Below are positions 1 to 64,000 of a stretch of DNA of 64,000 nt, one piece after another. Each line of letters begins with the position of its first letter. The stretch's first letter is position 1. This DNA comes from Halobacterium wangiae. Lineage in GTDB: Archaea > Halobacteriota > Halobacteria > Halobacteriales > Halobacteriaceae. The DNA lies in the NCBI RefSeq assembly GCF_021249345.1, contig NZ_CP089588.1:2294001-2358000 (forward strand). The letters are read 5' to 3'. A model generated the notes under the pieces. The model was given only the letters and a program-made list of their open reading frames with translations, was not told the DNA's origin and searched no databases. A program made the position numbers and the translations under genes.

Positions 1-527
1 TCGCTCGTGTCCCGGCTCATCCGCATGCACTCGATGCCCGCCTCGCGGAGCTGTTCCGCGGGCGGTCTGCTGTGTCTCGGGGGCACGATGGAGTCCGTCC
101 CCGATCCGGTCGCTGCGCGGATCAGCGACTGGGCCTCCTCCAGCTCCCACGCGACCGTCTCCGGCGTGGCTTCCCCGCAGATGACGTGGGAGTACGTGTG
201 CGTACACAGTTCGTGGTCGGTCGTGTGGTCCCTGATCTGTCGCACCATCTCTGGCGCGTAGAACAGCGGGTCGCGGGCCTCATCCGTCCCCGGGTCGTTG
301 TCGAACCACCCCTCCCTGTGTGGGCCGTCGTGGTCCCCCGCACAGTCCGACTCGAAGAGGTGGCCGACGACGTCGAAGGAGATAGGGACGTCGACCGAGT
401 CGCAGTGTTCCAGCAGGCGCCCGAGACACGCCCGCTCCGCCGAGCCGTCGTCGCTCAGGTGCGGGTACTCGCCGACGTCGTGGACCCCCCAGCCGAGCTC
501 TATCTCGATGCTGATCGTGACCGCCAT
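1..527 (-). CDS. Polysaccharide deacetylase-family protein, 3' end beyond the window
   Basis: At least 175 codons are visible; the C-terminus lies before base 1. The start is the ATG at 527 (MAVTISIEIE), because an in-frame stop lies ten codons upstream. The protein opens with a beta-strand followed by an acidic motif (about residues 7-13). It then carries HELCTHTYSH at about residues 105-114, the His-x3-4-His metal-binding motif of the NodB/polysaccharide deacetylase fold, and a PPRHSRPP motif near residue 147 like the usual R-P-P loop. Known members remove N-acetyl groups from glycans. The substrate here is unknown, but the next gene is a glycosyltransferase in divergent orientation, so a role in surface glycan or exopolysaccharide modification is a reasonable inference. 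No signal peptide is seen. Confidence 0.8.
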   Translation of the reverse strand, partial: MAVTISIEIELGWGVHDVGEYPHLSDDGSAERACLGRLLEHCDSVDVPISFDVVGHLFESDCAGDHDGPHREGWFDNDPGTDEARDPLFYAPEMVRQIRDHTTDHELCTHTYSHVICGEATPETVAWELEEAQSLIRAATGSGTDSIVPPRHSRPPAEQLREAGIECMRMSRDTS

Positions 528-669
528 CTCGTTGGGCTTCGCCGACGACCGGGATTAGTAGCCACTCGTTTACGGTGCCCGTTCCGCAGTAGGGTCGGCG
601 TTCGTCGCGGGGCCCTGCCCGGAACGTGGAACGGAACGGTTTTTACCCGCGTGTTGCGTGCCGACGTGT

Positions 670-1737
670 ATGCGAGTGGCGTTCGTCTCCGAGACGACCG
701 CCCACCACGCCGACGGCGACGATCTCGACCGGCTCGACCTGCTCGCGGGGTTGCTCACTGAGCACGGCCACGAGGTCCACGTCTGCTGTGCACAGTGGTG
801 GGAGGGCCGGCCGGACACCTTCGACTACGAGGACGTGACGTACCACGCCGTCACCGCCGAACCCGGCCGCCGTTGGTTCTCCCCGGGCGTCGCCGCCACC
901 CTCCGCGGGATCGACCCGGACGTCGTCCACGCGACGTCCCGGACGCCCGGCCACGTCTACGGCGCGCGGTGGGGCGGCCTGCTCGCCGGCGCCCCGCTCG
1001 TCTGCGAGTGGTACGACCCCCACGACACCCGGGCCGGCCTCCGCGGCCGCGCCTACCGCTACGCCGCACGCCGTCCGAGTGCAGTGGTGACGCCCTCGCG
1101 GACCGTGAAGACGAGCGTCCGTGAGTGTGGCGGCGACGGCGAGGACGTGCGCGTCGTCCCGACGGGCATCGACATGGACCAGATCCGCCGCGCGGTCCCC
1201 GGCGACGGCGGCGACATCGTCTTCAGTCGGCGGCTGGACGAGAACGCCAACCTCGAGTCGCTGTTCCTCGCGCTCGCGGAGTTCCGCGAGTACGACTGGA
1301 ACTGCACCGTCGTCGGCGACGGGCCGGCGCGCCGCGGCTACGAGCGGCAGGCCCGGGACCTCCGCATCGCCGACCGCGTCGACTTCGTCGGCGACTGCAC
1401 CGTCGAGGAGCGCGTCGAACTGTTCAAGAACGCCCACGTCTACGTCCACACCGCCGAGTCCACGTCGTTCGCGCGCGACCTGCTGTGGGCGCTCGCCTGT
1501 GGCTGCGTCGGCATCGTCGAGTACCACGCCCAGTCCAGCGCCCACGAACTCGTCGAAACGTACGACCGCGGGTTCCGCGCGACCAGCGACGAGGAGATCG
1601 TCGAGTGCCTGGTCGCGGCCGGCGACCTCGAACGCAAGGCCGTCGACGAGGAGTTCGCCGACTACGACTACGACGCGTTCGCCGACACCTACCTCGACGT
1701 CTACCGGGACGCCCAGGAGGACGCGGGCCTGCTCTGA
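670..1737 (+). CDS. Glycosyltransferase family 4 (group 1)
   Basis: This 355-residue GT-B protein likely transfers a sugar from a nucleotide-sugar to a glycan or lipid acceptor at the inner face of the membrane. The N-terminal Rossmann half begins MRVAFVSETTAHH. The C-terminal donor domain has the order typical of GT4: VVGDGPARRGYE, then DFVGDCTVEERVELF, then a loop near residues 265-285 where family enzymes bind the nucleotide-sugar. The ATG at 670 is preferred over the GTG at 658 because a T-rich TATA-like box at 639-648 sits about 26 nt upstream, fitting a leaderless mRNA. The gene stands alone, divergent from the deacetylase. Acceptor and donor are not predictable from sequence. Confidence 0.88.
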   Translation: MRVAFVSETTAHHADGDDLDRLDLLAGLLTEHGHEVHVCCAQWWEGRPDTFDYEDVTYHAVTAEPGRRWFSPGVAATLRGIDPDVVHATSRTPGHVYGARWGGLLAGAPLVCEWYDPHDTRAGLRGRAYRYAARRPSAVVTPSRTVKTSVRECGGDGEDVRVVPTGIDMDQIRRAVPGDGGDIVFSRRLDENANLESLFLALAEFREYDWNCTVVGDGPARRGYERQARDLRIADRVDFVGDCTVEERVELFKNAHVYVHTAESTSFARDLLWALACGCVGIVEYHAQSSAHELVETYDRGFRATSDEEIVECLVAAGDLERKAVDEEFADYDYDAFADTYLDVYRDAQEDAGLL

Positions 1738-1845
1738 GCCGCGCTCCGGTAACAAGCAACCTGCCCAGTCGTCTCCCACTGGAAACTGCGTGGTATGTTA
1801 ACGGGATATAGCGTTTTCTCCCAGTTCGTCGTATTACTGCCCACG

Positions 1846-2142
1846 ATGATGTTCCACGTTCGATTGACCCACAGCCCCGAGAACTGCTGGGCGCGCGACG
1901 AACACGAGCAGAAGGCGACCGAGTTCGTCGAGCGCATCGAGAACAACGAGGAAGGGCCAGGTGTGGGCGTCCGGAGCGCGTTCGCCGCGCCGAACGAACA
2001 CACGTTCTACCTGCTGGTCGAGTCGGACTCGTTCGAGGACCTGACTGGGTTCCTCGGGCCGCCGCTCCTGCACGACCACGACGCCGACGTGGTCCCCGTG
2101 ACGACGTTCGGCGGAGCGCTGGACACGCTGGACCTGGAGTGA
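1846..2142 (+). CDS. Small conserved-looking hypothetical protein
   Basis: This acidic protein has 98 residues (MMFHVRLTHSPENCWAR...). The open frame extends upstream to 1795, but the paired ATG codons at 1846/1849 give the sensible beta-strand start. The pattern beta-strand (MFHVRLTH), helix (EQKATEFVERIEN), strand, strand (FYLLVESDS), helix (FEDLTGFLG), strand (VVPVTTF) suggests a ferredoxin-like alpha/beta fold as in small dimeric alpha-beta barrel proteins. There is one Cys and one early His pair region, but no recognised catalytic motif. It is convergent with folCP, with about 80 nt between the stop codons. I do not recognise a function. Confidence 0.65.
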   Translation: MMFHVRLTHSPENCWARDEHEQKATEFVERIENNEEGPGVGVRSAFAAPNEHTFYLLVESDSFEDLTGFLGPPLLHDHDADVVPVTTFGGALDTLDLE

Positions 2143-2224
2143 ACGCGAGACCAGTCGGGTTCGCACCACTACTCACTGATTCGACTACAGCCGGCCCAGA
2201 CCCTGTATCGAGAACTCTCTCCGA

Positions 2225-4666
2225 CTACGCTCGGTCGTCTCCGTCGCGCATCTCTTCGGCGACCCGAACGGCGGCGACGTTCTCCTCGACGTCGTGGACG
2301 CGCACGATGTCGGCCCCACGGTCGGTCGCCAGTGCCGTCGCGGCCGTCGTCGCGTAGCCACCCTCGTCGGGGTAGCGGTCGACCGCGCCGAACATCGACT
2401 TCTGGGAGTGCCCGACCAGGACGGGACAGCCCAGCGCGTGGAACTCGTCGGTGCGGTCGAGAATCTCGAAGCTCTCCGTCGCCGATTTCCCGAAGCCGAC
2501 GCCGGGGTCGACGATGATCTTCTCCCGCGGGAGGCCGGCCTTCTCCGCGAGCAGCACGCGTTCGGCGAGTTCGCCGACGACGTCCTCGACGACGTCGTCG
2601 TAGTGGACGTCCTCGCCGGGTTCGACGGGCGCGTTGATGGAGTGCATCACGACCAGCGGCGCGTCGTACTCGGCGGCGACGAACCGCATCTCGGGGTCCT
2701 CGAGGCCCGTCACGTCGTTCAGGATGTCGGCCCCGGCTTCCAGGGCTCGTCGGCCGACCTCCGCCTTCCGGGTGTCGACGGAGACGAGCACGTCGAGGTC
2801 CGCGAGCCGTTCGACCACCGGGAGCACGCGGTCGAGTTCCGTCTCGAGGGAGACAGGGTCGGCGCCAGGTCGGGTGGACTCGCCACCGACGTCGATGACG
2901 TCCACACCTGCCGCGACCATCTCCTCGGCGCGCGCGACGGCGTCCTCGACGCGCTCGTACTCGCCGCCGTCGTGGAAGCTGTCCGGCGTGACGTTGAGGA
3001 TGCCCATCACGGCGGTGCCGTCCTCCCACGGGTAGCCGTGGGTCTCGGGGCTCGTCTGGATGCCGAGGTCCTCGCGGAGTTCGCTGGCGAACACGGACAG
3101 GCCGTAGGGCTGCCCGTCGAGTTTCTCGCAGAGGCGCTTGAACTGCGCGAGCGTCCCCATCAGCACCGCGTCGAAGGTGCCCCGTGGCTGCTCGTTCAGC
3201 CCCGACAGCGAGCACTCCGCGCCGAGGCTCAACATCTCCTCCTTGAGGTACTGGGCCTGCCGCTTCTGCACCCGCGTCTTCACGACGCGGTGGACGCCCT
3301 TCGCGCGCATCCGCCAGACGCCCGGCGGGGTGACGTGCGCTCCCTCCAGCGTCTCGCGGGCCTCCGCGAGGTCCCGCACCTGCTTCGGGAGGTTCGTGCG
3401 CGTCCACCGCGTGCGCGCCTCCGCGACGGTGAACAGCGACCCCGTGACGAGCACCAGGTCGTCCTCGTTCGCCTCGTCCAGTGCGGCGTCGACGGCCGAC
3501 TCTACAGAGCGTTTGACGGTCGTCTCGCCGGCCCCCGCCTCCGCGAACACGGTCGCGAGCACGTCGGCGTCCTCCGCGCGGTCGGTGTCCGGTTCGCAGA
3601 CCCACGCGTGGTCCGGCGTCGGGAGCGCCGCGGCCATCCCGCGGTGGTCCTTGTCGTGCATCGCGCCGAAGACGTAGAGCAGGCGGTCGTAGTCGAACTC
3701 CGCGACGGTGTCCGCGAGCGCCTCGCAGGCGCCGGTGTTGTGCGCGCCGTCGAGCGCGACGACGGGGTCGGCGCCCATCACCTCGAAGCGGCCCGGCCAG
3801 TACGCCTTCCGGAAGCCGCGCGCGACGGTGTCCGGGTCCACGTCCGCGACCTGCCGGGCGAGCACCGCGGCGACGCCCGCGTTCCTAGCCTGGTAGGCGC
3901 CGAGCAGCGGAATCCGTGCGTCGACCGACCAGTCGGCTCCTGCCAGCGAGACCGCGGCCTCCGTGTGGTTCGTGCGTCCCTCGTAGCGGACTACCACGTC
4001 GACGCCCACCCCCTCCTCCCCGACGGCGACGACGTCGCCCGCCTGCTCGCGGACCGCCTCGAGTGCGCTCCCCGTGGTCGCCGTCACGAGCGGGTTGTCG
4101 GCGGGCGCGACGTGGGCCTTGTCGCGGGCGATCTCCTCGACCGTGTCTCCGAGCACGCCAGTGTGTTCGAGCGTCACCGAGGTGACCGCGCTCGCCTCGG
4201 GGTCGACGACGCTCGTCGCGTCGTAGCGGCCGCCGATGCCCACTTCCAGCACCGCGACGTCGACGTCCTGTCGGCCGAACTCCCAGAGCGCCATCGCCGT
4301 CACGACCTCGAAGAACGTGGGGGCGTCCCCGTCTGCCGCACGCTCGTTCACGCGCGGCCGGATCGCGTCGACGAACTCGGTGAGCGCCAACTTCGACATC
4401 CGGCGGCCGTTCACCGTCACGCGCTCACGCACGTCGTCGAAGTGCGGGGACGTGTACAGCCCGACGTCGAGGCCCGCCTCCCGGAGCGTGGACTCCACGA
4501 GTCGGGCGGTGCTGCCCTTCCCGTTCGACCCCGCGACCTGCACGTACCGCGTTCCCTCGTGGGGGTCGCCGAGCGCCGACAGCAGGTCCGCCGTCGAGTC
4601 CGTGCCAGGCTTCGGCCGGTAGCGGCGGAGGTCGAGGAGGAAGTTCGCCGCCTCGTCGTATCGCAT
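2225..4666 (-). CDS. folCP: FolC-FolP fusion: folylpolyglutamate/dihydrofolate synthase and dihydropteroate synthase
   Basis: One 813-residue polypeptide carries two folate enzymes. Residues about 1-410 are a Mur-ligase-type FolC: ATP loop GSNGKGST at 46-53, YTSPHF, and a HNTG motif in the C-terminal half. It adds glutamate to dihydropteroate and folates. A linker of about 130 residues follows. Residues from about 545 are FolP: GILNVTPDSFHDGG, DVGGESTRPGAD, SVDTRK, GVGFGKS and VGHSQKSMFG, the pterin and p-aminobenzoate sites. It joins hydroxymethyl-dihydropterin diphosphate to p-aminobenzoate. The ATG at 4666 begins MRYDEAANFLLDLRRY; the frame upstream is open but not protein-like. The same fusion is known in Haloferax. 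It stands as a single gene divergent from a lipoprotein gene. Confidence 0.95.
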   Translation of the reverse strand: MRYDEAANFLLDLRRYRPKPGTDSTADLLSALGDPHEGTRYVQVAGSNGKGSTARLVESTLREAGLDVGLYTSPHFDDVRERVTVNGRRMSKLALTEFVDAIRPRVNERAADGDAPTFFEVVTAMALWEFGRQDVDVAVLEVGIGGRYDATSVVDPEASAVTSVTLEHTGVLGDTVEEIARDKAHVAPADNPLVTATTGSALEAVREQAGDVVAVGEEGVGVDVVVRYEGRTNHTEAAVSLAGADWSVDARIPLLGAYQARNAGVAAVLARQVADVDPDTVARGFRKAYWPGRFEVMGADPVVALDGAHNTGACEALADTVAEFDYDRLLYVFGAMHDKDHRGMAAALPTPDHAWVCEPDTDRAEDADVLATVFAEAGAGETTVKRSVESAVDAALDEANEDDLVLVTGSLFTVAEARTRWTRTNLPKQVRDLAEARETLEGAHVTPPGVWRMRAKGVHRVVKTRVQKRQAQYLKEEMLSLGAECSLSGLNEQPRGTFDAVLMGTLAQFKRLCEKLDGQPYGLSVFASELREDLGIQTSPETHGYPWEDGTAVMGILNVTPDSFHDGGEYERVEDAVARAEEMVAAGVDVIDVGGESTRPGADPVSLETELDRVLPVVERLADLDVLVSVDTRKAEVGRRALEAGADILNDVTGLEDPEMRFVAAEYDAPLVVMHSINAPVEPGEDVHYDDVVEDVVGELAERVLLAEKAGLPREKIIVDPGVGFGKSATESFEILDRTDEFHALGCPVLVGHSQKSMFGAVDRYPDEGGYATTAATALATDRGADIVRVHDVEENVAAVRVAEEMRDGDDRA

Positions 4667-4771
4667 AGTCGAATCGAGCGTACCGGCCCGCATTAGACTG
4701 TCGGACCCGGTTGCGCTCCGGGCCGCGCCGTCCCACCGCTGGCGGCGAACTCGCTCGCTGTGGCGCGTGAC

Positions 4772-4799
4772 AACGGGATACGTCAAACGGCCGTTTGTG
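4772..4799. repeat. Direct repeat copy 1 with inner palindrome, upstream of the lipoprotein gene
   Basis: The stretch tacgtcaaacggccgtttgt (4779-4798) contains the perfect 14-nt palindrome caaacggccgtttg. It sits just upstream of the TATA-like box (about 4808-4815) of the gene starting at 4840. A near-identical copy follows that gene's stop codon at 5678-5704; the copies differ by one inserted base and one substitution in about 27 nt. This copy is placed like an operator or activator site. Confidence 0.6.
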
Positions 4800-4839
4800 T
4801 ATTCAGAATACATTTTCCACCCCCCGACGATGGACGGGT

Positions 4840-5679
4840 ATGGAACGACGTAGGTTCCTCGCTGGCCTGACCGCCACAGTTCCGCTCGCCCTCGCGGGCT
4901 GTATAGGTGGCCAGGACGACGAAGACGACACCTCCACGACTGCACCGACAGACGACACGACTACGCAGACCCCCGACGACACGACGACCACGACGACCGA
5001 CTCCGGGCCGCTGTCGGTCGGCGACGCCGTCAGCCTCGGAGACGGCCGCGAACTCGCCGTCGTAGACGCCGGCGCGTCGGCGTTCGCCGTCACGCGCGGC
5101 ACCGGCGCCGAGCAGGTCCACGCGAGCGACGACGAACGGTTCGTCACCGTGAAGTTCGCGCCGACCGGCATCGACGACTACCAGTCGTTCGTCGCGGAGA
5201 ACGTCACCCTCACCATCAACGACGAGGAGACGTTCGCCGACCCGGTGTTCCCGCTGGGCGGCGGCTCGAACCGGTTCGACGCCGCCTACGCCATCCCGAG
5301 GGACCTCACCCCCTACACTGCGACGGTCTCCGTCGAGACTGGGAGCGAAGCCGCGAGCTGGGAGTTCGACTCCCGCGACATCGAATCTGTCACCCAGAAC
5401 GTCGATTTCTCGGTCGGGGAGCTCTCCGTCCCGGATTCGGTTCCCGCCGGCGAAGGGTTCACGGCCGAACTCCCGGTCGACAACGGCGGGGGAGCACTCA
5501 CGTTCTACGCCGTCGTCCAGGGCACTGCGAACGCCCCGACGCGCATCTCCGAAGACCTGCCTGCCAGCGAGGAGACGGTCGTCGAGATCCAGCCGACGGC
5601 GCCCGACACCGACGGCGAGTTCGACCTGACCGTCGACTGGAGTGCGGGCAGCGCCACGAAGACCGTCCAGCTGGAGTAA
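4840..5679 (+). CDS. Tat-exported lipoprotein of unknown function
   Basis: This is a 279-residue secreted protein. The N-terminus MERRRFLAGLTATVPLALAGC carries a twin-arginine motif (residues 3-5) and a lipobox ending at Cys21, so it is probably exported folded by Tat and anchored by a lipid. A Thr/Asp-rich low-complexity linker (about 25-60) follows. The rest looks beta-rich: a first domain about 65-190, and an Ig-like segment from about 195 (VGELSVPDSVPAGEGFTAEL, LTVDWSAGSATKTVQLE). No catalytic motif is seen. The ATG at 4840 is chosen over an upstream in-frame start because of the Tat motif and a TATA-like box about 27 nt upstream. Near-identical direct repeats flank the gene on both sides. 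Confidence 0.82.
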   Translation: MERRRFLAGLTATVPLALAGCIGGQDDEDDTSTTAPTDDTTTQTPDDTTTTTTDSGPLSVGDAVSLGDGRELAVVDAGASAFAVTRGTGAEQVHASDDERFVTVKFAPTGIDDYQSFVAENVTLTINDEETFADPVFPLGGGSNRFDAAYAIPRDLTPYTATVSVETGSEAASWEFDSRDIESVTQNVDFSVGELSVPDSVPAGEGFTAELPVDNGGGALTFYAVVQGTANAPTRISEDLPASEETVVEIQPTAPDTDGEFDLTVDWSAGSATKTVQLE

Positions 5680-5704
5680 CGGGTACGTCAAACGGCTGTT
5701 TGTG
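5678..5704. repeat. Direct repeat copy 2, directly after the lipoprotein stop codon
   Basis: The stretch tacgtcaaacggctgtttgt (5684-5703) repeats the upstream element at 4779-4798 with one change (ggc-c to ggc-t), so its palindrome is now imperfect. It begins within the stop codon region of the lipoprotein gene (stop 5677-5679). It may be a remnant of a duplication or insertion of the gene, or part of a terminator. Confidence 0.55.
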
Positions 5705-6131
5705 CTTACCCAGTTTCTTTGATACTACCCCGGCTCGATGCGAGTGGAGCGCGTTCGGCCCTCCAGAGCATCGCAGCATCCCCCGCTGCTTGCCACGACA
5801 GTCGACTACTGTCATCCCCCCCTGGCGCTCCACTCCCCCCGTTCTTTCGAGTTGTTAGCGACGTGACTCGGCGAGTTGCGCTTCGCTGACGACCAGTGGC
5901 GTCGTCGACTCCGCTCGTGACGAGCTTTCGGCACTCCGTCACTGCGTTCAGTCGTGCCGAAAGCGCCGATAGACTCGATTCGCTCGGCTATCGAACTTCC
6001 GTCACTAATCGTGACGGAAACGCCGGGGCGCTCGTCCCTCGCGCTCCGAGCTTCAGACACGACTGAGCGCCGGCGAAGGCGTGTCTGAAACGCCGATAGA
6101 CTCGCTTCGCTCGTCTATCGAGCTTCCGTCA
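5705..6131. other. Intergenic region with an array of hairpins, no supported gene
   Basis: The 450 nt between the lipoprotein gene and purNH hold no convincing gene. The short open frames here are rich in Arg and Ser and lack start signals. The right half (5922-6151) is packed with inverted repeats, including a 60-bp unit present twice (5965-6024 and 6092-6151, 55 of 60 identical). The left half (5705-5920) shows no structure I can name. The region lies downstream of purNH on the minus strand and of the lipoprotein gene on the plus strand, so it is a terminator region for two convergent transcripts. Confidence 0.6.
5965..6024 (-). repeat. 60-bp hairpin repeat, distal copy
   Basis: The unit starts gccgatagactcgattcgct and contains two stem-loops: cgatag...ctatcg, and ttccgtcac-taatc-gtgacggaa (9-bp stem, 5-nt loop). 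It is preceded by a third hairpin, ctttcggcac...gtgccgaaag (5925-5963). It matches the copy at 6092-6151 at 55 of 60 positions, and the period between copies is 127 bp. Confidence 0.75.
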
Positions 6132-6151
6132 CTAATCGTGACGGAAGCACC
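6092..6151 (-). repeat. 60-bp hairpin repeat, proximal copy overlapping the purNH stop codon
   Basis: This is the second copy of the 60-bp unit. On the minus strand it contains the last codons and the TAG stop of purNH (6132-6134) inside the loop of the hairpin cttccgtcac-gatta-gtgacggaag. It is followed by cgatagac...gtctatcg and by gtttcagacac...gtgtctgaagc (about 6050-6091). The position suggests an intrinsic terminator or a 3' mRNA-stability structure; the duplicated copy lies further downstream. Confidence 0.7.
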
Positions 6152-7742
6152 TGTGTCCGGTGAACACCATCGCCATGCCGTGCTCGTCGGCGGCTTCGAC
6201 GACGTCCTCGTCGTTGACCGATCCGCCGGGCTGGACGACGGCTTCGACGCCCGCCTCGGCCGCCACCTCGACGGCGTCCGGGAACGGGAAGAACGCGTCC
6301 GAGGCCATCACTGCACCGTCTGCGCTCTTCCCTTCGGCGTCCCGGTCGGCCTTCTTCGCCGCGATCTCGACGGCGTCCACGCGGCTCACCTGACCGACGC
6401 CGAGGCCGACGGTCTCGGTGCCGTCCGCGAACAGGATGCCGTTGGACTTCACGTGCTTGAGCACGCGCCACGCGAACAGCATCGTCTCCAGTTCGTCGTC
6501 GGTGGGTTCGCGCTCGGTGACGACCTCCAGGTCGTCGCGGTCGGGCGCCCATCGGTCGCGCTCCTGGACGAGGCGACCCCCGACGAGCGGTTTCTCCGCG
6601 AACCGCTCGGTGTCGTCCCCGAACGGCCCGGTGTCGAGGACGCGGAGGTTGTCCTTCTCCCGGAGGACGGCGAGCGCGTCGTCGGTGTAGCCGGGTGCGA
6701 CGACGACCTCCTTGAACGACTCCGTGACGAGTTCTGCCGTCTCGGCATCGCAGGTGCGGTTCAGCGCGACGATGCCGCCGAACGCGCTCTTCGCGTCCGT
6801 CGCGAGCGCGTCCTCGTACGCCTCCGCGAGCGTGTCGGCGGTCGCACAGCCCGCGGGGTTGGTGTGCTTGATGACCGCGGCCGCGGGGTCCTCGAACTCC
6901 GTGATGAGGTTGAGTGCGCCGTCGGCGTCGTTGTAATTGTTGTACGACAGCGCCTTCGCGCCCTCGTTGCGCTGGTCGGCGTGGACGACGCTCGCCGCCT
7001 CGCAGGTGTCGTCGCGGTACACCGCGGCGTCCTGGTGGGGGTTCTCGCCGTACCGGAGGTCGGCGACGCGGGTGCCGCCCGCAAGCCGACGCGTGGGGAA
7101 CTCACCCCCGGCGTCGGCGTCGACGGTCACGCCGTCCTCGGTGACTTCGAGGGCTCCCTCGGCGACCCAGCGGACCGCCCGTGGGTACGCCTCGAACTCG
7201 GCGTCGTAGAGCACGCGCTCCTTCAGGGAGGAGAGGTTGTCGTCGCCGAACACCGGCACCGGTTCCTGGGTGACGATGGGGCCCGCGTCGACGTCGTCCT
7301 CGCGGACGCTGCCGTCGTCTGCGACGGCGTTCGTCACGACGTGGACGGTACAGCCCGTCACCGAGACCTGGGCGTCGAGCACCTGTTCGTGGGCGTCCGC
7401 GCCCGGGAACGACGGCAGCAGGCTCGGGTGGACGTTGAGGGTGAGCGGGACCGAATCGAGGAACGTCTCCGAGAGCACGCGCATGTAGCCGTCGAGGCAG
7501 ACGAGGTCGACGTCGTACGCCGAGAGCGCCTCGACGACGCGCTGTTCGTGGTCGCGGCGGCTCTCCTCGTCGCCCTGCTCGACGACCTCCGTGGGAATCC
7601 CCCGGTCCTCGGCGGCGTCGAGGACGGGCGCGTCCGCGTGGTTCGAGAGCACGAACGCGAGTTCGGCGTCGCCGGGCGCCACGTCGTCGATGTGCAGGAG
7701 GTTCCGGCCGCGGTTGCTGGCGAGGCCAGCGATGCTGGTCAT
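6132..7742 (-). CDS. purNH: PurN-PurH fusion: GAR formyltransferase plus AICAR formyltransferase
   Basis: This 536-residue bifunctional purine enzyme uses 10-formyl-tetrahydrofolate in both steps. Residues about 1-190 are a PurN-type glycinamide ribonucleotide formyltransferase: [16 protein letters not shown] supplies the catalytic Asn and His, and the Asp lies in [11 protein letters not shown]. From about residue 200 the protein is the AICAR transformylase half of Pur[32 protein letters not shown] with the catalytic Lys-His pair, and FTGHRCFRH at the end. The IMP cyclohydrolase domain of bacterial PurH is absent; archaea use a separate enzyme (PurO). The ATG at 7742 ([12 protein letters not shown]) is chosen over the start at 7769 because a TATA-like box lies near 7769-7775. 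The gene is divergent from purB. Confidence 0.95.
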
Positions 7743-7911
7743 GTCTACACGAGCGGCCGCGACCCGCAAAGTGGTTGCGGTTCACTCGCCGAAGATGTGC
7801 ACGAACTAGTACAGAAAGAAGGATCGAACCTCCTCGAAACCACTTGGGTACACACGTCCGTGCCTTCCGGGGACCGGCAGGCTTTTGGAGCGAGCGCGGC
7901 GACTCGCGAGT

Positions 7912-9288
7912 ATGACCGACGACAGCGCTCTGTACGCGGTGACGCCGCTGGACGGCCGGTACGCCGGCCGCACCGCGCCGCTCGCGGAGTACGCCAGCGA
8001 GGCCGCGCTGATGCGCGCTCGCGTCCGCGTCGAGGTCGAGTACCTGCTCGCGCTCGCGGACCTCGACGCAGTGTCCCTGGACCTCACCGACGACGAGCGG
8101 ACCGACCTCCGGGCCGCCTACGAGGCGTTCGACGCCGAGGACGCCCGCCTCGTCAAGCAGATCGAGACCGAGGGCGCGCTGGGCTACGACGCGACCAACC
8201 ACGACGTGAAGGCCGTCGAGTACTTCGTCCGGGAGTCCGCGCCCGAGCGCGCTCACCCCTGGATCCACTTCGCGCTCACCAGCGAGGACGTGAACAACCT
8301 CGCGCACCGCCTGCTCGCGAAACCCGCCGTCGAGGACGTCCTCGTCCCGGAACTCCGCGAGGTCCGCGATGCACTCGTCGCGTTCGCCCACGACTACGCC
8401 GACCTCCCGATGCTCGCACGCACCCACGGTCAGCCGGCGACCCCGACGACGTTCGGCAAGGAGATGGCCGTCTACGCCGCCCGCCTCGGCCGTGCGGTCG
8501 CCCGCGTCGAGGCCGCCAGCGACGATCTCGCCGGGAAACTCGCGGGCGCCTCGGGCACGTGGGCCGCCCACCACGCCGCGTTCCCGGACGTCGACTGGCG
8601 GGCGTTCTCCCGCGAGTTCGTCGAGGGCCTCGGCCTGGACTACGTCGAACCGACGACGCAGGTCAACCCCTGCGACGACCTCGCGGTGCTGTTCGACGCG
8701 CTCCGGGGTGCGAACAACGTCCTGCTGGACCTCTCGCGGGACGTCTGGCTCTACGTCTCCCAGCGCTACCTCGGTCAGGACGCCGCCAAGAGCGAGACCG
8801 GGTCCTCGACGATGCCCCACAAGGTCAACCCCATCGACTTCGAGAACGCGGAGGGGAACCTCTCGAAGGCGAACGCGGACCTCACCTTCCTCGCGGACTA
8901 CCTCACCACCAGCCGCCTCCAGCGTGACCTCTCGGACTCTACGGTGAAGCGCAACCTCGGGTCGGCGTTCGCCTACTGCCTGCTCGCGTACTCGAAACTC
9001 GGCGACGGCCTCGAGAAGGTCGCCCCCAACGAGGCCGTGATGCGCGAGGACCTGCGCGCCAACCCCGAGGTGATCGGGGAGGCCGTCCAGACCATCCTCC
9101 GCCGCGAGGGTCACGGCGATGCTTACGAGCGCGTGAAGGACCTCACGCGCGGCGAACGCGTCACACTCGAGGACTTCCATGACCTGTTCGCGACCCTGGA
9201 CGTCGACGACGAGGTCCGCGACGAGTTGCTCGCGCTGACGCCGGAGTCGTACACGGGCGTCGGCGCAGACGTCGCCAGAGACGCCTGA
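7912..9288 (+). CDS. purB: Adenylosuccinate lyase
   Basis: PurB cleaves SAICAR to AICAR plus fumarate and adenylosuccinate to AMP plus fumarate. AICAR is the substrate of the transformylase encoded divergently next door. The 458 residues show the fumarase/aspartase superfamily blocks: the N-terminal VTPLDGRYAGRTAPL, HDVKAVEYF, a catalytic His region LARTHGQPATPTTFGKEM, and the signature loop GSSTMPHKVNPIDFENAEGN near residues 300-320. Length is normal for the family. The ATG at 7912 has a TATA-like box (gcttttgg, 7881-7888) about 27 nt upstream, so the mRNA is probably leaderless. Confidence 0.96.
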   Translation: MTDDSALYAVTPLDGRYAGRTAPLAEYASEAALMRARVRVEVEYLLALADLDAVSLDLTDDERTDLRAAYEAFDAEDARLVKQIETEGALGYDATNHDVKAVEYFVRESAPERAHPWIHFALTSEDVNNLAHRLLAKPAVEDVLVPELREVRDALVAFAHDYADLPMLARTHGQPATPTTFGKEMAVYAARLGRAVARVEAASDDLAGKLAGASGTWAAHHAAFPDVDWRAFSREFVEGLGLDYVEPTTQVNPCDDLAVLFDALRGANNVLLDLSRDVWLYVSQRYLGQDAAKSETGSSTMPHKVNPIDFENAEGNLSKANADLTFLADYLTTSRLQRDLSDSTVKRNLGSAFAYCLLAYSKLGDGLEKVAPNEAVMREDLRANPEVIGEAVQTILRREGHGDAYERVKDLTRGERVTLEDFHDLFATLDVDDEVRDELLALTPESYTGVGADVARDA

Positions 9289-9328
9289 GGCGAGAAGGTT
9301 TTTACCGGAACGCGCCGCAGTTGCGGCC

Positions 9329-9538
9329 ATGTCCCCGGACGAGAACGGCTGCCCGAAGTGCGGTCACGACGAGGTCGACGTCGGCAACATCTCCACGACC
9401 GGCTCGGGCCTCTCGAAGATGTTCGACATCCAGACGAACAAGTTCCAGACGGTCACCTGTACGAGCTGCGGCTACACGGAGCTGTACAAGGACGTCGGCT
9501 CCAGCGGTGCCGACCTCGCCGACGTCTTCTTCGGCTGA
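9329..9538 (+). CDS. Zinc-ribbon protein, probably nucleic-acid binding
   Basis: This 69-residue protein has two Cys pairs, C8-x2-C11 and C44-x2-C47, making one four-cysteine zinc ribbon. Between them is a strand-rich segment (VDVGNISTTGSGLSKMFDIQ). The C-terminal ELYKDVGSSGADLADVFFG resembles the short zinc-finger nucleic-acid-binding proteins found in many bacteria and archaea. Target and role are unknown. A TATA-like box (ggtttttacc, about 9296-9305) lies about 28 nt upstream of the ATG. Its stop codon directly abuts the stop of dapE on the other strand. Confidence 0.8.
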   Translation: MSPDENGCPKCGHDEVDVGNISTTGSGLSKMFDIQTNKFQTVTCTSCGYTELYKDVGSSGADLADVFFG

Positions 9539-10606
9539 CTACACCAGCGAGTCGACCGCGTCGGTGAGAATCTCCGCCGCGCGCTGGACGTCCGGACGGC
9601 GGACGTACTCGCGCTGTGCGTGAGCCACGGGTCCCTCATCGTCGGCGAGGACGCCCGGGCCGAAGACGACAGTCGGCGCGTCCGCGGCGAAGTAGGAGGC
9701 CTCCGTGGCCGCACCGAACGAGCACGGGTCGCCGGCGCCCGCCGCCAGGAGCGCACGGACCACGTCGGCGTCGTCTGGAGTGTCGAACGCCTCGAGGAAC
9801 GGCGTCTCTCGGTCGACCGGCAGGACCTCGACGCCGACCGACTCGTCGACGGCGGCGCGGACGTGCGCCTCGAAGTTCGCGAAGAACTCGTCCTGACTCT
9901 CCGGCGGGACGGTCCGACGGTCGACCACGAGTTCGCTGTGGTCCGGGATGCGGTTGGCCGCGTCGCCGCCAGAGACGACGGTTGGCGTGAGCGTCGGCGG
10001 GCCGAGTTCGGGGTGTTCGTCCGGGCCACGTTCGGCGTCGAACGTTCGAACCGCTGCGAGGACGTGCTCGAGAGCAGCGACGGTGTTGACCCCCTCTCCG
10101 GGGCTCGCAGCGTGCGCGCCCACGCCGGTGAGTTCGACCGTCCCCTGGAACCGGCCGCGGGCGCTCGTGCACGCCGCGAGGTCCGTCGGCTCCCCGACGA
10201 CGTAGGCGTCTGCATCGACGTCCAGTGCGTGCGCGCCGTTCGAGTCCGTCTCCTCGTCGGGCGTGATCGCGAGCGTCACCCGTCCCTCTCCGGGTTCGAC
10301 GGCGAGGAACGCGGCGAGCAGCGCGGCCAGCGGCCCCTTCGCGTCGCAGGACCCACGCCCGTGGACGACGTCTCCCTCCCGCGCGAACTCGACGTGCGGC
10401 GGGACGGTGTCGATGTGGGTGTTCAGGACGACGTGGGGGTGACCGCTCCCGCGCGACGCGAGCACGTTCCCGGCGTCGTCCACCGCTGGCTCCTGGCCGT
10501 GCTCGCGAAGCGTCTCGCAGAGCAGGTTCCGCATCTCCGTCACGTCCTCGTGGGAGGGCGTCTGTACCGCCGCCTCGTGGAACGCGAGCGGGTCGAACTC
10601 AGGCAT
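9539..10606 (-). CDS. dapE: Succinyl-diaminopimelate desuccinylase (M20 peptidase family)
   Basis: This is the last gene of the lysine operon. It hydrolyses N-succinyl-LL-2,6-diaminopimelate to LL-diaminopimelate and succinate using two zinc ions. The 355 residues carry M20 metal-site motifs: LNTHIDTVPP near 60-70, GRGSCDAKGPLAA near 83-95, and TPDEETDSNGAH near 117-128 with the general-base Glu. EASYFA and the late His region VAHAQREY also fit. The start overlaps the end of dapF by 8 nt. M20 enzymes are easily mis-assigned between DapE, ArgE and carboxypeptidases, but the operon context makes DapE the best reading. Confidence 0.88.
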   Translation of the reverse strand: MPEFDPLAFHEAAVQTPSHEDVTEMRNLLCETLREHGQEPAVDDAGNVLASRGSGHPHVVLNTHIDTVPPHVEFAREGDVVHGRGSCDAKGPLAALLAAFLAVEPGEGRVTLAITPDEETDSNGAHALDVDADAYVVGEPTDLAACTSARGRFQGTVELTGVGAHAASPGEGVNTVAALEHVLAAVRTFDAERGPDEHPELGPPTLTPTVVSGGDAANRIPDHSELVVDRRTVPPESQDEFFANFEAHVRAAVDESVGVEVLPVDRETPFLEAFDTPDDADVVRALLAAGAGDPCSFGAATEASYFAADAPTVVFGPGVLADDEGPVAHAQREYVRRPDVQRAAEILTDAVDSLV

Positions 10607-11417
10607 CGAGCGAGCGCGCGGGGACGGCCTCTACCTCGCCGCCCGCCTCCTGTTCGGTCGCGCCACGCAGCGTCGCGCGGCCCCCCGAGAGGTCGACGTG
10701 GAGTACGCCACCCGGGGGTCGGACGCGCACCTGTTCGCCACAGCGGTCGTCGCGGTGGGCGACGGCCGCGATGGCCACCGCACCCGTCCCGCAGGACCGC
10801 GTCTCGCCCTCGACGCCGCGCTCGAACGTGCGCTGGCGGAACTCACCGTCGCCATCGGGGGACGCGAACGTGACGTTCGCGCCGTCCGGGAACGCCTCGT
10901 GGTGGCGGATGGCGGGCGCGTTCGTCTCGACGTCTACGTCGTCTACGTCGTCGACGAACACGACGGCGTGCGGGACGCCCGTGTCCACGGCGGTCACCTC
11001 GTAGCCCGCCAGTGGCTCCTCGACCATCGCCTCGTCCCGACGCACCGGGACTTCGGTCGGCTCGAACCGCGGTGTCCCCATCTCCACGGTGACCGTCTCG
11101 CCGTCGACGTCCGCGCGCCGGGTGCCGGCCTGGGTGTCGAGCATGACCGCGTCCGCGTCCGTGCGCTCGGCGACCCAGCGGGCCGCACAGCGCGCGCCGT
11201 TCCCGCACATGTCCGCCGTCGAGCCGTCTGGCTGGAACAGCGTCATCACCGCGCGTGGCGGTGTGTACGCGTCTTCGAGTGCTAGAAACAGGACGCCGTC
11301 GACGCCCTGGCTGTCACAGAGTGCCTGGGCGAACGCCCCCCGGTCGGGGACGTACTCGGTCGCGTCGACGATTACGAAGTCGTTGCCGGTGCCGTGGTAT
11401 CGGTCGTAGGGAATCAT
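10599..11417 (-). CDS. dapF: Diaminopimelate epimerase
   Basis: DapF converts LL-diaminopimelate to the meso form, the substrate of LysA, using two cysteines and no cofactor. Both are visible in the 272 residues: Cys in STADMCGNGARCAARW (about residues 68-80) and Cys in GETRSCGTGAVAIAA (about 213-227). The N-terminus YHGTGNDFVIVD is the family signature. The gene overlaps lysA by 4 nt and dapE by 8 nt, so translation of the set is probably coupled. Confidence 0.95.
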   Translation of the reverse strand: MIPYDRYHGTGNDFVIVDATEYVPDRGAFAQALCDSQGVDGVLFLALEDAYTPPRAVMTLFQPDGSTADMCGNGARCAARWVAERTDADAVMLDTQAGTRRADVDGETVTVEMGTPRFEPTEVPVRRDEAMVEEPLAGYEVTAVDTGVPHAVVFVDDVDDVDVETNAPAIRHHEAFPDGANVTFASPDGDGEFRQRTFERGVEGETRSCGTGAVAIAAVAHRDDRCGEQVRVRPPGGVLHVDLSGGRATLRGATEQEAGGEVEAVPARSLDA

Positions 11418-12640
11418 CGTTCTGGGGCGGTGAGGGTGGACAGTTCGTCGCGTTCGCGGACGAGTCGGTCGTCGCCACCCTCGACGGCGACGACCGCTGG
11501 TCGTGGTCGGGAGTTGTACTGTGAGACCATCTCGATGCCGTAGGCGCCCGCGTTGCCGACCGCGAGCAGGTCGCCGCGCTCCGGGTGCGGGAGCCGACGG
11601 TCCTCGGCGAGCACGTCCGTGCTCTCGCAGATGGGGCCGACGACGCTCACCAGGTCCTCGTCGCGGTCGGCCGCGTCGGCGTCGAGCGACCGGACCTCGT
11701 GGTGGGCGCCGTAGAGCGCGGGGCGCAGCAGCGTCGTCATCCCGGCGTCGACGCCGGCGAGCGTCGCGCCGTCGGTTGGCTTGACGGTGTTCACCTCGGT
11801 CAGCAGGACGCCCGCGTCGGCGACGAGGTAGCGTCCCGGTTCGACGACGATGGCCGCGTCGACGTCCGCGAGCACGTCACGGGTCGTCGCCGCCACGGAC
11901 TCGAGGTCGAGCGGTTCCTCCTGGGGGTGGTACGGGACGCCGAAGCCGCCGCCGACGTCCACGAACGAGAGGTCGACCGGCGACTCACGGGCTACTTCGA
12001 CGAGACGCTCGACGACCTCGCGGTGGGACGCGACGTCGCTCTCGTCGAGCATGCCGCTGCCGACGTGGGCGTGGATGCCGACGACGTCGAACCCTCGTTC
12101 GGCCGCCTCTCCGAGGACGCTGGCGGCCTCGTCGTGGGGGACGCCGAACTTCGCGTCCGCACCGGTCGCCACGTCGGCGCTGTGGCCCGCGCCGACCCCC
12201 GGGTGGACACGGAGTGCGAGACGGCCGGCGAAGCCGCGTTCGGCGAGTCTGTCGATGGTGTCCCGGGCGCCGACGACGAACGTCGCCTCGGGTGCCGCGT
12301 CGAGCACGTAGTCGAGGTCCGCGTCCGGCGGGTTGACCGCGGTGTAGTGTACCTCCCGGGGGTCGTAGCCCGCCTCGATAGCGCGGAACACCTCGCCGGC
12401 GGCGGCGCACTCCGCGCTCGCGCCGGCCTCGCGGAGCGCCCGGAGGACCGCGCGGCCCGCGTTCGCCTTGACCGCGTAGTGGACGTCGGCGTCCGGGAAC
12501 GCGGCGGCGACGCGGTCGAAGTTCTGGCGGGTGCGGTCGAGGTCCTGCACGTACAGCGGCGTGCCGTACTCGTCGGCCAGCGCCCGTAGCTCCGCGGCCG
12601 ACCAGTCGGCGAGCCGTCGTACGGCAGGATTCGACGTCAC
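11414..12640 (-). CDS. lysA: Diaminopimelate decarboxylase
   Basis: LysA removes CO2 from meso-diaminopimelate to give L-lysine, using pyridoxal phosphate. The 408-residue alanine-racemase-type barrel has the PLP lysine in HYAVKANAGRAVL (about residues 54-66), HAHVGSGM and VDVGGGFGVPY in the barrel, EPGRYLV, and the C-terminal catalytic Cys region GPICESTDVLAED with NAGAYGIEMVSQYN. It starts with GTG at 12640, inside a GTGA overlap with the dapD stop codon. The gene sits in the middle of the dap operon rather than at its end. Confidence 0.95.
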   Translation of the reverse strand: MTSNPAVRRLADWSAAELRALADEYGTPLYVQDLDRTRQNFDRVAAAFPDADVHYAVKANAGRAVLRALREAGASAECAAAGEVFRAIEAGYDPREVHYTAVNPPDADLDYVLDAAPEATFVVGARDTIDRLAERGFAGRLALRVHPGVGAGHSADVATGADAKFGVPHDEAASVLGEAAERGFDVVGIHAHVGSGMLDESDVASHREVVERLVEVARESPVDLSFVDVGGGFGVPYHPQEEPLDLESVAATTRDVLADVDAAIVVEPGRYLVADAGVLLTEVNTVKPTDGATLAGVDAGMTTLLRPALYGAHHEVRSLDADAADRDEDLVSVVGPICESTDVLAEDRRLPHPERGDLLAVGNAGAYGIEMVSQYNSRPRPAVVAVEGGDDRLVRERDELSTLTAPER

Positions 12641-13470
12641 GACCTGAGTACCTCCTCGCGCTGCGTGGCGTCCAGCGTCTCCGCTTCGAGGTCCAGCGCC
12701 ACCACCGCGGGCTTGTACGCGCCGCCATCGAAGAGGTCGTGTTCGCCGACGCTCGACTCGACGAACCGCGTGAACGCCCGGCGCTCGGGCGGCAGTTCGC
12801 CGTACAGTACCTCCTCCTCGACGAGGTCGTAGACGGGGATGCGCGGGGTCAGCAGCGTGTTCTCGCCGACGACGGAGTCGTGGCCGACGACGAACCCGGA
12901 GGTGACCCGGCAGCCAGCGCCCAGCGAGACGTTGTCCTCGACGACGACGGGCGCGTCCTCGACGGGTTCGAGCACGCCGCCGATGAGCGTGTTCGCGCCG
13001 AGCTTCACGTCCTCGCCGATCTGCGCGCAGGAGCCGACCGTGTCACAGGAGTCGACGAGCGTGCCGTCGCCGACGTGCGCGCCGACGTTGACGAACGCCG
13101 GGGACATCACGATGCAGTCCGCGCCGACGTGCGCGCCGCGCCGGAGGACGGTGCCGTCGGGCGTGTTCCGGGTGCCGCGTTCGAAGAGGTCGTCCGTGCG
13201 GCGCAGCGGGAGCACGTCGTGGTAGGTCACGTCGCCGTACTCACGCGGCTGCGTCTCGCGGAGCGCGAAGTTCAGTAGCACGCCGCGCTTCACCCACTCG
13301 ACGGCCTCCCACTCTCCGTTCTCCTTCCGTGCGGCGCGCACCTCGCCGGCTTCCAGGGCGTCGAGGAAGGCGTCGAGCGTGTCCGCGTCGTCGGCCGTCG
13401 CGGTGTCCGCACTCACGTCGCCCGCGTCGTGTCGCCGCCAGAGGTCGCGTACGTCGTCTTCGAGACTCAT
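12637..13470 (-). CDS. dapD: Tetrahydrodipicolinate N-succinyltransferase
   Basis: DapD transfers succinyl from succinyl-CoA to tetrahydrodipicolinate, which places this organism on the succinylase branch of the diaminopimelate pathway. The 277 residues end in a left-handed beta-helix made of hexapeptide repeats: GAHVGADCIVM, VNVGAHVGDGTLVDSCDTVG, IGEDVKLGANTLIGG, VEDNVSLGAGCRVTSG. The ATG at 13470 (MSLEDDVRDLWRRHD) is chosen because it gives a 4-nt overlap with dapB; an upstream in-frame start at 13527 would run deep into dapB. Confidence 0.94.
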   Translation of the reverse strand: MSLEDDVRDLWRRHDAGDVSADTATADDADTLDAFLDALEAGEVRAARKENGEWEAVEWVKRGVLLNFALRETQPREYGDVTYHDVLPLRRTDDLFERGTRNTPDGTVLRRGAHVGADCIVMSPAFVNVGAHVGDGTLVDSCDTVGSCAQIGEDVKLGANTLIGGVLEPVEDAPVVVEDNVSLGAGCRVTSGFVVGHDSVVGENTLLTPRIPVYDLVEEEVLYGELPPERRAFTRFVESSVGEHDLFDGGAYKPAVVALDLEAETLDATQREEVLRS

Positions 13471-14210
13471 AGGTCCGCAGCCACCTCCTCGAAGCGGTAG
13501 AAGCCGGCTGGCTGGTCGGCCAGCCACGCGGCGGCGTCGAGCGCGCCCGCGGCGAACACCCGCCGACTCCCGGCGCGGTGCGTGAGTTCGAGTGACTCCT
13601 CGTTGCCGGCGAGCAGCGCCTCGTGCTCCCCGGTCACGTCGCCCGCTCGCCGCGCGTGGACGCCGATTTCGCCGTCTTCACGGGGCTGGTCCCCGACCCG
13701 GCCGTGGACGCGTTCGCTCTTCCCGCGAGTCTGGTCGATACGCTCCAGCAGCACGTTCGCCGTGCCACTCGGAGCGTCCCGCTTCCCGCTGTGGTGGGTC
13801 TCGGTGACCTCCACGTCGTACTCGGGGAGCGCTGACACCGCGGCCTCCACGGCGTCCAGCAGCGCCTGCACGCCGCGGGAGAAGTTCGCGCCGTGGAGGA
13901 CGGGGATGTCCTCGCCGGCGTCTCGGAGCGCCGCTCGCTGGTCTTCGTCGAAGCCGGTCGTCCCGACGACGATCGGGACGCCGGCGTCTGCTGCTGCACT
14001 CACGTGCGCCACGCTCGCGTCCGGCACAGTAAAGTCTACGACCGCGTCAGGATTTCGCGAGACCAGCAACTCGGCGACGTCGTCTGCCGCGTCTAGGTCG
14101 CCGGCAGGGTCGCGGGACGCCGTGAACGCCACCTCGTCGCCGCGCTCCGCTGCGACCTCGCGGACGGTTCGTCCCATCCGGCCGGTCGCGCCTGTGACGC
14201 CCACTCTCAT
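13467..14210 (-). CDS. dapB: 4-Hydroxy-tetrahydrodipicolinate reductase
   Basis: DapB reduces the DapA product with NAD(P)H to tetrahydrodipicolinate. The 247 residues begin with the nucleotide-binding loop VGVTGATGRMGRTV. They continue with DFTVPDASVAHV, VVGTTGFDEDQ and HGANFSRGV, then the catalytic and substrate loop VTETHHSGKRDAPSGTA with the His and Lys pairs (about residues 141-156). The gene overlaps dapA and dapD by 4 nt each. Confidence 0.95.
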   Translation of the reverse strand: MRVGVTGATGRMGRTVREVAAERGDEVAFTASRDPAGDLDAADDVAELLVSRNPDAVVDFTVPDASVAHVSAAADAGVPIVVGTTGFDEDQRAALRDAGEDIPVLHGANFSRGVQALLDAVEAAVSALPEYDVEVTETHHSGKRDAPSGTANVLLERIDQTRGKSERVHGRVGDQPREDGEIGVHARRAGDVTGEHEALLAGNEESLELTHRAGSRRVFAAGALDAAAWLADQPAGFYRFEEVAADL

Positions 14211-15112
14211 ACGGAGAGCTCTCGTTCGGCGAGGTCGTTCAGCGCCTCCCGGAGCGGGGCCCAGTGGTCCTCGGAGAGCGGTGTGAGTGGCGAGCGGTAG
14301 TTCGCCGGGCCGTGACCGCGGAGCTCTTGGGCGGCCTTCACCGGGATCGGGTTCGACTCGGCGAACAGCGCGCGATTGAGCGGTTCGAGCTCCTGGTGGC
14401 GCCGTCGGGCGGTCTCGAAGTCGCCGTCGAGGGCCGAGTGGACGAGGTCGCCGACGCGCTCGGGTTCGACGTTCGCGGTCACGCTGACGGTGCCGCGCCC
14501 GCCGACCGAGATGATCGGGAGCGTCAGGCCGTCGTCGCCGGAGAGCACCGAGAACTCCTCGTCGGCGGTGCGCTCAACGATTTCGCTGACGCGACCCACG
14601 TCGCCGCTGGCGGCCTTGTAGCCGATTATGTTCTCGTGGCGCGCCAGTTCGACGGCGGAGTCCACCTCGATGGTGCGGCCCGTCCGGGACGGGACGTTGT
14701 AGAGGACCTGCGGGACGTCGACGCGGTCCGCGATCTCGCGGTAGTGAGCGACCATCCCGGCGGGTTCGGGGCGGTTGTAGTACGGCGAGATGAGGAGGAG
14801 CGCGTCCGCGCCGGCGTCCACGGAGCGGCCCGCGAGGCCGACCGCCTCGTGGGTGGAGTTGCTGCCCGCGCCGGCGATCACTGGGACGTCGCCGTCGGCC
14901 GCGTCGACCACAGCCTCGACCACTTCGACGTGTTCGTCGTGGGTGAGGGTGGCGCTCTCGCCGGTAGTGCCGACGGGGACGAGGCCGTCGACGCCACCGT
15001 CGACGAGGCGGCGGGTGTGGTCGTGGAGTCGGTCGAAGTCGATGCTTCCGTCGTCGGTCAACGGCGTCGTCATCGCGGGGTAGACGCCGTCGAGGGGTGT
15101 CGTGAGTTCCAT
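14207..15112 (-). CDS. dapA: 4-Hydroxy-tetrahydrodipicolinate synthase
   Basis: This first gene of the operon condenses pyruvate with aspartate semialdehyde. The 301-residue TIM barrel shows GVYPAMTTPLTDDGSID, the GTTGESATLTHDEH motif, AGAGSNSTHEAV, YYNRPEPAGMVAHYREIAD, the Tyr of QVLYNVPSRTG (about 134-144), and the Schiff-base Lys in IIGYKAASGDVGRV (about 160-170). The ATG at 15112 is taken over a GTG at 15169 because the extra residues are not family-like. No clear TATA box is seen within 40 nt, so the operon may have a longer leader in the 283-nt spacer upstream. The pathway's aminotransferase (dapC) is not in the operon. Confidence 0.95.
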   Translation of the reverse strand: MELTTPLDGVYPAMTTPLTDDGSIDFDRLHDHTRRLVDGGVDGLVPVGTTGESATLTHDEHVEVVEAVVDAADGDVPVIAGAGSNSTHEAVGLAGRSVDAGADALLLISPYYNRPEPAGMVAHYREIADRVDVPQVLYNVPSRTGRTIEVDSAVELARHENIIGYKAASGDVGRVSEIVERTADEEFSVLSGDDGLTLPIISVGGRGTVSVTANVEPERVGDLVHSALDGDFETARRRHQELEPLNRALFAESNPIPVKAAQELRGHGPANYRSPLTPLSEDHWAPLREALNDLAERELSV

Positions 15113-15395
15113 GTTGAGTGCTGTGGGGTGTCTGGTAGGCGGGCCGTACTGCCAACGGCGGCCCGACACGGGAGCGCTACGCCCGCGTCGAACCTAGTGG
15201 TCGGCTGTGCGGCGTTTACCCGAGAAGGAGACGGCGCTCCCCGAGGCGGCGAACTGAGCGTCGGGAGCGCCAATCATACCTCTCACTGGGGACCACAGGG
15301 GTAAAATCCTGTCGTCACGGTCATCCTCTGCCGACGCCACCGCCGACCGCTCGCCATCGGGGGTTTTTTGCCCCGTCTGGACCGAGTAGTTGTGG

Positions 15396-16037
15396 ATGCT
15401 CGTCCTCGGCGACGCTCACGCGGACACGCACGACAGACGGCGCTCGCTGTTCGCCGCCTACCGCGCGGCAGACGCGGCCGTCGCACTCCAGGCCGGGGAC
15501 CTGATGTACTACGACCTCCCGATTCCGACTTACTTCATCGGCGGCAACAACGAGGACTTCGACGTCGTCGAGTCGCTCCGCCACGGCCGCGTCGAGAGCG
15601 ACGACGTGTCGAACGCCGTGCTCCTCCACAGCACCGCCGAGACCGTCGAGGGACTCCGGGTAGCCGGCCTCTCGGGCAACTACGCGCCGACGCAGTTCGA
15701 GAAGGAGCGGACGATGCTGCGCGGGGACCGGCGCCGCCACTTCGTCCGCGAGGACGTCGAACGCGCGAAGGAACTCGACGACGTGGACGTGTTCCTCGCC
15801 CACGAGGCGCCCCACGGCCTCCCGGTCACCGAGGAGTACGACGTCGGTTGCAAGTACATCGACGAACTGCTGGACGTTCTCGAACCCGACCTCTGTCTCG
15901 TCGGCCACCACCACGAGCACGTCGAGTCGACGTACGGCGAGACGCGCGTCCTCTCGCTCGCGCCAGCGTGGGAGTCCTACTACCGCCTCGACCCCGACAC
16001 CCTCGCCGTCTCCCGACACGACACGCCGTCGGCGTGA
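15396..16037 (+). CDS. Calcineurin-like metallophosphoesterase
   Basis: This 213-residue two-metal phosphoesterase begins LVLGDAHAD (GDxH motif). It continues with QAGDLMYYD (GDxx), GGNNED and LSGNYAP (GN-type motifs), FLAHEAPHGLP and VGHHHEHVE (His ligands). These residues bind two divalent metals that hydrolyse phosphoester bonds; the substrate (nucleic acid, nucleotide or protein) cannot be read from sequence. The ATG at 15396 is used because a run of T in ggggttttttgcccc (15359-15373) lies about 27 nt upstream. The gene is divergent from the lysine operon and followed by an NYN-domain gene. Confidence 0.85.
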   Translation: MLVLGDAHADTHDRRRSLFAAYRAADAAVALQAGDLMYYDLPIPTYFIGGNNEDFDVVESLRHGRVESDDVSNAVLLHSTAETVEGLRVAGLSGNYAPTQFEKERTMLRGDRRRHFVREDVERAKELDDVDVFLAHEAPHGLPVTEEYDVGCKYIDELLDVLEPDLCLVGHHHEHVESTYGETRVLSLAPAWESYYRLDPDTLAVSRHDTPSA

Positions 16038-16078
16038 CTGTCGCGTACTTTCATTACGGGTCGAACCCGAGGAGGAGT

Positions 16079-16576
16079 ATGGCTCCGATTCAGGACGCCC
16101 AGCGCGTCGCGGTTCTCGCAGACTCCCAGAACCTCTACCACTCCGCACAGAGCGTCTACTCCCGGAACATCGACTACGGCTCGCTACTCGAGAAGGCAGT
16201 GCAGGGCCGCCAGCTCACTCGCGCCATCGCCTACGTCATCCGGGCGCAGGCCGAGGACGAGGACCGGTTCTTCGAGGCGCTCCTCGACATCGGCTTCGAG
16301 ACGAAGATCAAGGACATCAAGACGTTCGGCGACGGCTCGAAGAAGGCCGACTGGGACGTCGGGATGAGCCTCGACGCCGTCTCGCTGGCCGACCACGTCG
16401 ACACGGTCGTCCTCTGTACGGGCGACGGCGACTTCTCGCGGCTCTGCAGTCACCTCCGCCACGAGGGCGTCCGCGTCGAGGTCATGGCGTTCGGGGAGTC
16501 GGCGGCCGACGAACTCGTCGAAGTCGCGGACTCGTTCATCGACCTCAGCGAACGAGAAGAGACGTTCCTGCTCTAG
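16079..16576 (+). CDS. NYN-domain protein (LabA/DUF88 type, PIN-like fold)
   Basis: This 165-residue protein has the NYN layout: ADSQNLYHS near the N-terminus with the first Asp/Asn, KKADWDVGMSLDAVSLA in the middle with Asp residues, and LCTGDGDFSRLCSHLRHEG with the C-terminal acidic pair. The fold is shared with PIN and FLAP nucleases, so metal-dependent RNA cleavage is possible but not proven. The ATG at 16079 follows a TATA-like stretch at about 16046-16055. The sequence ggaggag lies immediately upstream, but at 1 nt from the ATG it is too close to be a normal ribosome-binding site. The stop codon shares a CTAG with the next gene on the other strand. Confidence 0.82.
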   Translation: MAPIQDAQRVAVLADSQNLYHSAQSVYSRNIDYGSLLEKAVQGRQLTRAIAYVIRAQAEDEDRFFEALLDIGFETKIKDIKTFGDGSKKADWDVGMSLDAVSLADHVDTVVLCTGDGDFSRLCSHLRHEGVRVEVMAFGESAADELVEVADSFIDLSEREETFLL

Positions 16577-16761
16577 ACCATCCGGCCGTCCGAGCCGGTG
16601 CTCCCCATCAGCAGGGACCCGGCCGCCAGACCGCTCGTCGCCAGTCCGGAGACGGCGAGTAGGGTCGCCGTCGCGTTCGGGTTGAGTCCGGAGTAGAACA
16701 GTAGTGCGGCACTAACCAGCAGTAGGACGCCCGCAATCCCGATCTTCATCGTGTCGCTCAT
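16573..16761 (-). CDS. Small membrane protein with two predicted transmembrane segments
   Basis: This 62-residue protein begins MSDTMKIGIAGVLLLVSAAL and has two hydrophobic stretches (about residues 7-22 and 28-49) separated by a short loop (YSGLNPNAT). I do not recognise the family. The ATG at 16761 is chosen over upstream starts at 16788 and 16800 because a TATA-like tacataa on the plus strand (16785-16791) lies about 27 nt upstream in its direction. Its TAG stop overlaps the TAG stop of the convergent NYN gene by 2 nt. Confidence 0.65.
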   Translation of the reverse strand: MSDTMKIGIAGVLLLVSAALLFYSGLNPNATATLLAVSGLATSGLAAGSLLMGSTGSDGRMV

Positions 16762-16847
16762 GGAGTGCCGTTGCAGCCGACGGTACATAAGCTCATCCAA
16801 ACCGTCGACCCGAAGCGGCTTTACGCACGGATGGCCGACCGGAACCT

Positions 16848-17324
16848 ATGCAGGACGCGGACGTCGAGTCGCTCCGCACGGTCGCGGACTACCAGTTCGC
16901 CGCGGGAGCCGGTACCGCGCTGTTCCCCGAGGACGGCCACCTCGAAGTACGGCGCTCGAGCACCGGCCGTCCACAGCAGGTCGCTCGCGGTGACGGCGGG
17001 CGACTCGTCTCGGTCGGCCTCGACGGCCGGTTCACGCTCGGTACCGCCGGCGGCCAGCGCCTCGTCGACGCACTCCCTCACCCGGTCGCTCGCGTCGTCG
17101 TCGGCGACGACAGCGAGCCGTTCGTCCGGGAGGGGAAGAACGTGTTCGCGAAGTTCGTCCAGGCGGTCGACCCGGCGGTTCGGGCCGACGACGAGGTCGC
17201 GGTCGTCCACGAGTCGGGCGCCCTCCTGGCGGTCGGTCGGGCAGAACTCGACGCGCAGTCGATGCTGGACTTTGAGACGGGGATGGCCGTGATGGTGCGC
17301 TCCGGAGTCGACCCGGAGCAGTGA
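16848..17324 (+). CDS. PUA-domain protein, probably RNA binding
   Basis: In this 158-residue protein the C-terminal half looks like a PUA domain: PVARVVVGDDSEPFVREGKN, then VFAKFVQAVDPAVRADDEVA, then GALLAVGRAELDAQSMLDF. PUA domains bind structured RNA in pseudouridine synthases and archaeosine transglycosylases. The N-terminal half (QFAAGAGTALFPEDGHLEVR) resembles the DUF1947 or archaeosine-enzyme pre-PUA region, but no catalytic domain is present. A TATA-like box at 16818-16825 lies about 27 nt upstream. The next genes, nac and a tRNA methyltransferase, fit a translation or RNA-modification neighbourhood. Confidence 0.8.
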   Translation: MQDADVESLRTVADYQFAAGAGTALFPEDGHLEVRRSSTGRPQQVARGDGGRLVSVGLDGRFTLGTAGGQRLVDALPHPVARVVVGDDSEPFVREGKNVFAKFVQAVDPAVRADDEVAVVHESGALLAVGRAELDAQSMLDFETGMAVMVRSGVDPEQ

Positions 17325-17417
17325 ACAGCTGGCCGTAGCAGGTTGGGCCCGGCGAGACGACGCCAGACCGGCGAGCGGTTCGCCATTCTTTTCTTCCCGC
17401 GACGCGACCGTCCGCGT

Positions 17418-17795
17418 ATGTTTGGTGGAGGCGGCATGAACCCACGGAAGATGAAACAGATGATGGAACAGATGGGCATCGACGTCGACGAGATCGACGC
17501 CACCGAGGTGGTCATCAAGCGTGCGGACGGCAACGAGATCGTGTTCTCGGACCCCGACGTGACGAAGATGGACGCCCGCGGTCAGGAGACCTACCAGATC
17601 ATCGGCGAACCCAGCGAGCGGGAGGGTGCGGCCGAGGTCGAGTCCGGTGACGACGGCGGGGCGGCCGACGAAGCGATCCCGCAGGGCGACGTCGACATCG
17701 TCGCCCAGCGCACGGGCGCCAGCGAGGACGAGGCCCGGGAGGCACTGGAGGCCACCGACGGCGACCTCGCGGCGGCCATCGACCAGCTGGAGTGA
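17418..17795 (+). CDS. nac: Nascent polypeptide-associated complex protein
   Basis: Archaeal NAC is a ribosome-bound homodimeric chaperone. The 125 residues have a Met/Lys-rich ribosome-contact segment (MNPRKMKQMMEQMGID), the NAC beta-barrel (ATEVVIKRADGNEIVF...YQIIGE), an acidic linker and a C-terminal UBA domain (DIVAQRTGASEDEAREALEA, about residues 83-125). The ATG at 17418 (MFGGGGMNPRK) is preferred over the open frame from 17343, with a T-rich box about 30 nt upstream. The stop overlaps the GTG of trmI in a GTGA, so the two genes are coupled. Confidence 0.95.
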   Translation: MFGGGGMNPRKMKQMMEQMGIDVDEIDATEVVIKRADGNEIVFSDPDVTKMDARGQETYQIIGEPSEREGAAEVESGDDGGAADEAIPQGDVDIVAQRTGASEDEAREALEATDGDLAAAIDQLE

Positions 17796-18511
17796 TTCTG
17801 CTCGTCCGCGGCGACCGGGAGTTCCTCGTGGCGCCGGGCGAAGAGCTGCACACCGACCTCGGCGTCGTCGAGGTGCCAGCCGACCCGACGTCCGGCGACA
17901 CCGTCGAGTCCCACCTGGGCGAGCCGTTCACGGTCCGGAAGCTGCGCGGCCCGGACCTGTTCAACCACCTGGAGCGAACGGGTGCGCCGATGATGCCCAA
18001 GGACATCGGGCTGGTCGTCGGCCACACCGGCGCCGCCGCCGGGGACCGCGTGCTCGACGCCGGCACGGGAACGGGTGTGCTCGCTGCGTACCTCGGCCGC
18101 CTCGGCGCGGACGTCCTGACCTTCGAGCGGGACGCCGAGTTCGCCGACGTCGCTCGCGAGAACATGGAGCTCGCGGAGGTCGCGGACACGGTCGAGGTAC
18201 GGACCGGTGACGTCACCGAACACCTCGAGGACCTCTCCGGGTTCGACCTCCTCACCCTCGACACGCAGAACGCGCCCGAGGTCGTGGCGAACGCTCCCGA
18301 CATGCTCGTCTCGGGCGGCTACGTCGCCGTCTACTCGCCGTTCGTCGAGAACGCCCGCGAGACGGAACTGACTGCGCGGGAGGTCGGCCTTGCGGACGTC
18401 GAGACGGTCGAGACGATCCAGCGCCGGCTGGACATCGACGACCGCGGCTCCCGGCCCTCGACGGCCGGCGTGGGCCACACCGGCTACCTGCTGTTCGCGC
18501 GCAAGCCCTGA
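17792..18511 (+). CDS. trmI: tRNA (adenine-57/58-N1)-methyltransferase
   Basis: This 239-residue SAM enzyme has an N-terminal small domain (LVRGDREFLVAPGEELHTDLG...) followed by a Rossmann methyltransferase: AGDRVLDAGTGTGVLAAYLG (SAM loop), TFERDAEFADVARENM (acidic residue for the ribose) and DLLTLDTQNAPEVV (catalytic region). In archaea TrmI makes m1A57/m1I57 and m1A58 in the T-loop of tRNA. The GTG start at 17792 lies within the nac stop codon (4-nt overlap). The pairing with nac suggests joint expression with the translation apparatus. Confidence 0.9.
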   Translation: MILLVRGDREFLVAPGEELHTDLGVVEVPADPTSGDTVESHLGEPFTVRKLRGPDLFNHLERTGAPMMPKDIGLVVGHTGAAAGDRVLDAGTGTGVLAAYLGRLGADVLTFERDAEFADVARENMELAEVADTVEVRTGDVTEHLEDLSGFDLLTLDTQNAPEVVANAPDMLVSGGYVAVYSPFVENARETELTAREVGLADVETVETIQRRLDIDDRGSRPSTAGVGHTGYLLFARKP

Positions 18512-18630
18512 GCTGTCCGGCGACTCTCCTCCGGGGCGGCTCGCCGCCTCGCCGCATCCACCGCCCCCACTCCTCCTCAGTACATGGCCGTCGCTGGTCG
18601 CGTTCTGGTAGATAAAGATTCGCGGGCGGC

Positions 18631-18945
18631 CTAGTTGTCGTCCTCGCGCCAGCGGTGCTCGCACTCCGTACAGATGAAGAATCGCGTCTCGGACTCGTCC
18701 GCCGAGCGGATCTGCTGCATGTACCAGTGTGCCTCGTCGTTCTCGCAGTTCGGGCAGACGACCGTCGTCTTCGGCAGGCCCTTGTCCTGGGCGTCGCTGA
18801 CGTCGACGATCTCGGTCTCCTCCTGCCCCTCGGTGACGACGTAGGACGCGTCCGGGTCCTTCGGCTGCTTGCTCCCACAGCTCCCACAGACCCAGAGCCC
18901 GTCCTCGGCTTTCATCATCGAGCCGCACTCGTCGCAGAATTCCAT
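18631..18945 (-). CDS. tfs: Transcription factor S (archaeal TFIIS-like cleavage factor)
   Basis: This 104-residue protein has two zinc ribbons: C4, C7, C20, C23 at the N-terminus (like Rpb9) and C64, C67, C92, C95 at the C-terminus. The C-terminal ribbon carries the Asp83-Glu84 pair in RSADESETRFF that reaches into the RNA polymerase active site and stimulates transcript cleavage in stalled complexes. Length and motif order match archaeal TFS. It is convergent with trmI, with a 119-nt spacer. Confidence 0.95.
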   Translation of the reverse strand: MEFCDECGSMMKAEDGLWVCGSCGSKQPKDPDASYVVTEGQEETEIVDVSDAQDKGLPKTTVVCPNCENDEAHWYMQQIRSADESETRFFICTECEHRWREDDN

Positions 18946-18983
18946 GCCCGTCGTTTCTCGTCGCCGCAGTTAAGCGCCGTGTT

Positions 18984-19241
18984 TCACCCTTCGCCCTCCG
19001 ACTGCCCGGGTTCGCCGACGGCTTCCGTCGGGAGGTTGTTGTAGATCTCGGACTCGAGGTCGTCGCGACTCACGAACACGTCCTCCTGGGACCGCTCGAG
19101 GACGTCGACGAACGGTTCCTCGCCGTCCGCGTAGCGTAACACGACGTCCTCGAACGTGGCCTGGGCGTCCTCGTGGGACGCGGGGTACGAGAGCGCCTCG
19201 AGCTCGGCGGACAGGTGGTTGAGTTTGACCTCGCGTGCCAT
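18984..19241 (-). CDS. Small acidic haloarchaeal protein (DUF5789-like)
   Basis: This 85-residue acidic protein (MAREVKLNHLSAELEALSYP...) has the pattern strand, helix, helix (EDAQATFEDVVLRYADGEE), a segment with VLERSQEDVFVSRDDLESEI, then NNLPTEAVGEPGQSEGEG. It resembles the haloarchaeal DUF5789 family by memory only. No catalytic residues are evident. The ATG at 19241 is the first that gives a protein-like sequence; the longer open frame to 19628 overlaps the MFS gene. It lies 38 nt downstream of the tfs start on the same strand. Confidence 0.7.
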   Translation of the reverse strand: MAREVKLNHLSAELEALSYPASHEDAQATFEDVVLRYADGEEPFVDVLERSQEDVFVSRDDLESEIYNNLPTEAVGEPGQSEGEG

Positions 19242-19335
19242 GTCGTGTGGTACCACTCCGACACCCCTAACTGTTTCCCGGCCAACGTGGCCGAACCCCG
19301 AACGGTAAACCGGGGTGGCGACGTAGGCCCTGCCG

Positions 19336-20601
19336 ATGGCGCTGTTCGACACGGACCGACGCGTGCTGGTACTGGCGCTGGCGCGGATGGCCGACGCCGT
19401 GGGCAACTCCTTCCTCATCGTCGTGCTCCCCGCGTACATCGGCGCACACGGCCGCGTCGCGGTCGACCAGTACACCGGACAGCTCGCCGTCCTCGGCGTC
19501 GACCTGCTGGTCGTCACGCCGTCCCTGCTCGTCGGTGTCGTGCTCTCGGCGTTCGGCTTCCTCAACAGCTTCCTCCAGCCGTTCACGGGGCGCGCGTCGG
19601 ACCGCGCGGGCAAACGCAAGGTGTTCATCCTCGCCGGTCTGGCGCTCCTCGGTGTCGCCTCCGGGAGCTACGCACTGGTCTCGGACTACCGGCTCGTGAT
19701 CGTGTTGCGCGCGCTGCAGGGCATCGGTGCCGCACTCACCATCCCCGCCACGGTCGCGCTCGTGAACGAACTCGCGACGACCGACACCCGGGGCAACAAC
19801 TTCGGCGTGTTCAACACGTTCCGCCTCATCGGCTTCGGCTTCGGTCCCGTGGTCGCCGGGTTCGTGCTCACGCGGTACGGCTTCGACGCCGCGTTCGGGG
19901 TCGCCGTCGTCGGCGCGTTCCTCAGCTTCCTGCTCGTCAGCTTCCTCGTCTCCGACGTCGAGGAGACCCGGGCGAAGGCGGGCGAGGACCTCTCGATAGC
20001 GGTCCGCGGCGACAGCGGCCTGCTCGACCCCGTGTTCGCGCTCGGCGTCGCCACCGTCTGCATGGGGATCACCATCTCGCTGTTCGCCACGCTCGAACCG
20101 ATCATCAACGAGCGACTCGGCCAGGACAACGTGCTGTTCGGCCTGGAGTTCGGGACGGTCGTCATCGCCAACGTCCTGTTCCAGGTGCCGATCGGCCGCG
20201 CGAGCGACCGGTACGGTCGCCGCCCGTTCCTCGTCGGTGGGTTCCTCCTCCTCATTCCCGCGACGCTCGCCCAGGGGTACGCGCTCACGCCCGCGACGAT
20301 GATCGTCTCGCGGTTCCTGCAGGGCGTCGCGGTCGCAGCGGTGTTCGCGCCGTCGCTCGCGGTCGCCGGTGACCTCGCGAGGGAGGGCGAGTCCGGGACG
20401 ACGCTGTCCATCCTCACGATGGGGTTCGGCCTCGGCACCGCGATCGGGCCGCTGGCGTCGGGCTACCTGGTGCGCTTCGGCTTCGTCACGCCGTTCGCGG
20501 TCGGCGCCGTACTCGCGGCCGCCGCGCTGGTCGTCGTCTACTCGCAGGTCCAGGAGACCCTCGTCGACCCGCAGCCGATCCGCGCGGTTCCCGGCGACTG
20601 A
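19336..20601 (+). CDS. Major facilitator superfamily transporter
   Basis: This 421-residue membrane protein has about 12 hydrophobic segments. The MFS loop motif between helices 2 and 3 is present as GRASDRAGKRKVF (about residues 80-92) and again in the second half as GRASDRYGRRPF, showing the two-fold repeat. VLRALQGIGAAL fits helix 4 with its Arg. Substrate is unknown; drug- or metabolite-efflux is the common role for this subgroup. A TATA-like ggtaaacc lies about 29 nt upstream of the ATG. Confidence 0.88.
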   Translation: MALFDTDRRVLVLALARMADAVGNSFLIVVLPAYIGAHGRVAVDQYTGQLAVLGVDLLVVTPSLLVGVVLSAFGFLNSFLQPFTGRASDRAGKRKVFILAGLALLGVASGSYALVSDYRLVIVLRALQGIGAALTIPATVALVNELATTDTRGNNFGVFNTFRLIGFGFGPVVAGFVLTRYGFDAAFGVAVVGAFLSFLLVSFLVSDVEETRAKAGEDLSIAVRGDSGLLDPVFALGVATVCMGITISLFATLEPIINERLGQDNVLFGLEFGTVVIANVLFQVPIGRASDRYGRRPFLVGGFLLLIPATLAQGYALTPATMIVSRFLQGVAVAAVFAPSLAVAGDLAREGESGTTLSILTMGFGLGTAIGPLASGYLVRFGFVTPFAVGAVLAAAALVVVYSQVQETLVDPQPIRAVPGD

Positions 20602-20607
20602 ACTGTC

Positions 20608-21378
20608 CTACTCGAACTTTGGGTCGCGGTCCTCGAGGAACGCCGCCATCCCCTCGCGCTGGTCGTGGCTGCCGAACAGCCCCGCCCAGGTGCGACGCTC
20701 GAAGTCGAGACCCGCTTCCAGCGTCGTCTCGTGGCTCTGGTTGATCGCCTCTTTGGCGGCCTGGAGCGCGGTCGCGGGCTGTGCGGCGAGTTCGGCCGCG
20801 AGTTCGTCGACGTACTCGCGGAGTTCGTCGTGGGCGAGTACCTCGCCGACGAGTCCCTCCTCGTGTGCGTCCGTGGCGTCGAGGCGGTCGCCGAAGTAGA
20901 CGAGTCGACGCGCCGTCTCGTCGTCGACGAGTCGCGGGAGCCGCTGGGTGGCGCCCCAGCCCGGGATGATGCCGAGGTCGATCTCGGTCTGGCCGAGCAC
21001 CGCGCGCTCGGAGGCCACGCGGAGGTCGCAGGCGAGCGCGAGTTCCATCCCGCCGCCGAACGCGTAGCCGTTGATGCAGGCGATGGCGGGCGCCGGGAAC
21101 GACTCGATGGCGTTCGCCACTGAGTGACCGAGGTCGGCGTACTCCTCGGCCTCCTGGACGTCCATCTCGGCCATGTAGGAGATGTCCGCGCCCGCGACGA
21201 ACGCCTTCTCGCCGGCGCCGGTGAGCACGAGCGCTCGGGCGTCGGCGTCTTCGGCTTCCTCGATGGCGTCGTCGAGTGCCTCCAGCGTCTCCACGTTCAG
21301 CGCGTTGAGGCTGTCCGGTCGGTCCACGGTGACGGTCGCGACGTCGTCTTCGACGTCCAGTTGGACGGTGTCTGCCAT
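20608..21378 (-). CDS. Enoyl-CoA hydratase/isomerase family protein
   Basis: This 256-residue crotonase-fold enzyme probably adds water to 2-enoyl-CoA. The oxyanion-hole blocks are ALVLTGAGEKAFVAGADISYM and INGYAFGGGMELALACDLR. GQTEIDLGIIPGWGATQRLPRLVD carries the two Glu residues used by hydratases. The ATG at 21378 (MADTVQLDVEDDVATV) is chosen because a TATA-like cataatc on the plus strand (21404-21410) lies about 27 nt upstream; the frame is open further but not protein-like. Its stop is 6 nt from the MFS stop. Confidence 0.9.
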   Translation of the reverse strand: MADTVQLDVEDDVATVTVDRPDSLNALNVETLEALDDAIEEAEDADARALVLTGAGEKAFVAGADISYMAEMDVQEAEEYADLGHSVANAIESFPAPAIACINGYAFGGGMELALACDLRVASERAVLGQTEIDLGIIPGWGATQRLPRLVDDETARRLVYFGDRLDATDAHEEGLVGEVLAHDELREYVDELAAELAAQPATALQAAKEAINQSHETTLEAGLDFERRTWAGLFGSHDQREGMAAFLEDRDPKFE

Positions 21379-21697
21379 GTTCACAGCGACGGCGAGAACC
21401 GACATAATCTCCGGGGGTACGGAGCGGCGGCTGTTCGGATATCGACCGTTGGTTGCCGGTAGCGAGTGGGGCAGGCGACACCCTGGTGGATTGAAAGGGC
21501 GAGGTGCTGTCGGCGACGTCCGACGAAGCAAGCACCGCAGCGAACGAAGTGAGCGAGGAGCACAGCAAGGCGCACGAGCCGACAGCGCCGAGGGCTTTCA
21601 GTTGGTGCCGTCACTCGATACTACTGCGCGACGTCCGTCTCTACGTACTCCCCGCCTCTTCGCAAGCCCGAAATACCACGCGGGTGAACTGACTCCC
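21379..21697. other. Divergent intergenic region holding two promoters
   Basis: About 320 nt lie between the enoyl-CoA hydratase gene (minus) and the winged-helix gene (plus). TATA-like boxes sit at 21401-21410 for the hydratase and 21668-21676 (gaaatacca) for the plus-strand gene. The middle contains a GC-rich stretch with gcgaacgaagtgagcgagg (about 21539-21557), a motif type common in haloarchaeal spacers. No gene is supported. Confidence 0.5.
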
Positions 21698-22189
21698 ATG
21701 ACCCTCTCCGAGGAGGACCGCGAGCGGCTGGCGGACATCGTGGAACTCCAGCCCACGAAGAACGGGGACCTGCAGGACCGCTGGGGGATGGAGAGCGGCA
21801 GCGACGTCCACCAGTACCTCGAAGGCGAACTGCGAGACTACTACTACCGCGACGAGAACAGCCTGATCCGAGCGACCGCGGAGGCCGCCACGCTCGTCGG
21901 CGCGGAACCGGAGGACGGCGAGGCGCCGGCCGTCCACATGTCCGAGAACGAGCGTCGCGTGTTCGCGGTCATCGCGGGGCCCGACGAGCGCGCGGAGAGC
22001 GTCGTCTCCGTGCTCCACTCGGTCCGCGACGAGTTCGACGCGCCGGAGACCGAGGCCGCCGACGTCCGCCGTGCGCTCCAGACGCTCAAGCGCAAGGGTA
22101 TCGTCGAAGTCGAGCACCGGACGGTCCCGACGTACAAGCTCGCCGTCCCCCGCGACGAAGTCAACGTCGAGGACGACGAGGACGACTGA
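21698..22189 (+). CDS. Predicted winged-helix protein (DUF5797-like)
   Basis: This 163-residue acidic protein begins MTLSEEDRERLADIVELQPT. The first half (KNGDLQDRWGMESGSDVHQY...) and the second half (VFAVIAGPDERAESVVSVLH..., AADVRRALQTLKRKGIVEVE) both look like helix-turn-helix or winged-helix units, ending in a wing (HRTVPTYKLAV). A DNA-binding role is inferred. The ATG at 21698 is preferred because of a TATA-like box about 26 nt upstream. The family name is from memory and should be treated as tentative. Confidence 0.72.
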   Translation: MTLSEEDRERLADIVELQPTKNGDLQDRWGMESGSDVHQYLEGELRDYYYRDENSLIRATAEAATLVGAEPEDGEAPAVHMSENERRVFAVIAGPDERAESVVSVLHSVRDEFDAPETEAADVRRALQTLKRKGIVEVEHRTVPTYKLAVPRDEVNVEDDEDD

Positions 22190-22234
22190 CGCCGGAGCAG
22201 AGTAGAGCGCCGAAACGACTACCGCCGACGCTGC

Positions 22235-23251
22235 TCACCGCTGGCGCTGTCTCCGTTCTTCGAGCACGTCACGGATTCCCGAGCCGGGGCCGCCCTTCAG
22301 CGGCCACCCCTGCTGTCGCCACGCGGGCGGTTCGGGCTCGTACTCCCGGCACGACCCGGAGCACTCCGCGGCGGTCTGCTCGCGGTCCTTCGCGCCGCAG
22401 TACGGGACGTAACCGTGCTCGGCGCGTTTCACGGCGAAGTGCCGGCAGTCCGGGCGCATTGTGTCGAGGTACGACCGCCAGCCGCGCTCGTAGGCCCGCT
22501 CGGCGATCTCGAGGCGTTTCTCGGCCTTCCACTCGGCGTCGACGTACTCGAAGGTCGCCGCGGACTGGTCGAACTCGCCGCCACTCGGGCGCTCGGTGAT
22601 GCGGGTGCCCGCGCCGTCCGTGTCGAGCGAGCGCGGGTGCCACTCGACTGACGCCTCGCCGCCGTCGAAGACGAGGATGCCCGCCTCGACGGGCATCTCC
22701 TGGAGGAGCGCGCGCTCGACGCGCTCTCCGTCGCTCTGCGTCGCCAGCCACACCTCGTCGGCCAGCGACAGCGCCACGTCGCGCTCCAGTTGGTCGGCCA
22801 GGGCGTCCGCCGCCGACGCGTCTAGGTCGGGTTTGTTCTCCACGGCGACGATGCGCTCCACCCAGTCGGGGTAGGCCCACTTCCGCCGGAGCTCTATCCT
22901 GTTCCCGTTCTTCCTGGTCTCGACGACGCCGCGGTCGCCCGCCCGGTGGACGGCCTCGCGGACGTACCGCCACGGGTAGCCCGGGTAGGGGAGCACGTCC
23001 CGGTAGAACTGCCAGTCTGCGGGCGCGTTCCGGACGACGTGGAGGAGGTCGGAGTCGAGTCGCTTCGTCCCGAAGTTCGCGCGTGCAGCCAGCGCCTCGG
23101 GGGCTACCTCGACGACGACGGTGTCCCAGCGGCGGTCGCGGGTGCCCAGCTGGCGCGCGACGAGCGACGGCCGCCCCGCTCCCTCGGGGTGCCAGTGCCG
23201 TTCCGCCCACGCACAGACGCGGAGCTCGAACGCGAACTCGGAGTCGGCCAC
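22235..23251 (-). CDS. Putative PD-(D/E)XK nuclease-like protein with C-terminal four-Cys cluster (DUF5787-like)
   Basis: This is a 338-residue protein from the GTG at 23251 (VADSEFAFELRVCAWAE). The segment YPDWVERIVAVENKPDLD (PD at about 128-129, ENK at about 138-140) followed by a helix with ADQLERDVALSLADEVWLAT has the order of a PD-(D/E)XK nuclease core. Four cysteines near the end (about 269, 285, 297 and 301; spacing 15, 11 and 3) could bind zinc or an iron-sulfur cluster. I recognise the family only as an uncharacterised haloarchaeal one, so the nuclease reading is inference. The start is uncertain; the frame is open to 23329. Confidence 0.68.
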   Translation of the reverse strand: MADSEFAFELRVCAWAERHWHPEGAGRPSLVARQLGTRDRRWDTVVVEVAPEALAARANFGTKRLDSDLLHVVRNAPADWQFYRDVLPYPGYPWRYVREAVHRAGDRGVVETRKNGNRIELRRKWAYPDWVERIVAVENKPDLDASAADALADQLERDVALSLADEVWLATQSDGERVERALLQEMPVEAGILVFDGGEASVEWHPRSLDTDGAGTRITERPSGGEFDQSAATFEYVDAEWKAEKRLEIAERAYERGWRSYLDTMRPDCRHFAVKRAEHGYVPYCGAKDREQTAAECSGSCREYEPEPPAWRQQGWPLKGGPGSGIRDVLEERRQRQR

Positions 23252-23359
23252 GAACGGAGGAGCGCGAGCGAGCAACCTACCTCTTTCGCCGTCCACCGGC
23301 AGTGCTTCGACAGCGCGACCGCTCGACACACGCGAACCTGTCGGGGTGGGAACCCCCGG

Positions 23360-23788
23360 TCAGGCCTCGACTTTCTCGTCGAGGAAGTCGTGTGCGTCCC
23401 GGAGGATGTCCCGGGGGCCGTCCTGTGTAATTGTGTTGATGGCCTGGTCGTAGTCGCGCCACTGCAGGTCCGAGTGTTCGCTCGACAGTTCCGCGTTCGC
23501 CTCGAAGGACTTCGCGATGAACAGGTGGACCGTCTTGTGGATGCGTTTGCCGTTGGCCTCGAACACATAGTCGTAGTCGTCACGGAACCCGTCGACGAGG
23601 CGGAAATCCTCGATGCCGGCTTCCTCCTGTACCTCTCGTATCGCCGTCTGCTGGAGCTCTTCGTCCCCCTCCACGCCGCCCTTCGGGAACTCCCAGTCCC
23701 CGGGCCGGCTCTTCAGGAGGAGGTATTCGCGCCGGTCCCGCGTGTCGCGGAACAGGATCGCTCCGGCGCTGGTCGCTTCGACCGTCAT
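23360..23788 (-). CDS. Nudix hydrolase, diadenosine tetraphosphatase type
   Basis: This 142-residue protein has a complete Nudix box: the segment from GGVEGDEELQQTAIREV to QEEAGI (about residues 37-59) contains the GX5EX7REUXEEXGU residues that bind magnesium. SAGAILFRDTRDRREYLLLK and GDWEFPKGGVE are typical of the MutT/Ap4A hydrolase group, which cleaves dinucleoside tetraphosphates or other nucleoside diphosphate compounds. TVHLFIAKSFEANAELSSEH fits the same group. It lies about 110 nt downstream of the start of the nuclease-like gene's neighbour spacer, on the same strand. Confidence 0.88.
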   Translation of the reverse strand: MTVEATSAGAILFRDTRDRREYLLLKSRPGDWEFPKGGVEGDEELQQTAIREVQEEAGIEDFRLVDGFRDDYDYVFEANGKRIHKTVHLFIAKSFEANAELSSEHSDLQWRDYDQAINTITQDGPRDILRDAHDFLDEKVEA

Positions 23789-23910
23789 TGAGAGGACATA
23801 TACAGCCGCCGGTTAAGAGAATGTCGGACCGTCCGGCCCAGAAACAGCCCGGGCGGCCAAACGCACGCTTTTTCACGGTGGACCGTCTCACTCTGTAGCA
23901 GTACCCAGCC

Positions 23911-24243
23911 ATGACCTTCGTCACGAAACTATCCCTGAAGAGCGGGGACCGTGCGGCCCTCGACGGCGTCGTCTCCGACATCAAGGAGACCTGCCGTCGG
24001 AAGGGCGCCCAGATGAAAGGCCCGCACTCCGACGCGCCGGGCAAACTCACCGTCCCGCTGTACGCCCGACTCGACGGTGACGGCGACGAGTCGGCTGGTC
24101 GCTGGACGTACACCGTCTACCGCCGACGCATCGAACTGTACGGCCACGACGACCTGGCGCGGTCCATCATGGAACGGTCGTTCCCGGACAGCGTCCACGT
24201 GGAAGCGGAACTCGAACAGCAGAAGCCGATGGGATCCGCGTAA
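23911..24243 (+). CDS. Ribosomal protein uS10 paralogue
   Basis: This 110-residue protein has the uS10 fold signature: KLSLKSGDRAALDGVVSDIK, CRRKGAQMKGPHSDAPGKLT, TYTVYRRRIELYGHDDLARS and SIMERSFPDSVHVEAELE. The central GP...LP-like loop and RRRIEL segment match S10, but the gene is not in the elongation-factor operon where the main S10 gene normally sits. An acidic insertion DGDGDESAGRW (about 52-62) is unusual. A T-rich box at about 23866-23872 lies 40 nt upstream, so a short leader is possible. It may be a second S10 or a free regulatory paralogue. Confidence 0.82.
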   Translation: MTFVTKLSLKSGDRAALDGVVSDIKETCRRKGAQMKGPHSDAPGKLTVPLYARLDGDGDESAGRWTYTVYRRRIELYGHDDLARSIMERSFPDSVHVEAELEQQKPMGSA

Positions 24244-24311
24244 CGCCGCTCTCGTACGCTCTCGAAGCTATCCTCCGACTCGCGCGCTCGAACGCCGAGC
24301 GGCGGGTGCGC

Positions 24312-24578
24312 TCAGAAGGCGCTCTCCCCGACCGTCTCGAGGTACTCCGCCTCGCCGACGTGCCTGTTCTCGTCGAACTCGGTCACGCGGAGCAGCACCC
24401 GCTTGTCCACCAGACTCACCGACTCGTCGGGCAGGTGGAGGACCGTGTCGCCGATGCGCGCGACGGGCGTCCCGTCCTTGTCGCCGGTGACGAACACCGA
24501 CAGTTCCTCACCGACGTCGAACGACGGTCGGTTCGTCCGGAACGTCAGGCCCTCCGTGAACTTCTTGAAGCGACTCAT
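24312..24578 (-). CDS. Small TRAM-like beta-barrel protein
   Basis: This 88-residue protein (MSRFKKFTEGLTFRTNRPSF...) shows a run of short strands: DVGEELSVFVTGDKDGTPVARIG, DTVLHLPDE, KRVLLRVTEFDENRHVGEA. The layout resembles TRAM/OB-type RNA-binding barrels (VGEEL...G.P.A.IGD), but no firm match can be claimed. It starts inside the stop codon of the NhaC antiporter gene (4-nt ATGA overlap), so the pair is co-transcribed. Confidence 0.68.
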   Translation of the reverse strand: MSRFKKFTEGLTFRTNRPSFDVGEELSVFVTGDKDGTPVARIGDTVLHLPDESVSLVDKRVLLRVTEFDENRHVGEAEYLETVGESAF

Positions 24579-26152
24579 AGGCGATCGACCTCCTCGGACT
24601 CGCGGTCGCTAGTGTACTCCAGCCCGAACCCTGTGAGCGCGGCGAGCAGGAACACCGCGACCAGGACCCAGCCGTGGAACACGTACGGCACGACGTCCGC
24701 CGGGTTCACGACCATCGACTGGGTGAACCACTCGTACTCGTCGGGGAGCCCCTGTAGCTGGGTGTAGCCGACGAGCACGCCGCCCGACCACGGGAAGATG
24801 TAGCCGAGCGCGGACGTGTTCGCGTCGAGGATGTTCGCGCGCCGGTAGCCGTTGATGTTGAACCGCTCGCCGACCCGGGCGATGTACGGCCCGATGGCGA
24901 TCTCTGCGGCCGTGTTGATCGTGATCATTGCGTTGACGATTGCGGTCCCCAGCACCATCGAGGTTTCCGCGCGACGCACGCTGGTCGCGACCGACTCGAG
25001 CAGCCAGTCCTGGAGCGCCTCGAAGCCACCGCCGCGGATCATGACCTGTGCGGCCGCGACGATGAGCAACACCAGCACGATGAGCGGGAAGAAACCCGAC
25101 GCACCGCTGTAGAGGCTCCCGCCGACCGCGGCACTGACGCCCTCCTGGGTGGTGTCGACGAGTTCGACGAACGGGAGCCAGGAGAGCGACTGGGCGATCT
25201 CGAGTCCCTCCGGCGCCTGGAAGACGACCATGTCGGCGACCGACGCCAGCCCGAAGACGACGTTGAAGACGAACGCCACGATGATGCCCCAGGAGATGGC
25301 CTCGATGATGTGCCGTCCCGCGACGGCAGTCCCGATGACGACGAGCATCGAGACCAGGTGGAGGAGCCCCGCGGGCTCGCTCTCACCGACGAAGATCTGC
25401 TGGGCTTCGGCGGCGATGTCGATACCGGACATCAGACCACCCGCGACCACGTAGCCAGCGAAGGCGATGACGGCCGCCACGAGGGCGTACTTGAACCGCG
25501 AGGCGACGACACCCCCGATGTCGGAGTCCTGGGTGACCGCGCTCACGATGGTCGTGTCGCTGACCGGCGCGAGGTTGTCCCCGAAGACGGCCCCCGAGAG
25601 GATGGCGCCGAACAGCAACACCGGACTGGCGCCCAGCAGGACGCCGGCCGGGAAGAACAGCGTCGTGAACGCGACAGTCGTCCCGTAGCCGGTGCCGATG
25701 CCGGTCGCCAGCAACGCCGCGAGGATGAACGACGCTGCCGGGAACAGCGCGGCGCCGATGCCCGCTGCGTCGGCCGCCCAGACGAGTCCACCGACGAACC
25801 CACCGACCTGGATCGTCTCGGCGAACATCCCCGCCCAGAGCCACGCCACGACTGCGGTGGCCGCGACCCGACGGGTCATCCCCTCGAAGATTGTGTTCGC
25901 GTAGCCTTTCCACGACCCCTTGACGAAGAGCAGGCCGACGATGAGGCCCACGAGCATCCCCGCGACGAGACCGGTGGTGTCACCGATGCGGAGGATGCCG
26001 CTCTGGAAGATGGCCCACACCACGAAGAAGGCGAGTGGGAACGCACTCATCCACTTCCCGCCGTAGAAGTCGATGCGAGTACCCCTGTCCTCGCCCGTGG
26101 CCATCGCCTCGGCCTCTCCTACCTCTTCGTCGTACTCATCACCATTACTCAT
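24575..26152 (-). CDS. nhaC: NhaC-family Na+/H+ antiporter
   Basis: This 525-residue membrane protein has about 12 hydrophobic segments. It matches the NhaC/ArsB-like family: GGFVGGLVWAADAAGIGAAL, LATGIGTGYGTTVAFTTLFFP, GAILSGAVFGDNLAPVSDTT (the GDNL.P.SDTT motif is a family hallmark), AMITINTAAEIAIGPYIA, LDANTSALGYIFPWSGGV. It likely exports Na+ in exchange for H+, which fits a salt-in halophile. The ATG at 26152 (MSNGDEYDEEVGEAEAM) is preferred over the open frame to 26305. AT-rich ttatttatta (plus strand about 26183-26194 inverted) lies upstream. Confidence 0.88.
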   Translation of the reverse strand: MSNGDEYDEEVGEAEAMATGEDRGTRIDFYGGKWMSAFPLAFFVVWAIFQSGILRIGDTTGLVAGMLVGLIVGLLFVKGSWKGYANTIFEGMTRRVAATAVVAWLWAGMFAETIQVGGFVGGLVWAADAAGIGAALFPAASFILAALLATGIGTGYGTTVAFTTLFFPAGVLLGASPVLLFGAILSGAVFGDNLAPVSDTTIVSAVTQDSDIGGVVASRFKYALVAAVIAFAGYVVAGGLMSGIDIAAEAQQIFVGESEPAGLLHLVSMLVVIGTAVAGRHIIEAISWGIIVAFVFNVVFGLASVADMVVFQAPEGLEIAQSLSWLPFVELVDTTQEGVSAAVGGSLYSGASGFFPLIVLVLLIVAAAQVMIRGGGFEALQDWLLESVATSVRRAETSMVLGTAIVNAMITINTAAEIAIGPYIARVGERFNINGYRRANILDANTSALGYIFPWSGGVLVGYTQLQGLPDEYEWFTQSMVVNPADVVPYVFHGWVLVAVFLLAALTGFGLEYTSDRESEEVDRL

Positions 26153-26248
26153 GCTAACACGATACAAAATCGAAAGGGTGTAATAAATAACTTGCCACCA
26201 CAGACCACCCCTGACAGCTTTATAGTGGCTGGCGCTCCCTCTCCTGGT

Positions 26249-27535
26249 ATGGCCAGTACGGAACTCGACCCGCTTCTCGCACTTCGACGTGACCTCCACA
26301 GACACCCCGAGCCGGCGTGGTGCGAGTTCTACACGACCGCGCGCGTCGTAGAGGAGTGCGACCGGATCGGCGTCGACGAACTGTACGTCGGTCCCGACGC
26401 GATCGACCCCACCGGCAGGATGGCCGTCCCGGACGAGGAGACGCTGGCCACCTGGCTGGACCAGGCGCGGGAGGACGGCGCCAGCGAGGCGGTCCTCGCT
26501 CAGCTAGCTGGCGGCTACACGGGCGCCGTCGCGGTGCTGGAACGCGGTGACGGGCCGACGGTGGGCCTGCGCGTGGACATCGACGCGCTGCACATCACGG
26601 AGTCCAGCGACGCGGACCACTACCCCGCGGGCGAGGAGTTCCGGTCGGAGCACGAGGGGTACATGCACGCCTGCGGGCACGACGGGCACGTCACGCTCGG
26701 CATCGGAGTGCTCGAGGCCGTCGCCGACAGCGACTTCTCGGGCACGCTGAAGCTGTTCTTCCAGCCGGCCGAGGAGCGCGTCGGCGGCGGGAGAGCGATG
26801 GCCGAGAGCGGCCACCTCGACGACGTCGACTACCTCTACGCCGTCCACCTCGGACTCGACCACCCTACCGGCGAGGTGGTTGCGGGCGTCGACGGCTTCC
26901 TCGCGGTGAGCCACCTCCTCGCGGAGTTCGAGGGCGAGTCCGCGCACGCGGGCGCCCACCCCGAGGAGGGTCGGAACGCGGTGCAGGCGATGGCGACAGC
27001 GATACAGAACCTCTACGCGATTCCCCGCCACGACGGCGGTGCGACCCGGGTGAACGCCGGTCGTGCGGGCGGCGGCACCGCGACGAACATCGTCCCGGAG
27101 GAGGCGTTCGTCGAGGGCGAGGTGCGCGGCGAGACGACCGAGTTGATGCACTACATGAAGGAGAAGGCCGAGCGCGTCCTCGAGTCCTCGGCGGACATGC
27201 ACGAGTGCGAGGTCACGATCAACACCGAGGGCGAGGCGCCGAGTGCGACGAGCGACCAGGCGCTCGTGGACGTGTTCGCGGACGAGGCGAGCGCGCTCGA
27301 CGACGTCGAGAACGTGCTGGAACGCGACGACCTCGGCGGGAGCGAGGACGCGACCTACCTGATGAAGCGGGTACAGGAACACGGCGGGCTGGCGTGTTAC
27401 GTCTGCGTGGGGACCGACCACCCGGGCGGCCACCACACCTCGACGTTCGACGTGGACGAGGCGTCGCTCCCGCTCGGCATCGAGGCGCTCACGAACGCGA
27501 TTCTGCGCGCTGCGACCGAGGAACCGCGTTCCTGA
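26249..27535 (+). CDS. M20D amidohydrolase (aminobenzoyl-glutamate or aminoacylase type)
   Basis: This 428-residue metallopeptidase begins LLALRRDLHRHPEPAWCEFYT, the M20D opening. It continues with RVDIDALHITES, YMHACGHDGHVTLGIGVLEA (metal His residues, about 139-158), FFQPAEERVGGGRAM with the general-base Glu, and an insert domain (ESAHAGAHPEEGRNAVQAM). Relatives remove acyl or aminobenzoyl groups from amino acids; AbgB-like proteins match this N-terminus and the long first domain. The ATG at 26249 has a clear TATA-like tttatagt at 26219-26226, about 26 nt upstream. It is divergent from nhaC. Confidence 0.85.
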   Translation: MASTELDPLLALRRDLHRHPEPAWCEFYTTARVVEECDRIGVDELYVGPDAIDPTGRMAVPDEETLATWLDQAREDGASEAVLAQLAGGYTGAVAVLERGDGPTVGLRVDIDALHITESSDADHYPAGEEFRSEHEGYMHACGHDGHVTLGIGVLEAVADSDFSGTLKLFFQPAEERVGGGRAMAESGHLDDVDYLYAVHLGLDHPTGEVVAGVDGFLAVSHLLAEFEGESAHAGAHPEEGRNAVQAMATAIQNLYAIPRHDGGATRVNAGRAGGGTATNIVPEEAFVEGEVRGETTELMHYMKEKAERVLESSADMHECEVTINTEGEAPSATSDQALVDVFADEASALDDVENVLERDDLGGSEDATYLMKRVQEHGGLACYVCVGTDHPGGHHTSTFDVDEASLPLGIEALTNAILRAATEEPRS

Positions 27536-27571
27536 GTCACCCCTTTGTGGCTGGCTGCCGAACACGTCACC

Positions 27572-28129
27572 ATGGACTCACAGGTCACACGGCGCGGGTT
27601 CCTCGCTGGCCTCGCTGGGGGCGCTGGTGTCGTCGGCGCCGGGTCTGTGACGGCACAGGAACAGACCGAGACCGTCGACATGACGGACTCGCTCGTGTTC
27701 GAGTCGGACTCCATCACGGTCGCTCCAGGCACGACCGTCGTCTGGGAGAACGTCGGGTCGATCGGTCACTCCGTCACCGCCTACGAGGACGAGATCCCCG
27801 AGGAAGCCGACTACTTCGCCTCGGGCGGGTTCGAGGCCGAGCAGACGGCTCGCCAGTCCTACCCCAGCGAGGGGGACGTCCCCGGCGGCGAGAGCTACGA
27901 ACACACCGTCGAAGTCGAGGGGACCTACGAGTACTTCTGCATCCCGCACGAGTCGGTCGACATGGTGGCGACGATGGAGGTCACGAGCGACCCCGACCAG
28001 GGCGGCCCGACATCCATCCTCCCGAACAGCGCGCGCGACCTCGCCGTCGCGGGGCTCGCGGCGCTGGTCGCCGTCGTCGGACTCGGGTGGGCGATCCTCA
28101 AGTACGGCGGCGACTACGGTGAGGAGTAG
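27572..28129 (+). CDS. Halocyanin-like blue copper protein, Tat-exported and membrane anchored
   Basis: This 185-residue cupredoxin has a Tat signal (TRRGFLAGLAGGAGVVG, Arg7-Arg8) followed by a beta-sandwich. The type-1 copper ligands are His66 in VGSIGHSVTAY, and Cys123, His126 and Met131 in YEYFCIPHESVDMVA (C-x2-H-x4-M). A C-terminal hydrophobic helix (about 157-176, DLAVAGLAALVAVVGLGWAI) anchors it outside the cell membrane. Such proteins shuttle electrons between membrane complexes. The start at 27572 is chosen for the Tat motif, with a T-rich box 28 nt upstream. Confidence 0.9.
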   Translation: MDSQVTRRGFLAGLAGGAGVVGAGSVTAQEQTETVDMTDSLVFESDSITVAPGTTVVWENVGSIGHSVTAYEDEIPEEADYFASGGFEAEQTARQSYPSEGDVPGGESYEHTVEVEGTYEYFCIPHESVDMVATMEVTSDPDQGGPTSILPNSARDLAVAGLAALVAVVGLGWAILKYGGDYGEE

Positions 28130-28132
28130 CCG

Positions 28133-29503
28133 TCAGTACTTCGGGTCGGCGCCGGTGACCGCGTAGACGTCCTCCATGATGTCGTCTCGACGGGCCTGCC
28201 AGGTCGGCATCCGGTCGGGACTGGAGGGGTAGTCCTCGTAGTGGTCGATGAGGCGGTCGGCCTGCTGTTTCGTCCGGTAGAACTCCCAGATGTTCGACCA
28301 GTAGCCGAAGGACTTCAGCGCGGTGACGACCTTCAGGCGGAGACTGAACTCCGTGCTGCCGGCGTACAGCGCCTCCGCGAGTTTCTCCCCGGGGAGCGCG
28401 GCCAGCAGCCCCATCAGATCGTCGACGTCGACGGCCGTCGAGAGCACGTTGTACACGTCGAGGCCGGCGTAGCGCGCGCCGAAGTGGTCCATCACGCGCT
28501 CGTTGTACTCCCACAGCGCGGCCTCCGAGACGTCGCCGGATTCGAGCGCCTCGATGGCCTGCTCGCCGGCGTACTTCCCGGCGTACGCGGCGCCCGCGAT
28601 GCCGCCGCCCGTGGTCGGGTTGACGTGGCCCGCGGCGTCGCCGACGGCCATGAACCCGGGCGCCGTCGCGGAGTCGTACGGTCGGCGCGTCGGGAGCGCG
28701 GCGCCGAGTTTGTCCTTCACCGTGGCGCCCTGGAACTCGGGACGACCGCGCAGGTCGCGTTTGAGGTCGTCGACGAGCTTCATCGGCTCCTCGTTCATCT
28801 GGAAGCCGAGGCCGGCGTTGATCTCGGTGTCTGTCCGCGGGAAGTACCAGAGGTAGCCAGCGGCGCGCTCGGTCGGCTTGAAGACGAGTGCGTCGTCCCA
28901 CTCGACGGGTTCGGGGACCTCGACGATCTCGCGGTACGCCGAGCAGAACTGCGAGTAGGAGACGTTCGTGTCGAAGGTGGCGTCGTCGACGTCGACCTTG
29001 TCCTGCAGGACCGAGAGCGCGCCCGCGGCGTCGACGACGATGTCCGCCTCGAAGTCGACGACGTCACCGCGGTGTTTGCCCTTCACGCCGGTCACGCGGC
29101 CCGAGTCGTCCTGCACGACGTCTTGGACGACGACGTCGTAGTGGAAGTCGGCGCCCGCGTCGCTGGCGCCCTCGATGACGCAGCGACCGTACTCCCAGCG
29201 GTCGATGACCGCGAGTTCGCCGGGGACGGGGATGTCGAGGACGGTGTCCTCCTGGGGGATCTCGAAGCGGCCGTGGTCGACGCCCGTGTTCGTGAACGCG
29301 GGTTCGAGGCGCTCCTTCGGGATGGCCTCGGGGAACGCGTTCGCACCCTTCAGCGCGTCGCCGCAGGCGATGTGTCCCGCCTCCTCCTCGGTCTTCCGCT
29401 CCACGACGGCGACGTCGTAGCCTTCCCTGGCGAGGGTCGCGGCCGTGTAGCAGCCCGACGTGCCGGCCCCGACGACGGCGACGTCGTACTCGTAGGTAGT
29501 CAT
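28133..29503 (-). CDS. Geranylgeranyl reductase-family FAD enzyme
   Basis: This 456-residue flavoprotein begins YDVAVVGAGTSGCYTAATLA, the FAD GXGXXG loop. It carries GYLWYFPRTDTEINAGLGFQ, the YxWxFP motif typical of archaeal geranylgeranyl reductases, and FMAVGDAAGHVNPTTGGGIA near residues 290-310 for the flavin. Members hydrogenate the isoprenoid chains of archaeal lipids or quinones. A [2Fe-2S] ferredoxin gene is divergent and shares an identical 12-nt promoter core, suggesting joint regulation. A second, shorter member is encoded at 44648-45880. A role in lipid or menaquinone side-chain reduction is likely. Confidence 0.87.
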   Translation of the reverse strand: MTTYEYDVAVVGAGTSGCYTAATLAREGYDVAVVERKTEEEAGHIACGDALKGANAFPEAIPKERLEPAFTNTGVDHGRFEIPQEDTVLDIPVPGELAVIDRWEYGRCVIEGASDAGADFHYDVVVQDVVQDDSGRVTGVKGKHRGDVVDFEADIVVDAAGALSVLQDKVDVDDATFDTNVSYSQFCSAYREIVEVPEPVEWDDALVFKPTERAAGYLWYFPRTDTEINAGLGFQMNEEPMKLVDDLKRDLRGRPEFQGATVKDKLGAALPTRRPYDSATAPGFMAVGDAAGHVNPTTGGGIAGAAYAGKYAGEQAIEALESGDVSEAALWEYNERVMDHFGARYAGLDVYNVLSTAVDVDDLMGLLAALPGEKLAEALYAGSTEFSLRLKVVTALKSFGYWSNIWEFYRTKQQADRLIDHYEDYPSSPDRMPTWQARRDDIMEDVYAVTGADPKY

Positions 29504-29611
29504 ACTCGCGAGTTGACGCCCCCGAGGAAAACTCTTTATGCACTAATCCGTCGGCTGGGGGAGGACACGGACGAATAAAGAGTTTTACCCGGCGTCGTGC
29601 AACCCGAAGCT
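29504..29611. promoter_or_regulatory. Mirrored divergent promoter between geranylgeranyl reductase and ferredoxin genes
   Basis: The 12-nt element ataaagagtttt lies at 29575-29586 on the plus strand, 25 nt before the ferredoxin ATG. It lies at 29528-29539 on the minus strand, 24 nt before the reductase ATG. The two copies form a perfect inverted repeat around a 35-nt spacer. Position and AT content fit TATA/BRE core promoters of leaderless genes. Confidence 0.75.
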
Positions 29612-29941
29612 ATGACCGACTACACCGTGGAGTTCGTCGGGACCGGCGAGGAGATTCAGGTCTCCGACACTGAGACCGTCCTGAAGGCGTGCCTCCGGGA
29701 GGGTATCGCCCAGGAGTACTCCTGCCGCGTCGGCATGTGTCTCGCCTGTTCCGCCAAGATCGAGGAGGGCGAGGTCACCCAGCCGGCGGCCCGCGGCCTC
29801 ACCGACGAGGAGGCCGAGGCGTACGCGCTCACCTGCATGGCGCGCCCCCAGTCCGACCTGAAACTCGACCGCGGGAAGTACCCGCCGAGCATCGAACAGG
29901 ACGCCGCCGAGGCCGACGCTGCGGCAGCGGACGACGACTGA
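29612..29941 (+). CDS. Plant-type [2Fe-2S] ferredoxin
   Basis: This 109-residue electron carrier has cluster ligands in EYSCRVGMCLACSAKIEEG (C-x4-C-x2-C, about residues 38-46) and YALTCMARPQ (about 75). It lacks the long N-terminal insertion of the abundant 128-residue halobacterial ferredoxin, and has an acidic Ala/Asp-rich tail. The mirrored promoter shared with the divergent reductase gene suggests it donates electrons to that enzyme. The ATG at 29612 is chosen over an upstream in-frame codon at 29597 because of the TATA element 25 nt upstream. Confidence 0.9.
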   Translation: MTDYTVEFVGTGEEIQVSDTETVLKACLREGIAQEYSCRVGMCLACSAKIEEGEVTQPAARGLTDEEAEAYALTCMARPQSDLKLDRGKYPPSIEQDAAEADAAAADDD

Positions 29942-29962
29942 TTCTGTACTCGTACCCGGGAG

Positions 29963-31084
29963 CTACGCGGAGGACACCGCGCAGTTGTTCGGCCCCCGCT
30001 CCAGTTCCAGCGTCTCCGCGCTGATTTCCCGTTCCCCCAGGTTCACCGCGACGATGTCCGCGTAGTTCGCGGGCCGCGGCGGGAGGTCCGTCGTGAGTCG
30101 CTCGACGAACGCGTCCTCGTCGAGTTCCGCGAGTCCGAGGCGCTCTCGGACCGCTCCCAGGGGTCGCGTGAACCCTCGCTCCCCCGGGCGCGTGGTCGCC
30201 TCGACGTGTCCCGGGAGCACGCGCGTCTCGTCGCCGTAGGCGAACACGACGTCCCGGAGCGTCTGGTACTGCCGGCTGGCGAGCTCGCGAGCGCGGTCCT
30301 CGTCCTCCAGGTCGGGCCGGCCGACGCCGTCGAGGAACAGACAGTCCGCGGTCAGCAGGTCCTCGCCCCACTCGAGGACGACGAGTTCGGTCGTGTGGCC
30401 GGGTGCGTGCTCGACGACCAGTTCCCGGTCGCCCACCGCGAGCACGTCGCCGTCGCCGACGAGCGTCGCGTCGTAGTCGAGACCGCGGTCGGTCGCTCCC
30501 TCGGGGAGCACGCGCTCGGCGCCGGTCTCCTCGGCCACCGCGCGGACACCCGAGACGTGGTCGGCGTGGACGTGGGTGTCCACCGCGTACCGGAGGTCGA
30601 GGTCGCGTTCGCGAGCGTCGGCGGCGTACCGCCCGGCGGCCGCAGCGAGCGGGTCCACGACCGCGGCCTCCTCGCCGTCCGCCAGGAGGTAGGAGAGACA
30701 GCCACTCGACGGGCGCTCGTACTGGACGACGCCGTCCCCGAGGTCGTGGCTCACGACGAGGTCGGCCCACGCCTCCATCCCACCCTCGAGGTTCGCCGCG
30801 TCGACGCCCGACTCCCGGAGCGAGTCGGCGACCTCGTCGCTGGACTCCCCGACGGCGCAGACGGCGACGACGGGTTCCGAGAGCGTCTCGGGGAGGAGGT
30901 CCGCGGGGTCACCGGTGACCTGCGCGGAGACGAACTCCATGTACGGGACGTGTGCGGCGGTCACGTCCGGGCCGTCGACGTGCCAGGCCTCGAACTCGTC
31001 GCGGTTGCGCACGTCGAGGACGCTCGCGTCGCCGCGTCGGATGCGGTCGTACAGTTCTCGCGGCGAGACGGACGTCGTGGTCAT
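29963..31084 (-). CDS. Rhodanese plus metallo-beta-lactamase fold fusion (persulfide dioxygenase-like)
   Basis: This is a 373-residue two-domain protein. Residues about 1-115 are a rhodanese domain: VSPRELYDRIRRG, LDVRNRDEFEAWHV and VVAVCAVGESSDEVA with the catalytic Cys near 75. From about 120 the protein is a metallo-beta-lactamase fold: DTHVHADHVSG (about 168-178, metal ligands), HAPGHTTEL and LTADCLFLDGVGRPDL, and PGHVEATTRPG, as in ETHE1-type persulfide dioxygenases. Known fusions act on glutathione or other low-molecular thiol persulfides in sulfide removal. Haloarchaea use gamma-glutamylcysteine, so the thiol partner is inferred. The rhodanese domain is N-terminal here. Its stop lies 22 nt from the ferredoxin stop. 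Confidence 0.87.
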   Translation of the reverse strand: MTTTSVSPRELYDRIRRGDASVLDVRNRDEFEAWHVDGPDVTAAHVPYMEFVSAQVTGDPADLLPETLSEPVVAVCAVGESSDEVADSLRESGVDAANLEGGMEAWADLVVSHDLGDGVVQYERPSSGCLSYLLADGEEAAVVDPLAAAAGRYAADARERDLDLRYAVDTHVHADHVSGVRAVAEETGAERVLPEGATDRGLDYDATLVGDGDVLAVGDRELVVEHAPGHTTELVVLEWGEDLLTADCLFLDGVGRPDLEDEDRARELASRQYQTLRDVVFAYGDETRVLPGHVEATTRPGERGFTRPLGAVRERLGLAELDEDAFVERLTTDLPPRPANYADIVAVNLGEREISAETLELERGPNNCAVSSA

Positions 31085-31143
31085 ACCGGGAGTACACGCT
31101 CGCGTGCCAAAAACTCACGTTCGCCGCTCGCGTACGTCGCGGT

Positions 31144-31767
31144 ATGGACGCCGACAACTTCCGCGACAGCGTCGAGGCAGCCAACGCGACGCAACTCGAC
31201 CGCCTCGGTTCCTCGAAGCGCCTGGTCGCCATCACGGGCGCGGACCTCTCCGAGGAGACGGTGCTCCGCGCGGCCGCCGCCAGCGAGGCCGCGGCCACCG
31301 AGGTGTTCGAGGCGTGGGCCGCCGACAGCGACGGCGACGCGGCGGAGACGTTCGAGTCGTTCGCGGCGCACGAGCGCGACCACTACGACCGCGTCACGGC
31401 GGAACTCGGCGACGAAGTCGCAGCCGAGTCGGGCGCCGTCCACGACTACCTCCGCGAGCAGGACGACGCCGTCTCGCGTGCCGGCGCCACCGTCGGCCGC
31501 GGCCTCGTCGCCACTCGCACGCTCACGCAGTTCGTCGGCTACTTCGTCAACGCGGCCGACGAGGCCCGCGCGGACCTGTTCCGCGAGTTGAAGCGCGAGA
31601 CGAGCGAGGACACCGACGCAGCGGTCGAACTGCTGGCAGCGACCTGCGAGAGCGACGAGGACTGGGAGCGCGCGGAAGCCGCCGCCACTGGCGCCGTCGA
31701 CGCCGCCTACGAGGAGTACGTAGCCGCGCTGGAGGGGATGGGCGTGAACGCGAAGTCGGTCTGTTAG
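31144..31767 (+). CDS. Ferritin/rubrerythrin-like helical protein
   Basis: This 207-residue, largely helical and Ala/Glu-rich protein begins MDADNFRDSVEAANATQLDR. The segments AASEAAATEVFEAWAAD and FAAHERDHYDRVTAELGDEV resemble the E...ExxH helix pairs of ferritin-like proteins, and a second pair may lie in VNAADEARADLFRELKRE and DWERAEAAATGAVDAAYEEY. Metal-binding completeness is unclear. Haloarchaeal homologues are usually called rubrerythrin family, but no rubredoxin domain is present. It starts 59 nt from the divergent rhodanese fusion gene. Confidence 0.66.
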   Translation: MDADNFRDSVEAANATQLDRLGSSKRLVAITGADLSEETVLRAAAASEAAATEVFEAWAADSDGDAAETFESFAAHERDHYDRVTAELGDEVAAESGAVHDYLREQDDAVSRAGATVGRGLVATRTLTQFVGYFVNAADEARADLFRELKRETSEDTDAAVELLAATCESDEDWERAEAAATGAVDAAYEEYVAALEGMGVNAKSVC

Positions 31768-31804
31768 CACCGGGACTTTTGCTGGTCCGCCTCGGGGGTG
31801 TACT

Positions 31805-32164
31805 GTGCGTCTCGTACTCCGCCTGGTCGACCGGACGCTCGCGCTGAGCCTCGCGTTCGCCCCGCTCGTCCAACTGCTCTCCCGGTCGACGCTCGGGCCC
31901 TCGGTCGCTGTCCTCGCCGGTGGGTTACTCTCGTTGCTCGTCGCCGCCCTCGTCGTCCACTACTCGCCAGACTGCCGCAGTGGCGACGCGTGGCGGTTCG
32001 GCGGGTACACGTTCGTCGGCCTCCTCGCCGTCTCGCTGGTGGCACGCCACGGCGCGTCGTTCGAACTGGGTGACGCGCTGGCGCTCGGAGTGCTCGCGTG
32101 GCTGGTCGTCGCTGCCGGGGCACGCTGGCTCGTCGGGCGTCGCCGCGCCGGGACTTCGGCGTGA
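31805..32164 (+). CDS. Small integral membrane protein
   Basis: This 119-residue protein has about four hydrophobic segments (ALSLAFAPLVQLL, VAVLAGGLLSLLVAALVV, YTFVGLLAVSLV, DALALGVLAWLVVAAGAR), with positive termini (MRLVLRLVDR and WLVGRRRAG). The family is not recognised. It starts with GTG at 31805, supported by a T-rich box (acttttgct, about 31775-31783) about 27 nt upstream, so it is probably a leaderless GTG start. It lies 37 nt after the ferritin-like gene. Confidence 0.65.
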   Translation: MRLVLRLVDRTLALSLAFAPLVQLLSRSTLGPSVAVLAGGLLSLLVAALVVHYSPDCRSGDAWRFGGYTFVGLLAVSLVARHGASFELGDALALGVLAWLVVAAGARWLVGRRRAGTSA

Positions 32165-32230
32165 CCACCGACGCCACGAGGCACCACCGGCGACGCAAGG
32201 CCTTTCTCCGCGCTCGCGCTACGTGGGGGT

Positions 32231-32632
32231 ATGGCCTTCAACCCGATGGACTCCTCGATGGACCAGGAGGCGGTCGACGACATCGTCGACGCCGCGATCG
32301 CGAACAACGAGGTCGTCCTCTTCATGAAAGGGGACGCGAGGATGCCCCAGTGTGGCTTCTCGGACCGCGCCGTCGAACTGATCTCCCAGTACCGCCCGGA
32401 CGTCCACACGGTGGACACGCTCCAGAGCCTCGACGAGTTCCGCGTCGCTCTCGAGGAGCACAGCGGCTGGGAGACCATCCCCCAGACGTTCGTCGACGGC
32501 GAGTTCGTCGGCGGCAGCGACATCCTGGCCGAACTGGAGGAGCGCGGCGAACTCGGCGACGAACTCAAAGCGGAGAACGCAGCACCGGTCGAGGACGACG
32601 GCCTCGACGACGAGATCCAGTCGCCGTTCTAG
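32231..32632 (+). CDS. Monothiol glutaredoxin (CGFS type)
   Basis: This 133-residue thioredoxin-fold protein has the Grx4 signature KGDARMPQCGFSDRAVELIS (active Cys41), and WETIPQTFVDGEFVGGSDIL with the cis-Pro TIPQTF and GG substrate loop. CGFS glutaredoxins bind and deliver [2Fe-2S] clusters with a thiol, here probably gamma-glutamylcysteine as known for haloarchaea. An acidic C-terminal tail (AENAAPVEDDGLDDEIQSPF) is a haloarchaeal feature. Start ATG 32231; a TATA-like box lies about 28 nt upstream. Confidence 0.92.
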   Translation: MAFNPMDSSMDQEAVDDIVDAAIANNEVVLFMKGDARMPQCGFSDRAVELISQYRPDVHTVDTLQSLDEFRVALEEHSGWETIPQTFVDGEFVGGSDILAELEERGELGDELKAENAAPVEDDGLDDEIQSPF

Positions 32633-32784
32633 CTGCTGTAGCGGTGCAGTACTGGTAGCATTCGCGCCGGAGGCGCGATTCACTGCGCGAACGAGCGTAG
32701 CGAGTGAGCGCAGGACGTTTTTAGCGTAGCTTTTTGCAAGCCGAGCGGGACCGGAGGTCCCGCTGGCCGTGCGAACGGCGCGAA
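32633..32784. terminator. Spacer with several GC hairpins between grx and phoU
   Basis: The convergent spacer holds inverted repeats cgcgccggaggcgcg (about 32664-32678), gcgggaccggaggtcccgc (32746-32764) and cggcgcgaagcgccg (32777-32791), and T-runs gttttt and cttttt at 32717-32736. These fit termination of the plus-strand glutaredoxin transcript. The segment 32715-32736 also occurs inverted near 40373. Confidence 0.55.
32715..32736 (+). repeat. Dispersed element, copy 1
   Basis: The sequence cgtttttagcgtagctttt (32716-32734) has a near-identical inverted copy at 40376-40393; the copies differ only by one T in the first run. Both lie downstream of plus-strand genes. Together with the T-runs this suggests a conserved terminator-type element. 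Confidence 0.6.
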
Positions 32785-32843
32785 GCGCCGTGAGCAGACG
32801 GGGGTCGCCGCAGGCGACCCCCCGCAGTAAAAAGGTACGTTAG
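32785..32843 (-). terminator. phoU terminator module shared with korB
   Basis: On the minus strand the phoU end reads TAC-TAA, then cgtacctttttact, the hairpin gggggtcgcc...ggcgaccccc (32800-32822), then tctgctcacggcgc. The same flanks surround a different hairpin after korB (49067-49131). The T-run directly after the stop fits archaeal U-tract termination. Confidence 0.65.
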
Positions 32844-33520
32844 TAGATCAGTTCGTCGTCCTTCTCGACCATGTAGACGGTGCGGGCGCAGATGTTCACC
32901 GCGTGGTCGCCGACGCGTTCGAGGTCGCGGATGGTGAGCAGGAGGCGGGAGACGTCCTGCATGAGCGCCTCGACTTCTGCTTCCTCGGTCTCGTCGTCGA
33001 TCTCGGTCTCGATGAGGTCCCGCATCACGGTGTTGGAGGCGGCCCGACAGCGGTCGTCGAGGTCGTCGTCGCTGGCCGCGATGGCGTAGCACGCGTCGAT
33101 GTCCTCGGCCGCGTAGGCGTCCATCGCGTCCTCGACCATCTGGACGGTCGTGTCGCCGATGGACTGGATGTCGACCTCGGGGAACATGTCGCGGCGGGCG
33201 TCGAGGGTGTGTTCGGCGAGGTTCACAGCGAGGTCGCCGATGCGTTCGAGGTCGGTGATGATCTTGAACGAGGACGCGATGAGTCGGAGGTCGCCCGCGA
33301 CCGGCTGCTGGAGTGCGAGCAGGTCGATACAGTCCTCCTCGAGGTCGAGGTAGAGTTGGTTGACCTCGTCGTCGCCGTCGATGACGTCCCACGCAGTGTC
33401 GCTGTCCTTCTGTTCCATCGATTCGAGTGCGAGCCGGAGGCGGTCCGTGACGACCTCGCTCATGTATAGGACGTCGCTCTGAAGGGCCTCCAGTTTGTCC
33501 TGATAGCTCTGTCTTGCCAT
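32840..33520 (-). CDS. phoU: PhoU-family phosphate regulatory protein
   Basis: This 226-residue all-helical protein has two PhoU repeats: EDCIDLLALQQPVAGDLRLI...SSFKIITDLERIGDLAVNLA and MRDLIETEIDDE...LLLTIRDLERVGDHAVNICA. Each carries the E/D-x3-D motif that binds metal clusters (ITDLERIGD, IRDLERVGD). PhoU modulates Pst transport and phosphate signalling. It is the last gene of the pst operon, 6 nt after pstB. A second PhoU-domain protein is encoded divergently at 38291. Confidence 0.95.
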   Translation of the reverse strand: MARQSYQDKLEALQSDVLYMSEVVTDRLRLALESMEQKDSDTAWDVIDGDDEVNQLYLDLEEDCIDLLALQQPVAGDLRLIASSFKIITDLERIGDLAVNLAEHTLDARRDMFPEVDIQSIGDTTVQMVEDAMDAYAAEDIDACYAIAASDDDLDDRCRAASNTVMRDLIETEIDDETEEAEVEALMQDVSRLLLTIRDLERVGDHAVNICARTVYMVEKDDELIY

Positions 33521-33526
33521 GTGTAT

Positions 33527-34399
33527 TTATCCGAACTTGCCGGTAATGTAATCTTCGACGCGCTGGCTCTCCGGGTTCTCGAAGATCTGGTCGGTGTCCC
33601 CGAACTCGACGAGTTCGCCGCCGGTGAGGAAGACGGCGGTCTTGTCGGAGATGCGGGCGGCCTGCTGCATGTTGTGGGTGACGATGACGACCGTGTAGTC
33701 CTCGGCGAGTTCCTCGATGAGGTCCTCGACCTGGCTCGTCGCGACGGGGTCGAGTGCGCTCGCTGGCTCGTCCATGAGGATGACCTCGGGGTCGACGGCG
33801 ATGGCGCGAGCGATGCAGAGGCGCTGCTGTTGCCCGCCGGAGAGGTCGAGACCGGACTCGTCGAGGCGGTCCTCGACCTCGTCCCAGAGCGCCGCTCGCT
33901 TGAGGGATTGCTCGACGATCTCGTCGTAGTCGCCCTCGACGTTCTGGATCTCCAGGCCGTAGGCGACGTTGTCGTAGATGCTCTTCGGGAACGGGTTCGG
34001 CTCCTGGAACACCATGCCGACGCGGCGGCGGAGCGCGACGGGGTCGACGTCGGCGTCGTAGACGTTCTTCCCGCGGAGCGTCAGCTCGCCCTCGACGCGC
34101 GCCGAGGGGATGCGGTCGTTCATCCGGTTGATACACCGGAGGAATGTCGACTTCCCGCAGCCCGAGGGGCCGATGATGGCGGTCACCCGTTGCTCCGGGA
34201 TGTCCATGTCGATGCTGTCGAGTGCGAGTTCGTCGCCGTAGTAGACGTTCAGGTCCCGGGAGCGGATGATGGGGTCGGGCGTCACCGCCGGCTGGTCGCG
34301 GGAGCTTGTCGCGCCCGCGACGTCGGTCTCGACGAGCATGTCGTCGTTCGTCGGGTCGGCGGTCGATGCGTCGGTGTCGGTGTCAGCGTTGTCGGTCAT
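33527..34399 (-). CDS. pstB: Phosphate ABC transporter ATP-binding protein
   Basis: This 290-residue ABC ATPase has Walker [11 protein letters not shown] (about residues 80-89), the Q-loop [12 protein letters not shown], signature [16 protein letters not shown], Walker [14 protein letters not shown], and the H-loop [26 protein letters not shown] is specific to PstB. An Asp/Thr-rich N-terminal extension of about 45 residues precedes the domain. It powers phosphate import through PstC-PstA. Confidence 0.97.
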
Positions 34400-34405
34400 G
34401 CGTAA

Positions 34406-36046
34406 TCACTCTCCGGTCTGGAACTTGTTCCGCAGCACGATCGCGATGGAGTTCATCGCCAGCAGGACGGCGACGAGCACCACGACGCCGGCCGGAACCA
34501 CCTTCTCGTAGAACTCCGGTCCGGCGTAGAGGCTCGACCACGCGTACACCTGCAGGGGCATCGCGCTGGCCGCCTCCGAGATGCCGGTCGGGACCGAGAA
34601 CTTGGTGTTGGGTGCGCCGATCATGATGAGCGGCGCCGTCTCGCCGATGGCGCGGCCGAGCGCGAGAATCGTCCCGGTGAGGATGCCTGAGAACGACCGC
34701 GGCAACACGACGGTCCTGACGGTCTGCCAGCGCGTCGCGCCCATGCCGAAGGACGCGGCGCGCATCTCCTCGGGCACCGCCCGGATGGCCTCCCGCGCGG
34801 AGATGATGACGATCGGGAGGATGAGCAGCCCCAGCGTCGCGCCGCCGATGAGCACCGTCCCGGGCGACTGGCCGAGGTAGGTGACGAACAGCGCGAGGCC
34901 GAGCAGCCCGTAGACGACCGACGGGACGCCCGCGAGGTTCGAGATGTTGACGTCGATGACGCGCGTGAACTTGTTGTCGGGCGCGTACTCTTCGAGGTAG
35001 ACCGCGGCGCCGACGCCGACCGGGAACGAGAACACGGCGACGGTCAGCATCAGGAGGATGGAGCCGGCGATGGAGGGGTAGAAACCGGCCTCCTCGGCGG
35101 AGGAACTGTGCGGGCTGGTGAGGAACGCCCAGTCGATCCACGACTGGGGACCCGCGAACCCGAGCGCGTCGACGGCGATCGCGCCGACGAGCGCACCGAC
35201 GACGACGGCCGCGGGCAGCAGCAGTCCGGCGCGCTCCGCCGGGCGGTTCACGGCGACGTTCACGGCGTACGCCAGCGGCAGGACGAGACCGACCGTGGCG
35301 ACGACGGTGCCCGGAACCGGGTCGACGCCGACGAACGGTGCCACGACCCCGCCCGCGGCCGCCACCGCGAGGAAGGCGAGGGTGAGCAGGACGGTGGTAC
35401 GTCGGCCGCGGTCGTGGGCGACGATTCGACCGCTGACGAAGGCGATGGGGAGGCCGAGGGTCCCAACGAGCATCAGCCACGGTGCAGGCGCGAAGGGGAC
35501 GCCGGAGATGAGACCGAACAGGCCCGGAACGACCTGGATGTCGGTTACCGGGCCGGGGATACCGAACAGCGAGAGGTAGAACGCCGCCACGGTGACGACG
35601 AACTGCGCGGTGAAGGGGACACGGTGGTCGTACCTGACCACGGCGGCGGTGACCGCGGCGGGCACGGCGAGCGCGACGACGAACGCCAGCCACGTCAGCG
35701 GCGTGACGATGTCCACGAATATCATCGCGGCCCCGCCGCTGAACAGCAGCGAGACGACCACCAGTCCGATCGAGAGCGCGCCCGTGTTCAGGACGTCCTC
35801 GGGCTGGCGGTAGAGGTAGCCCGCGACTGCGAGCGTCGGCACGACCAGCGTCAGGAAGAACGTGAGGTGCCAGCCGGGGTCCGCCGTCAGCGGCTGGATG
35901 GCGTCGTTCGCGACGTAGGCGAGCAGGACGGTGACGAAGACGAGGCCGAACAGCGTCGCGCCCAGCAGGAGGTAGCGGAACACCACGCCCGTGGACCGGC
36001 TGACCCGGCCGAACCCCTCGGACTCCGTCTCTGTGTTCGTGGCCAT
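34406..36046 (-). CDS. pstA: Phosphate ABC transporter permease PstA with long N-terminal extension
   Basis: At 546 residues this is almost twice the usual PstA length (about 280-300). The C-terminal 250-300 residues form the permease domain: VGVGAAVYLEEYAPDNKFTR, GVPSVVYGLLGLALF, the EAA loop RAASFGMGATRWQTV, and LALGRAIGETAPLIMIGA. The first half has several further hydrophobic helices (FRYLLLGATLFGLVFVTVLL, LTFFLTLVVPTLAVAGYLY, and more), a known haloarchaeal feature. It lies between pstB (6-nt gap) and pstC (1-nt gap). Role: membrane channel for phosphate. Confidence 0.94.
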   Translation of the reverse strand: MATNTETESEGFGRVSRSTGVVFRYLLLGATLFGLVFVTVLLAYVANDAIQPLTADPGWHLTFFLTLVVPTLAVAGYLYRQPEDVLNTGALSIGLVVVSLLFSGGAAMIFVDIVTPLTWLAFVVALAVPAAVTAAVVRYDHRVPFTAQFVVTVAAFYLSLFGIPGPVTDIQVVPGLFGLISGVPFAPAPWLMLVGTLGLPIAFVSGRIVAHDRGRRTTVLLTLAFLAVAAAGGVVAPFVGVDPVPGTVVATVGLVLPLAYAVNVAVNRPAERAGLLLPAAVVVGALVGAIAVDALGFAGPQSWIDWAFLTSPHSSSAEEAGFYPSIAGSILLMLTVAVFSFPVGVGAAVYLEEYAPDNKFTRVIDVNISNLAGVPSVVYGLLGLALFVTYLGQSPGTVLIGGATLGLLILPIVIISAREAIRAVPEEMRAASFGMGATRWQTVRTVVLPRSFSGILTGTILALGRAIGETAPLIMIGAPNTKFSVPTGISEAASAMPLQVYAWSSLYAGPEFYEKVVPAGVVVLVAVLLAMNSIAIVLRNKFQTGE

Positions 36047-36047
36047 C

Positions 36048-37007
36048 TCAGTACTCCTCCCGGTAGCGTTGTGCCACCACGTCGCTGACGATGTTCATCG
36101 CGAGCGTGATCACGAACAGCGTGATACCGATAGCGAACACGCTCTGCTGTGCGAGGCCGCCCCCGGTGACGTCGCCACCGATGAGTTTCACCATCGCCGC
36201 GGTCATCGGGAGCGCGCGTTCCGTGTAGGCCGCGGGGTTGATGAAGTTGAGCAACTGCGCGGTCGACCCGGACGCGATGGTGACGGCCATCGTCTCGCCG
36301 ATGGCTCGCGAGAGCGCGAGGATGAACGAGGAGAAGATGCCCGAGAGCGCCGCCGGGACGACGACGCCGGTCGACACCTCGAACTTCGTCGCGCCCATCC
36401 CGTAGCCGGCCTGCCGGAGGTCCTCCGGGACCGCGGACATCGCGTCCTCGCTGATGGACGCGACCATTGGGATGATCATGATGCCGACGACGATGGCTGC
36501 CGACAGCATGTTGAACGTCCCGAGTCCGGGGACGTACGGCTGGAGCGCTGGCGTGATGTAGATGACGGCGAAGAAGCCGTAGACGACCGTCGGGATGCCC
36601 GCGAGAATCTCCAGACCCGGCTTCAGCAGCGACCGGACCCTGGGGCTGGCGTACTCGCTGAGGTAGATGGCGGTCCCGACGCCGAGAGGCAACGCGATGA
36701 GTGAGGACCCGATCATCACCATCAGCGTCGCCGTCACCAGCGGCAGCACGCCGAACTGCCCAGCGGTCGGTTGCCAGTTTGTCTTCGTCAGGAACTTCAC
36801 GACGGACACCGTCTCTCCCTGGGCGCCGACCAGCGGGGCCGAGAACGAGAAGAACTTCGCGGCTTCCGTCGTGAGCAGCACCACGAGGCCGATCGTGGTG
36901 ACGATCGACAGTGCTGCACAGAGGAAGAAGAACGTCCGCGAGAGCAACTCCGGGGGCGCGTTCTGGGTTCGACGTGTGAGGTCTTCCTCCAGGCTGTCGC
37001 CGCTCAT
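36048..37007 (-). CDS. pstC: Phosphate ABC transporter permease PstC
   Basis: This 319-residue membrane protein has about six helices. Family blocks are GVGTAIYLSEYASPRVRSLL, AGIPTVVYGFFAVIYI, the EAA-type loop QAGYGMGATKFEVSTGVVVP and LALSRAIGETMAVTIASG. With PstA it forms the phosphate channel; PstS delivers the substrate and PstB supplies ATP. The gene starts 53 nt after the pstS stop and ends 1 nt before the pstA start. Confidence 0.96.
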   Translation of the reverse strand: MSGDSLEEDLTRRTQNAPPELLSRTFFFLCAALSIVTTIGLVVLLTTEAAKFFSFSAPLVGAQGETVSVVKFLTKTNWQPTAGQFGVLPLVTATLMVMIGSSLIALPLGVGTAIYLSEYASPRVRSLLKPGLEILAGIPTVVYGFFAVIYITPALQPYVPGLGTFNMLSAAIVVGIMIIPMVASISEDAMSAVPEDLRQAGYGMGATKFEVSTGVVVPAALSGIFSSFILALSRAIGETMAVTIASGSTAQLLNFINPAAYTERALPMTAAMVKLIGGDVTGGGLAQQSVFAIGITLFVITLAMNIVSDVVAQRYREEY

Positions 37008-37060
37008 TGCATTGAATCGGTCATGGTGTACGTATAACGTCTTCGTTAGCTGTCTCGCGG

Positions 37061-38062
37061 CTAGTTCCCTGCGTCCTCGATGGCGGTCTCTAGGGTGTCC
37101 ATCTGGGCCTGCTGGTCCTCCTCACTCAGCGGGACGTAGCCGACGTCCTCGGCGACGATCTGCTCGCTCGTGGAGTTCTCCAGCCAGAAGCGCGCGAACT
37201 CCGCGACGTGCTCCTCGGAGAGCGAGGACTTCGAGGCGTACGTGAACAGCGGCCGGGAGAGCGGCTGGTACTCGCCGCTCCGTGCGGTCTCGAGGCTGGG
37301 TTCGACGGGTTCGCCGTCGCCGTCGTCGATGGCGAGCGCCTTCACGCGGTCCGTGTTCGTCGAGTAGTACGCGAACCCGAGGTACCCCATCGCGGACTGG
37401 GAGCCCTCGACGCCCTGGATGATGGTGCGGTCCTGCTCGGTGGCGGAGTAGTCCTGGCGGTGGCCGACCTCCGAGTCGCCGCTGTGGAGGATTGCCTCAA
37501 TGAAGTAGTCGTACGTGCCGGAGGCGTCCGACGGGCCGTACAGTTCGAGGGGCTCGTCGGGCCACTCGGAGTTGACGTCGGCCCACGTCTCCGGCTGTTC
37601 CTCGGCCGACCAGATGGTCGCGAGGTCCTCGACGGTGATGCTGTCGATGTCGAGGTCGTTGTTGACGATGACCGTGAGGGCGTCGGTCGCGACGGTGAGC
37701 TCGACCGGCTCGACGTCGTTGCTCGCGCACTGCTCCTGTTCCGGTTCGCGGATGGCCCGGGAGGCGTTGTTGAAGTCGGTGTTGCCCGGGCAGAAGTGGT
37801 TCGCGAAGCCACCGCCGCTGCCGGTGGACTGGAGGTTGAAGCCGACCTCACCGTGGTCCGCCCGGAACTCCTCGGACATCGCCGTCGCGAGCGGGAAGAC
37901 GGTGGAGCTCCCCGCGATGTCGATTGTGCCCGAGAGCCCGTCGCCCGAGCCGCCGCCCTCGGTGCTCTGGCAGCCGGCGATGGTTGCCGCCCCGACGGCT
38001 CCGAGCCCCGCGAGAACCTGACGGCGCGTGCGAACAGTCCGCTCCGGGTCGTTTCCTGTCAT
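37061..38062 (-). CDS. pstS: Phosphate-binding lipoprotein PstS
   Basis: This 333-residue substrate-binding protein captures phosphate outside the membrane. The N-terminus RTRRQVLAGLGAVGAATIAGC has a twin-arginine motif (Arg13-Arg14) and lipobox Cys31. GTIDIAGSSTVFPLATAMSEEF, LQSTGSGGGFANHFCPGNTD and SDASGTYDYFIEAIL contain the phosphate-binding Ser/Thr/Gly loops. The ATG at 38062 is chosen over the adjacent GTG at 38065; a TATA-like tacttattc lies about 26 nt upstream. It is the first gene of the pst operon. Confidence 0.95.
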   Translation of the reverse strand: MTGNDPERTVRTRRQVLAGLGAVGAATIAGCQSTEGGGSGDGLSGTIDIAGSSTVFPLATAMSEEFRADHGEVGFNLQSTGSGGGFANHFCPGNTDFNNASRAIREPEQEQCASNDVEPVELTVATDALTVIVNNDLDIDSITVEDLATIWSAEEQPETWADVNSEWPDEPLELYGPSDASGTYDYFIEAILHSGDSEVGHRQDYSATEQDRTIIQGVEGSQSAMGYLGFAYYSTNTDRVKALAIDDGDGEPVEPSLETARSGEYQPLSRPLFTYASKSSLSEEHVAEFARFWLENSTSEQIVAEDVGYVPLSEEDQQAQMDTLETAIEDAGN

Positions 38063-38290
38063 CACCAGAATCTCGGCACGACTCGAATAAGTACCCTACT
38101 ATGATGGCTATATAGCCGTACCCATACAGACGTTCCCACCGTCATTTCGCCTGGAATACTGGGCTGGTATGGATGGCGTAAAACAAGTGCAGGGGGCCAG
38201 TGGGTGGGTTTATTGGCACCTATCCGTACTACCTGGCCAGTCTATATACAAGGGGAAGTGTTTATATTGTGCTGCCCGAAACGCCGAGAC
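38063..38290. promoter_or_regulatory. Divergent control region of the pst operon and the AbrB/PhoU regulator
   Basis: These 228 nt separate pstS (minus) from the regulator gene (plus). For pstS there is a TATA-like box near 38084-38092 and a second AT-rich site in the perfect palindrome ggctatatagcc (38106-38117). For the regulator there is a strong gtttatattg (38259-38268) about 27 nt upstream of its ATG, with further candidates tttattg (38209-38215) and tctatatac (38241-38249). Several promoters would fit phosphate-dependent switching, which has been reported for pst operons in Halobacterium salinarum. Confidence 0.6.
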
Positions 38291-39295
38291 ATGGAACGCA
38301 GGAAGGTCCAGGTCACGGGCGGATCGACGTTCACAGTGTCCATCCCCAAAGACTGGGCCCGAGAGCACGACGTCGAGGCGGGTGACGAGGTCGGCTTCCA
38401 CCCCGACAGCGGGTCGCTACTGTTGACGCCCGTCACGGCAGGAGACGCGGACGAAGGGACCCTCGATATCTCGGGCATGGAGGGCGACGAACTCATGCGC
38501 GCCGTGATGACGATGTACGTCAGCGGCTTCGACGTGCTCGCGCTCGAAGCCGACCGCATCGACGCCGACCAGCGCCGCGTCATCCGGAACGCCACACAGG
38601 GGCTCGTCGGCCTCGAAGTGCTCGAGGAGACGAGCAACCGCGTCGTCATCCAGGACCTCCTGGACTCCTCGGAGCTCTCCATCCACAACGCGGTCAGGCG
38701 GATGCACCTCATCTCCGTCTCTATGCTCGGTGACGCGTTGCAGGCTCTCGGCGAGCGGGACCCCGACATCGCACAGGACGTCATGGAGCGCGACGACGAC
38801 GTCGACCGCCTCTGGTACGTCGTCTCCCGCATCTACCGCGGCGCGCTGCGCTCCCCGAAGGTCGCACAGGAGATCGGCGTCTCCCGGGAGACGGCCTTCG
38901 ACTACCACTCCAGTGCGCGACAGCTCGAACGCGTCGCCGACCACGCCGCGAAGATCGGCAGCGTCACCCAGGACCTCGACGCCGAGGTCCCGTCGGCGGT
39001 GATGGACGCGCTCCGCGACCTCGAGGCGGACGCCACCGAGATCATCCAGACCGCGATGGACGCGCTGTTCGCCGACGACCCGGAGGAAGCCACTCGACTC
39101 GCGAACAAGGCGCGAGCGGACGTCCGCGAGATCGACGAACACGCCCGGACTGTCGACGACCTCCTCCACGACCTCGACGCACGTCAGGCCCAGCACCTCG
39201 GCCTCGTCGTCGACTCGCTGTCCCGGAGCGCGGACTACGGCGGCAACATCGCCGAGACCGCACTCCAGAAGGCGGCACCTACCCCCGGCCCGTAG
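38291..39295 (+). CDS. AbrB-like DNA-binding domain plus PhoU domain regulator
   Basis: This is a 334-residue protein. Residues about 1-48 form a SpoVT/AbrB-like swapped-hairpin domain: KVQVTGGSTFTVSIPKDWAR and VEAGDEVGFHPDSGSLLLTP. The remainder is helical with two PhoU-like repeats: NAVRRMHLISVSMLGDALQAL with ERDDDVDRLWYVVSRIYRGA, and SARQLERVADHAAKIGSVTQ with SLSRSADYGGNIAE. A DNA-binding domain joined to a PhoU sensor suggests direct transcriptional control of the divergent pst operon by phosphate status. The ATG at 38291 has a strong TATA-like box 27 nt upstream. Confidence 0.9.
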   Translation: MERRKVQVTGGSTFTVSIPKDWAREHDVEAGDEVGFHPDSGSLLLTPVTAGDADEGTLDISGMEGDELMRAVMTMYVSGFDVLALEADRIDADQRRVIRNATQGLVGLEVLEETSNRVVIQDLLDSSELSIHNAVRRMHLISVSMLGDALQALGERDPDIAQDVMERDDDVDRLWYVVSRIYRGALRSPKVAQEIGVSRETAFDYHSSARQLERVADHAAKIGSVTQDLDAEVPSAVMDALRDLEADATEIIQTAMDALFADDPEEATRLANKARADVREIDEHARTVDDLLHDLDARQAQHLGLVVDSLSRSADYGGNIAETALQKAAPTPGP

Positions 39296-39353
39296 GGACG
39301 GTAGACGCGCCGAGAACCAAGGGCATATACGGAACGCCGTCGACACCGCACGT

Positions 39354-40325
39354 ATGGGCGAGGCATTCCCAGACTACCTCGACGTCGACTACAGCGACGG
39401 TGAAGGGGAGTCCCCTGAGGACTACCCGACGTTGCAGGACAAGATCGAGAAGGCAATCGAGGTCACCCGACGGGGCCTCGAGGAGTACGAGAACCCCGCC
39501 ATCATGTGGACCGGCGGGAAGGACTCGACGCTCACGCTGTACTTCGTGAAGGAAGTCGCCGAGCAGTTCGACCTCGAAGTGCCGCCGGCCATCTTCATCG
39601 ACCACTTCCAGCACTTCGACGAACTCCACGACTTCGTCGACAAGTGGGCCGAGGAGTGGGACCTCGACGTCGTCTACGCGCAGAACACCGACATCGGCGA
39701 CTACGTCGACGCCAACGGGCTCACCCCAGGCGACGACATCCCGATCGACGACCTCAACGAGCAGAACCAGCACCACGTCCGCGACCTCCTCGAGTACGAG
39801 GAGGACACGTTCCCGTTCCTGCTGGACACCTACGTCGGTAACCACCTCCTCAAGACCGTCGCGCTCAACAACGCCCTCGAGGAGTACGACGTCGACGGCA
39901 TCCTCAGTGGTATCCGCTGGGACGAACAGGAGGCCCGCGCCGACGAGACGTTCTTCAGTCCGCGCCACGACCCCGACGTCTACCCGCCCCACGACCGCAT
40001 CCAGCCGATCATCCAGTTCGACGAGGCCGCCGTGTGGGACGCCTTCTGGTACTACGTCGTCCCCGAGACGGTCGAAGACTACCCGGACGACGGCTACGTC
40101 CCCCAGAGCTACGACGACCTGCCGGAGGGCATCACCCACGAGGACATCCCCGTCTCCCCGAAGTACTTCAAGGGCTTCCGCTCGCTCGGCAGCGAAGTGT
40201 CGACGGACAAGTCCGCCGAGGAACCCGCCTGGCTGCAGGACCTCGACAACACCACCGAGCGCGCCGGCCGCGCCCAGGACAAGGAGGACCTGATGGAGCG
40301 CCTGCGCGACCTCGGCTACATGTAG
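39354..40325 (+). CDS. PAPS reductase/ATP sulfurylase-family protein (PP-loop type)
   Basis: This 323-residue adenine-nucleotide alpha-hydrolase has its PP-loop in AIMWTGGKDSTLTLYFVKEV (about residues 49-68, core GGKDS). Further family regions are FIDHFQHFDELHDFVDKWAE, GILSGIRWDEQEARADETFF, and RIQPIIQFDEAAVWDAFWYY. It resembles phosphoadenosine-phosphosulfate reductases and CysD but lacks the catalytic C-terminal Cys motif of true PAPS reductases. Assimilatory sulfate use or tRNA thiolation are both possible; I would not choose. A TATA-like box (catatac, about 39324-39330) lies about 27 nt upstream. Confidence 0.83.
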   Translation: MGEAFPDYLDVDYSDGEGESPEDYPTLQDKIEKAIEVTRRGLEEYENPAIMWTGGKDSTLTLYFVKEVAEQFDLEVPPAIFIDHFQHFDELHDFVDKWAEEWDLDVVYAQNTDIGDYVDANGLTPGDDIPIDDLNEQNQHHVRDLLEYEEDTFPFLLDTYVGNHLLKTVALNNALEEYDVDGILSGIRWDEQEARADETFFSPRHDPDVYPPHDRIQPIIQFDEAAVWDAFWYYVVPETVEDYPDDGYVPQSYDDLPEGITHEDIPVSPKYFKGFRSLGSEVSTDKSAEEPAWLQDLDNTTERAGRAQDKEDLMERLRDLGYM

Positions 40326-40819
40326 TCCCTCTTTCCTGCGCTCTCTCGGGCGCTGACGCGCCCTCGTTCGCTGGGGAAAAGCTACGCTAAAACGCGCTCC
40401 TCCTTCCTTCCGCTCGATTCGCTCGCCTCGATCAGTCGTCGGCCCGTGCTCTCTCGCTTCGCTCACGCAGTGTCCTCACGAACGGAGTGAGCGAGGGCTC
40501 GGCAAGCTGTGCTTGCCGGTGAACAGCACGCTCCCTGCCATGCTGCTCCGCCGTCAGCGTTCCAGGCGACACCGTATTCAAAACTGCTATAAGCCGCAGG
40601 CGGTCAGTTGGATGCAGAGATGATAGCGGCGACGCGCCCACTTCGGTCGACGTCTCACTCGCAGTGGCGTCGCCGGTCGACCGGCCGCAGTGTCGCCGTC
40701 GTCACGAATAATGCGCCTGCGTGAGCAGGTGCAAAACAACTTCTATCGTCCGTTTCGACTGTCCGCCCCTCCTCAGGGGGCAGTATCGCGTCCGACTGCT
40801 CGCAGACACTCACACCAGC
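40326..40819. other. 494-nt spacer before aspS with hairpins, a palindrome and an upstream promoter-like site
   Basis: No gene is supported here. Visible structure includes the inverted dispersed element at 40373-40397, cgctcac...gtgagcg (40460-40493), a strong hairpin cggcaagc-tgt-gcttgccg (40500-40518), the perfect palindrome gccggtcgaccggc (40672-40685), and cctgc-gtga-gcagg (about 40713-40726). A good TATA-like gctataagc lies at 40586-40594, which would put a transcript start about 200 nt before the aspS ATG. The region may give aspS a long leader, or encode a small RNA. Confidence 0.5.
40373..40397 (-). repeat. Dispersed element, copy 2 (inverted)
   Basis: The sequence aaaagctacgctaaaacgcg (40376-40395) is the reverse complement of the element at 32716-32734 apart from one missing T. 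It follows the stop of the PAPS-reductase-like gene by about 50 nt. Two copies 7.7 kb apart in opposite orientation suggest a dispersed terminator or mobile-type intergenic element. Confidence 0.6.
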
Positions 40820-42130
40820 ATGCTCGAACGAACCTACATCCACGACGTATCGCCCGACGACGACGGCAGCGAGACCACTATCGCCGGCCACGTGCACGAA
40901 CTCCGCGACCTCGGCGGCATCCTCTTCGTGGTCGTCCGCGACCGCACCGGCCGCCTGCAGGTAGTGGTCAAGGAGGACGACACCCCGGAGGTCTTCGAGC
41001 GCGCCGAAGCGCTCTCCAGCGAGGACGTCGTGCAGGTGGTCGGCACGCTCGAAGCGACCGACCAGGCACCCGGCGGCGTCGAACTCGCGCCCGCGGAACT
41101 GACCGTGATCAACGAGGCCACCGGCGACCCGTCCATCGAGATCTCGAAAGACGTCGACGCCGACCTCTCGACGCGCCTCGACGAGCGACACCTCGACGTC
41201 CGGAAACCCGAGAGCCGCGCCGTCTTCTCGCTGCGCTCGAAAGCGATGCACGCGATGCAGTCGTGGTTCTACGACAACGAGTTCGAGGAGGTCGACACGC
41301 CGGAGCTGTCGACCGCCGGCGCGGAGGGCGGCGCGGACCTCTTCCCCGTCGTCTACTACGACGAGGAAGCGTACCTCTCCCAGAGCCCGCAGCTGTACAA
41401 GCAAATTCTCGTCGCGTCAGGCTTCGACCGACTCTTCGAGGTCGGACACGCGTTCCGCGCGGAGGACTTCGGCACCTCCCGGCACGTCTCCGAGATCGCG
41501 ATGTTCGACGTGGAACTCGGCTACGTCGAGGACCACCACGACGTGATGGACGTCCAGGAGGAGTCCCTGCGACACACCATCGAGACCGTCGTCGAGGACG
41601 CGAGCCGGGAACTCGACGTCCTCGGCGTCGACCTCGCGGTCCCCGACGAGGACTTCCCGCGAGTCACCTTCGAGGAGGCTCGCGAGATCCTCCGCGAGGA
41701 GTACGACCACGTCCCCGAGGACGACACCGACCTCGACACGAAGGGCGAGCGCCTGCTCGGTGAGTACTTCGAGGAGCGCGGCCACCCCGCCGTCTTCGTC
41801 GTCGGCTACCCCGACGAGAAGTTCTACTACATGCAGGCGGTCCCCGGCGACGACGTCGCCTCCCGGAAGTTCGACCTCCTGTACCGCGGCCAGGAACTCT
41901 CCTCCGGCGGCCAGCGCGAACACGACGTCGAGCGCCTCCGGGAGACGATGACCGCACAGGGCGTCGACCCCCAGAACTTCGAGTTCTACCTCGAGGCGTT
42001 CCAGTACGGTGTCCCGCCCCACGGCGGCTACGGCCTGGGTATCGACCGCCTCGTCCAGCAACTCGCCGGCGTCGACAACGTCAAGGAGGCCATCCTGTTC
42101 CCGCGGGACCCCGACCGCCTCGAACCCTGA
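40820..42130 (+). CDS. aspS: Aspartyl-tRNA synthetase, archaeal type, predicted non-discriminating
   Basis: This 436-residue class II synthetase has an OB-fold anticodon-binding domain (about 1-105: [20 protein letters not shown]) and a catalytic core. Motif 2 is [20 protein letters not shown], the aspartate site is ESPQLYKQ-like in [20 protein letters not shown], and motif 3 is [16 protein letters not shown]. At the two positions known to control anticodon choice it has His26 and Pro84 rather than Trp and Lys. This predicts charging of both tRNA-Asp and tRNA-Asn, with amidation to Asn-tRNA by GatCAB. Start ATG 40820; the frame upstream to 40721 is open but not conserved. Confidence 0.95.
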
Positions 42131-42173
42131 GGACGGCCGTCGTGGGCGGGAACCCACTCCGGTTCCGGCACGT

Positions 42174-42785
42174 TCAGCGACGCCGGAGGCCGACGAAGTG
42201 TGCGGGGTTCGAACTCCACCGGCGCTCGAACACCGCCTCGTAGGAGAAGACGACCGTCCAGCCGTCACCGAACCGGCGCCGGAGTTCGGCGGGCGTGAGC
42301 CCGTATACGGCGTCCGAGTTCCGGCGCACGTCGCCGAGCACGCAGTAGAGCCCGCCCCGTTCGACCACCGTCTCGAGTGCGCGAACGAACCTGTCGCGCT
42401 CCTCGTCCCCGAGCACGTGGAACATCGCGGAGTCCAGCACGGTCCGGAAGGAGAAGCCACGGTCTGCGAGGGCAGCGAGGTCGAGGGCGTCGAGCACGAC
42501 GAACTGCGCGGGGATCCGCCGCCAGTGGGCCTTCTCGCGGGCTTGCGAGACGGCCAGCGACGAGAGGTCGACTCCGAGCACGTCGTACCCCTGGCGGGCG
42601 AGGTACAGCGTCAGTTCGCCGGTGCCACAGCCGACGTCGAGGACCGGACTCCGGACCAGTCCGGCGTCGGCCAGCTGGACGAACGCACTCTGGGGCCGTC
42701 CGATGTCCCAGTTGGGGACGCCGCTGTACGCCGCGTCGTAGACGTTCGAGATGGGGCGGCGGGGCCACGGGAGGACGCTGCTCAC
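42174..42785 (-). CDS. Class I SAM-dependent methyltransferase
   Basis: This is a 203-residue methyltransferase if started at the GTG at 42785; a GTG at 42821 would add 12 residues. Motif I is VLDVGCGTGELTLYLARQ, motif II YDVLGVDLSSLAVSQAREKA, with DALDLAALADRGFSFRTVLD for motifs III-IV. YDAAYSGVPNWDIGRPQ near the start is typical of a group of small-molecule methyltransferases. No substrate can be named. A mini-ORF beginning at the best-placed ATG (42814) ends inside the GTG at 42785, so either translation is coupled or the N-terminus is frameshifted. It is convergent with aspS. Confidence 0.82.
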   Translation of the reverse strand: MSSVLPWPRRPISNVYDAAYSGVPNWDIGRPQSAFVQLADAGLVRSPVLDVGCGTGELTLYLARQGYDVLGVDLSSLAVSQAREKAHWRRIPAQFVVLDALDLAALADRGFSFRTVLDSAMFHVLGDEERDRFVRALETVVERGGLYCVLGDVRRNSDAVYGLTPAELRRRFGDGWTVVFSYEAVFERRWSSNPAHFVGLRRR

Positions 42786-42814
42786 TGGGACCCCTCGGAG
42801 TCCGAGTCCGACAT
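42782..42814 (-). CDS. Possible leaderless mini-ORF MSDSDSEGSQ ahead of the methyltransferase
   Basis: ATG at 42814 encodes ten residues and a TGA that overlaps the GTG start (42785) of the methyltransferase. A TATA-like gttactg (minus strand, 42838-42844) is centred 27 nt upstream, the spacing seen for leaderless genes here. It could be a translated leader, or the true N-terminus separated by a frameshift; MSDSDSEGS-type starts are common in haloarchaeal proteins. Confidence 0.3.
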   Translation of the reverse strand: MSDSDSEGSQ

Positions 42815-42939
42815 ACGCCACTGTTCGGCCGGCCTGACAGTAACTGTTGACACCGCTCCGAACGGGTCGCGGGGGCTGTTCGAGGCGAGCCCCGGGGCAG
42901 TCTGCTACGCCGAAGAGAGAACGGGAGTTCCTGGAGCGC

Positions 42940-43767
42940 TCAGTTCCAGGGACCGAAGTCCGGGTCGACCTGCCGGTCGCGTCGGCCGACGCTGTCGATC
43001 TGCTCGACGTCCTCGTCGTCGAGTTCGACGTCGAGGCTGGCGAAGTTGTCCTCGATGTGGTCTGCGCCCGTGGCCTTCGGGATGGCCGTGGCGCCTTTCT
43101 CGCGGACCCACGCGAGGCTGACCTGTGCCTCGCTGACGCCGTGCTTCTCGGCGACGTTCTGGATCTCGGGGACGTCGAACACCTCGCCGCGAGCGAGCGG
43201 CGAGTACGCGACGAGTTCGACGTCGTTGCTCTGGGTGTACGCCTGGATGTCCTCCTGGGGGAGCAGCGGGTGGAACTCTACCTGATTCGCGAACGGGTGT
43301 TCGCCGAGGACGTCCCGGGCCTCGTCGAGGTGGCGGGGTTCGAAGTTGCTCACGCCGATGCGCTCGATCGCCCCCTCGTCGCGGAGCTCCGCGAACGCCG
43401 AGAGCGTCTCCTCGGGGTCGTACTGGTTGGCCGGCCAGTGGACGTACAGCAGGTCGAGGTAGTCCGTGCGGAGGCGGTCGAGGCTCTCCTCGGTCGTCTC
43501 GAGAACGTCGTCGTGTGCGAGGTTGCTCGTCCACACCTTCGTCGCGAGGAAGACGTCCTCCCGGTCGACGTCCGACTCGGCGATGCCGCGGCCGACCGCC
43601 TCCTCGTTGCGGTAGGCCTGGGCGGTGTCGACGTGCCGGTAGCCGTGGTCCAGGGCGGTGCGCACGCTCTCCGCGCACTGGCCGTGGTCCTCGTTCTGCC
43701 AGGTGCCGATGCCGAGTACGGGCATCCCGTTCGATAGCGGTGCGCGTCGCTCCGTGTCCTGTGCCAT
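42940..43767 (-). CDS. Aldo/keto reductase
   Basis: This 275-residue NADPH-dependent carbonyl reductase has the catalytic tetrad Asp-Tyr-Lys-His: GYRHVDTAQAYRNEEAVG (Asp, Tyr), FLATKVWTSN (Lys) and DLLYVHWPANQYDPEE (His). VGVSNFEPRHLDEARDVLG-like and AIPKATGADHIEDNF (phosphate binding) complete the family. It is similar to 2,5-diketogluconate reductase-type enzymes. The physiological substrate is unknown. A paralogue lies 51 nt away on the same strand (43819-44607), suggesting duplication. Confidence 0.9.
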   Translation of the reverse strand: MAQDTERRAPLSNGMPVLGIGTWQNEDHGQCAESVRTALDHGYRHVDTAQAYRNEEAVGRGIAESDVDREDVFLATKVWTSNLAHDDVLETTEESLDRLRTDYLDLLYVHWPANQYDPEETLSAFAELRDEGAIERIGVSNFEPRHLDEARDVLGEHPFANQVEFHPLLPQEDIQAYTQSNDVELVAYSPLARGEVFDVPEIQNVAEKHGVSEAQVSLAWVREKGATAIPKATGADHIEDNFASLDVELDDEDVEQIDSVGRRDRQVDPDFGPWN

Positions 43768-43818
43768 GGTCGTTGAAACGAGGGGCGTGCGGTTAGGGAT
43801 TTGGGCTCCGGCGAGACC

Positions 43819-44607
43819 CTACCACGGTGCGAACTCGGGGTCGCCGAGGCGGCGGCGTTCCTCGATGCCGTCGATGCGCGCGAGGTCCGCGCCGTCGAGT
43901 TCGAGGTCGAGGCTCGCGTAGTTGTCACGGACGTGTTCGGGCGAGGACGCCTTCGGAACCGGCGTCACGCCAGCGGCCTGGTGCCACGCCAGCAGCGCCC
44001 GCGCCGGGCTGACGTCGTGGCGCGCTGCGACAGCCTCCACTTCCGGTCGGTCGAGCGCGAACCCGTGCATCAGGGGGTTGTACGCGAGCACGTCGAGGTC
44101 GCGGCCCGCGCAGTGCGCACAGAGGCCTGTCTGCGGCAGCAGTGGGTGACGCTCTAACTGGACCGCCTCGACGGGTGCGTCGCAGACGTCGAGCGCCTCG
44201 TCGACGAGTTCGGCCGTGAAGTTGCTGAGGCCGACGGCGTCGAGCAGGCCGTCGTCGTAGCACTCCGAGAGTGCGCCGAGCGTCTCCTCGGGGTCGTACG
44301 TGTTCGCCGGCCAGTGGACGTAGACGAGGTCGATGGTGTCGACGCCGAGGCGCTCGCGGCTCTCGCGTACCCCCTCGTGGACGGACTCGCTGTCCAGGCT
44401 GTCGTGCCAGAGCTTCGTCGCCACGGATACCTCCTCGCGGGGGACGTCGCTGCGTTCGAGGCCGTCGCCAACTGCGGCTTCGTTCTCGTAGAACTGCGCG
44501 GTGTCGACGTGTCGGTAGCCGACGTCGAGCGCGTTCTCGACGGCCCGTGTGCACTCCTCGCCGTGCAGTTTGAACGTGCCGAACCCGAGCGGTGGGAGGG
44601 CTGCCAT
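43819..44607 (-). CDS. Aldo/keto reductase (paralogue)
   Basis: This 262-residue protein has the same tetrad as its downstream neighbour: GYRHVDTAQFYENEAAVGDG, SVATKLWHDSLD, DLVYVHWPANTYDPEETLG, then AVGLSNFTAELVDEALDV and TPVPKASSPEHVRDNY. It has an extra Cys pair (GLCAHCAGRDLDV). The ATG at 44607 (MAALPPLGFGTFKLHGEE) is preferred to an open frame to 44697; a T-rich box lies 27 nt upstream. It is upstream of the other reductase gene and probably has its own promoter. Confidence 0.9.
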   Translation of the reverse strand: MAALPPLGFGTFKLHGEECTRAVENALDVGYRHVDTAQFYENEAAVGDGLERSDVPREEVSVATKLWHDSLDSESVHEGVRESRERLGVDTIDLVYVHWPANTYDPEETLGALSECYDDGLLDAVGLSNFTAELVDEALDVCDAPVEAVQLERHPLLPQTGLCAHCAGRDLDVLAYNPLMHGFALDRPEVEAVAARHDVSPARALLAWHQAAGVTPVPKASSPEHVRDNYASLDLELDGADLARIDGIEERRRLGDPEFAPW

Positions 44608-44647
44608 CGCGCTACGGGTCAGCGCTCGACAGAAAAGGCCTTGTGGT

Positions 44648-45880
44648 CTACTCCGCGAGGCGTTGCTTCGCGAACCGCGCGAGCAACGGGAGGTCACTGA
44701 CGTGGAACAGCTTCGCGAGCGAGCGCCACCCGCCCTCGTTGGCCTGGCTGAGCGTCTCCATGTCCGTGGCGTTGAGGTCCCGCATCAGCGTGTCGTAGCG
44801 CTCGTTCGGCGCGAGGTACAGCAGCTGGGTCATCGTCAGCCGGGTGCGCATGTCGGGTGCGACGCGGCTGTGCCACAGTTCGTCGTAGACGGCCATCGCG
44901 TCCGCGGACGTGTCCTGTTCGTTGCCCATCAGACAGCGGTCGGCGGTGATTGCGGCGGCGCGAGCGGACTCCATCCCCTTGTGGATGCCCTCGCCCCACA
45001 GCGGGTCGATGGTCGGCACGGTGTCGCCGATTGCCATGAAGTTGTCCGTGCTGAGACTGGCGGGCATCTGGATGTGGGCGGACCCGCGGTGTTGCTTGCC
45101 CTCGAGTTTCTCGGCGTTCTCGAAGCGCGGGTCGGAGTCGAGCCAGTAGTCTAGGTAGTCGTCGATGCCCATCCCCGAGTTCCCGAAGCGCTGGTAGCTC
45201 TCGTTCTGGATGTAGCAGAGGCCGACCTTCGCGGTGTCCTCGCCCGTGTGGAAGATCCAGGAGTAGCCGCCGGGCGCCAGGTCGTGGTCGAGGCGCAGCA
45301 TCATCGCGTCGCTGAGGTCTGCGTAGTCCTCGTGGTCGACGTCGACACCCTCCATCTCCCACTCGACGCCGATGGCCTGGTGCTTGCGCTTGAGGTCGCA
45401 GACGCTGAGTTTCTTCGCCAGCGGCGCCGCCGGCCCCGTGGCGTCGACGACGATGTCCGCGTACAGTTCCTCGGAGCCGGCGTACTTGACGCCGACAATC
45501 TCCCCGTCCTCCAGGATGGGGTTGTTCACGCGGGCGTCGAAGCGGTACTCTGCGCCCTCGTCGCGGCCGTCGGCCACGAGGTAGCGCTTGAAGTCCGCGA
45601 ACTCCAGGACGGCACCGGGCTGGTGCTGGACGAAGTGCTCGTTCGGGGACTCGAGGACGACCTCGTCGGTGTAGTGCATCACCACGTCGTCGGGAATCCC
45701 GAACGCGCCCGTCATCGACGCGAACGTGCCCGCCGTCGACTTGTTCGACTGCCGCGGGAACTCGTCCTCGGACTCGGTCTCGAGGACGACCACGTCGTAG
45801 TCCCGTCGGGCGAGATCTCGCGCGCACTGTGCTCCTGCCGGACCGGCGCCGGCGACGACGACGTCGTAATGCTCAGACAT
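44648..45880 (-). CDS. FAD-dependent geranylgeranyl reductase-like oxidoreductase
   Basis: This 410-residue flavoprotein has the FAD loop YDVVVAGAGPAGAQCARDLA and DIVVDATGPAAPL. The motif APGGYSWIFHTGEDTAKVGL corresponds to the YxWxF substrate motif, and NFMAIGDTVPTIDPLWGEGI to the second FAD contact. It likely reduces an isoprenoid double bond in a lipid or quinone, or another hydrophobic substrate. The ATG at 45880 (MSEHYDVVV) overlaps the TGA of a small ORF at 45873-46013. It is a paralogue of the protein at 28133-29503, but lacks its extra C-terminal 45 residues. Confidence 0.84.
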   Translation of the reverse strand: MSEHYDVVVAGAGPAGAQCARDLARRDYDVVVLETESEDEFPRQSNKSTAGTFASMTGAFGIPDDVVMHYTDEVVLESPNEHFVQHQPGAVLEFADFKRYLVADGRDEGAEYRFDARVNNPILEDGEIVGVKYAGSEELYADIVVDATGPAAPLAKKLSVCDLKRKHQAIGVEWEMEGVDVDHEDYADLSDAMMLRLDHDLAPGGYSWIFHTGEDTAKVGLCYIQNESYQRFGNSGMGIDDYLDYWLDSDPRFENAEKLEGKQHRGSAHIQMPASLSTDNFMAIGDTVPTIDPLWGEGIHKGMESARAAAITADRCLMGNEQDTSADAMAVYDELWHSRVAPDMRTRLTMTQLLYLAPNERYDTLMRDLNATDMETLSQANEGGWRSLAKLFHVSDLPLLARFAKQRLAE

Positions 45881-46013
45881 AGGAGAACTCCTCGGAGGGG
45901 TCGCTCGTGTGTGGGCCACGTCCTTCTCGGTCGGCTCGACGAACCGTCGGGTAGGCGGCCGCACCGGGGGTTGCGGGCCGACGGAGGCGGTGGATGGCTG
46001 CGCCCGTGGCCAT
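45873..46013 (-). CDS. Possible leaderless 46-codon leader ORF coupled to the reductase gene
   Basis: ATG at 46013 opens a 46-residue basic reading frame (MATGAAIHRLRRPATPGAAA...) whose TGA lies inside ATGTCTGA, overlapping the start of the reductase at 45880 by 8 nt. A TATA-like ttttttatctc (minus strand, about 46038-46048) is centred 27 nt upstream, so the transcript probably begins at this ATG. Whether the peptide is made is unknown; the composition is not typical of halophilic proteins, so a purely regulatory leader is possible. Confidence 0.35.
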   Translation of the reverse strand: MATGAAIHRLRRPATPGAAAYPTVRRADREGRGPHTSDPSEEFSYV

Positions 46014-46124
46014 AGTTACTCAATCTAAATCAGGTCAGAGATAAAAAACACGCGGGAACGTTCCTGACGCCCGCGAGAGGGCGTAATTGGGGGTCGCGGT
46101 GGCAGAACTGTCACCCGACCCCGG

Positions 46125-47198
46125 TCACTCGGCGTCCTCCCCATCACCCATCCACCGGAGGCCGAGGGAGCGGTAGCCGTCGAACTCGCCGCGCTCGATC
46201 TCCGCCTCGATCTCGGCGTGGGTCTCCGCGTCGATGCGCGCGAGGTGACAGAGCGGGTGGCCCGGCAGCGCCACCGGGTTCTCGAGGACGCCGACGAGAA
46301 TCCCAGTGAACGGCGCCGTGACGACGTGCTCCTCGCTGCTGAAGTGGTCGCTGATAGTGCAGATGGTCTCGCCCTCGTGGACGAGCGGCGCCGGTCCCCA
46401 CTCCATCTCCACGAGACCACCCGTGTCCGCCCGGAGCCACCGCTTCTCCTGGTCGCCTCCGAGGATCTTCTGCCAGTGAGGGTTCGCCCGCTCACCGTCA
46501 GGCCGCACACCGTACTCCGCGAGCACGCTCTCGACCCCGGCCTTCGCCTTCTCGATGAGCGGCCGCTGGAACCGGTGGGCCTTCCCCATCTCGACTGTGA
46601 TCGTCGGGATGCCGTCGCCCGTCGCGACCGCGCGCAGCGACCCCCCGTCGCCCGCGCCGTTCAGAATCACGTTCGCGCCGAAGGACTCGGCCAGGCGCTC
46701 GACCTCGGAGTTCGACATGTCCGCGCGGACGTGGTACATGGTCGTCCGGTTCCGCGTGGACGTGTGGAGGTCGATTCCGAGGTCGGCCTGGCTGACGAAC
46801 CGGCGGTACACCTCGTGAGCCATCCGCTCGGCAGTGTTCGAGCGCTCCCGGCCCGGGAACGACCGGTTGAGGTCCTGATCGTAGATGGGGATGTCACGCT
46901 GCTGGGCGAGGTAGCCCGGGACGTTGACGACGTGCAGGAAGACGAGCGTCCCGTGGAGGTCGCGCGGTTCGTAGCGGTCGGCGACCTCCTGGAGCACCTT
47001 CACGCCGTTCAGTTCGTCGCCGTGGACGCCAGCCGAGAGGAACACCGTCGGGCCGCCCGTGTCCCCGTTCACGACGGTCACCGGCATCTCCACGGGGTCG
47101 CCGAGGTACGTCTCCCCGATCTCGTAGCGGATGTGGCGTTTCTCCCCGGGGTCGACCTCGGCGTCGTACCGGAACGGTTCCGGCGCGGTGTCCGTCAT
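46125..47198 (-). CDS. Succinylglutamate desuccinylase/aspartoacylase-family protein
   Basis: This 357-residue zinc-dependent amidase has VFLSAGVHGDELNGVKVLQE (zinc His and Glu, about 54-73), NVPGYLAQQRDIPIYDQDLN, SFPGRERSNTAERMAHEV and LGIDLHTSTRNRTTMYHVRA (zinc His), and EMGKAHRFQRPLIEKAKAG. The C-terminal 100 residues (GGLVEMEWGPAPLVHEGETI...) look like a barrel domain that follows such enzymes. Family members deacylate N-acyl amino acids. The ATG at 47198 (MTDTAPEPFRYD) is chosen over a GTG at 47207. Confidence 0.85.
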   Translation of the reverse strand: MTDTAPEPFRYDAEVDPGEKRHIRYEIGETYLGDPVEMPVTVVNGDTGGPTVFLSAGVHGDELNGVKVLQEVADRYEPRDLHGTLVFLHVVNVPGYLAQQRDIPIYDQDLNRSFPGRERSNTAERMAHEVYRRFVSQADLGIDLHTSTRNRTTMYHVRADMSNSEVERLAESFGANVILNGAGDGGSLRAVATGDGIPTITVEMGKAHRFQRPLIEKAKAGVESVLAEYGVRPDGERANPHWQKILGGDQEKRWLRADTGGLVEMEWGPAPLVHEGETICTISDHFSSEEHVVTAPFTGILVGVLENPVALPGHPLCHLARIDAETHAEIEAEIERGEFDGYRSLGLRWMGDGEDAE

Positions 47199-47253
47199 GG
47201 CGCTCACCTCTCGAGCAGCGACGAAAAGTCCGGTGTTCCCCGCGCCCCTCGGG

Positions 47254-47892
47254 TCAGTCGGCCAGCGGGTACCGCGCCACCGTCTCGAAGTCGGGGAACC
47301 GCTCGTCGAGGTCGACCGCCACCAGTTCGACGTCCGTCACCCGAACCGACGGTACGTCCAGCGTCCGGTTCCCCTCCAGCCACGCGAGGAGGTCCTCGTA
47401 CCCCTTCTGGGACCGGAACTGCGCGAGCGTGAGGTGGGGGACGTACCCCTCGTCGCGGTCGTGGACCTCGATGCCCTCGATACCACAGGCTCGCTCGTTC
47501 AGCCCCCTCAACGAACCACCGTCGTCCACCGCCGCGAACACCACGGACGGGAAGAGGTCCAGTCGCGGGAAGGTCACCTCGAACGCCGGCGCGTCCGCGA
47601 ACGCCTCCCGCCCTGCCGCAGCGATGTCCGCCTCGTCACCCGCCGACAGTCGCTGGTCTGGGCCGACGTTCCCCGCCACCGTCACCGTCACGTGGAGGTA
47701 GCTCTGGGGGACCACGGCGAGACAGTCGAACTCCGCGAGCGCGTCCAGCGTCGGGCGCAACGCGTCGCGGACGGACTCGTCGTCGACGCGCGCGAGGAAG
47801 ACGAGGTGGCGACCGCCGTTCTGGTCGTCCACGTCCATCTCGGTCGTCGGCTCAGGCGTCAGCTCGTGACGCTCGTCCCAGTAGCCTGTCAC
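47254..47892 (-). CDS. 2',5' RNA ligase/cyclic phosphodiesterase-like protein (HxTx family)
   Basis: This 212-residue 2H-superfamily protein has the two HxT motifs: SYLHVTVTVAGNVG (HVT) and YVPHLTLAQFRS (HLT). The two halves, each with a strand-helix pattern, form the usual bilobal fold acting on 2',3'-cyclic or 2',5' phosphodiester bonds in RNA. The start is the GTG at 47892; an ATG at 47838 would remove 18 residues. A TATA-like cttacta lies about 27-30 nt upstream of the GTG. It lies 55 nt upstream of the succinylglutamate desuccinylase-like gene on the same strand. Confidence 0.82.
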   Translation of the reverse strand: MTGYWDERHELTPEPTTEMDVDDQNGGRHLVFLARVDDESVRDALRPTLDALAEFDCLAVVPQSYLHVTVTVAGNVGPDQRLSAGDEADIAAAGREAFADAPAFEVTFPRLDLFPSVVFAAVDDGGSLRGLNERACGIEGIEVHDRDEGYVPHLTLAQFRSQKGYEDLLAWLEGNRTLDVPSVRVTDVELVAVDLDERFPDFETVARYPLAD

Positions 47893-47937
47893 GTGCGGGA
47901 CGACGGGGGACAGCGTAGTAAGGATGGGGGTCGGGGT

Positions 47938-48189
47938 TCAGCGGTCGCGGCCTTCGAGACGCACTGCGAGTACGAGCAGGACGTAGACGACCGCGAGGGT
48001 GACCGGTAACAGTGCGAGCGCCTGGTAGAAGTCGCCGAACGGGAGGCGTTCGGCGATTTCGCGGGAGAGCACGACGCTGGTCGCGCCCACGAACAGGGCG
48101 CTCCACGCCGACACCGAGTCCATCAGCCGATCGAGTCGCGCGTCTATCGGGTTCTGCTGGCGGTCACTGGGTGTGCACTCGGTGGTCAT
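47938..48189 (-). CDS. Small membrane protein of the Xre/DUF2178 module
   Basis: This 83-residue protein (MTTECTPSDRQQNPIDARLD...) has an N-terminal hydrophilic part and two hydrophobic segments (WSALFVGATSVVL about 29-41, ALALLPVTLAVVYVLLVLAV about 57-76), then a positive tail. I do not recognise the family. Its start overlaps a 23-codon leader ORF whose own TATA-like box lies in the tandem palindromes at 48279-48311. These palindromes have an imperfect third copy in the promoter of the DUF2178-xre pair, so all are likely controlled together. Confidence 0.62.
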   Translation of the reverse strand: MTTECTPSDRQQNPIDARLDRLMDSVSAWSALFVGATSVVLSREIAERLPFGDFYQALALLPVTLAVVYVLLVLAVRLEGRDR

Positions 48190-48257
48190 GTGTGGGCTGG
48201 GTCGTCGCTGGCTGGCGGTTCGGCGTGTCGGTTCTGGCTGTGTCGGGTTCGGGTCAT
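48186..48257 (-). CDS. Possible leaderless 23-codon leader ORF
   Basis: ATG at 48257 encodes 23 residues (MTRTRHSQNRHAEPPASDDP...) and a TGA overlapping the ATG of the 83-residue membrane protein at 48189 (ATGA). A TATA-like tttaca lies about 25 nt upstream inside the first palindrome. Low complexity and basic composition argue for a translated leader at most. Confidence 0.3.
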   Translation of the reverse strand: MTRTRHSQNRHAEPPASDDPAHT

Positions 48258-48278
48258 GGCTTGCACGAGACGCGAGGT

Positions 48279-48311
48279 GTAAAGCGAGCTTTACAGTAAA
48301 GTATGCTTTAC
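48279..48311. promoter_or_regulatory. Tandem 17-bp palindromic operator
   Basis: Two perfect palindromic units, gtaaagcgagctttac (48279-48294) and gtaaagtatgctttac (48296-48311), are joined by one A, giving a 17-bp period. They differ only in the central three bases. The site overlaps the TATA-like box of the small membrane gene's promoter on the minus strand. A third imperfect copy is at 49011-49026. The adjacent Xre-type repressor is the obvious candidate to bind it. Confidence 0.7.
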
Positions 48312-48362
48312 ACGTCCACCTAAATCTATCGGTGAGGACGAATTCGGCAGTGTACGTTCCTT

Positions 48363-48572
48363 TCAGTCGCTGTCATCGTCGAGTTCCGGGTCGAACAGCT
48401 CCTCGATGCGACAGTCGAACTGCCGCGCGAGCTTGAACGCGAGTTCGATCGAGGGGTCGTAGCGGTCGCGCTCGATGGCGTTGATGGTCTGGCGCGTGAC
48501 GCCGACGGCGGCCGCGAGGTCAGCCTGACTCAGCCCCGCTTCCTCCCTGTGGGCGCGGACGTCGTTCTTCAT
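48363..48572 (-). CDS. Xre/Cro-type helix-turn-helix regulator
   Basis: This 69-residue protein is almost entirely an HTH_3 domain: KNDVRAHREEAGLSQADLAA, AVGVTRQTINAIERDRYDPS, LAFKLARQFDCRIEELFDPE, with the turn residues of the recognition helix in VTRQTINAIE. It resembles the short YozG-type repressors encoded with DUF2178/DUF3796 membrane proteins. The start overlaps the stop of the DUF2178 gene by 4 nt, so it is co-transcribed and probably autoregulates through the palindromes in both promoters. Confidence 0.86.
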   Translation of the reverse strand: MKNDVRAHREEAGLSQADLAAAVGVTRQTINAIERDRYDPSIELAFKLARQFDCRIEELFDPELDDDSD

Positions 48573-48985
48573 CGGCGGTACCGGACGACGGTGTACACGA
48601 TTCCGTACAGTACGAACAGCGCGGATAGCGCGACGAACCCGCCCCAGACGCGGTCCGGGACGTCGACGGCTGCGGTGTTCTCCGCGACGACGAGTGTCGT
48701 CATCGTGAGCAACCCGACGACGGCCGCAATCTGGAGCGTCAGATAGCTCGCGCGGCGCTCTAACGCGGCGTCACGCTCGTCGAACAGGTCTACGGACGTC
48801 CCCTTCCAGACGCCGACGAACCCGAGGATGCCGACCCAGTAGACGGCAAGGCCGACCAGGGGGTAGCCGAACTCGCCCGCCGCGACGAACCCGCCGACGC
48901 CGACCAGTATCGACCCGTACATCAGCCGCCGGTAGCGGCGGATTCGCGCCAGTTTGTTCCGGCCACTCGCGTTCGCTCTGCTCAT
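48569..48985 (-). CDS. DUF2178-family membrane protein
   Basis: This 138-residue membrane protein has four hydrophobic segments: MYGSILVGVGGFVAAG, VGLAVYWVGILGFVGV, LQIAAVVGLLTMTTLVV and WGGFVALSALFVLYGIVY. DLFDERDAALERRASYLT between helices 2 and 3 is the conserved acidic loop of DUF2178. The role is unknown; such proteins are nearly always next to a short Xre regulator, as here. The ATG at 48985 has a TATA-like gttttaca 27-29 nt upstream, overlapped by an operator-like site. Confidence 0.8.
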   Translation of the reverse strand: MSRANASGRNKLARIRRYRRLMYGSILVGVGGFVAAGEFGYPLVGLAVYWVGILGFVGVWKGTSVDLFDERDAALERRASYLTLQIAAVVGLLTMTTLVVAENTAAVDVPDRVWGGFVALSALFVLYGIVYTVVRYRR

Positions 48986-49010
48986 ACACGGGGCTCTCTC
49001 GCGCACCACT

Positions 49011-49026
49011 GTAAAACGTACTTTCC
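49011..49026. promoter_or_regulatory. Imperfect third operator copy over the DUF2178-xre promoter
   Basis: On the minus strand ggaaagtacgttttac matches the palindrome unit gtaaagtatgctttac at 13 of 16 positions. It covers the TATA-like box (49010-49017) of the DUF2178-xre operon, the same placement as the tandem copies over the other promoter. This supports autoregulation by the Xre protein. Confidence 0.6.
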
Positions 49027-49066
49027 ACCGAGGTTGGCGGGAGAGACCAGCATCGGCGCGCGGACC

Positions 49067-49131
49067 GCGCCGTGAGCAGAGAGCGGTGCGCGCTTTGCGC
49101 GCACCCGACGAAATAAGAAGGTCCGTTAGTA
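49067..49131 (-). terminator. korB terminator module shared with phoU
   Basis: After the korB codons TAC-TAA come cggaccttcttatt, the hairpin ggtgcgcgc-ttt-gcgcgcacc (49085-49105), then tctgctcacggcgc. The flanks match those after phoU (32785-32843), while the hairpin sequence differs. The T-rich stretch fits U-tract termination. Confidence 0.6.
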
Positions 49132-49995
49132 GAACTCGCGGACGAGGTCCGTCGCGCCGTCGGGGGCGCCGTCCGGAATCTCGGCCATGTTCTCCGTGAC
49201 GCCGTGGGCCTCGTGGTACGGGACGGAGTCCTCGTTCTGGTAGAGGATGCCCATGTATTCCTTGTCGGCCTCGAGGATGGCGTCCTTGGCCTGGTTGTAG
49301 TCCGTCGGGTCGTAGTCGTCCTCCTCGGAGAGGTCGACGAGGCTGTCCCGGAAGTAGTCGTACGTGTCCACGTCGTTGAACGTGACACACGGACTGAAGC
49401 AGTTCACGAGACTGAAGCCGTCGTGCTCGATGGCCTCCTGGACGATCTCCGTGTGACGCATCGCGTCCGAGGAGAAGCTCTGGGCGATGAACGATCCGCC
49501 GGCCGCCATCGCGAGCGCGAGCGGGTTGACCGGGGGCTGCTTCGGCCCCTCTGGGGTCGTCGCCGTCTCGAAGTCCGGTCGGCTGGTCGGGGACGCCTGG
49601 CCCTTGGTGAGGCCGTAGATGCGGTTGTCCATCACGACGTACGTGATGTCGACGTTCCGGCGAACGGCGTGGACGAAGTGGCCCGCGCCGATGGAGTAGC
49701 CGTCGCCGTCGCCGCCCGCGACCATCACTTCGAGGTCCGGGTTGGCGAGTTTGACGCCGGTGCCCACCGGGAGCGCGCGGCCGTGGACGCCGTGGAGGGC
49801 GTACGACCGCATGTACGTCCCGATCTTGCCGGAACAACCGATACCCGCGACGACGAACGTGTCGTCGGGCGAGTTACCGGTCTCGGCGAGTGCTTTCATC
49901 ATCCCGTTCATGGTGCCGAAGTCGCCACAGCCGGGACACCACGTGGGCTGCTTGTCGGACTTGAAGTCGGTGAATCGGACGTTCTCTGAGCTCAT
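49126..49995 (-). CDS. korB: 2-oxoacid:ferredoxin oxidoreductase beta subunit
   Basis: This 289-residue thiamine-diphosphate subunit has a CxxC cluster site in QPTWCPGCGDFGTMNGMMKA and GIGCSGKIGTYM. The TPP/Mg motif is VAGGDGDGYSIGAGHFVHAV and MDNRIYGLTKGQASPTS. It works with KorA to convert a 2-oxoacid (2-oxoglutarate or pyruvate) and CoA into acyl-CoA, CO2 and reduced ferredoxin. The 289/581 subunit sizes suit 2-oxoglutarate oxidoreductase of Halobacterium rather than the larger pyruvate enzyme, an inference. It overlaps korA by 4 nt. Confidence 0.93.
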   Translation of the reverse strand: MSSENVRFTDFKSDKQPTWCPGCGDFGTMNGMMKALAETGNSPDDTFVVAGIGCSGKIGTYMRSYALHGVHGRALPVGTGVKLANPDLEVMVAGGDGDGYSIGAGHFVHAVRRNVDITYVVMDNRIYGLTKGQASPTSRPDFETATTPEGPKQPPVNPLALAMAAGGSFIAQSFSSDAMRHTEIVQEAIEHDGFSLVNCFSPCVTFNDVDTYDYFRDSLVDLSEEDDYDPTDYNQAKDAILEADKEYMGILYQNEDSVPYHEAHGVTENMAEIPDGAPDGATDLVREFY

Positions 49996-51737
49996 GCTAG
50001 GGTCTCCTTGATCTCGGCGGCGAGTTCGTCTGCCTTGAAGTCGACGCCGTCGTACTTGTTGATGCGCTCGACGCGCTCGAGGACGTCGTGTTCGACGACG
50101 TCTGCGAACTGGCCGGTCGCGTTGGCTTCGACGACTACGACGTCCTCTGCGGCCTTGACCTCGTCGCTGAGGTCGGGGCGCGGGAAGATGTACGGCACCG
50201 AGATGACGCGGACGTTCACGCCGTCCTCGTCGAGGTAGTCGAGCGCCTCGACGAGCGTCCCCTCGTTCGACCCCCACGAGATGACGAGGCTGTCGGCCTC
50301 GCTGTCGCCGAACTCGCGGTAGTCGAAGTTCTCCTGCTCGATGGCAGTGTCGACCTTGCGGTAGCGCTTGTCGACCTGCTCGACGCGGACGTCCGTGTCC
50401 TCGGTCCGGCGCCCGAGCTCGTCGTGCTCGAGGCCCGTGGACATGTGGACGCCGCCCTTCGTGCCGGGGAGCGCGCGCGGACTGACACCGTCGGCCGTGA
50501 CGGCGTGTGGCTGGAACTGTTCTTTCTCGTTCTGCCAGGCCGAGATGTCGCCCTCGTCGACGAGCTTCCCGCGGTCGACTTCGACCTCGTCCATGTCGAA
50601 CTCGTCCGGTTCGTAGGTGCGCTCGGTGACCGCCATCGAGAGGTCGGCGGTGAGGTACACCGGCACCTGGTACTTCTCCGCGAGGTTGAACGCCTCGACG
50701 GTCTTGTGGAAACACTCCGCGACGGAGGTGGGCGCGACGACGAAGCGCGGAATCTCGCCGTGGCCGCCCTTCAGCATCATGTTCAGGTCGCCCTGCTCCT
50801 GCTTGGTCGGCATCCCCGTGGAGGGACCCGAGCGCATCACGTTCGTGATGACCAGCGGCGTCTCGCTGGTGGCGACGAGCCCGAACGTCTCGGCCATCAG
50901 GTCGATACCCGGGCCGGACGTCGCGGTCATCGAGCGAGCCCCGGCGCGGGCGGCGCCGAGCGCGAGGTTGATGGCCGCGAGTTCGTCCTCTGCCTGGACG
51001 ACGTGGCCGCCGAACTGCTCGATGCGGCCGGTGAGGTACTCCATCACGTCGGTCGCGGGCGTGATGGGGTAGCCGGCGTAGAACCGGCAGCCAGCGGCGA
51101 TGGCGCCCATGCCGATGGCCTCGTCGCCGTTCAGCAGGACGTAGTCGTTGTCGGTCGTGTCCAGCGAGTAGCGGGGGCCCTCCTCTGCGAAGTGCTCCTC
51201 GACGTACTCGGAGCCGAGGCGGGCGGCCTGTTTGTTGTTCTCGACGATGCTCTCCCCCTTGTTGCCGAAGCGCTTCTCGAGGGACTCGTCGAGGTTCTCG
51301 ATGGGGAAGTCGGCGACGGCGCAGACGGCGCCGAGCGCGACCACGTTGCGCATGATGGCGCCGCCGGCGTCCTCCGCCAGCGACTTCAGCGGGACGTCGA
51401 GACCGGTCACGTCTTCGGGCGCCTCGAAGTCCGAGAACTCCGTGCGTTCCCCGTCGTAGATGATGACGGAGTCCTCGTGGAGTTCGTCGAGATTCTCGTC
51501 GACGGTGCGCTCTGTGAGCGCGATGAGGATGTCGAGGCGGTCGACCACGCTCTGTACCTGGTCGACCGACGTTCGGACCTTGTACGCCGTGTAGCCACCC
51601 CGGATGCGAGAGGCGAAGTCCTTCGAGGTGAACACGTGCCGGCCGGCGCGCGAGAGCGCCTGTGCGAAGATCTTGCCGGTCGAAGCGATTCCATCGCCGG
51701 CCTCGCCGCCGATGGCCCAGTTCAGGTCGTCGTGCAT
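49992..51737 (-). CDS. korA: 2-oxoacid:ferredoxin oxidoreductase alpha subunit (gamma-alpha fusion)
   Basis: This 581-residue protein has a gamma-type N-terminal domain (about 1-185: NWAIGGEAGDGIASTGKIFA, SRIRGGYTAYKVRT) fused to the alpha-type pyrimidine-binding domain (about 200-581: FYAGYPITPATDVMEYLTGR, AEDELAAINLALGAARAGAR, TATSGPGIDLMAETFGLV, RSGPSTGMPTKQEQGDLNMM). The C-terminal VISWGSNEGTLVEALDYL domain binds CoA. With KorB it forms an alpha2beta2 enzyme that replaces 2-oxoacid dehydrogenases in haloarchaea. A T-rich box (gcctttttgc on the minus strand, about 51766-51775) precedes the ATG at 51737. Confidence 0.94.
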   Translation of the reverse strand: MHDDLNWAIGGEAGDGIASTGKIFAQALSRAGRHVFTSKDFASRIRGGYTAYKVRTSVDQVQSVVDRLDILIALTERTVDENLDELHEDSVIIYDGERTEFSDFEAPEDVTGLDVPLKSLAEDAGGAIMRNVVALGAVCAVADFPIENLDESLEKRFGNKGESIVENNKQAARLGSEYVEEHFAEEGPRYSLDTTDNDYVLLNGDEAIGMGAIAAGCRFYAGYPITPATDVMEYLTGRIEQFGGHVVQAEDELAAINLALGAARAGARSMTATSGPGIDLMAETFGLVATSETPLVITNVMRSGPSTGMPTKQEQGDLNMMLKGGHGEIPRFVVAPTSVAECFHKTVEAFNLAEKYQVPVYLTADLSMAVTERTYEPDEFDMDEVEVDRGKLVDEGDISAWQNEKEQFQPHAVTADGVSPRALPGTKGGVHMSTGLEHDELGRRTEDTDVRVEQVDKRYRKVDTAIEQENFDYREFGDSEADSLVISWGSNEGTLVEALDYLDEDGVNVRVISVPYIFPRPDLSDEVKAAEDVVVVEANATGQFADVVEHDVLERVERINKYDGVDFKADELAAEIKETLA

Positions 51738-52007
51738 GTACTAGCGGCTTGCCGCGCCGCGAGCAAAAAGGCTTCTGAAGCCGCATTCGGCGTCCAAACC
51801 GGGGAAGCACACCTGCTCTCCCCGAGAACTGGACGTTCGTCCAGTACTGCTGGTTCGAGTAGCTCTATCGGCGCCACGAGCCTCCAGTTCCGCCTGTCTG
51901 TCTACCACGAGTTCCGAACGGCGAACGGGGTCGCGTGACGGAGTGGGCGAGCGTGCGTGCACGGATCGGAAGCCAATCCATTTGAACCGCGAACGCGAAC
52001 GCTGAGC
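51738..52007. promoter_or_regulatory. Divergent promoter region korA / flavin reductase
   Basis: This is a 270-nt spacer. A TATA-like box for korA lies at 51766-51775 (minus) and one for the plus-strand gene at about 51979-51985 (atttgaa). An inverted repeat ctggacg-tt-cgtccag (51829-51844) is in the middle and could be an operator. No gene is seen. Confidence 0.45.
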
Positions 52008-52649
52008 ATGGACGAGACTGCAGTCGCCGTGCGCGAAGTCCGCGAGGTGGGGCCGGACACGGTCGCACTGACCTTCGCGGCGCCGGCGGAGTTCGCGGCG
52101 GAACCGGGACAGTTCGTGCGGATGCTCGCGGAGTTCGACGGCGAGGAGGAGGGGCGCTACTACACGCTGTCCTCGCCGACCGTCGAGGGGACGTTCGAGG
52201 TCACCGTCGGCGTCGACCCCGAGGGAGCACTCGGACCGTGGCTCGCCGACCGCGAACCCGGCGACGAGGTCCGCATCGAGGGCCCGTACGGCGACGACTA
52301 CTACGAGGGCGAGGAGTCGATCGTCCTGCTCGCGGGCGGTCCCGGCGTCGGCCCCGCCATCGGCATTGCGGAACGAGCGATCAGCGAGGGCGCTGAGGTC
52401 ACGCTCGTCTACCGGGACGACGAACCGGTCCACGAGGAGCGCCTCTCCGCGCTCTCCGTCGGTGGTGCGCGAGTCGTGTTCGTCACTGGCGACCTCTCGG
52501 ATGCCGTCCAGTCCGTCGCGGACCGTCCGGACGCAGCGGCGTTCGTCTACGGCTTCGCGGGCTTCTGCGAGGAGGCGGTCGACGCGCTCGACGACGCGGG
52601 CTTCGACACCGAGGGCGCGAAGGTCGAGAGCTTCGGCCCCGCGCCGTAA
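52008..52649 (+). CDS. FAD/NAD(P)-binding oxidoreductase (ferredoxin reductase-like)
   Basis: This 213-residue protein has a FAD-binding beta-barrel (GQFVRMLAEFDG, RYYTLSSPTVEGTFEVTVGV with the R-x-Y-S/T FAD motif, LGPWLADREPGDEVRIEGPYGD) and an NAD(P)-binding domain (SIVLLAGGPGVGPAIGIAER, VTLVYRDDEPVHEERLSALS, AAAFVYGFAGFCEEAVDAL). It resembles ferredoxin-NADP+ reductase/PyrK-type enzymes without an iron-sulfur domain. It likely moves electrons between NAD(P)H and a protein carrier. The ATG at 52008 (MDETAVAVREVREV) is chosen over the open frame to 51957. Confidence 0.84.
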   Translation: MDETAVAVREVREVGPDTVALTFAAPAEFAAEPGQFVRMLAEFDGEEEGRYYTLSSPTVEGTFEVTVGVDPEGALGPWLADREPGDEVRIEGPYGDDYYEGEESIVLLAGGPGVGPAIGIAERAISEGAEVTLVYRDDEPVHEERLSALSVGGARVVFVTGDLSDAVQSVADRPDAAAFVYGFAGFCEEAVDALDDAGFDTEGAKVESFGPAP

Positions 52650-52675
52650 CCGAGTCGCGCCGAAAGTCTCACTCC

Positions 52676-53065
52676 TCAGTGTTCGACGAACTCCACGAGC
52701 GCGCCGCCCGTCGACTTCGGGTGCAGGAACGCGACGTCGTGGCCCCAGGCGCCCGGCCGCGGTTTCTCGTCGATGAGGTCGACCCCAGCCTCGCGAGCGG
52801 TTTCGAGGGCGGCGGCGATGTCGTCGGTCGCGAGCGCGACGTGGTGGATGCCCCCGCCGCGGTTCTCCAGGTACCGGCCGATGGTCGTCCCCTCTTCGAC
52901 GGGTTCGAGCAGTTCGAAGTAGCCCTCGCCGTCGAGTTCGAGGAAGACGACGCGGAGGCCGTCGAACGTCTCCTCGTGGACGAGTGGCGCGTCGAACAAC
53001 TCGGTGTACAGGTCGGCGAGGCCGCTGGCGTCGTCGGTGGCGACGCCGACGTGGTCTACGTGCAT
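52676..53065 (-). CDS. mce: Methylmalonyl-CoA epimerase
   Basis: This 129-residue glyoxalase-fold enzyme interconverts (2R)- and (2S)-methylmalonyl-CoA. Motifs are MHVDHVGVATDDASGLADLY, HEETFDGLRVVFLELDGEGY, GGIHHVALATDDIAAALET and AFLHPKSTGGALVEFVEH; His and Glu residues in these blocks are metal ligands. The ATG at 53065 is used; the frame is open 10 codons further. The mutase catalytic subunit is nearby on the same strand (54163-55833), and an SDR gene lies between them. Confidence 0.92.
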   Translation of the reverse strand: MHVDHVGVATDDASGLADLYTELFDAPLVHEETFDGLRVVFLELDGEGYFELLEPVEEGTTIGRYLENRGGGIHHVALATDDIAAALETAREAGVDLIDEKPRPGAWGHDVAFLHPKSTGGALVEFVEH

Positions 53066-53120
53066 ACCCGTCCGGAGACGGCGGCCGGCCATCAAGGCTG
53101 CGGCGAGCGGCCGCGGACGC

Positions 53121-54074
53121 CTAGTGGGTCGCAGTGGGGGTCGGCAGGTCGAACTGCACGCCGGTGAGGTCCTCGGAGACGTCCCAGAGTGGCCGTGCGA
53201 CGTCGCGGTCGTACGACCGGTCGCTGGAGGACTGCTCGGTCGGGTGGCCGCGCATGTTCAGCAGGCCGCCGGGACCGACGTACTCGCCGCCGTCGACGTC
53301 GGGGTGGGTGGCGGCGTACAGCATCGGCCACGCGCCGCGTTCGGCGCTCTGGGCGAAGACGGCGTTCGCGACCTGCATCCCGAACAGGCGGAGGCGCGAG
53401 CCGGCCTGCTCCGGGCCCCGGCGCTGGAGGTTCGTGTCGGCGTACCCCGGGTGGCAGGCGACGCTCGCCACGCTCGCGTTCGCGGCGCGGAGTCGCCGGT
53501 CGAGTTCGTACGCGAACAGCACGTTCGCGAGTTTCGACTGCGCGTACGCCGCCCACTTGTCGTAGTCCGCCTCGCTCTGGAGGTCCTCGAAGTCGATGCG
53601 GCCGCGTTCGTGGACGCCACTCGACTGCGTGACGACGCGGGTCTGCCCGTTCGTCCGCCGGAGTGTATCGAGCAGGCCCGCGGTGAGCGCGACGTGCCCG
53701 AGGTGGTTCACGCCGAACTGCGTCTCGAAGTCGTCGGCGGTCTCCGAGCGCGGAATCGCCATGACGCCGGCGTTGTTGCAGAGCACGTGGATCGCGTCGA
53801 ACTCGGTCCGGTACCACTCCGCGAACGCCCGCACCGAGTCGAGATCCGCGAGGTCGAGTTCGGCGACGGTGAGCGACGCACCCGCGTACTCGTCCGCGAC
53901 GGCTCGTTTGGCTTCCTGCCCGCGCTCTGTGCTCCGGACGGCCAGTACGACGTGCGCGCCGGCGGCGGCGAACGCCCGCGTCGCCTCGAAGCCGACGCCG
54001 CTGTTCGCGCCAGTCACGACGACCTGCCGGCCGGCCTGCGAGGGCATCTGTTCGGGGGTCCAGTCGGTACTCAT
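53121..54074 (-). CDS. Short-chain dehydrogenase/reductase
   Basis: This 317-residue SDR has the NAD(P) loop QVVVTGANSGVGFEATRAFA (about 17-36), HVLCNNAGVMAIPRSETADD (NNAG), and VVTQSSGVHERGRIDF (Ser). The catalytic YAQSK (YxxxK) is in KWAAYAQSKLANVLFAYELD, and SVACHPGYADTNLQRRGPE follows. It is similar to retinol dehydrogenase/WW-domain oxidoreductase-type extended SDRs. The substrate is unknown. The ATG at 54074 (MSTDWTPEQMPSQ) is chosen; the frame runs 9 codons further. Confidence 0.87.
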   Translation of the reverse strand: MSTDWTPEQMPSQAGRQVVVTGANSGVGFEATRAFAAAGAHVVLAVRSTERGQEAKRAVADEYAGASLTVAELDLADLDSVRAFAEWYRTEFDAIHVLCNNAGVMAIPRSETADDFETQFGVNHLGHVALTAGLLDTLRRTNGQTRVVTQSSGVHERGRIDFEDLQSEADYDKWAAYAQSKLANVLFAYELDRRLRAANASVASVACHPGYADTNLQRRGPEQAGSRLRLFGMQVANAVFAQSAERGAWPMLYAATHPDVDGGEYVGPGGLLNMRGHPTEQSSSDRSYDRDVARPLWDVSEDLTGVQFDLPTPTATH

Positions 54075-54162
54075 GGTTCTCCGTTCGTGACCGAGTGACA
54101 AAGTTCCGGGGCGTTCCGGTGTGTGTCGCCGCGACCGCGGCGGGACTGGCTCGGACCGCCGC

Positions 54163-55833
54163 TCAGGGACGGTGTTCGCCGAAGACGTCGCGGAGCGTGT
54201 TGCAGATCTCGCCGACGCTGGCGTACGCCTTCACGGCGTCCACGATGTAGGGCATCAGGTTCTCGTCGCTCTCTGCGGCGTCCCGGAGCGCCGCAAGCGC
54301 GTCCTCCACGGCCGCCTCGTCGCGGTCGTCCTTGACGGCCTCCAGGCCGTTCACCTTGCGCTGTTCGTCCTCCTCGGTGACCTCCTCGATGTCGACTTCG
54401 GCCTCCTCGTCGACCTGGAACTCGTTGACCCCGACGATGACGCGGTCCTTCTCCTCGACCTCCTCCTGGCGCTCGAAGGCGACGTCCTGGATCTGGCGCT
54501 GGACCCACTGGTCCTCGACGGCCTGGCGCATCCCGCCCTGCTGTTCGACCTCGTCGATGAGGTCCAGTGCCTTTGCCTCGACGTCGTCGGTCAGCGATTC
54601 GACGTAGTAGGAGCCCGCGAGCGGGTCGATGGTGTCGGCCGCGCCGGACTCGTGGGCGAGGATCTGCTGGGTGCGCAGCGCGGTCCGCACGGAGTCCTCC
54701 GTGGGAATCGAGAGCGCCTCGTCCTTCCCGTTCGTGTGGAGGCTCTGCGTCCCGCCGAGGACGGCCGCGAGCGCCTGGTAGGCCACGCGGACGATGTTGT
54801 TGTCGATCTGCTGAGCGGTGAGCGTCGACCCCGCGGTCTGCGTGTGGAACTTCAGCTGCTTGCTCTTCGGGCTCTCGGCGCCGAAGCGCTCCTCCATGAT
54901 CGTCGCCCACATGCGACGGGCGGCGCGGAACTTCGCGACCTCCTCGAGGATGTTGTTGTGGGCGTTGAAGAAGAAGGAGAGCTGTGGCGCGAACTCGTCG
55001 ACGTCGAGGCCGGCGTCGAGGGCGGTCTCGACGTACTCGATGCCGTCGGCGAGCGTGAACGCGATCTCCTGGGCGGCGGTCGCACCAGCCTCGCGGATGT
55101 GGTAGCCGGAGATGGAGATGGTGTTGAACTTCGGCGTCTCGTCGGCGCAGAACTCGAAGATGTCCGTGATGACGCGCATCGAGGGCTCCGGCGGGAAGAT
55201 GTAGGTGTTGCGCGCGACGTACTCCTTGAGGATGTCGTTCTGGATGGTACCCCGGAGCTCCTCGCGGTCGACGCCCTGCTTGTCCCCCACGGCGATGTAC
55301 ATCGCGAGCAGCACGCTGGCGGGGGCGTTGATGGTCATCGACGTCGACACCTCGTCCAGCGGGATCCCCTTAAACACCCGCTCGAAGTCCGCGAGCGTGT
55401 CGATGGCGACCCCCGACTTGCCGACCTCACCCTGGGCCATCGTGGCGTCTGAGTCGTAGCCCATCTGGGTCGGCAGGTCGAACGCCATCGACAGCCCGGT
55501 CTGGCCCTGGTCGAGCAGGTAGTGGAACCGCTCGTTGGTTTCGTCGGGCGTCCCGAAGCCGGCGTACTGCCGCATCGTCCACAGCCGACCCCGATACATC
55601 GTGGGGTAGGGACCCCGTGTGTAGGGCTCCTCGCCCGGGAACCCGAGGTCCTCCTCGTAGTCGAGTTCCGAGACGTCCTCGGGCGTGTAGAGGCGGTCGA
55701 CCGGCTGGCCGCCGGTGTCCGTCGTGAACTGTTCCTGGCGCTCGCCGAACCGGTCGAGCGTGGGTCCGAGCGTGTCGGCCTCCCACTCCTCCCGGGACTC
55801 GCGGATGCGCTCGAGGTCCTCGGAATCGTACAT
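54163..55833 (-). CDS. Methylmalonyl-CoA mutase, large (catalytic) subunit
   Basis: This 556-residue catalytic TIM barrel of methylmalonyl-CoA mutase shows [20 protein letters not shown]-type opening, [78 protein letters not shown], and [16 protein letters not shown]. It lacks the B12-binding domain (DxHxxG), which must be a separate small subunit not found in this window. It isomerises (2R)-methylmalonyl-CoA to succinyl-CoA in propionate use or in the haloarchaeal methylaspartate cycle. A TATA-like cattaag lies about 27 nt upstream of the ATG. Confidence 0.94.
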
Positions 55834-55885
55834 TACCTAGGCGAACGGGGAGCGTCGTCTTAATGCTTGTACGTTCGTCGGAATA

Positions 55886-56941
55886 TCACCGGACGACGAC
55901 TCGCTCCGTCTCGGGGTCGATCTCGACCTCCCGGCCGATCGGCATCGGGGCGACCGGGTTCGTGTGCCCCCAATCGAGGCCACACACCACGGGCGCGTCA
56001 GGGTTGTAGCGCCCGACCCACTCGACGACGGCGTCGTAGACCTCTTCGCGGTAGCGTTCGCGGTCGCCGCCCGGCGGGCCGGCTGCGTAGCTCCGGGTCG
56101 GCGGGCGCCCGACGAGTACGCCGTCGAAGCGCTCCAGTAGCCCGCGTTCGCCCATCGCCATCAGGCTCCCGCCGACCATCGTCGGCGACGGGAGGTCCTG
56201 GGCCGTCTCGACGCAGAGCACGGCACCGTCGAGGCGTTCGAGGTCGGGGAGGTGGCGCTCGCTGGCGAGGTGCCAGTCGATGATGGCGCGGCAACCGCCC
56301 CAGAGCCGACCGGTCACGACCTCGTCGCCGCCAGCCCACCGCCACCCGGGGTTGGGTTCGTACTCCGGGCGTTCGCCGAGCAGACACGGGTCCGACCACC
56401 AGTGGCTCGGCTCGTCCGTCCACTCGTCGCTGGCTTCCAGTTCGCCCCCGGGGTCCTCGAAGAACACCCGCCGGCAGTAGTGTTCGGTGTACTCGGGGAC
56501 GCCGCCGGGAGTCGCGATCTCGTTCAGGAGCTGACCGCCGTTGAACGACACGACGCCGTGCTTCCAGAGGTAGAGCCCGAGGTTCGTGTTGTCGCTCATC
56601 CCGTAGAACCGCGTCGCCTGCTCGCGGAGCACGTCCGCGTCGAGGTGCTTCAGCACCCGTAACTGGTCGGCGCCGCCGATGGTCGCGAATATTCCCTCGA
56701 TCTCCGGGTCGCGGAACGCGGCGTGGAGGTCGGCGGCGCGCGCTCGCGGATTGTCGGCGAGGAACTCGTCGCCCTGCCGGGCCGTCGGGTACACCACGGG
56801 CTCGAGGTCGAAGACGTCCCGGAGGCGGTCGAGGGCGAGTTCGAGCAGGTGCGGTGCGTTCCGAGCACCACCGGAGGACGGTGCGACGACGGCGACGCTG
56901 TCGCCGGGTTCCATCGGTGGCGGCGTGACGAACTCCGTCAT
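55886..56941 (-). CDS. S66-family peptidase (LD-carboxypeptidase/MccF-like)
   Basis: This 351-residue serine carboxypeptidase-like protein begins MEPGDSVAVVAPSSGGARNA and contains IEGIFATIGGADQLRVLKHL. The nucleophile Ser is in FYGMSDNTNLGLYL, the Glu in AVLCVETAQDLPSP, and the His in VCGLDWGHTNPVAPMPIG. It belongs to the MccF-like subgroup, which cleaves amide or acyl-sulfamoyl bonds, for example in microcin C-type toxins; archaea lack murein, so a detoxification or other amide substrate is more likely than LD-peptides. The ATG at 56941 is chosen over the open frame to 56968. Confidence 0.84.
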   Translation of the reverse strand: MTEFVTPPPMEPGDSVAVVAPSSGGARNAPHLLELALDRLRDVFDLEPVVYPTARQGDEFLADNPRARAADLHAAFRDPEIEGIFATIGGADQLRVLKHLDADVLREQATRFYGMSDNTNLGLYLWKHGVVSFNGGQLLNEIATPGGVPEYTEHYCRRVFFEDPGGELEASDEWTDEPSHWWSDPCLLGERPEYEPNPGWRWAGGDEVVTGRLWGGCRAIIDWHLASERHLPDLERLDGAVLCVETAQDLPSPTMVGGSLMAMGERGLLERFDGVLVGRPPTRSYAAGPPGGDRERYREEVYDAVVEWVGRYNPDAPVVCGLDWGHTNPVAPMPIGREVEIDPETERVVVR

Positions 56942-56986
56942 ACCACGCCGGTCACCCGCCGCGCTCAAAAGCCTTCGCGGGCCGTG

Positions 56987-57553
56987 TCACTTGCTCCCGG
57001 TGTCGTACTTGTACGTCGCCGAGTCCGGGTCGATCCCGAAGTCCTCGGGGGTCTCCGGGTCGTCGGTGCCCTCCTCGTCGGAGAACCGTCGCCGGAGTCG
57101 GAGCGGAATCGCGAACTCCTCGAAGTCGAGGTGGAACGGCTCCGCGTTCGGCCGGTAGTCGCGGACGGCGTCGAGTCGCGCGGGGAGCGGCTCGGGGAGG
57201 TCCTCGGCGTCCACGCGCTCGAAGCCGAACTGCGAGAGGTAGTCGCCCTCGTCGGAGAGCGCGTACGCCCCCTCGAAGCCCTGTTCGCGGGCTTCGTCCA
57301 TGAGGAACTCCAGGAGCCGTGCACCGACGCCCTGGCCGCGGTACTCCTCCAGGACGCCGATGTTCGTGAACTCGCAGACCGGTTCCCCGGCGTCGTGGGC
57401 GCGGAGTCGAGCGAACCCGGCGCGCTCCCGGGTGTCGTCCTCGATCGCGAGCACGTAGTCTCGCGAGCGGAACGCCGGGTCCTCGAACCCGTACTCGTCG
57501 AGGCGGTCGAGCAGCCACACCTCCTCGTGTTTCTTGGCGTCCCGTGCTTGCAT
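56987..57553 (-). CDS. GNAT-family N-acetyltransferase
   Basis: This 188-residue protein (MQARDAKKHEEVWLLDRLDE) has the acetyl-CoA motif in NIGVLEEYRGQGVGARLLEF (Q/R-x-x-G-x-G/A, about 80-95). AYALSDEGDYLSQFGFERVD resembles the C-terminal aromatic motif of single-domain GNATs. The C-terminal 50 residues are acidic (DPETPEDFGIDPDSATYKYD) with no clear fold. The substrate is unknown. The ATG at 57553 is used; an in-frame start further upstream gives unlikely residues. A T-rich box (ccctttt) lies about 27 nt upstream. Confidence 0.82.
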   Translation of the reverse strand: MQARDAKKHEEVWLLDRLDEYGFEDPAFRSRDYVLAIEDDTRERAGFARLRAHDAGEPVCEFTNIGVLEEYRGQGVGARLLEFLMDEAREQGFEGAYALSDEGDYLSQFGFERVDAEDLPEPLPARLDAVRDYRPNAEPFHLDFEEFAIPLRLRRRFSDEEGTDDPETPEDFGIDPDSATYKYDTGSK

Positions 57554-57645
57554 CACACCTGGTTGTTGGACCGGGGTGGGGAAAAGGGTTTGCGGACCGG
57601 TATATCTCGGGAGCGCCAGGAGGAGTGTCGTCACCAGGCCCGCCG

Positions 57646-58308
57646 TCAGTGCCTACGACTGACCACGGTACCCACTGCGACTGCGAGCAGCGCCACGAGG
57701 AGGCCGAACCCGGGGACGTCGGCGGCCGACGTGTCGCTGTCGGCGAGGTCCGTCGTCGTCTCGCCGGACTCCACTGTCGTCTCCGTCGACTCCGGCGTCT
57801 CCGACGTCCGGGTCGTCTCCGGGGGCGTCCAGCCGAACGCTCGCGCGGCGCGTTCCGCCGTCGTCTCGTTCTGTGTCACGAAGACGAACTGCGGGTTCGC
57901 CTCGAACGACCCCGACTCGATGGCGTCGGCGAGGCCCGCGCCGAGGCTGTAGGCGCTGACCACCTCGCCGTCGACGACGGTGAGCAGGCAGTACCCCTGG
58001 TCGTTGCGTTCCGCGTCGGCCCGACACGACTGGACGCCCTCGTCGGTGAACCCGGCGTCGACGAGCGTGTCGGTGAACGACGCGGCGCCAGAGTCGGTGA
58101 GCGTCACCGGGACCTGCCAGCCGGTCTCCCCTCTCTCGGGTGCGCCGGCGCGCTCGACGTCCGACGGCGTGACCACTGGCTCTTCGACCATCTCGCCATC
58201 GCTGGGGTACCGCGCGACGACTTCCGCGCTCGGGTCGGCTGCCGGGGTGCCAGCGACGCTGGCGGCGGCGAGCAGGAGGACGACGACTGCGAGGGGGACG
58301 CGTCTCAT
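57646..58308 (-). CDS. PGF-CTERM surface protein with SecD P1-head-like domain
   Basis: This is a 220-residue secreted protein. It has an N-terminal Sec signal (RRVPLAVVVLLLAAASVAG), a Thr/Ser/Glu-rich stalk (about 163-195), and a C-terminal PGF motif at about residues 199-201 followed by a hydrophobic helix and RRH. This is the recognition signal of archaeosortase ArtA, which removes the helix and attaches lipid. The central domain (WQVPVTLTDSGAASFTDTLV, CLLTVVDGEVVSAYSLGAGL, DAIESGSFEANPQFVFVT) resembles the P1 head of SecDF. The function is unknown; a surface-attached binding protein is plausible. A T-rich box lies 27 nt upstream. Confidence 0.78.
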   Translation of the reverse strand: MRRVPLAVVVLLLAAASVAGTPAADPSAEVVARYPSDGEMVEEPVVTPSDVERAGAPERGETGWQVPVTLTDSGAASFTDTLVDAGFTDEGVQSCRADAERNDQGYCLLTVVDGEVVSAYSLGAGLADAIESGSFEANPQFVFVTQNETTAERAARAFGWTPPETTRTSETPESTETTVESGETTTDLADSDTSAADVPGFGLLVALLAVAVGTVVSRRH

Positions 58309-58400
58309 GTCGAGTTGTGGCGTCGACGGATACCAAAAGTTCCCGGGTCGATTCTCTCGCGGGGCAACTGTTTACTCGCCGCGTCTGAAACTGGCCGGCG

Positions 58401-59369
58401 ATGACGAGTGACGAGGACCCCGCGCCAGACGCGGCGTACGCTCCCGGCGAGCAGATCCTCCCGGGGTGGCCGAGCGGCCCGGAGGTGGACGCAGACGTCG
58501 AGGGCGACGAGTCCGCGTTCGCGCTGGTCGGCAACGAGATCCGCGCCGCCATTATCCGGACGCTCGGCGACGAGCGCGGCCAGGAGGGACCGCGTCCCAT
58601 CCTCTCGTTCTCGGAGCTCCACGACGCCGTCGACGTGGACGTGGTCTCCAGCCAGTTCAACTACCACCTCCAGCGACTCGTCGGCAGCTTCGTCGACCAG
58701 ACCGAGGACGGCTACCGCCTCAAACCGGTCGGGTCCACGCTGTACCGAACGATTCGGGCAGGGACGTTCACCGGCGACGCGTCGTTCGGTCCGGTGGACG
58801 TCGGCTTCGACTGTCACCACTGCGGTGCCCCCGCGGAGGGCGTCTACGGCGACGGCATGTTCACCGTGCAGTGCCGGGGCTGTGAGACGCTGTTCGACCT
58901 GGTGCTCGCGCCGCCGGAGACCCTCGACCCCGGCGACGAACCGGAGCTACTGGACCGCCTGAACCAGTACACGCGCCACCGGCGCCTGGCGTTCCAGCGC
59001 GGGGTTTGTCCCACCTGCGTGAACCGCCTGGACACCAGACTCATCGACGGCGAGGCGTCGCCGTTCACCGACTACGAGCACCGCACGGTCTCCGTCCACC
59101 AGTCCTGCGGGCACTGTGGCGCCCAGATGTACGTCGGCGTCGGCGAAGCACTCCTCTACGACCCGGCCGTCGTCTCGTTCTGCTATGAGCGCGGCCGCGA
59201 CGTCACCAGCGAACCCGTCTGGCACCTCGAGTTCGCGATGACCGACCGCTTCGTCACGGTGCGCTCGCGGGACCCCTGGGAGGTGGCACTCGCCGTCGAG
59301 TTCGACGGCGACACGCTCGAACTCGTCGTGGACGGCGACTTGAACGTCGTCGAACGCAACTACTCGTAG
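58401..59369 (+). CDS. Winged-helix transcriptional regulator with C-terminal zinc-ribbon-like domain
   Basis: This is a 322-residue protein. The N-terminal part has an ArsR-like winged helix (LVGNEIRAAIIRTLGDERGQ, FSELHDAVDVDVVSSQFNYH, LQRLVGSFVDQTEDGYRLKP). The centre has two CxxC-type pairs (DCHHCGAPAEGVY with QCRGCETLF, and VCPTCVNRLD with SCGHCGAQM), fitting two small zinc sites. The C-terminal part is beta-rich (VALAVEFDGDTLELVVDGDL). The ligand is unknown. A T-rich box (gtttact, about 58369) lies about 29 nt upstream. It is divergent from the PGF-CTERM gene. Confidence 0.82.
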   Translation: MTSDEDPAPDAAYAPGEQILPGWPSGPEVDADVEGDESAFALVGNEIRAAIIRTLGDERGQEGPRPILSFSELHDAVDVDVVSSQFNYHLQRLVGSFVDQTEDGYRLKPVGSTLYRTIRAGTFTGDASFGPVDVGFDCHHCGAPAEGVYGDGMFTVQCRGCETLFDLVLAPPETLDPGDEPELLDRLNQYTRHRRLAFQRGVCPTCVNRLDTRLIDGEASPFTDYEHRTVSVHQSCGHCGAQMYVGVGEALLYDPAVVSFCYERGRDVTSEPVWHLEFAMTDRFVTVRSRDPWEVALAVEFDGDTLELVVDGDLNVVERNYS

Positions 59370-59403
59370 CGAACCGGGGAGTCCCAGACGTCCTCGTGCC
59401 GTT

Positions 59404-60603
59404 TCACTCGCACTGCACCGACCGCGCCACGTCGACGAGCAGCGCCACCGGGACGCCCTCACCCCGAACCGTGTAGCGGTACTCGTCGCAGTTCCAGGAG
59501 ACCGACGTCGTCGGGCCGACCGAGACCTCGGCCGTCCGGTCGCCGACAGTCACCTGCTGGTCGCCGTCGCGCACCGGCAACGTCCGGTCGTACGTCGCGA
59601 CCGTGACCCGCGCCGTCGCGTTCGCGTACGCCAGTCCGACGCCGCGGATCTGGCCGCTCGTCCGCGACGCGTACGTCAGTCCGAACGACGGCGGTAGCTC
59701 CGGCGTCGGGACGCCGATCGCTGCATCCGCGCGGAGCGCCCGCACGCTGTCGTAGGTGGTCGTCTCCGGGACGTCGAGCGTCTCGACGGTGGCGTTCGCG
59801 GGCGGGTCGAAGCTGAACGTCGAGTTCGCCAGCCCCGGGTCGAACGTCACGTTCGTGTACGTCGTGGTCGTCGACACCGTCTCTCCGTCCTCGGTCCACT
59901 CCGTCCGCTGTTTCAGCGGGAAGAAGTACTCCGCGTCCACCCACAGCGTCTGTCGGTACCCCGCTGTGTCGGCGTCGTCGGCCGGTTCGACCCGCAGCAC
60001 GTAGGCTGTCCGGCCGTCCACGGTCGTGGTCCCGTTGTAGCTGACGCCGTGAGCGGCAGCCGTTGGGGTGCTCGCACCAGGGGGTGTACTCCCCGTCGAG
60101 GCGACGACGGGGAGCGGCGAGATTGCGGGGCTCGCGGGTGCGGTGGCAGACTCCGACGGGTCGGACACGTTCAGTCGGGTGAACAGGCGCTCCAGTCGCT
60201 GGCCCTGGGAGGGCTCCTCGTCGCCGGAGAGCGAGAACTGGTCGACGACGTTCGCGTCACGGTCGTACAGCCACATCGTCGACCCGTTCGACACCACGAG
60301 TTCGTGCAGCCGGTCGGCGTCACCCACGACCAGCTCTCGGTGGGCGTCGGTCGACGGTCGACGCTGGACCTCGGTGACGGTGCGACTCGTGGCCTCCCCC
60401 CGCTCGACGACCGTCACCTTCGTCGCCGCGACTCCCTCGATGGACGCGTACCGCTCCGAAGCGTCCACCCCGAGCCGTTCACCGCCTCCCGCGCCGGCCG
60501 ACGGTGGCGTCAGCAGCCCACCGGCGGCGACCACGCTGGCGAGGACGACGACCACGGCGAGGAGGACGATCTTCGTCGGGTGGCTCGGCCCACTCCTGCG
60601 CAT
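59404..60603 (-). CDS. Secreted LolA-like lipoprotein-carrier fold protein (DUF2092-like)
   Basis: This 399-residue exported protein begins MRRSGPSHPTKIVLLAVVVVL with a hydrophobic segment and no lipobox Cys. Repeated long beta-strands (YASIEGVAATKVTVVERGEA, LHELVVSNGSTMWLYDRDAN, GYRQTLWVDAEYFFPLKQRT, TVSTTTTYTNVTFDPGLANS, TFSFDPPANATVETLDV) follow the LolA/LppX clam-like fold, where variable half-barrels bind lipid. A Pro/Thr-rich linker at about 135-165 is present. Function is unknown. The ATG at 60603 is chosen because of a TATA-like cgattatgc (minus strand, about 60627-60635) 27 nt upstream. Confidence 0.75.
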   Translation of the reverse strand: MRRSGPSHPTKIVLLAVVVVLASVVAAGGLLTPPSAGAGGGERLGVDASERYASIEGVAATKVTVVERGEATSRTVTEVQRRPSTDAHRELVVGDADRLHELVVSNGSTMWLYDRDANVVDQFSLSGDEEPSQGQRLERLFTRLNVSDPSESATAPASPAISPLPVVASTGSTPPGASTPTAAAHGVSYNGTTTVDGRTAYVLRVEPADDADTAGYRQTLWVDAEYFFPLKQRTEWTEDGETVSTTTTYTNVTFDPGLANSTFSFDPPANATVETLDVPETTTYDSVRALRADAAIGVPTPELPPSFGLTYASRTSGQIRGVGLAYANATARVTVATYDRTLPVRDGDQQVTVGDRTAEVSVGPTTSVSWNCDEYRYTVRGEGVPVALLVDVARSVQCE

Positions 60604-60741
60604 ACACGCTGACAAACTACCTGTCGTCGGCATAATCGTTTTGGAACGGCTACACGTCGGTCCGCGGAATCCTCGCGTCTCGCGCTCCTGGCCGAGTTTC
60701 ACTGCGAAACAACTTTGACGCGAAGGGAAGAGGTGGAACAC

Positions 60742-62727
60742 ATGGATTCGCTCGACGAAGTGGACGAAGTCGTCCACCGGCCGACCCGGGAGTTCGTCGA
60801 GTCCACGAACGTCTGGGCGTTCATGCAGGCCCACGACATCGCGGACTACGACGAACTCATCGAGCGCACGACGACCGACCTCGACTGGTTCTGGGGCGAA
60901 CTCCCCGACTACCTCGGCCTCGACTTCCACGAGGAGTTCGACCAGGTGCGCGACGAGACCGACGGCCCACAGTTCACGGAGTGGTACCCTGGCGCGGAAC
61001 TGAACGTCGCGCACAACACCGTCGACCGGCACGCCGCGACCGACTCACCGGACCGCAACCGGGTCGCCTGCATCTGGGAGGGCGAACCCGGCGAGGTGCG
61101 GGAGGTCACGTACCACGAACTCCACCGCCAGGCGAACAAGGTCGCCAACGCCCTGACCGAGCGCGGCATCGGCGAGGGCGACACCGTCGGCCTCTACATG
61201 CCGATGGTCCCGGAGGTGCAGAGCATCCTCTACGGCGTCTTCAAGGTTGGTGCCATCGCCGTCCCCATCTTCTCCGGGTTCGGCGTCGACGCCACGGCCA
61301 CCCGCATCGCGGACAGCGAGTGCTCGGTGCTGTTCACGGGCGACGGCTTCTACCGCCGCGGCGACCCCATCACGCTGAAGCAGACCGCCGACGAGGCCAT
61401 CGAGCAGGCCGGTCACGTCGAACACACCATCGTCTACGACCGGTTGGGATCCAGTGACCCCGAGGCCGACCTCGACATCCCGTGGGACGACGGTCGCGAC
61501 GAGTGGTGGGCCGACGCCGTCGAGACGCAGGACGACGAGTTCGAGACGCGCGTGATGGACGCCAGCGACCCCTGCATGCTCCTCTACTCGTCGGGCACGA
61601 CGGGGAAGCCGAAGGGCATCGTCCACACGCACGCCGGCGCACTCGTCCAGCCGGCCAAGGAGATCCACTTCGGCTTCGACCAGAAGCCAGCCGACCGCTT
61701 CTTCTGGGTGAGCGACATCGGCTGGATGATGGGTCCGTGGACGCTCATCGGCAACCACGCGTTCGGCGGTACCGTCGTGATGTACGAGGGGGCGCCCGAC
61801 CACCCCGAACCCGACCGATTCTGGGAGCTGATCGACCGCCACGGCGTCACCCAGTTCGGCATCTCGCCGACCGCCATCCGTGCGCTCCGCAAGTACGGCG
61901 ACGAGTGGCTCGACGGCCACGACCTCTCCTCGCTGCGCCTGCTCGGCTCCACGGGCGAGCCGTGGGACCCCGAGAGCTGGCAGTGGTTCTACGAGCACGT
62001 CGGCGGGAGCGAGGCGCCCATCGTCAACATTTCCGGCGGGACTGAGGTGTTCGGCTGCTTCCTGATGCCGATGCCCATCCAGGAGCTCAAACCCTGCACG
62101 CTCGGCGGGCCGGGCCTGGGCATGGACATCGACATCGTCGACGAGGGCGGAGACTCCATCAAGGACGAACACGAACGCGGCTACCTCGTCGCTCGCTCCT
62201 CGAACCCGGCGATGACGAAGTCGCTGTGGAGCGGCGACGAGCGCTACCTCAGGGAGTACTGGTCGCACTTCGAGGGCGTCTGGAACCACGGCGACTGGGC
62301 GCAGCAGGACGACGACGGCTTCTGGTTCCTCCACGGCCGCGCCGACGACGCCATCAACGTCGCAGGCCGGAAGGTCGGCCCCGCGGAGGTCGAGGGCGCG
62401 CTCATCGACCACGAGGCCGTCAACCAGGCCGCTGCGGTGGGCGTCCCCGACGACACCACCGGCGAGGCGGTCGTCGCCTACGTCATCCTCGAGGACCGCG
62501 AGTCACCCAGTGACGCGCTCGCCGAGGAACTGCGCGCCCACGTCGGCGAGGAACTCGGCAAACCGTTCCGGCCACGCGAGGTGCTGTTCGTCGACGCGTT
62601 CCCGAAGACGCAGTCTGGGAAGATCATTAGGCGCGCCATCGAGGGCGCCTACACGGGCGAGAACATCGGCGACCTCTCCAGCATCGAGAACCCGGACGCC
62701 CTCGAAGCCCTGCGAGACGCCTCCTAG
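60742..62727 (+). CDS. AMP-forming acyl-CoA synthetase
   Basis: This 661-residue ANL-superfamily enzyme has SDPCMLLYSSGTTGKPKGIV (P-loop, about 276-295), GTVVMYEGAPDHPEPDRFWE, QFGISPTAIRALRKYGDEWL, STGEPWDPESWQWFY, NISGGTEVFGCFLMP (adenylate motif), HGRADDAINVAGRKVGPAEVE, and the catalytic C-terminal Lys in KTQSGKIIRRAIEG. The long N-terminal extension (about 1-90, TREFVESTNVWAFMQAHDIA) matches the acetyl-CoA synthetase or propionyl-CoA-like subgroup. It activates a short or medium acid with ATP and CoA. Start ATG 60742; a TATA-like aactttga is 27 nt upstream. Its stop overlaps the convergent Nudix gene stop in a CTAG. Confidence 0.92.
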   Translation: MDSLDEVDEVVHRPTREFVESTNVWAFMQAHDIADYDELIERTTTDLDWFWGELPDYLGLDFHEEFDQVRDETDGPQFTEWYPGAELNVAHNTVDRHAATDSPDRNRVACIWEGEPGEVREVTYHELHRQANKVANALTERGIGEGDTVGLYMPMVPEVQSILYGVFKVGAIAVPIFSGFGVDATATRIADSECSVLFTGDGFYRRGDPITLKQTADEAIEQAGHVEHTIVYDRLGSSDPEADLDIPWDDGRDEWWADAVETQDDEFETRVMDASDPCMLLYSSGTTGKPKGIVHTHAGALVQPAKEIHFGFDQKPADRFFWVSDIGWMMGPWTLIGNHAFGGTVVMYEGAPDHPEPDRFWELIDRHGVTQFGISPTAIRALRKYGDEWLDGHDLSSLRLLGSTGEPWDPESWQWFYEHVGGSEAPIVNISGGTEVFGCFLMPMPIQELKPCTLGGPGLGMDIDIVDEGGDSIKDEHERGYLVARSSNPAMTKSLWSGDERYLREYWSHFEGVWNHGDWAQQDDDGFWFLHGRADDAINVAGRKVGPAEVEGALIDHEAVNQAAAVGVPDDTTGEAVVAYVILEDRESPSDALAEELRAHVGEELGKPFRPREVLFVDAFPKTQSGKIIRRAIEGAYTGENIGDLSSIENPDALEALRDAS

Positions 62728-63104
62728 AGCGCGTCGAGCAGCCCCTCCGGGGCCAGCGTCTCGCCGTACTTCCGGAAGTCGTCGACGTGGAGCCAGCAGA
62801 CCCGCGTCGTCTCGCCCACGTCGGGGTCGTACACCGTGAACCCCGACTCGGCGTACGGCCAGGCCTCCCGGATGCTCCCCTCCAGCACCCGCACGCCGTC
62901 GAACGTTCCGAGCGCCGAGGCCGCCACCAGCTCGACGCCCAGCACCGACGAGAACTCCGCTTCGAGTGCGGACTCGGCAGCGTCATCGCCGACGTGCCGA
63001 CCGAGCGGCCGGAAGACGCGCTCGCCGGCGTCGGGGTCGACGCGCTCCTCGACCAGCAACTCACCGTCGCGACGGACGACACAGCAGGCGCGGGGCTCCG
63101 ACAT
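62724..63104 (-). CDS. Nudix-fold protein with degenerate catalytic box
   Basis: This 126-residue protein begins MSEPRACCVVRRDGELLVEE, like a Nudix hydrolase, and RPLGRHVGDDAAESALEAEF occupies the Nudix box position. The box should read G-x5-E-x7-R-E-U-x-E-E-x-G-U, but here the key region is AEFSSVLGV, so the Arg and the two metal-binding Glu residues are lost. It therefore probably does not hydrolyse nucleoside diphosphates by the usual mechanism. VCWLHVDDFRKYGETLAPEG follows the usual C-terminal layout. The start at 63104 is used; its TAG overlaps the TAG of the acyl-CoA synthetase gene by 2 nt. Confidence 0.72.
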   Translation of the reverse strand: MSEPRACCVVRRDGELLVEERVDPDAGERVFRPLGRHVGDDAAESALEAEFSSVLGVELVAASALGTFDGVRVLEGSIREAWPYAESGFTVYDPDVGETTRVCWLHVDDFRKYGETLAPEGLLDAL

Positions 63105-63137
63105 CGGCCCGACCGAACCGTCACGCACGAAAAAGCG

Positions 63138-63704
63138 TTATTCTTCGGCCCACTCGCGGCGGAGCAACCCGTAGTTCACGAAGTCGCGGTACTCGCCGTC
63201 CACGTACGTCGCCTCCCGGTGTCGGAGCTCCTGCGTGAACCCGAGTGACTCCAGGAGGCCGCGGGACGCCTCGTTGTGAGCGAACGCCCCCGCGCCGACG
63301 CTGTGGACGCTCGTCGTCCGGAACACGAGGTCGACGAGCAGTTCCGCGGCCTCCGTCCCGTAGCCCTCGCCGTGGCGCTCGGGGAGCAGCCAGTAGGCCA
63401 GGTGTGCGCGCTCACCGTCGACCCGGTGGGCGTGGACCATCCCGATAGGTGTCGTCTCCTCGTCGTGCGGGTGGCCGTCGGGGGCGTCTTCGTCGTCCAG
63501 ACAGACGACGAAACTCAGGTTGCTGTCGCTTTCGCTCCGGTCCTCGACGAGGTCCTCGGCCTCCTCCAGGTTCTTTTGCTCGGCCATCCCGAGGAGGTAC
63601 CGGACGCGGGGGTCGGTAGTAGCGCGCTGCTGGAACGCCGCGTCCGAGCGCTCCACCGTGCGGAACGTCACGCGCTCGCCGCGCTCGACGACCGGCCCGG
63701 GCAT
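63138..63704 (-). CDS. GNAT acetyltransferase (RimJ/RimL-like), copy A
   Basis: This 188-residue protein has the layout of RimJ/RimL-type GNATs: VTFRTVERSDAAFQQRATTD, GMVHAHRVDGERAHLAYWLL, PERHGEGYGTEAAELLVDLV (acetyl-CoA loop H/R-G-x-G-Y-G), HSVGAGAFAHNEASRGLLES, LGFTQELRHREATYVDGEYR. Known relatives acetylate protein N-termini, antibiotics or small amines. Its ATG overlaps the TGA of the next gene upstream (63704-64000) by 1 nt, and that gene encodes a close relative, so they are a tandem duplicate pair. Confidence 0.85.
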   Translation of the reverse strand: MPGPVVERGERVTFRTVERSDAAFQQRATTDPRVRYLLGMAEQKNLEEAEDLVEDRSESDSNLSFVVCLDDEDAPDGHPHDEETTPIGMVHAHRVDGERAHLAYWLLPERHGEGYGTEAAELLVDLVFRTTSVHSVGAGAFAHNEASRGLLESLGFTQELRHREATYVDGEYRDFVNYGLLRREWAEE

Positions 63705-64000
63705 CAGTCGTCCTCCCACTCCCGTCGCAGCACGTCGTACTGGATCTCGTCGTAGTAGTCGCCGTCGATGTAGCGGGATTCGCGGCGACGCGCCACCTGC
63801 GTGAACCCCATCGCCTCGAGGAGACCGCGGGACGCGTCGTTGAACTCGTAGGCGCCCGCGCTGATCCCGTGGACGTCGTAGTTGCTGAACAGGTAGTCGA
63901 TGCCGAGTTCCGCCATCTCGCGGCCGTACCCCTCGCCGTGGTGCTCGGGGACGAGCCAGTACGCCAGCCACGCGCGGTCGCCGTCGACGTGCCGGGCACT
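63704..64000 (-). CDS. GNAT acetyltransferase (RimJ/RimL-like), copy B, 5' end beyond the window
   Basis: The visible 98 codons encode SARHVDGDRAWLAYWLVPEH, then HGEGYGREMAELGIDYLFSN, HGISAGAYEFNDASRGLLEA, MGFTQVARRRESRYIDGDYY and DVLRREWEDD. Each segment aligns with copy A (HRVDGERAHLAYWLLPERHG, ASRGLLESLGFTQ, LLRREWAEE). The stop TGA shares its last base position with the ATG of copy A. The 5' part, including the start codon, is outside the window. Confidence 0.82.
   Translation of the reverse strand, partial: SARHVDGDRAWLAYWLVPEHHGEGYGREMAELGIDYLFSNYDVHGISAGAYEFNDASRGLLEAMGFTQVARRRESRYIDGDYYDEIQYDVLRREWEDD

Follow-up and report, generated by a model that had tools for sequence, protein, structure and literature searches.

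The question raised by a short minus-strand gene cluster of Halobacterium wangiae is which protein recognizes the palindromes in its intergenic DNA, and which genes that protein controls. Within the window (the whole stretch of 64,000 nucleotides that was analyzed), the cluster comprises, in order, a DUF2178 membrane protein gene (48569..48985, 138 amino acids), an xre regulator gene (48363..48572, 69 amino acids) that overlaps it by 4 nt, an intergenic pair of palindromes (48279..48311), a gene encoding a small membrane protein of 83 amino acids (47938..48189), and a LigT-like protein gene (47892-47254); genes resembling 2-oxoacid:ferredoxin oxidoreductases are also neighbors. We propose, with a probability of about 0.78, that the palindromes are operators of the Xre protein, that Xre represses two operons, and that DUF2178 is the membrane partner that releases Xre.

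The genes themselves are as the initial annotation described them: DUF2178, a 69-residue HTH_3 protein, and an 83-residue membrane-type open reading frame (ORF). The DUF2178 product passes the gathering cut-off of Pfam PF09946 by a modest margin (24.5 versus 22.8 bits, E = 3e-05). Its AlphaFold2 model (mean pLDDT 82) consists of four predicted helices at residues 6-38, 42-62, 70-103, and 111-137, and a fold search of this model against the PDB returned no meaningful match (best E = 0.67). Xre is a single HTH domain at residues 6-59 (HTH_3, E = 7e-19) and falls within a size range of approximately 65-70 amino acids; its closest solved relatives are 9k3w and CylR2 (1utx/2xiu). The recognition helix region, VTRQTINAIERDRYDPS, is near-invariant, alongside a near-invariant operator. 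DUF2178-helix-turn-helix pairs are already annotated in public haloarchaeal plasmids. A phage origin is unlikely, the phage matches coming from bacterial viruses and being less than 60% identical.

The 83-residue protein has no family match, and a scan of genome contigs with this protein alone returned no hit; alignment placed its homologues only in close relatives and in one genus of another family, and they directly follow the tandem palindromes in G010, G012, G007, G060, and L106. On the same strand, a 23-amino-acid ORF (48186..48257) immediately downstream of the operator ends in a stop codon that overlaps the start of the 83-residue ORF (ATGA). These two ORFs are fused in frame in the relative L005, giving one protein of 102 amino acids, and in L007 and L008 the membrane protein has seemingly been eroded to a leader ORF of 16-41 amino acids with an ATGA overlap with the ABC ATPase start.

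The tandem palindromes reported in the initial annotation are real and exact. Palindrome 1 (48279-48294, GTAAAGCGAGCTTTAC) and palindrome 2 (48296-48311, GTAAAGTATGCTTTAC) both have the 6-4-6 form GTAAAG-N4-CTTTAC; each is strictly 16 bp rather than 17 bp long, and the period of 17 bp arises from a single spacer base at 48295. This pair accounts for every exact GTAAAG-N4-CTTTAC in the 3.11-Mb genome, where a composition-based estimate predicts approximately 1e-10 tandems. The third copy claimed upstream of DUF2178-xre (49011..49026, GTAAAACGTACTTTCC) is also real, albeit degenerate, with 2-3 mismatches. Genome-wide, GKAAARNNNNYTTTMC has only five matches, this copy among them, and equivalent single sites are found in the relatives L004, L005, L006, and L008 and in G060 and G330. 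Weaker single sites at other places in the genome (C1:828960 and C1:909587) yielded no convincing regulon member. The first of these, L060:1501-1516, precedes a lipoprotein-like ORF by approximately 21 nt; it could mark a weak regulon member or merely an A/T-rich promoter.

Absence of the palindromes near orthologues in related species had been named as the observation that would count against an operator, and they are present there. A pattern search made without reference to genes found the tandem in 115 of 391 haloarchaeal genomes, representing 41 of the 86 genera, and the reversed pattern matched none of the 391. Among the 30 tandem loci inspected first, 28 lie next to DUF2178-xre, and one of these (L059) shares this window's layout with the tandem after xre. 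For the converse test, 80 loci were chosen by Xre similarity alone and 950 bases upstream were scanned, at least 20 of 24 tandem positions being required to pass. The tandem was found at 64 of these loci, upstream of xre at 61 and, as in the window, downstream at three; slightly narrower bounds gave 62 in a rerun. Reversed sequences reached a top score of 17, and none of the 80 passed. Several of the 16 loci lacking the tandem retain a single site. Haloferax larsenii and H. marisrubri are among the species that carry the module. Because paired sites recur with the same spacing beside the same genes in well over 100 haloarchaeal species, the tandem is very probably the operator of the neighboring Xre and hence of the DUF2178-Xre module. 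Related palindromes (GTCAAGCACGCTTGAC and GTAAGGTGTACTTTAC) also lie upstream of xre homologues in a bacterial metagenome-assembled genome (MAG; L183) and a Thermoplasmata MAG (L181), a hint that this type of operator may be older than the haloarchaea.

The position of the tandem relative to promoter elements (for haloarchaeal promoters, see PMC4983044) is also conserved. In gene orientation the approximate consensus across loci is cga.AgattTA..t..g.gT-GTAAAG-N4-CTTTAC-T-GTAAAG-N4-CTTTAC, with T as the spacer base in all 62 loci compared. A TATA-like element begins at -13 from the tandem in 46 of these 62 loci (and in approximately 36 of 50 in another sample); in the window this offset is occupied by TTTAGG (48319-48324, minus strand), with a BRE-like CGATAGA just upstream (48325-48331, minus strand). 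The distance from tandem to start codon varies widely among loci while the TATA spacing is constant; the operator thus keeps its place relative to the promoter rather than to the coding sequence. In haloarchaea, transcription usually starts some 26-27 nt downstream of the TATA box. Since the TATA-like element has a fixed offset, this usual distance puts the predicted start at the tandem spacer, in a region (48292..48298, minus strand) at the tandem centre, approximately 26-27 nt from the middle of the TATA element. The operators of the membrane-protein promoter are thus predicted to lie between the TATA box and the transcript start region, off the TATA box itself.

This geometry bears directly on the mechanism first suggested for the locus, in which Xre covers the TATA element at both promoters, blocks TBP, and governs a three-gene membrane-stress or toxin/immunity module. 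The palindromes had been said to overlap the TATA-like box of the 83-residue protein, but the conserved TTTAGG falls outside them: at the tandem, the TATA-like element occupies a fixed position 8-13 nt ahead of the palindromes, and the operators flank the predicted start, which speaks against TBP blocking there. The DUF2178 promoter of the window, which has one weak site and no clear TATA upstream of it, is the only place where a single site could overlap the TATA element; its TTTTAC half precedes the DUF2178 start codon by 25-30 nt, the distance expected of a TATA box if the transcript is leaderless. The toxin/immunity part fares no better, as the downstream operon of relatives encodes an exporter, other predicted targets are secreted hydrolases, and no toxin was found; the membrane partners have no toxin-family match in Pfam, NCBIfam, or PADLOC. 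We consider this combined explanation unlikely, although slightly less so than the other alternatives. A type II toxin-antitoxin system was likewise rejected, no toxin partner being detected with the same three resources and Xre having only generic HTH matches to antitoxin models, below curated cut-offs.

In the mechanism that we favor, an Xre dimer would bind each GTAAAG-N4-CTTTAC, the first dimer between TATA and start, the second over the initial bases of the transcript. Occupying adjacent sites on both sides of the start, a short way downstream of TATA, the two dimers would block polymerase recruitment or start-site melting, not TBP binding. Xre would in this way repress its own operon, DUF2178-xre, and, in the lineage of the window, a second operon that begins with the small membrane protein and continues in relatives with an ABC-2 exporter. 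The original proposal that Xre regulates both promoters stands in so far as probable operators link the two; that it does so by repression is suggested by the geometry. The DUF2178 protein, co-encoded with Xre, would most likely release it from DNA upon an envelope signal, as has been proposed for CylR1 and CylR2; this sensor role is suggested by the gene pairing and by analogy.

Could Xre instead activate, or act as a switch in which one palindrome recruits the transcription machinery while the other represses? Among Xre proteins with tandem sites, restriction controller proteins both activate and repress, and our protein resembles them in being a small Xre protein with tandem palindromes at its own promoter and in having weak similarity to PADLOC control-protein models. 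Both palindromes, however, flank the predicted start downstream of TATA, where they would be unsuited to recruiting TBP/TFB, and in many species a third, poorer palindrome lies still further downstream, directly after the tandem. No restriction enzyme or methylase gene adjoins xre, so the protein does not qualify as a restriction-modification controller. Activation is unlikely because the tandem promoters lack any site upstream of TATA, and we rate this explanation slightly below TBP blocking.

The genes that follow the tandem suggest what the repressor would control. In sampled haloarchaea it mostly precedes DUF2178-xre; it follows xre in the Halobacterium relatives G010, G013, and G009, in L106, and in G060 and G330 (genus g28, of another family). 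At these latter loci an ABC ATPase and a large permease lie downstream, often led by the 83-residue membrane protein, and DUF2178-xre has just one site. Halobacterium relatives, a genus of another family, and L106 share the layout site-DUF2178-xre-tandem-(small TM)-ABC ATPase-permease, and the tandem is predicted to drive an operon of small membrane protein and ABC-2 exporter in these relatives, the 83-residue protein being the first gene of the operon. The exporter ATPase in relatives is closest to drrA-type exporters. The genome of the window lacks the ABC-2 exporter at this locus and has no more than a distant paralogue elsewhere (permease 32% identical); the exporter has been lost, which leaves the small membrane protein under the tandem. 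LigT-like and deacylase-like genes replace the exporter of relatives in 46125-48189, and the flanks are otherwise syntenic.

Genomes with several tandems extend this list. The additional copies precede lipoproteins of the DUF3887/alpha-beta hydrolase type, beta-lactamase-fold lipoproteins, a small membrane protein, and an ABC-2 system. The lipoprotein-type DUF3887/alpha-beta hydrolase (EstD-like) follows a tandem in several genera (L074, L075, L077, L081, and L089), and in L081 and L089 it adjoins a relative of the exporter permease (47% identical in L081). In two orphan targets, a DUF2178 gene (L092:2560-2994 and L094:3038-3472) has the tandem but lacks a neighboring xre, and a peroxiredoxin-like gene comes next. 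Judged from sequence, the common theme of the predicted targets is the cell surface and export, and the DUF2178-Xre module appears to be a membrane-linked switch for genes of these functions.

Operators with no adjacent xre (L074, L075, L077, L079, L081, L091, L096, and L098) might also be read to mean that a different, global regulator binds the palindromes and that their position beside xre is incidental. We find this improbable given how regularly tandem and xre accompany each other, whether the loci are selected by the one (28 of 30) or by the other (64 of 80); moreover, the examined genomes with targets elsewhere usually also have a tandem-bearing copy of DUF2178-xre. That the inverted repeats act in RNA, as leader hairpins or as a terminator of DUF2178-xre, is very improbable: they do sit downstream of xre, ahead of the next gene, and their arms can pair, but the sequence is kept and not the pairing (51 one-sided versus six two-sided arm changes over 124 palindromes, with the central bases mostly unpaired), which indicates protein-DNA recognition rather than RNA pairing, and in most species the tandem lies upstream of DUF2178, with half of it preceding the predicted transcript start.

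Taken further, the data allow a tentative model of a module spanning the archaeal class, in which DUF2178 might sense envelope-active molecules (halocins or membrane damage) and free a CylR2-like repressor from start-straddling tandems, so inducing exporters and secreted hydrolases without a phosphorelay. If true, this would be membrane-to-operator signaling without a phosphorelay in archaea. Known operators are scarce among archaeal one-component regulators, and operators legible from sequence throughout a class are scarcer still. The outcome here is a precise 33-bp operator at a fixed position relative to TATA and predicted start, together with a short list of predicted targets (its own operon, the ABC-2 exporter, the small membrane protein, and secreted hydrolases) that is testable in standard haloarchaea. 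It provides a pointer toward the function of the DUF2178 family and a candidate repressor-operator pair for haloarchaeal genetics.

A small Xre autorepressor with a membrane partner is already known in bacteria. What we did not find described in the open-access literature is the class-wide haloarchaeal operator of DUF2178-Xre, its placement around the predicted start, and its predicted regulon; we found no open-access paper that mentions DUF2178. Three bacterial systems invite comparison. The C proteins of restriction-modification systems are small Xre dimers that autoregulate through tandem palindromes, whereas the haloarchaeal locus has no restriction-modification genes, its palindromes differ in sequence and spacing, and its two sites are both placed downstream of TATA, an arrangement that favors repression only. 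In SdpI/SdpR of Bacillus subtilis, a membrane protein shares one operon with an autorepressor, as here, and sequesters it on meeting a peptide. SdpR, however, is of the ArsR type, SdpI and DUF2178 belong to separate families, and sequestration by DUF2178 is hypothetical.

The closest parallel is CylR1/CylR2 of the Enterococcus faecalis cytolysin operon. CylR2, an Xre protein of 66 amino acids, is the closest characterized relative of solved structure (E = 2e-13, approximately 44% identity over 59 residues). It represses its promoter, and its paired small membrane protein CylR1, with three predicted TM helices, is thought to relay an extracellular peptide signal without a phosphorelay (PMC3709268). 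Both systems join a regulator and a small multi-helix membrane protein in one operon, the DUF2178/xre pair, which overlaps by 4 nt here, being conserved. The haloarchaeal regulator's own operon has conserved inverted repeats at its promoters, to which a CylR2-like HTH_3/Xre protein would be expected to bind. DUF2178 has four predicted helices versus three in CylR1, and the two are likened by gene pairing and analogy. The haloarchaeal system also differs in that its tandem palindromes straddle a predicted archaeal start, in the spread of the module over many haloarchaea, and in its predicted targets, which are ABC-2 exporter genes and secreted hydrolases rather than a lantibiotic.
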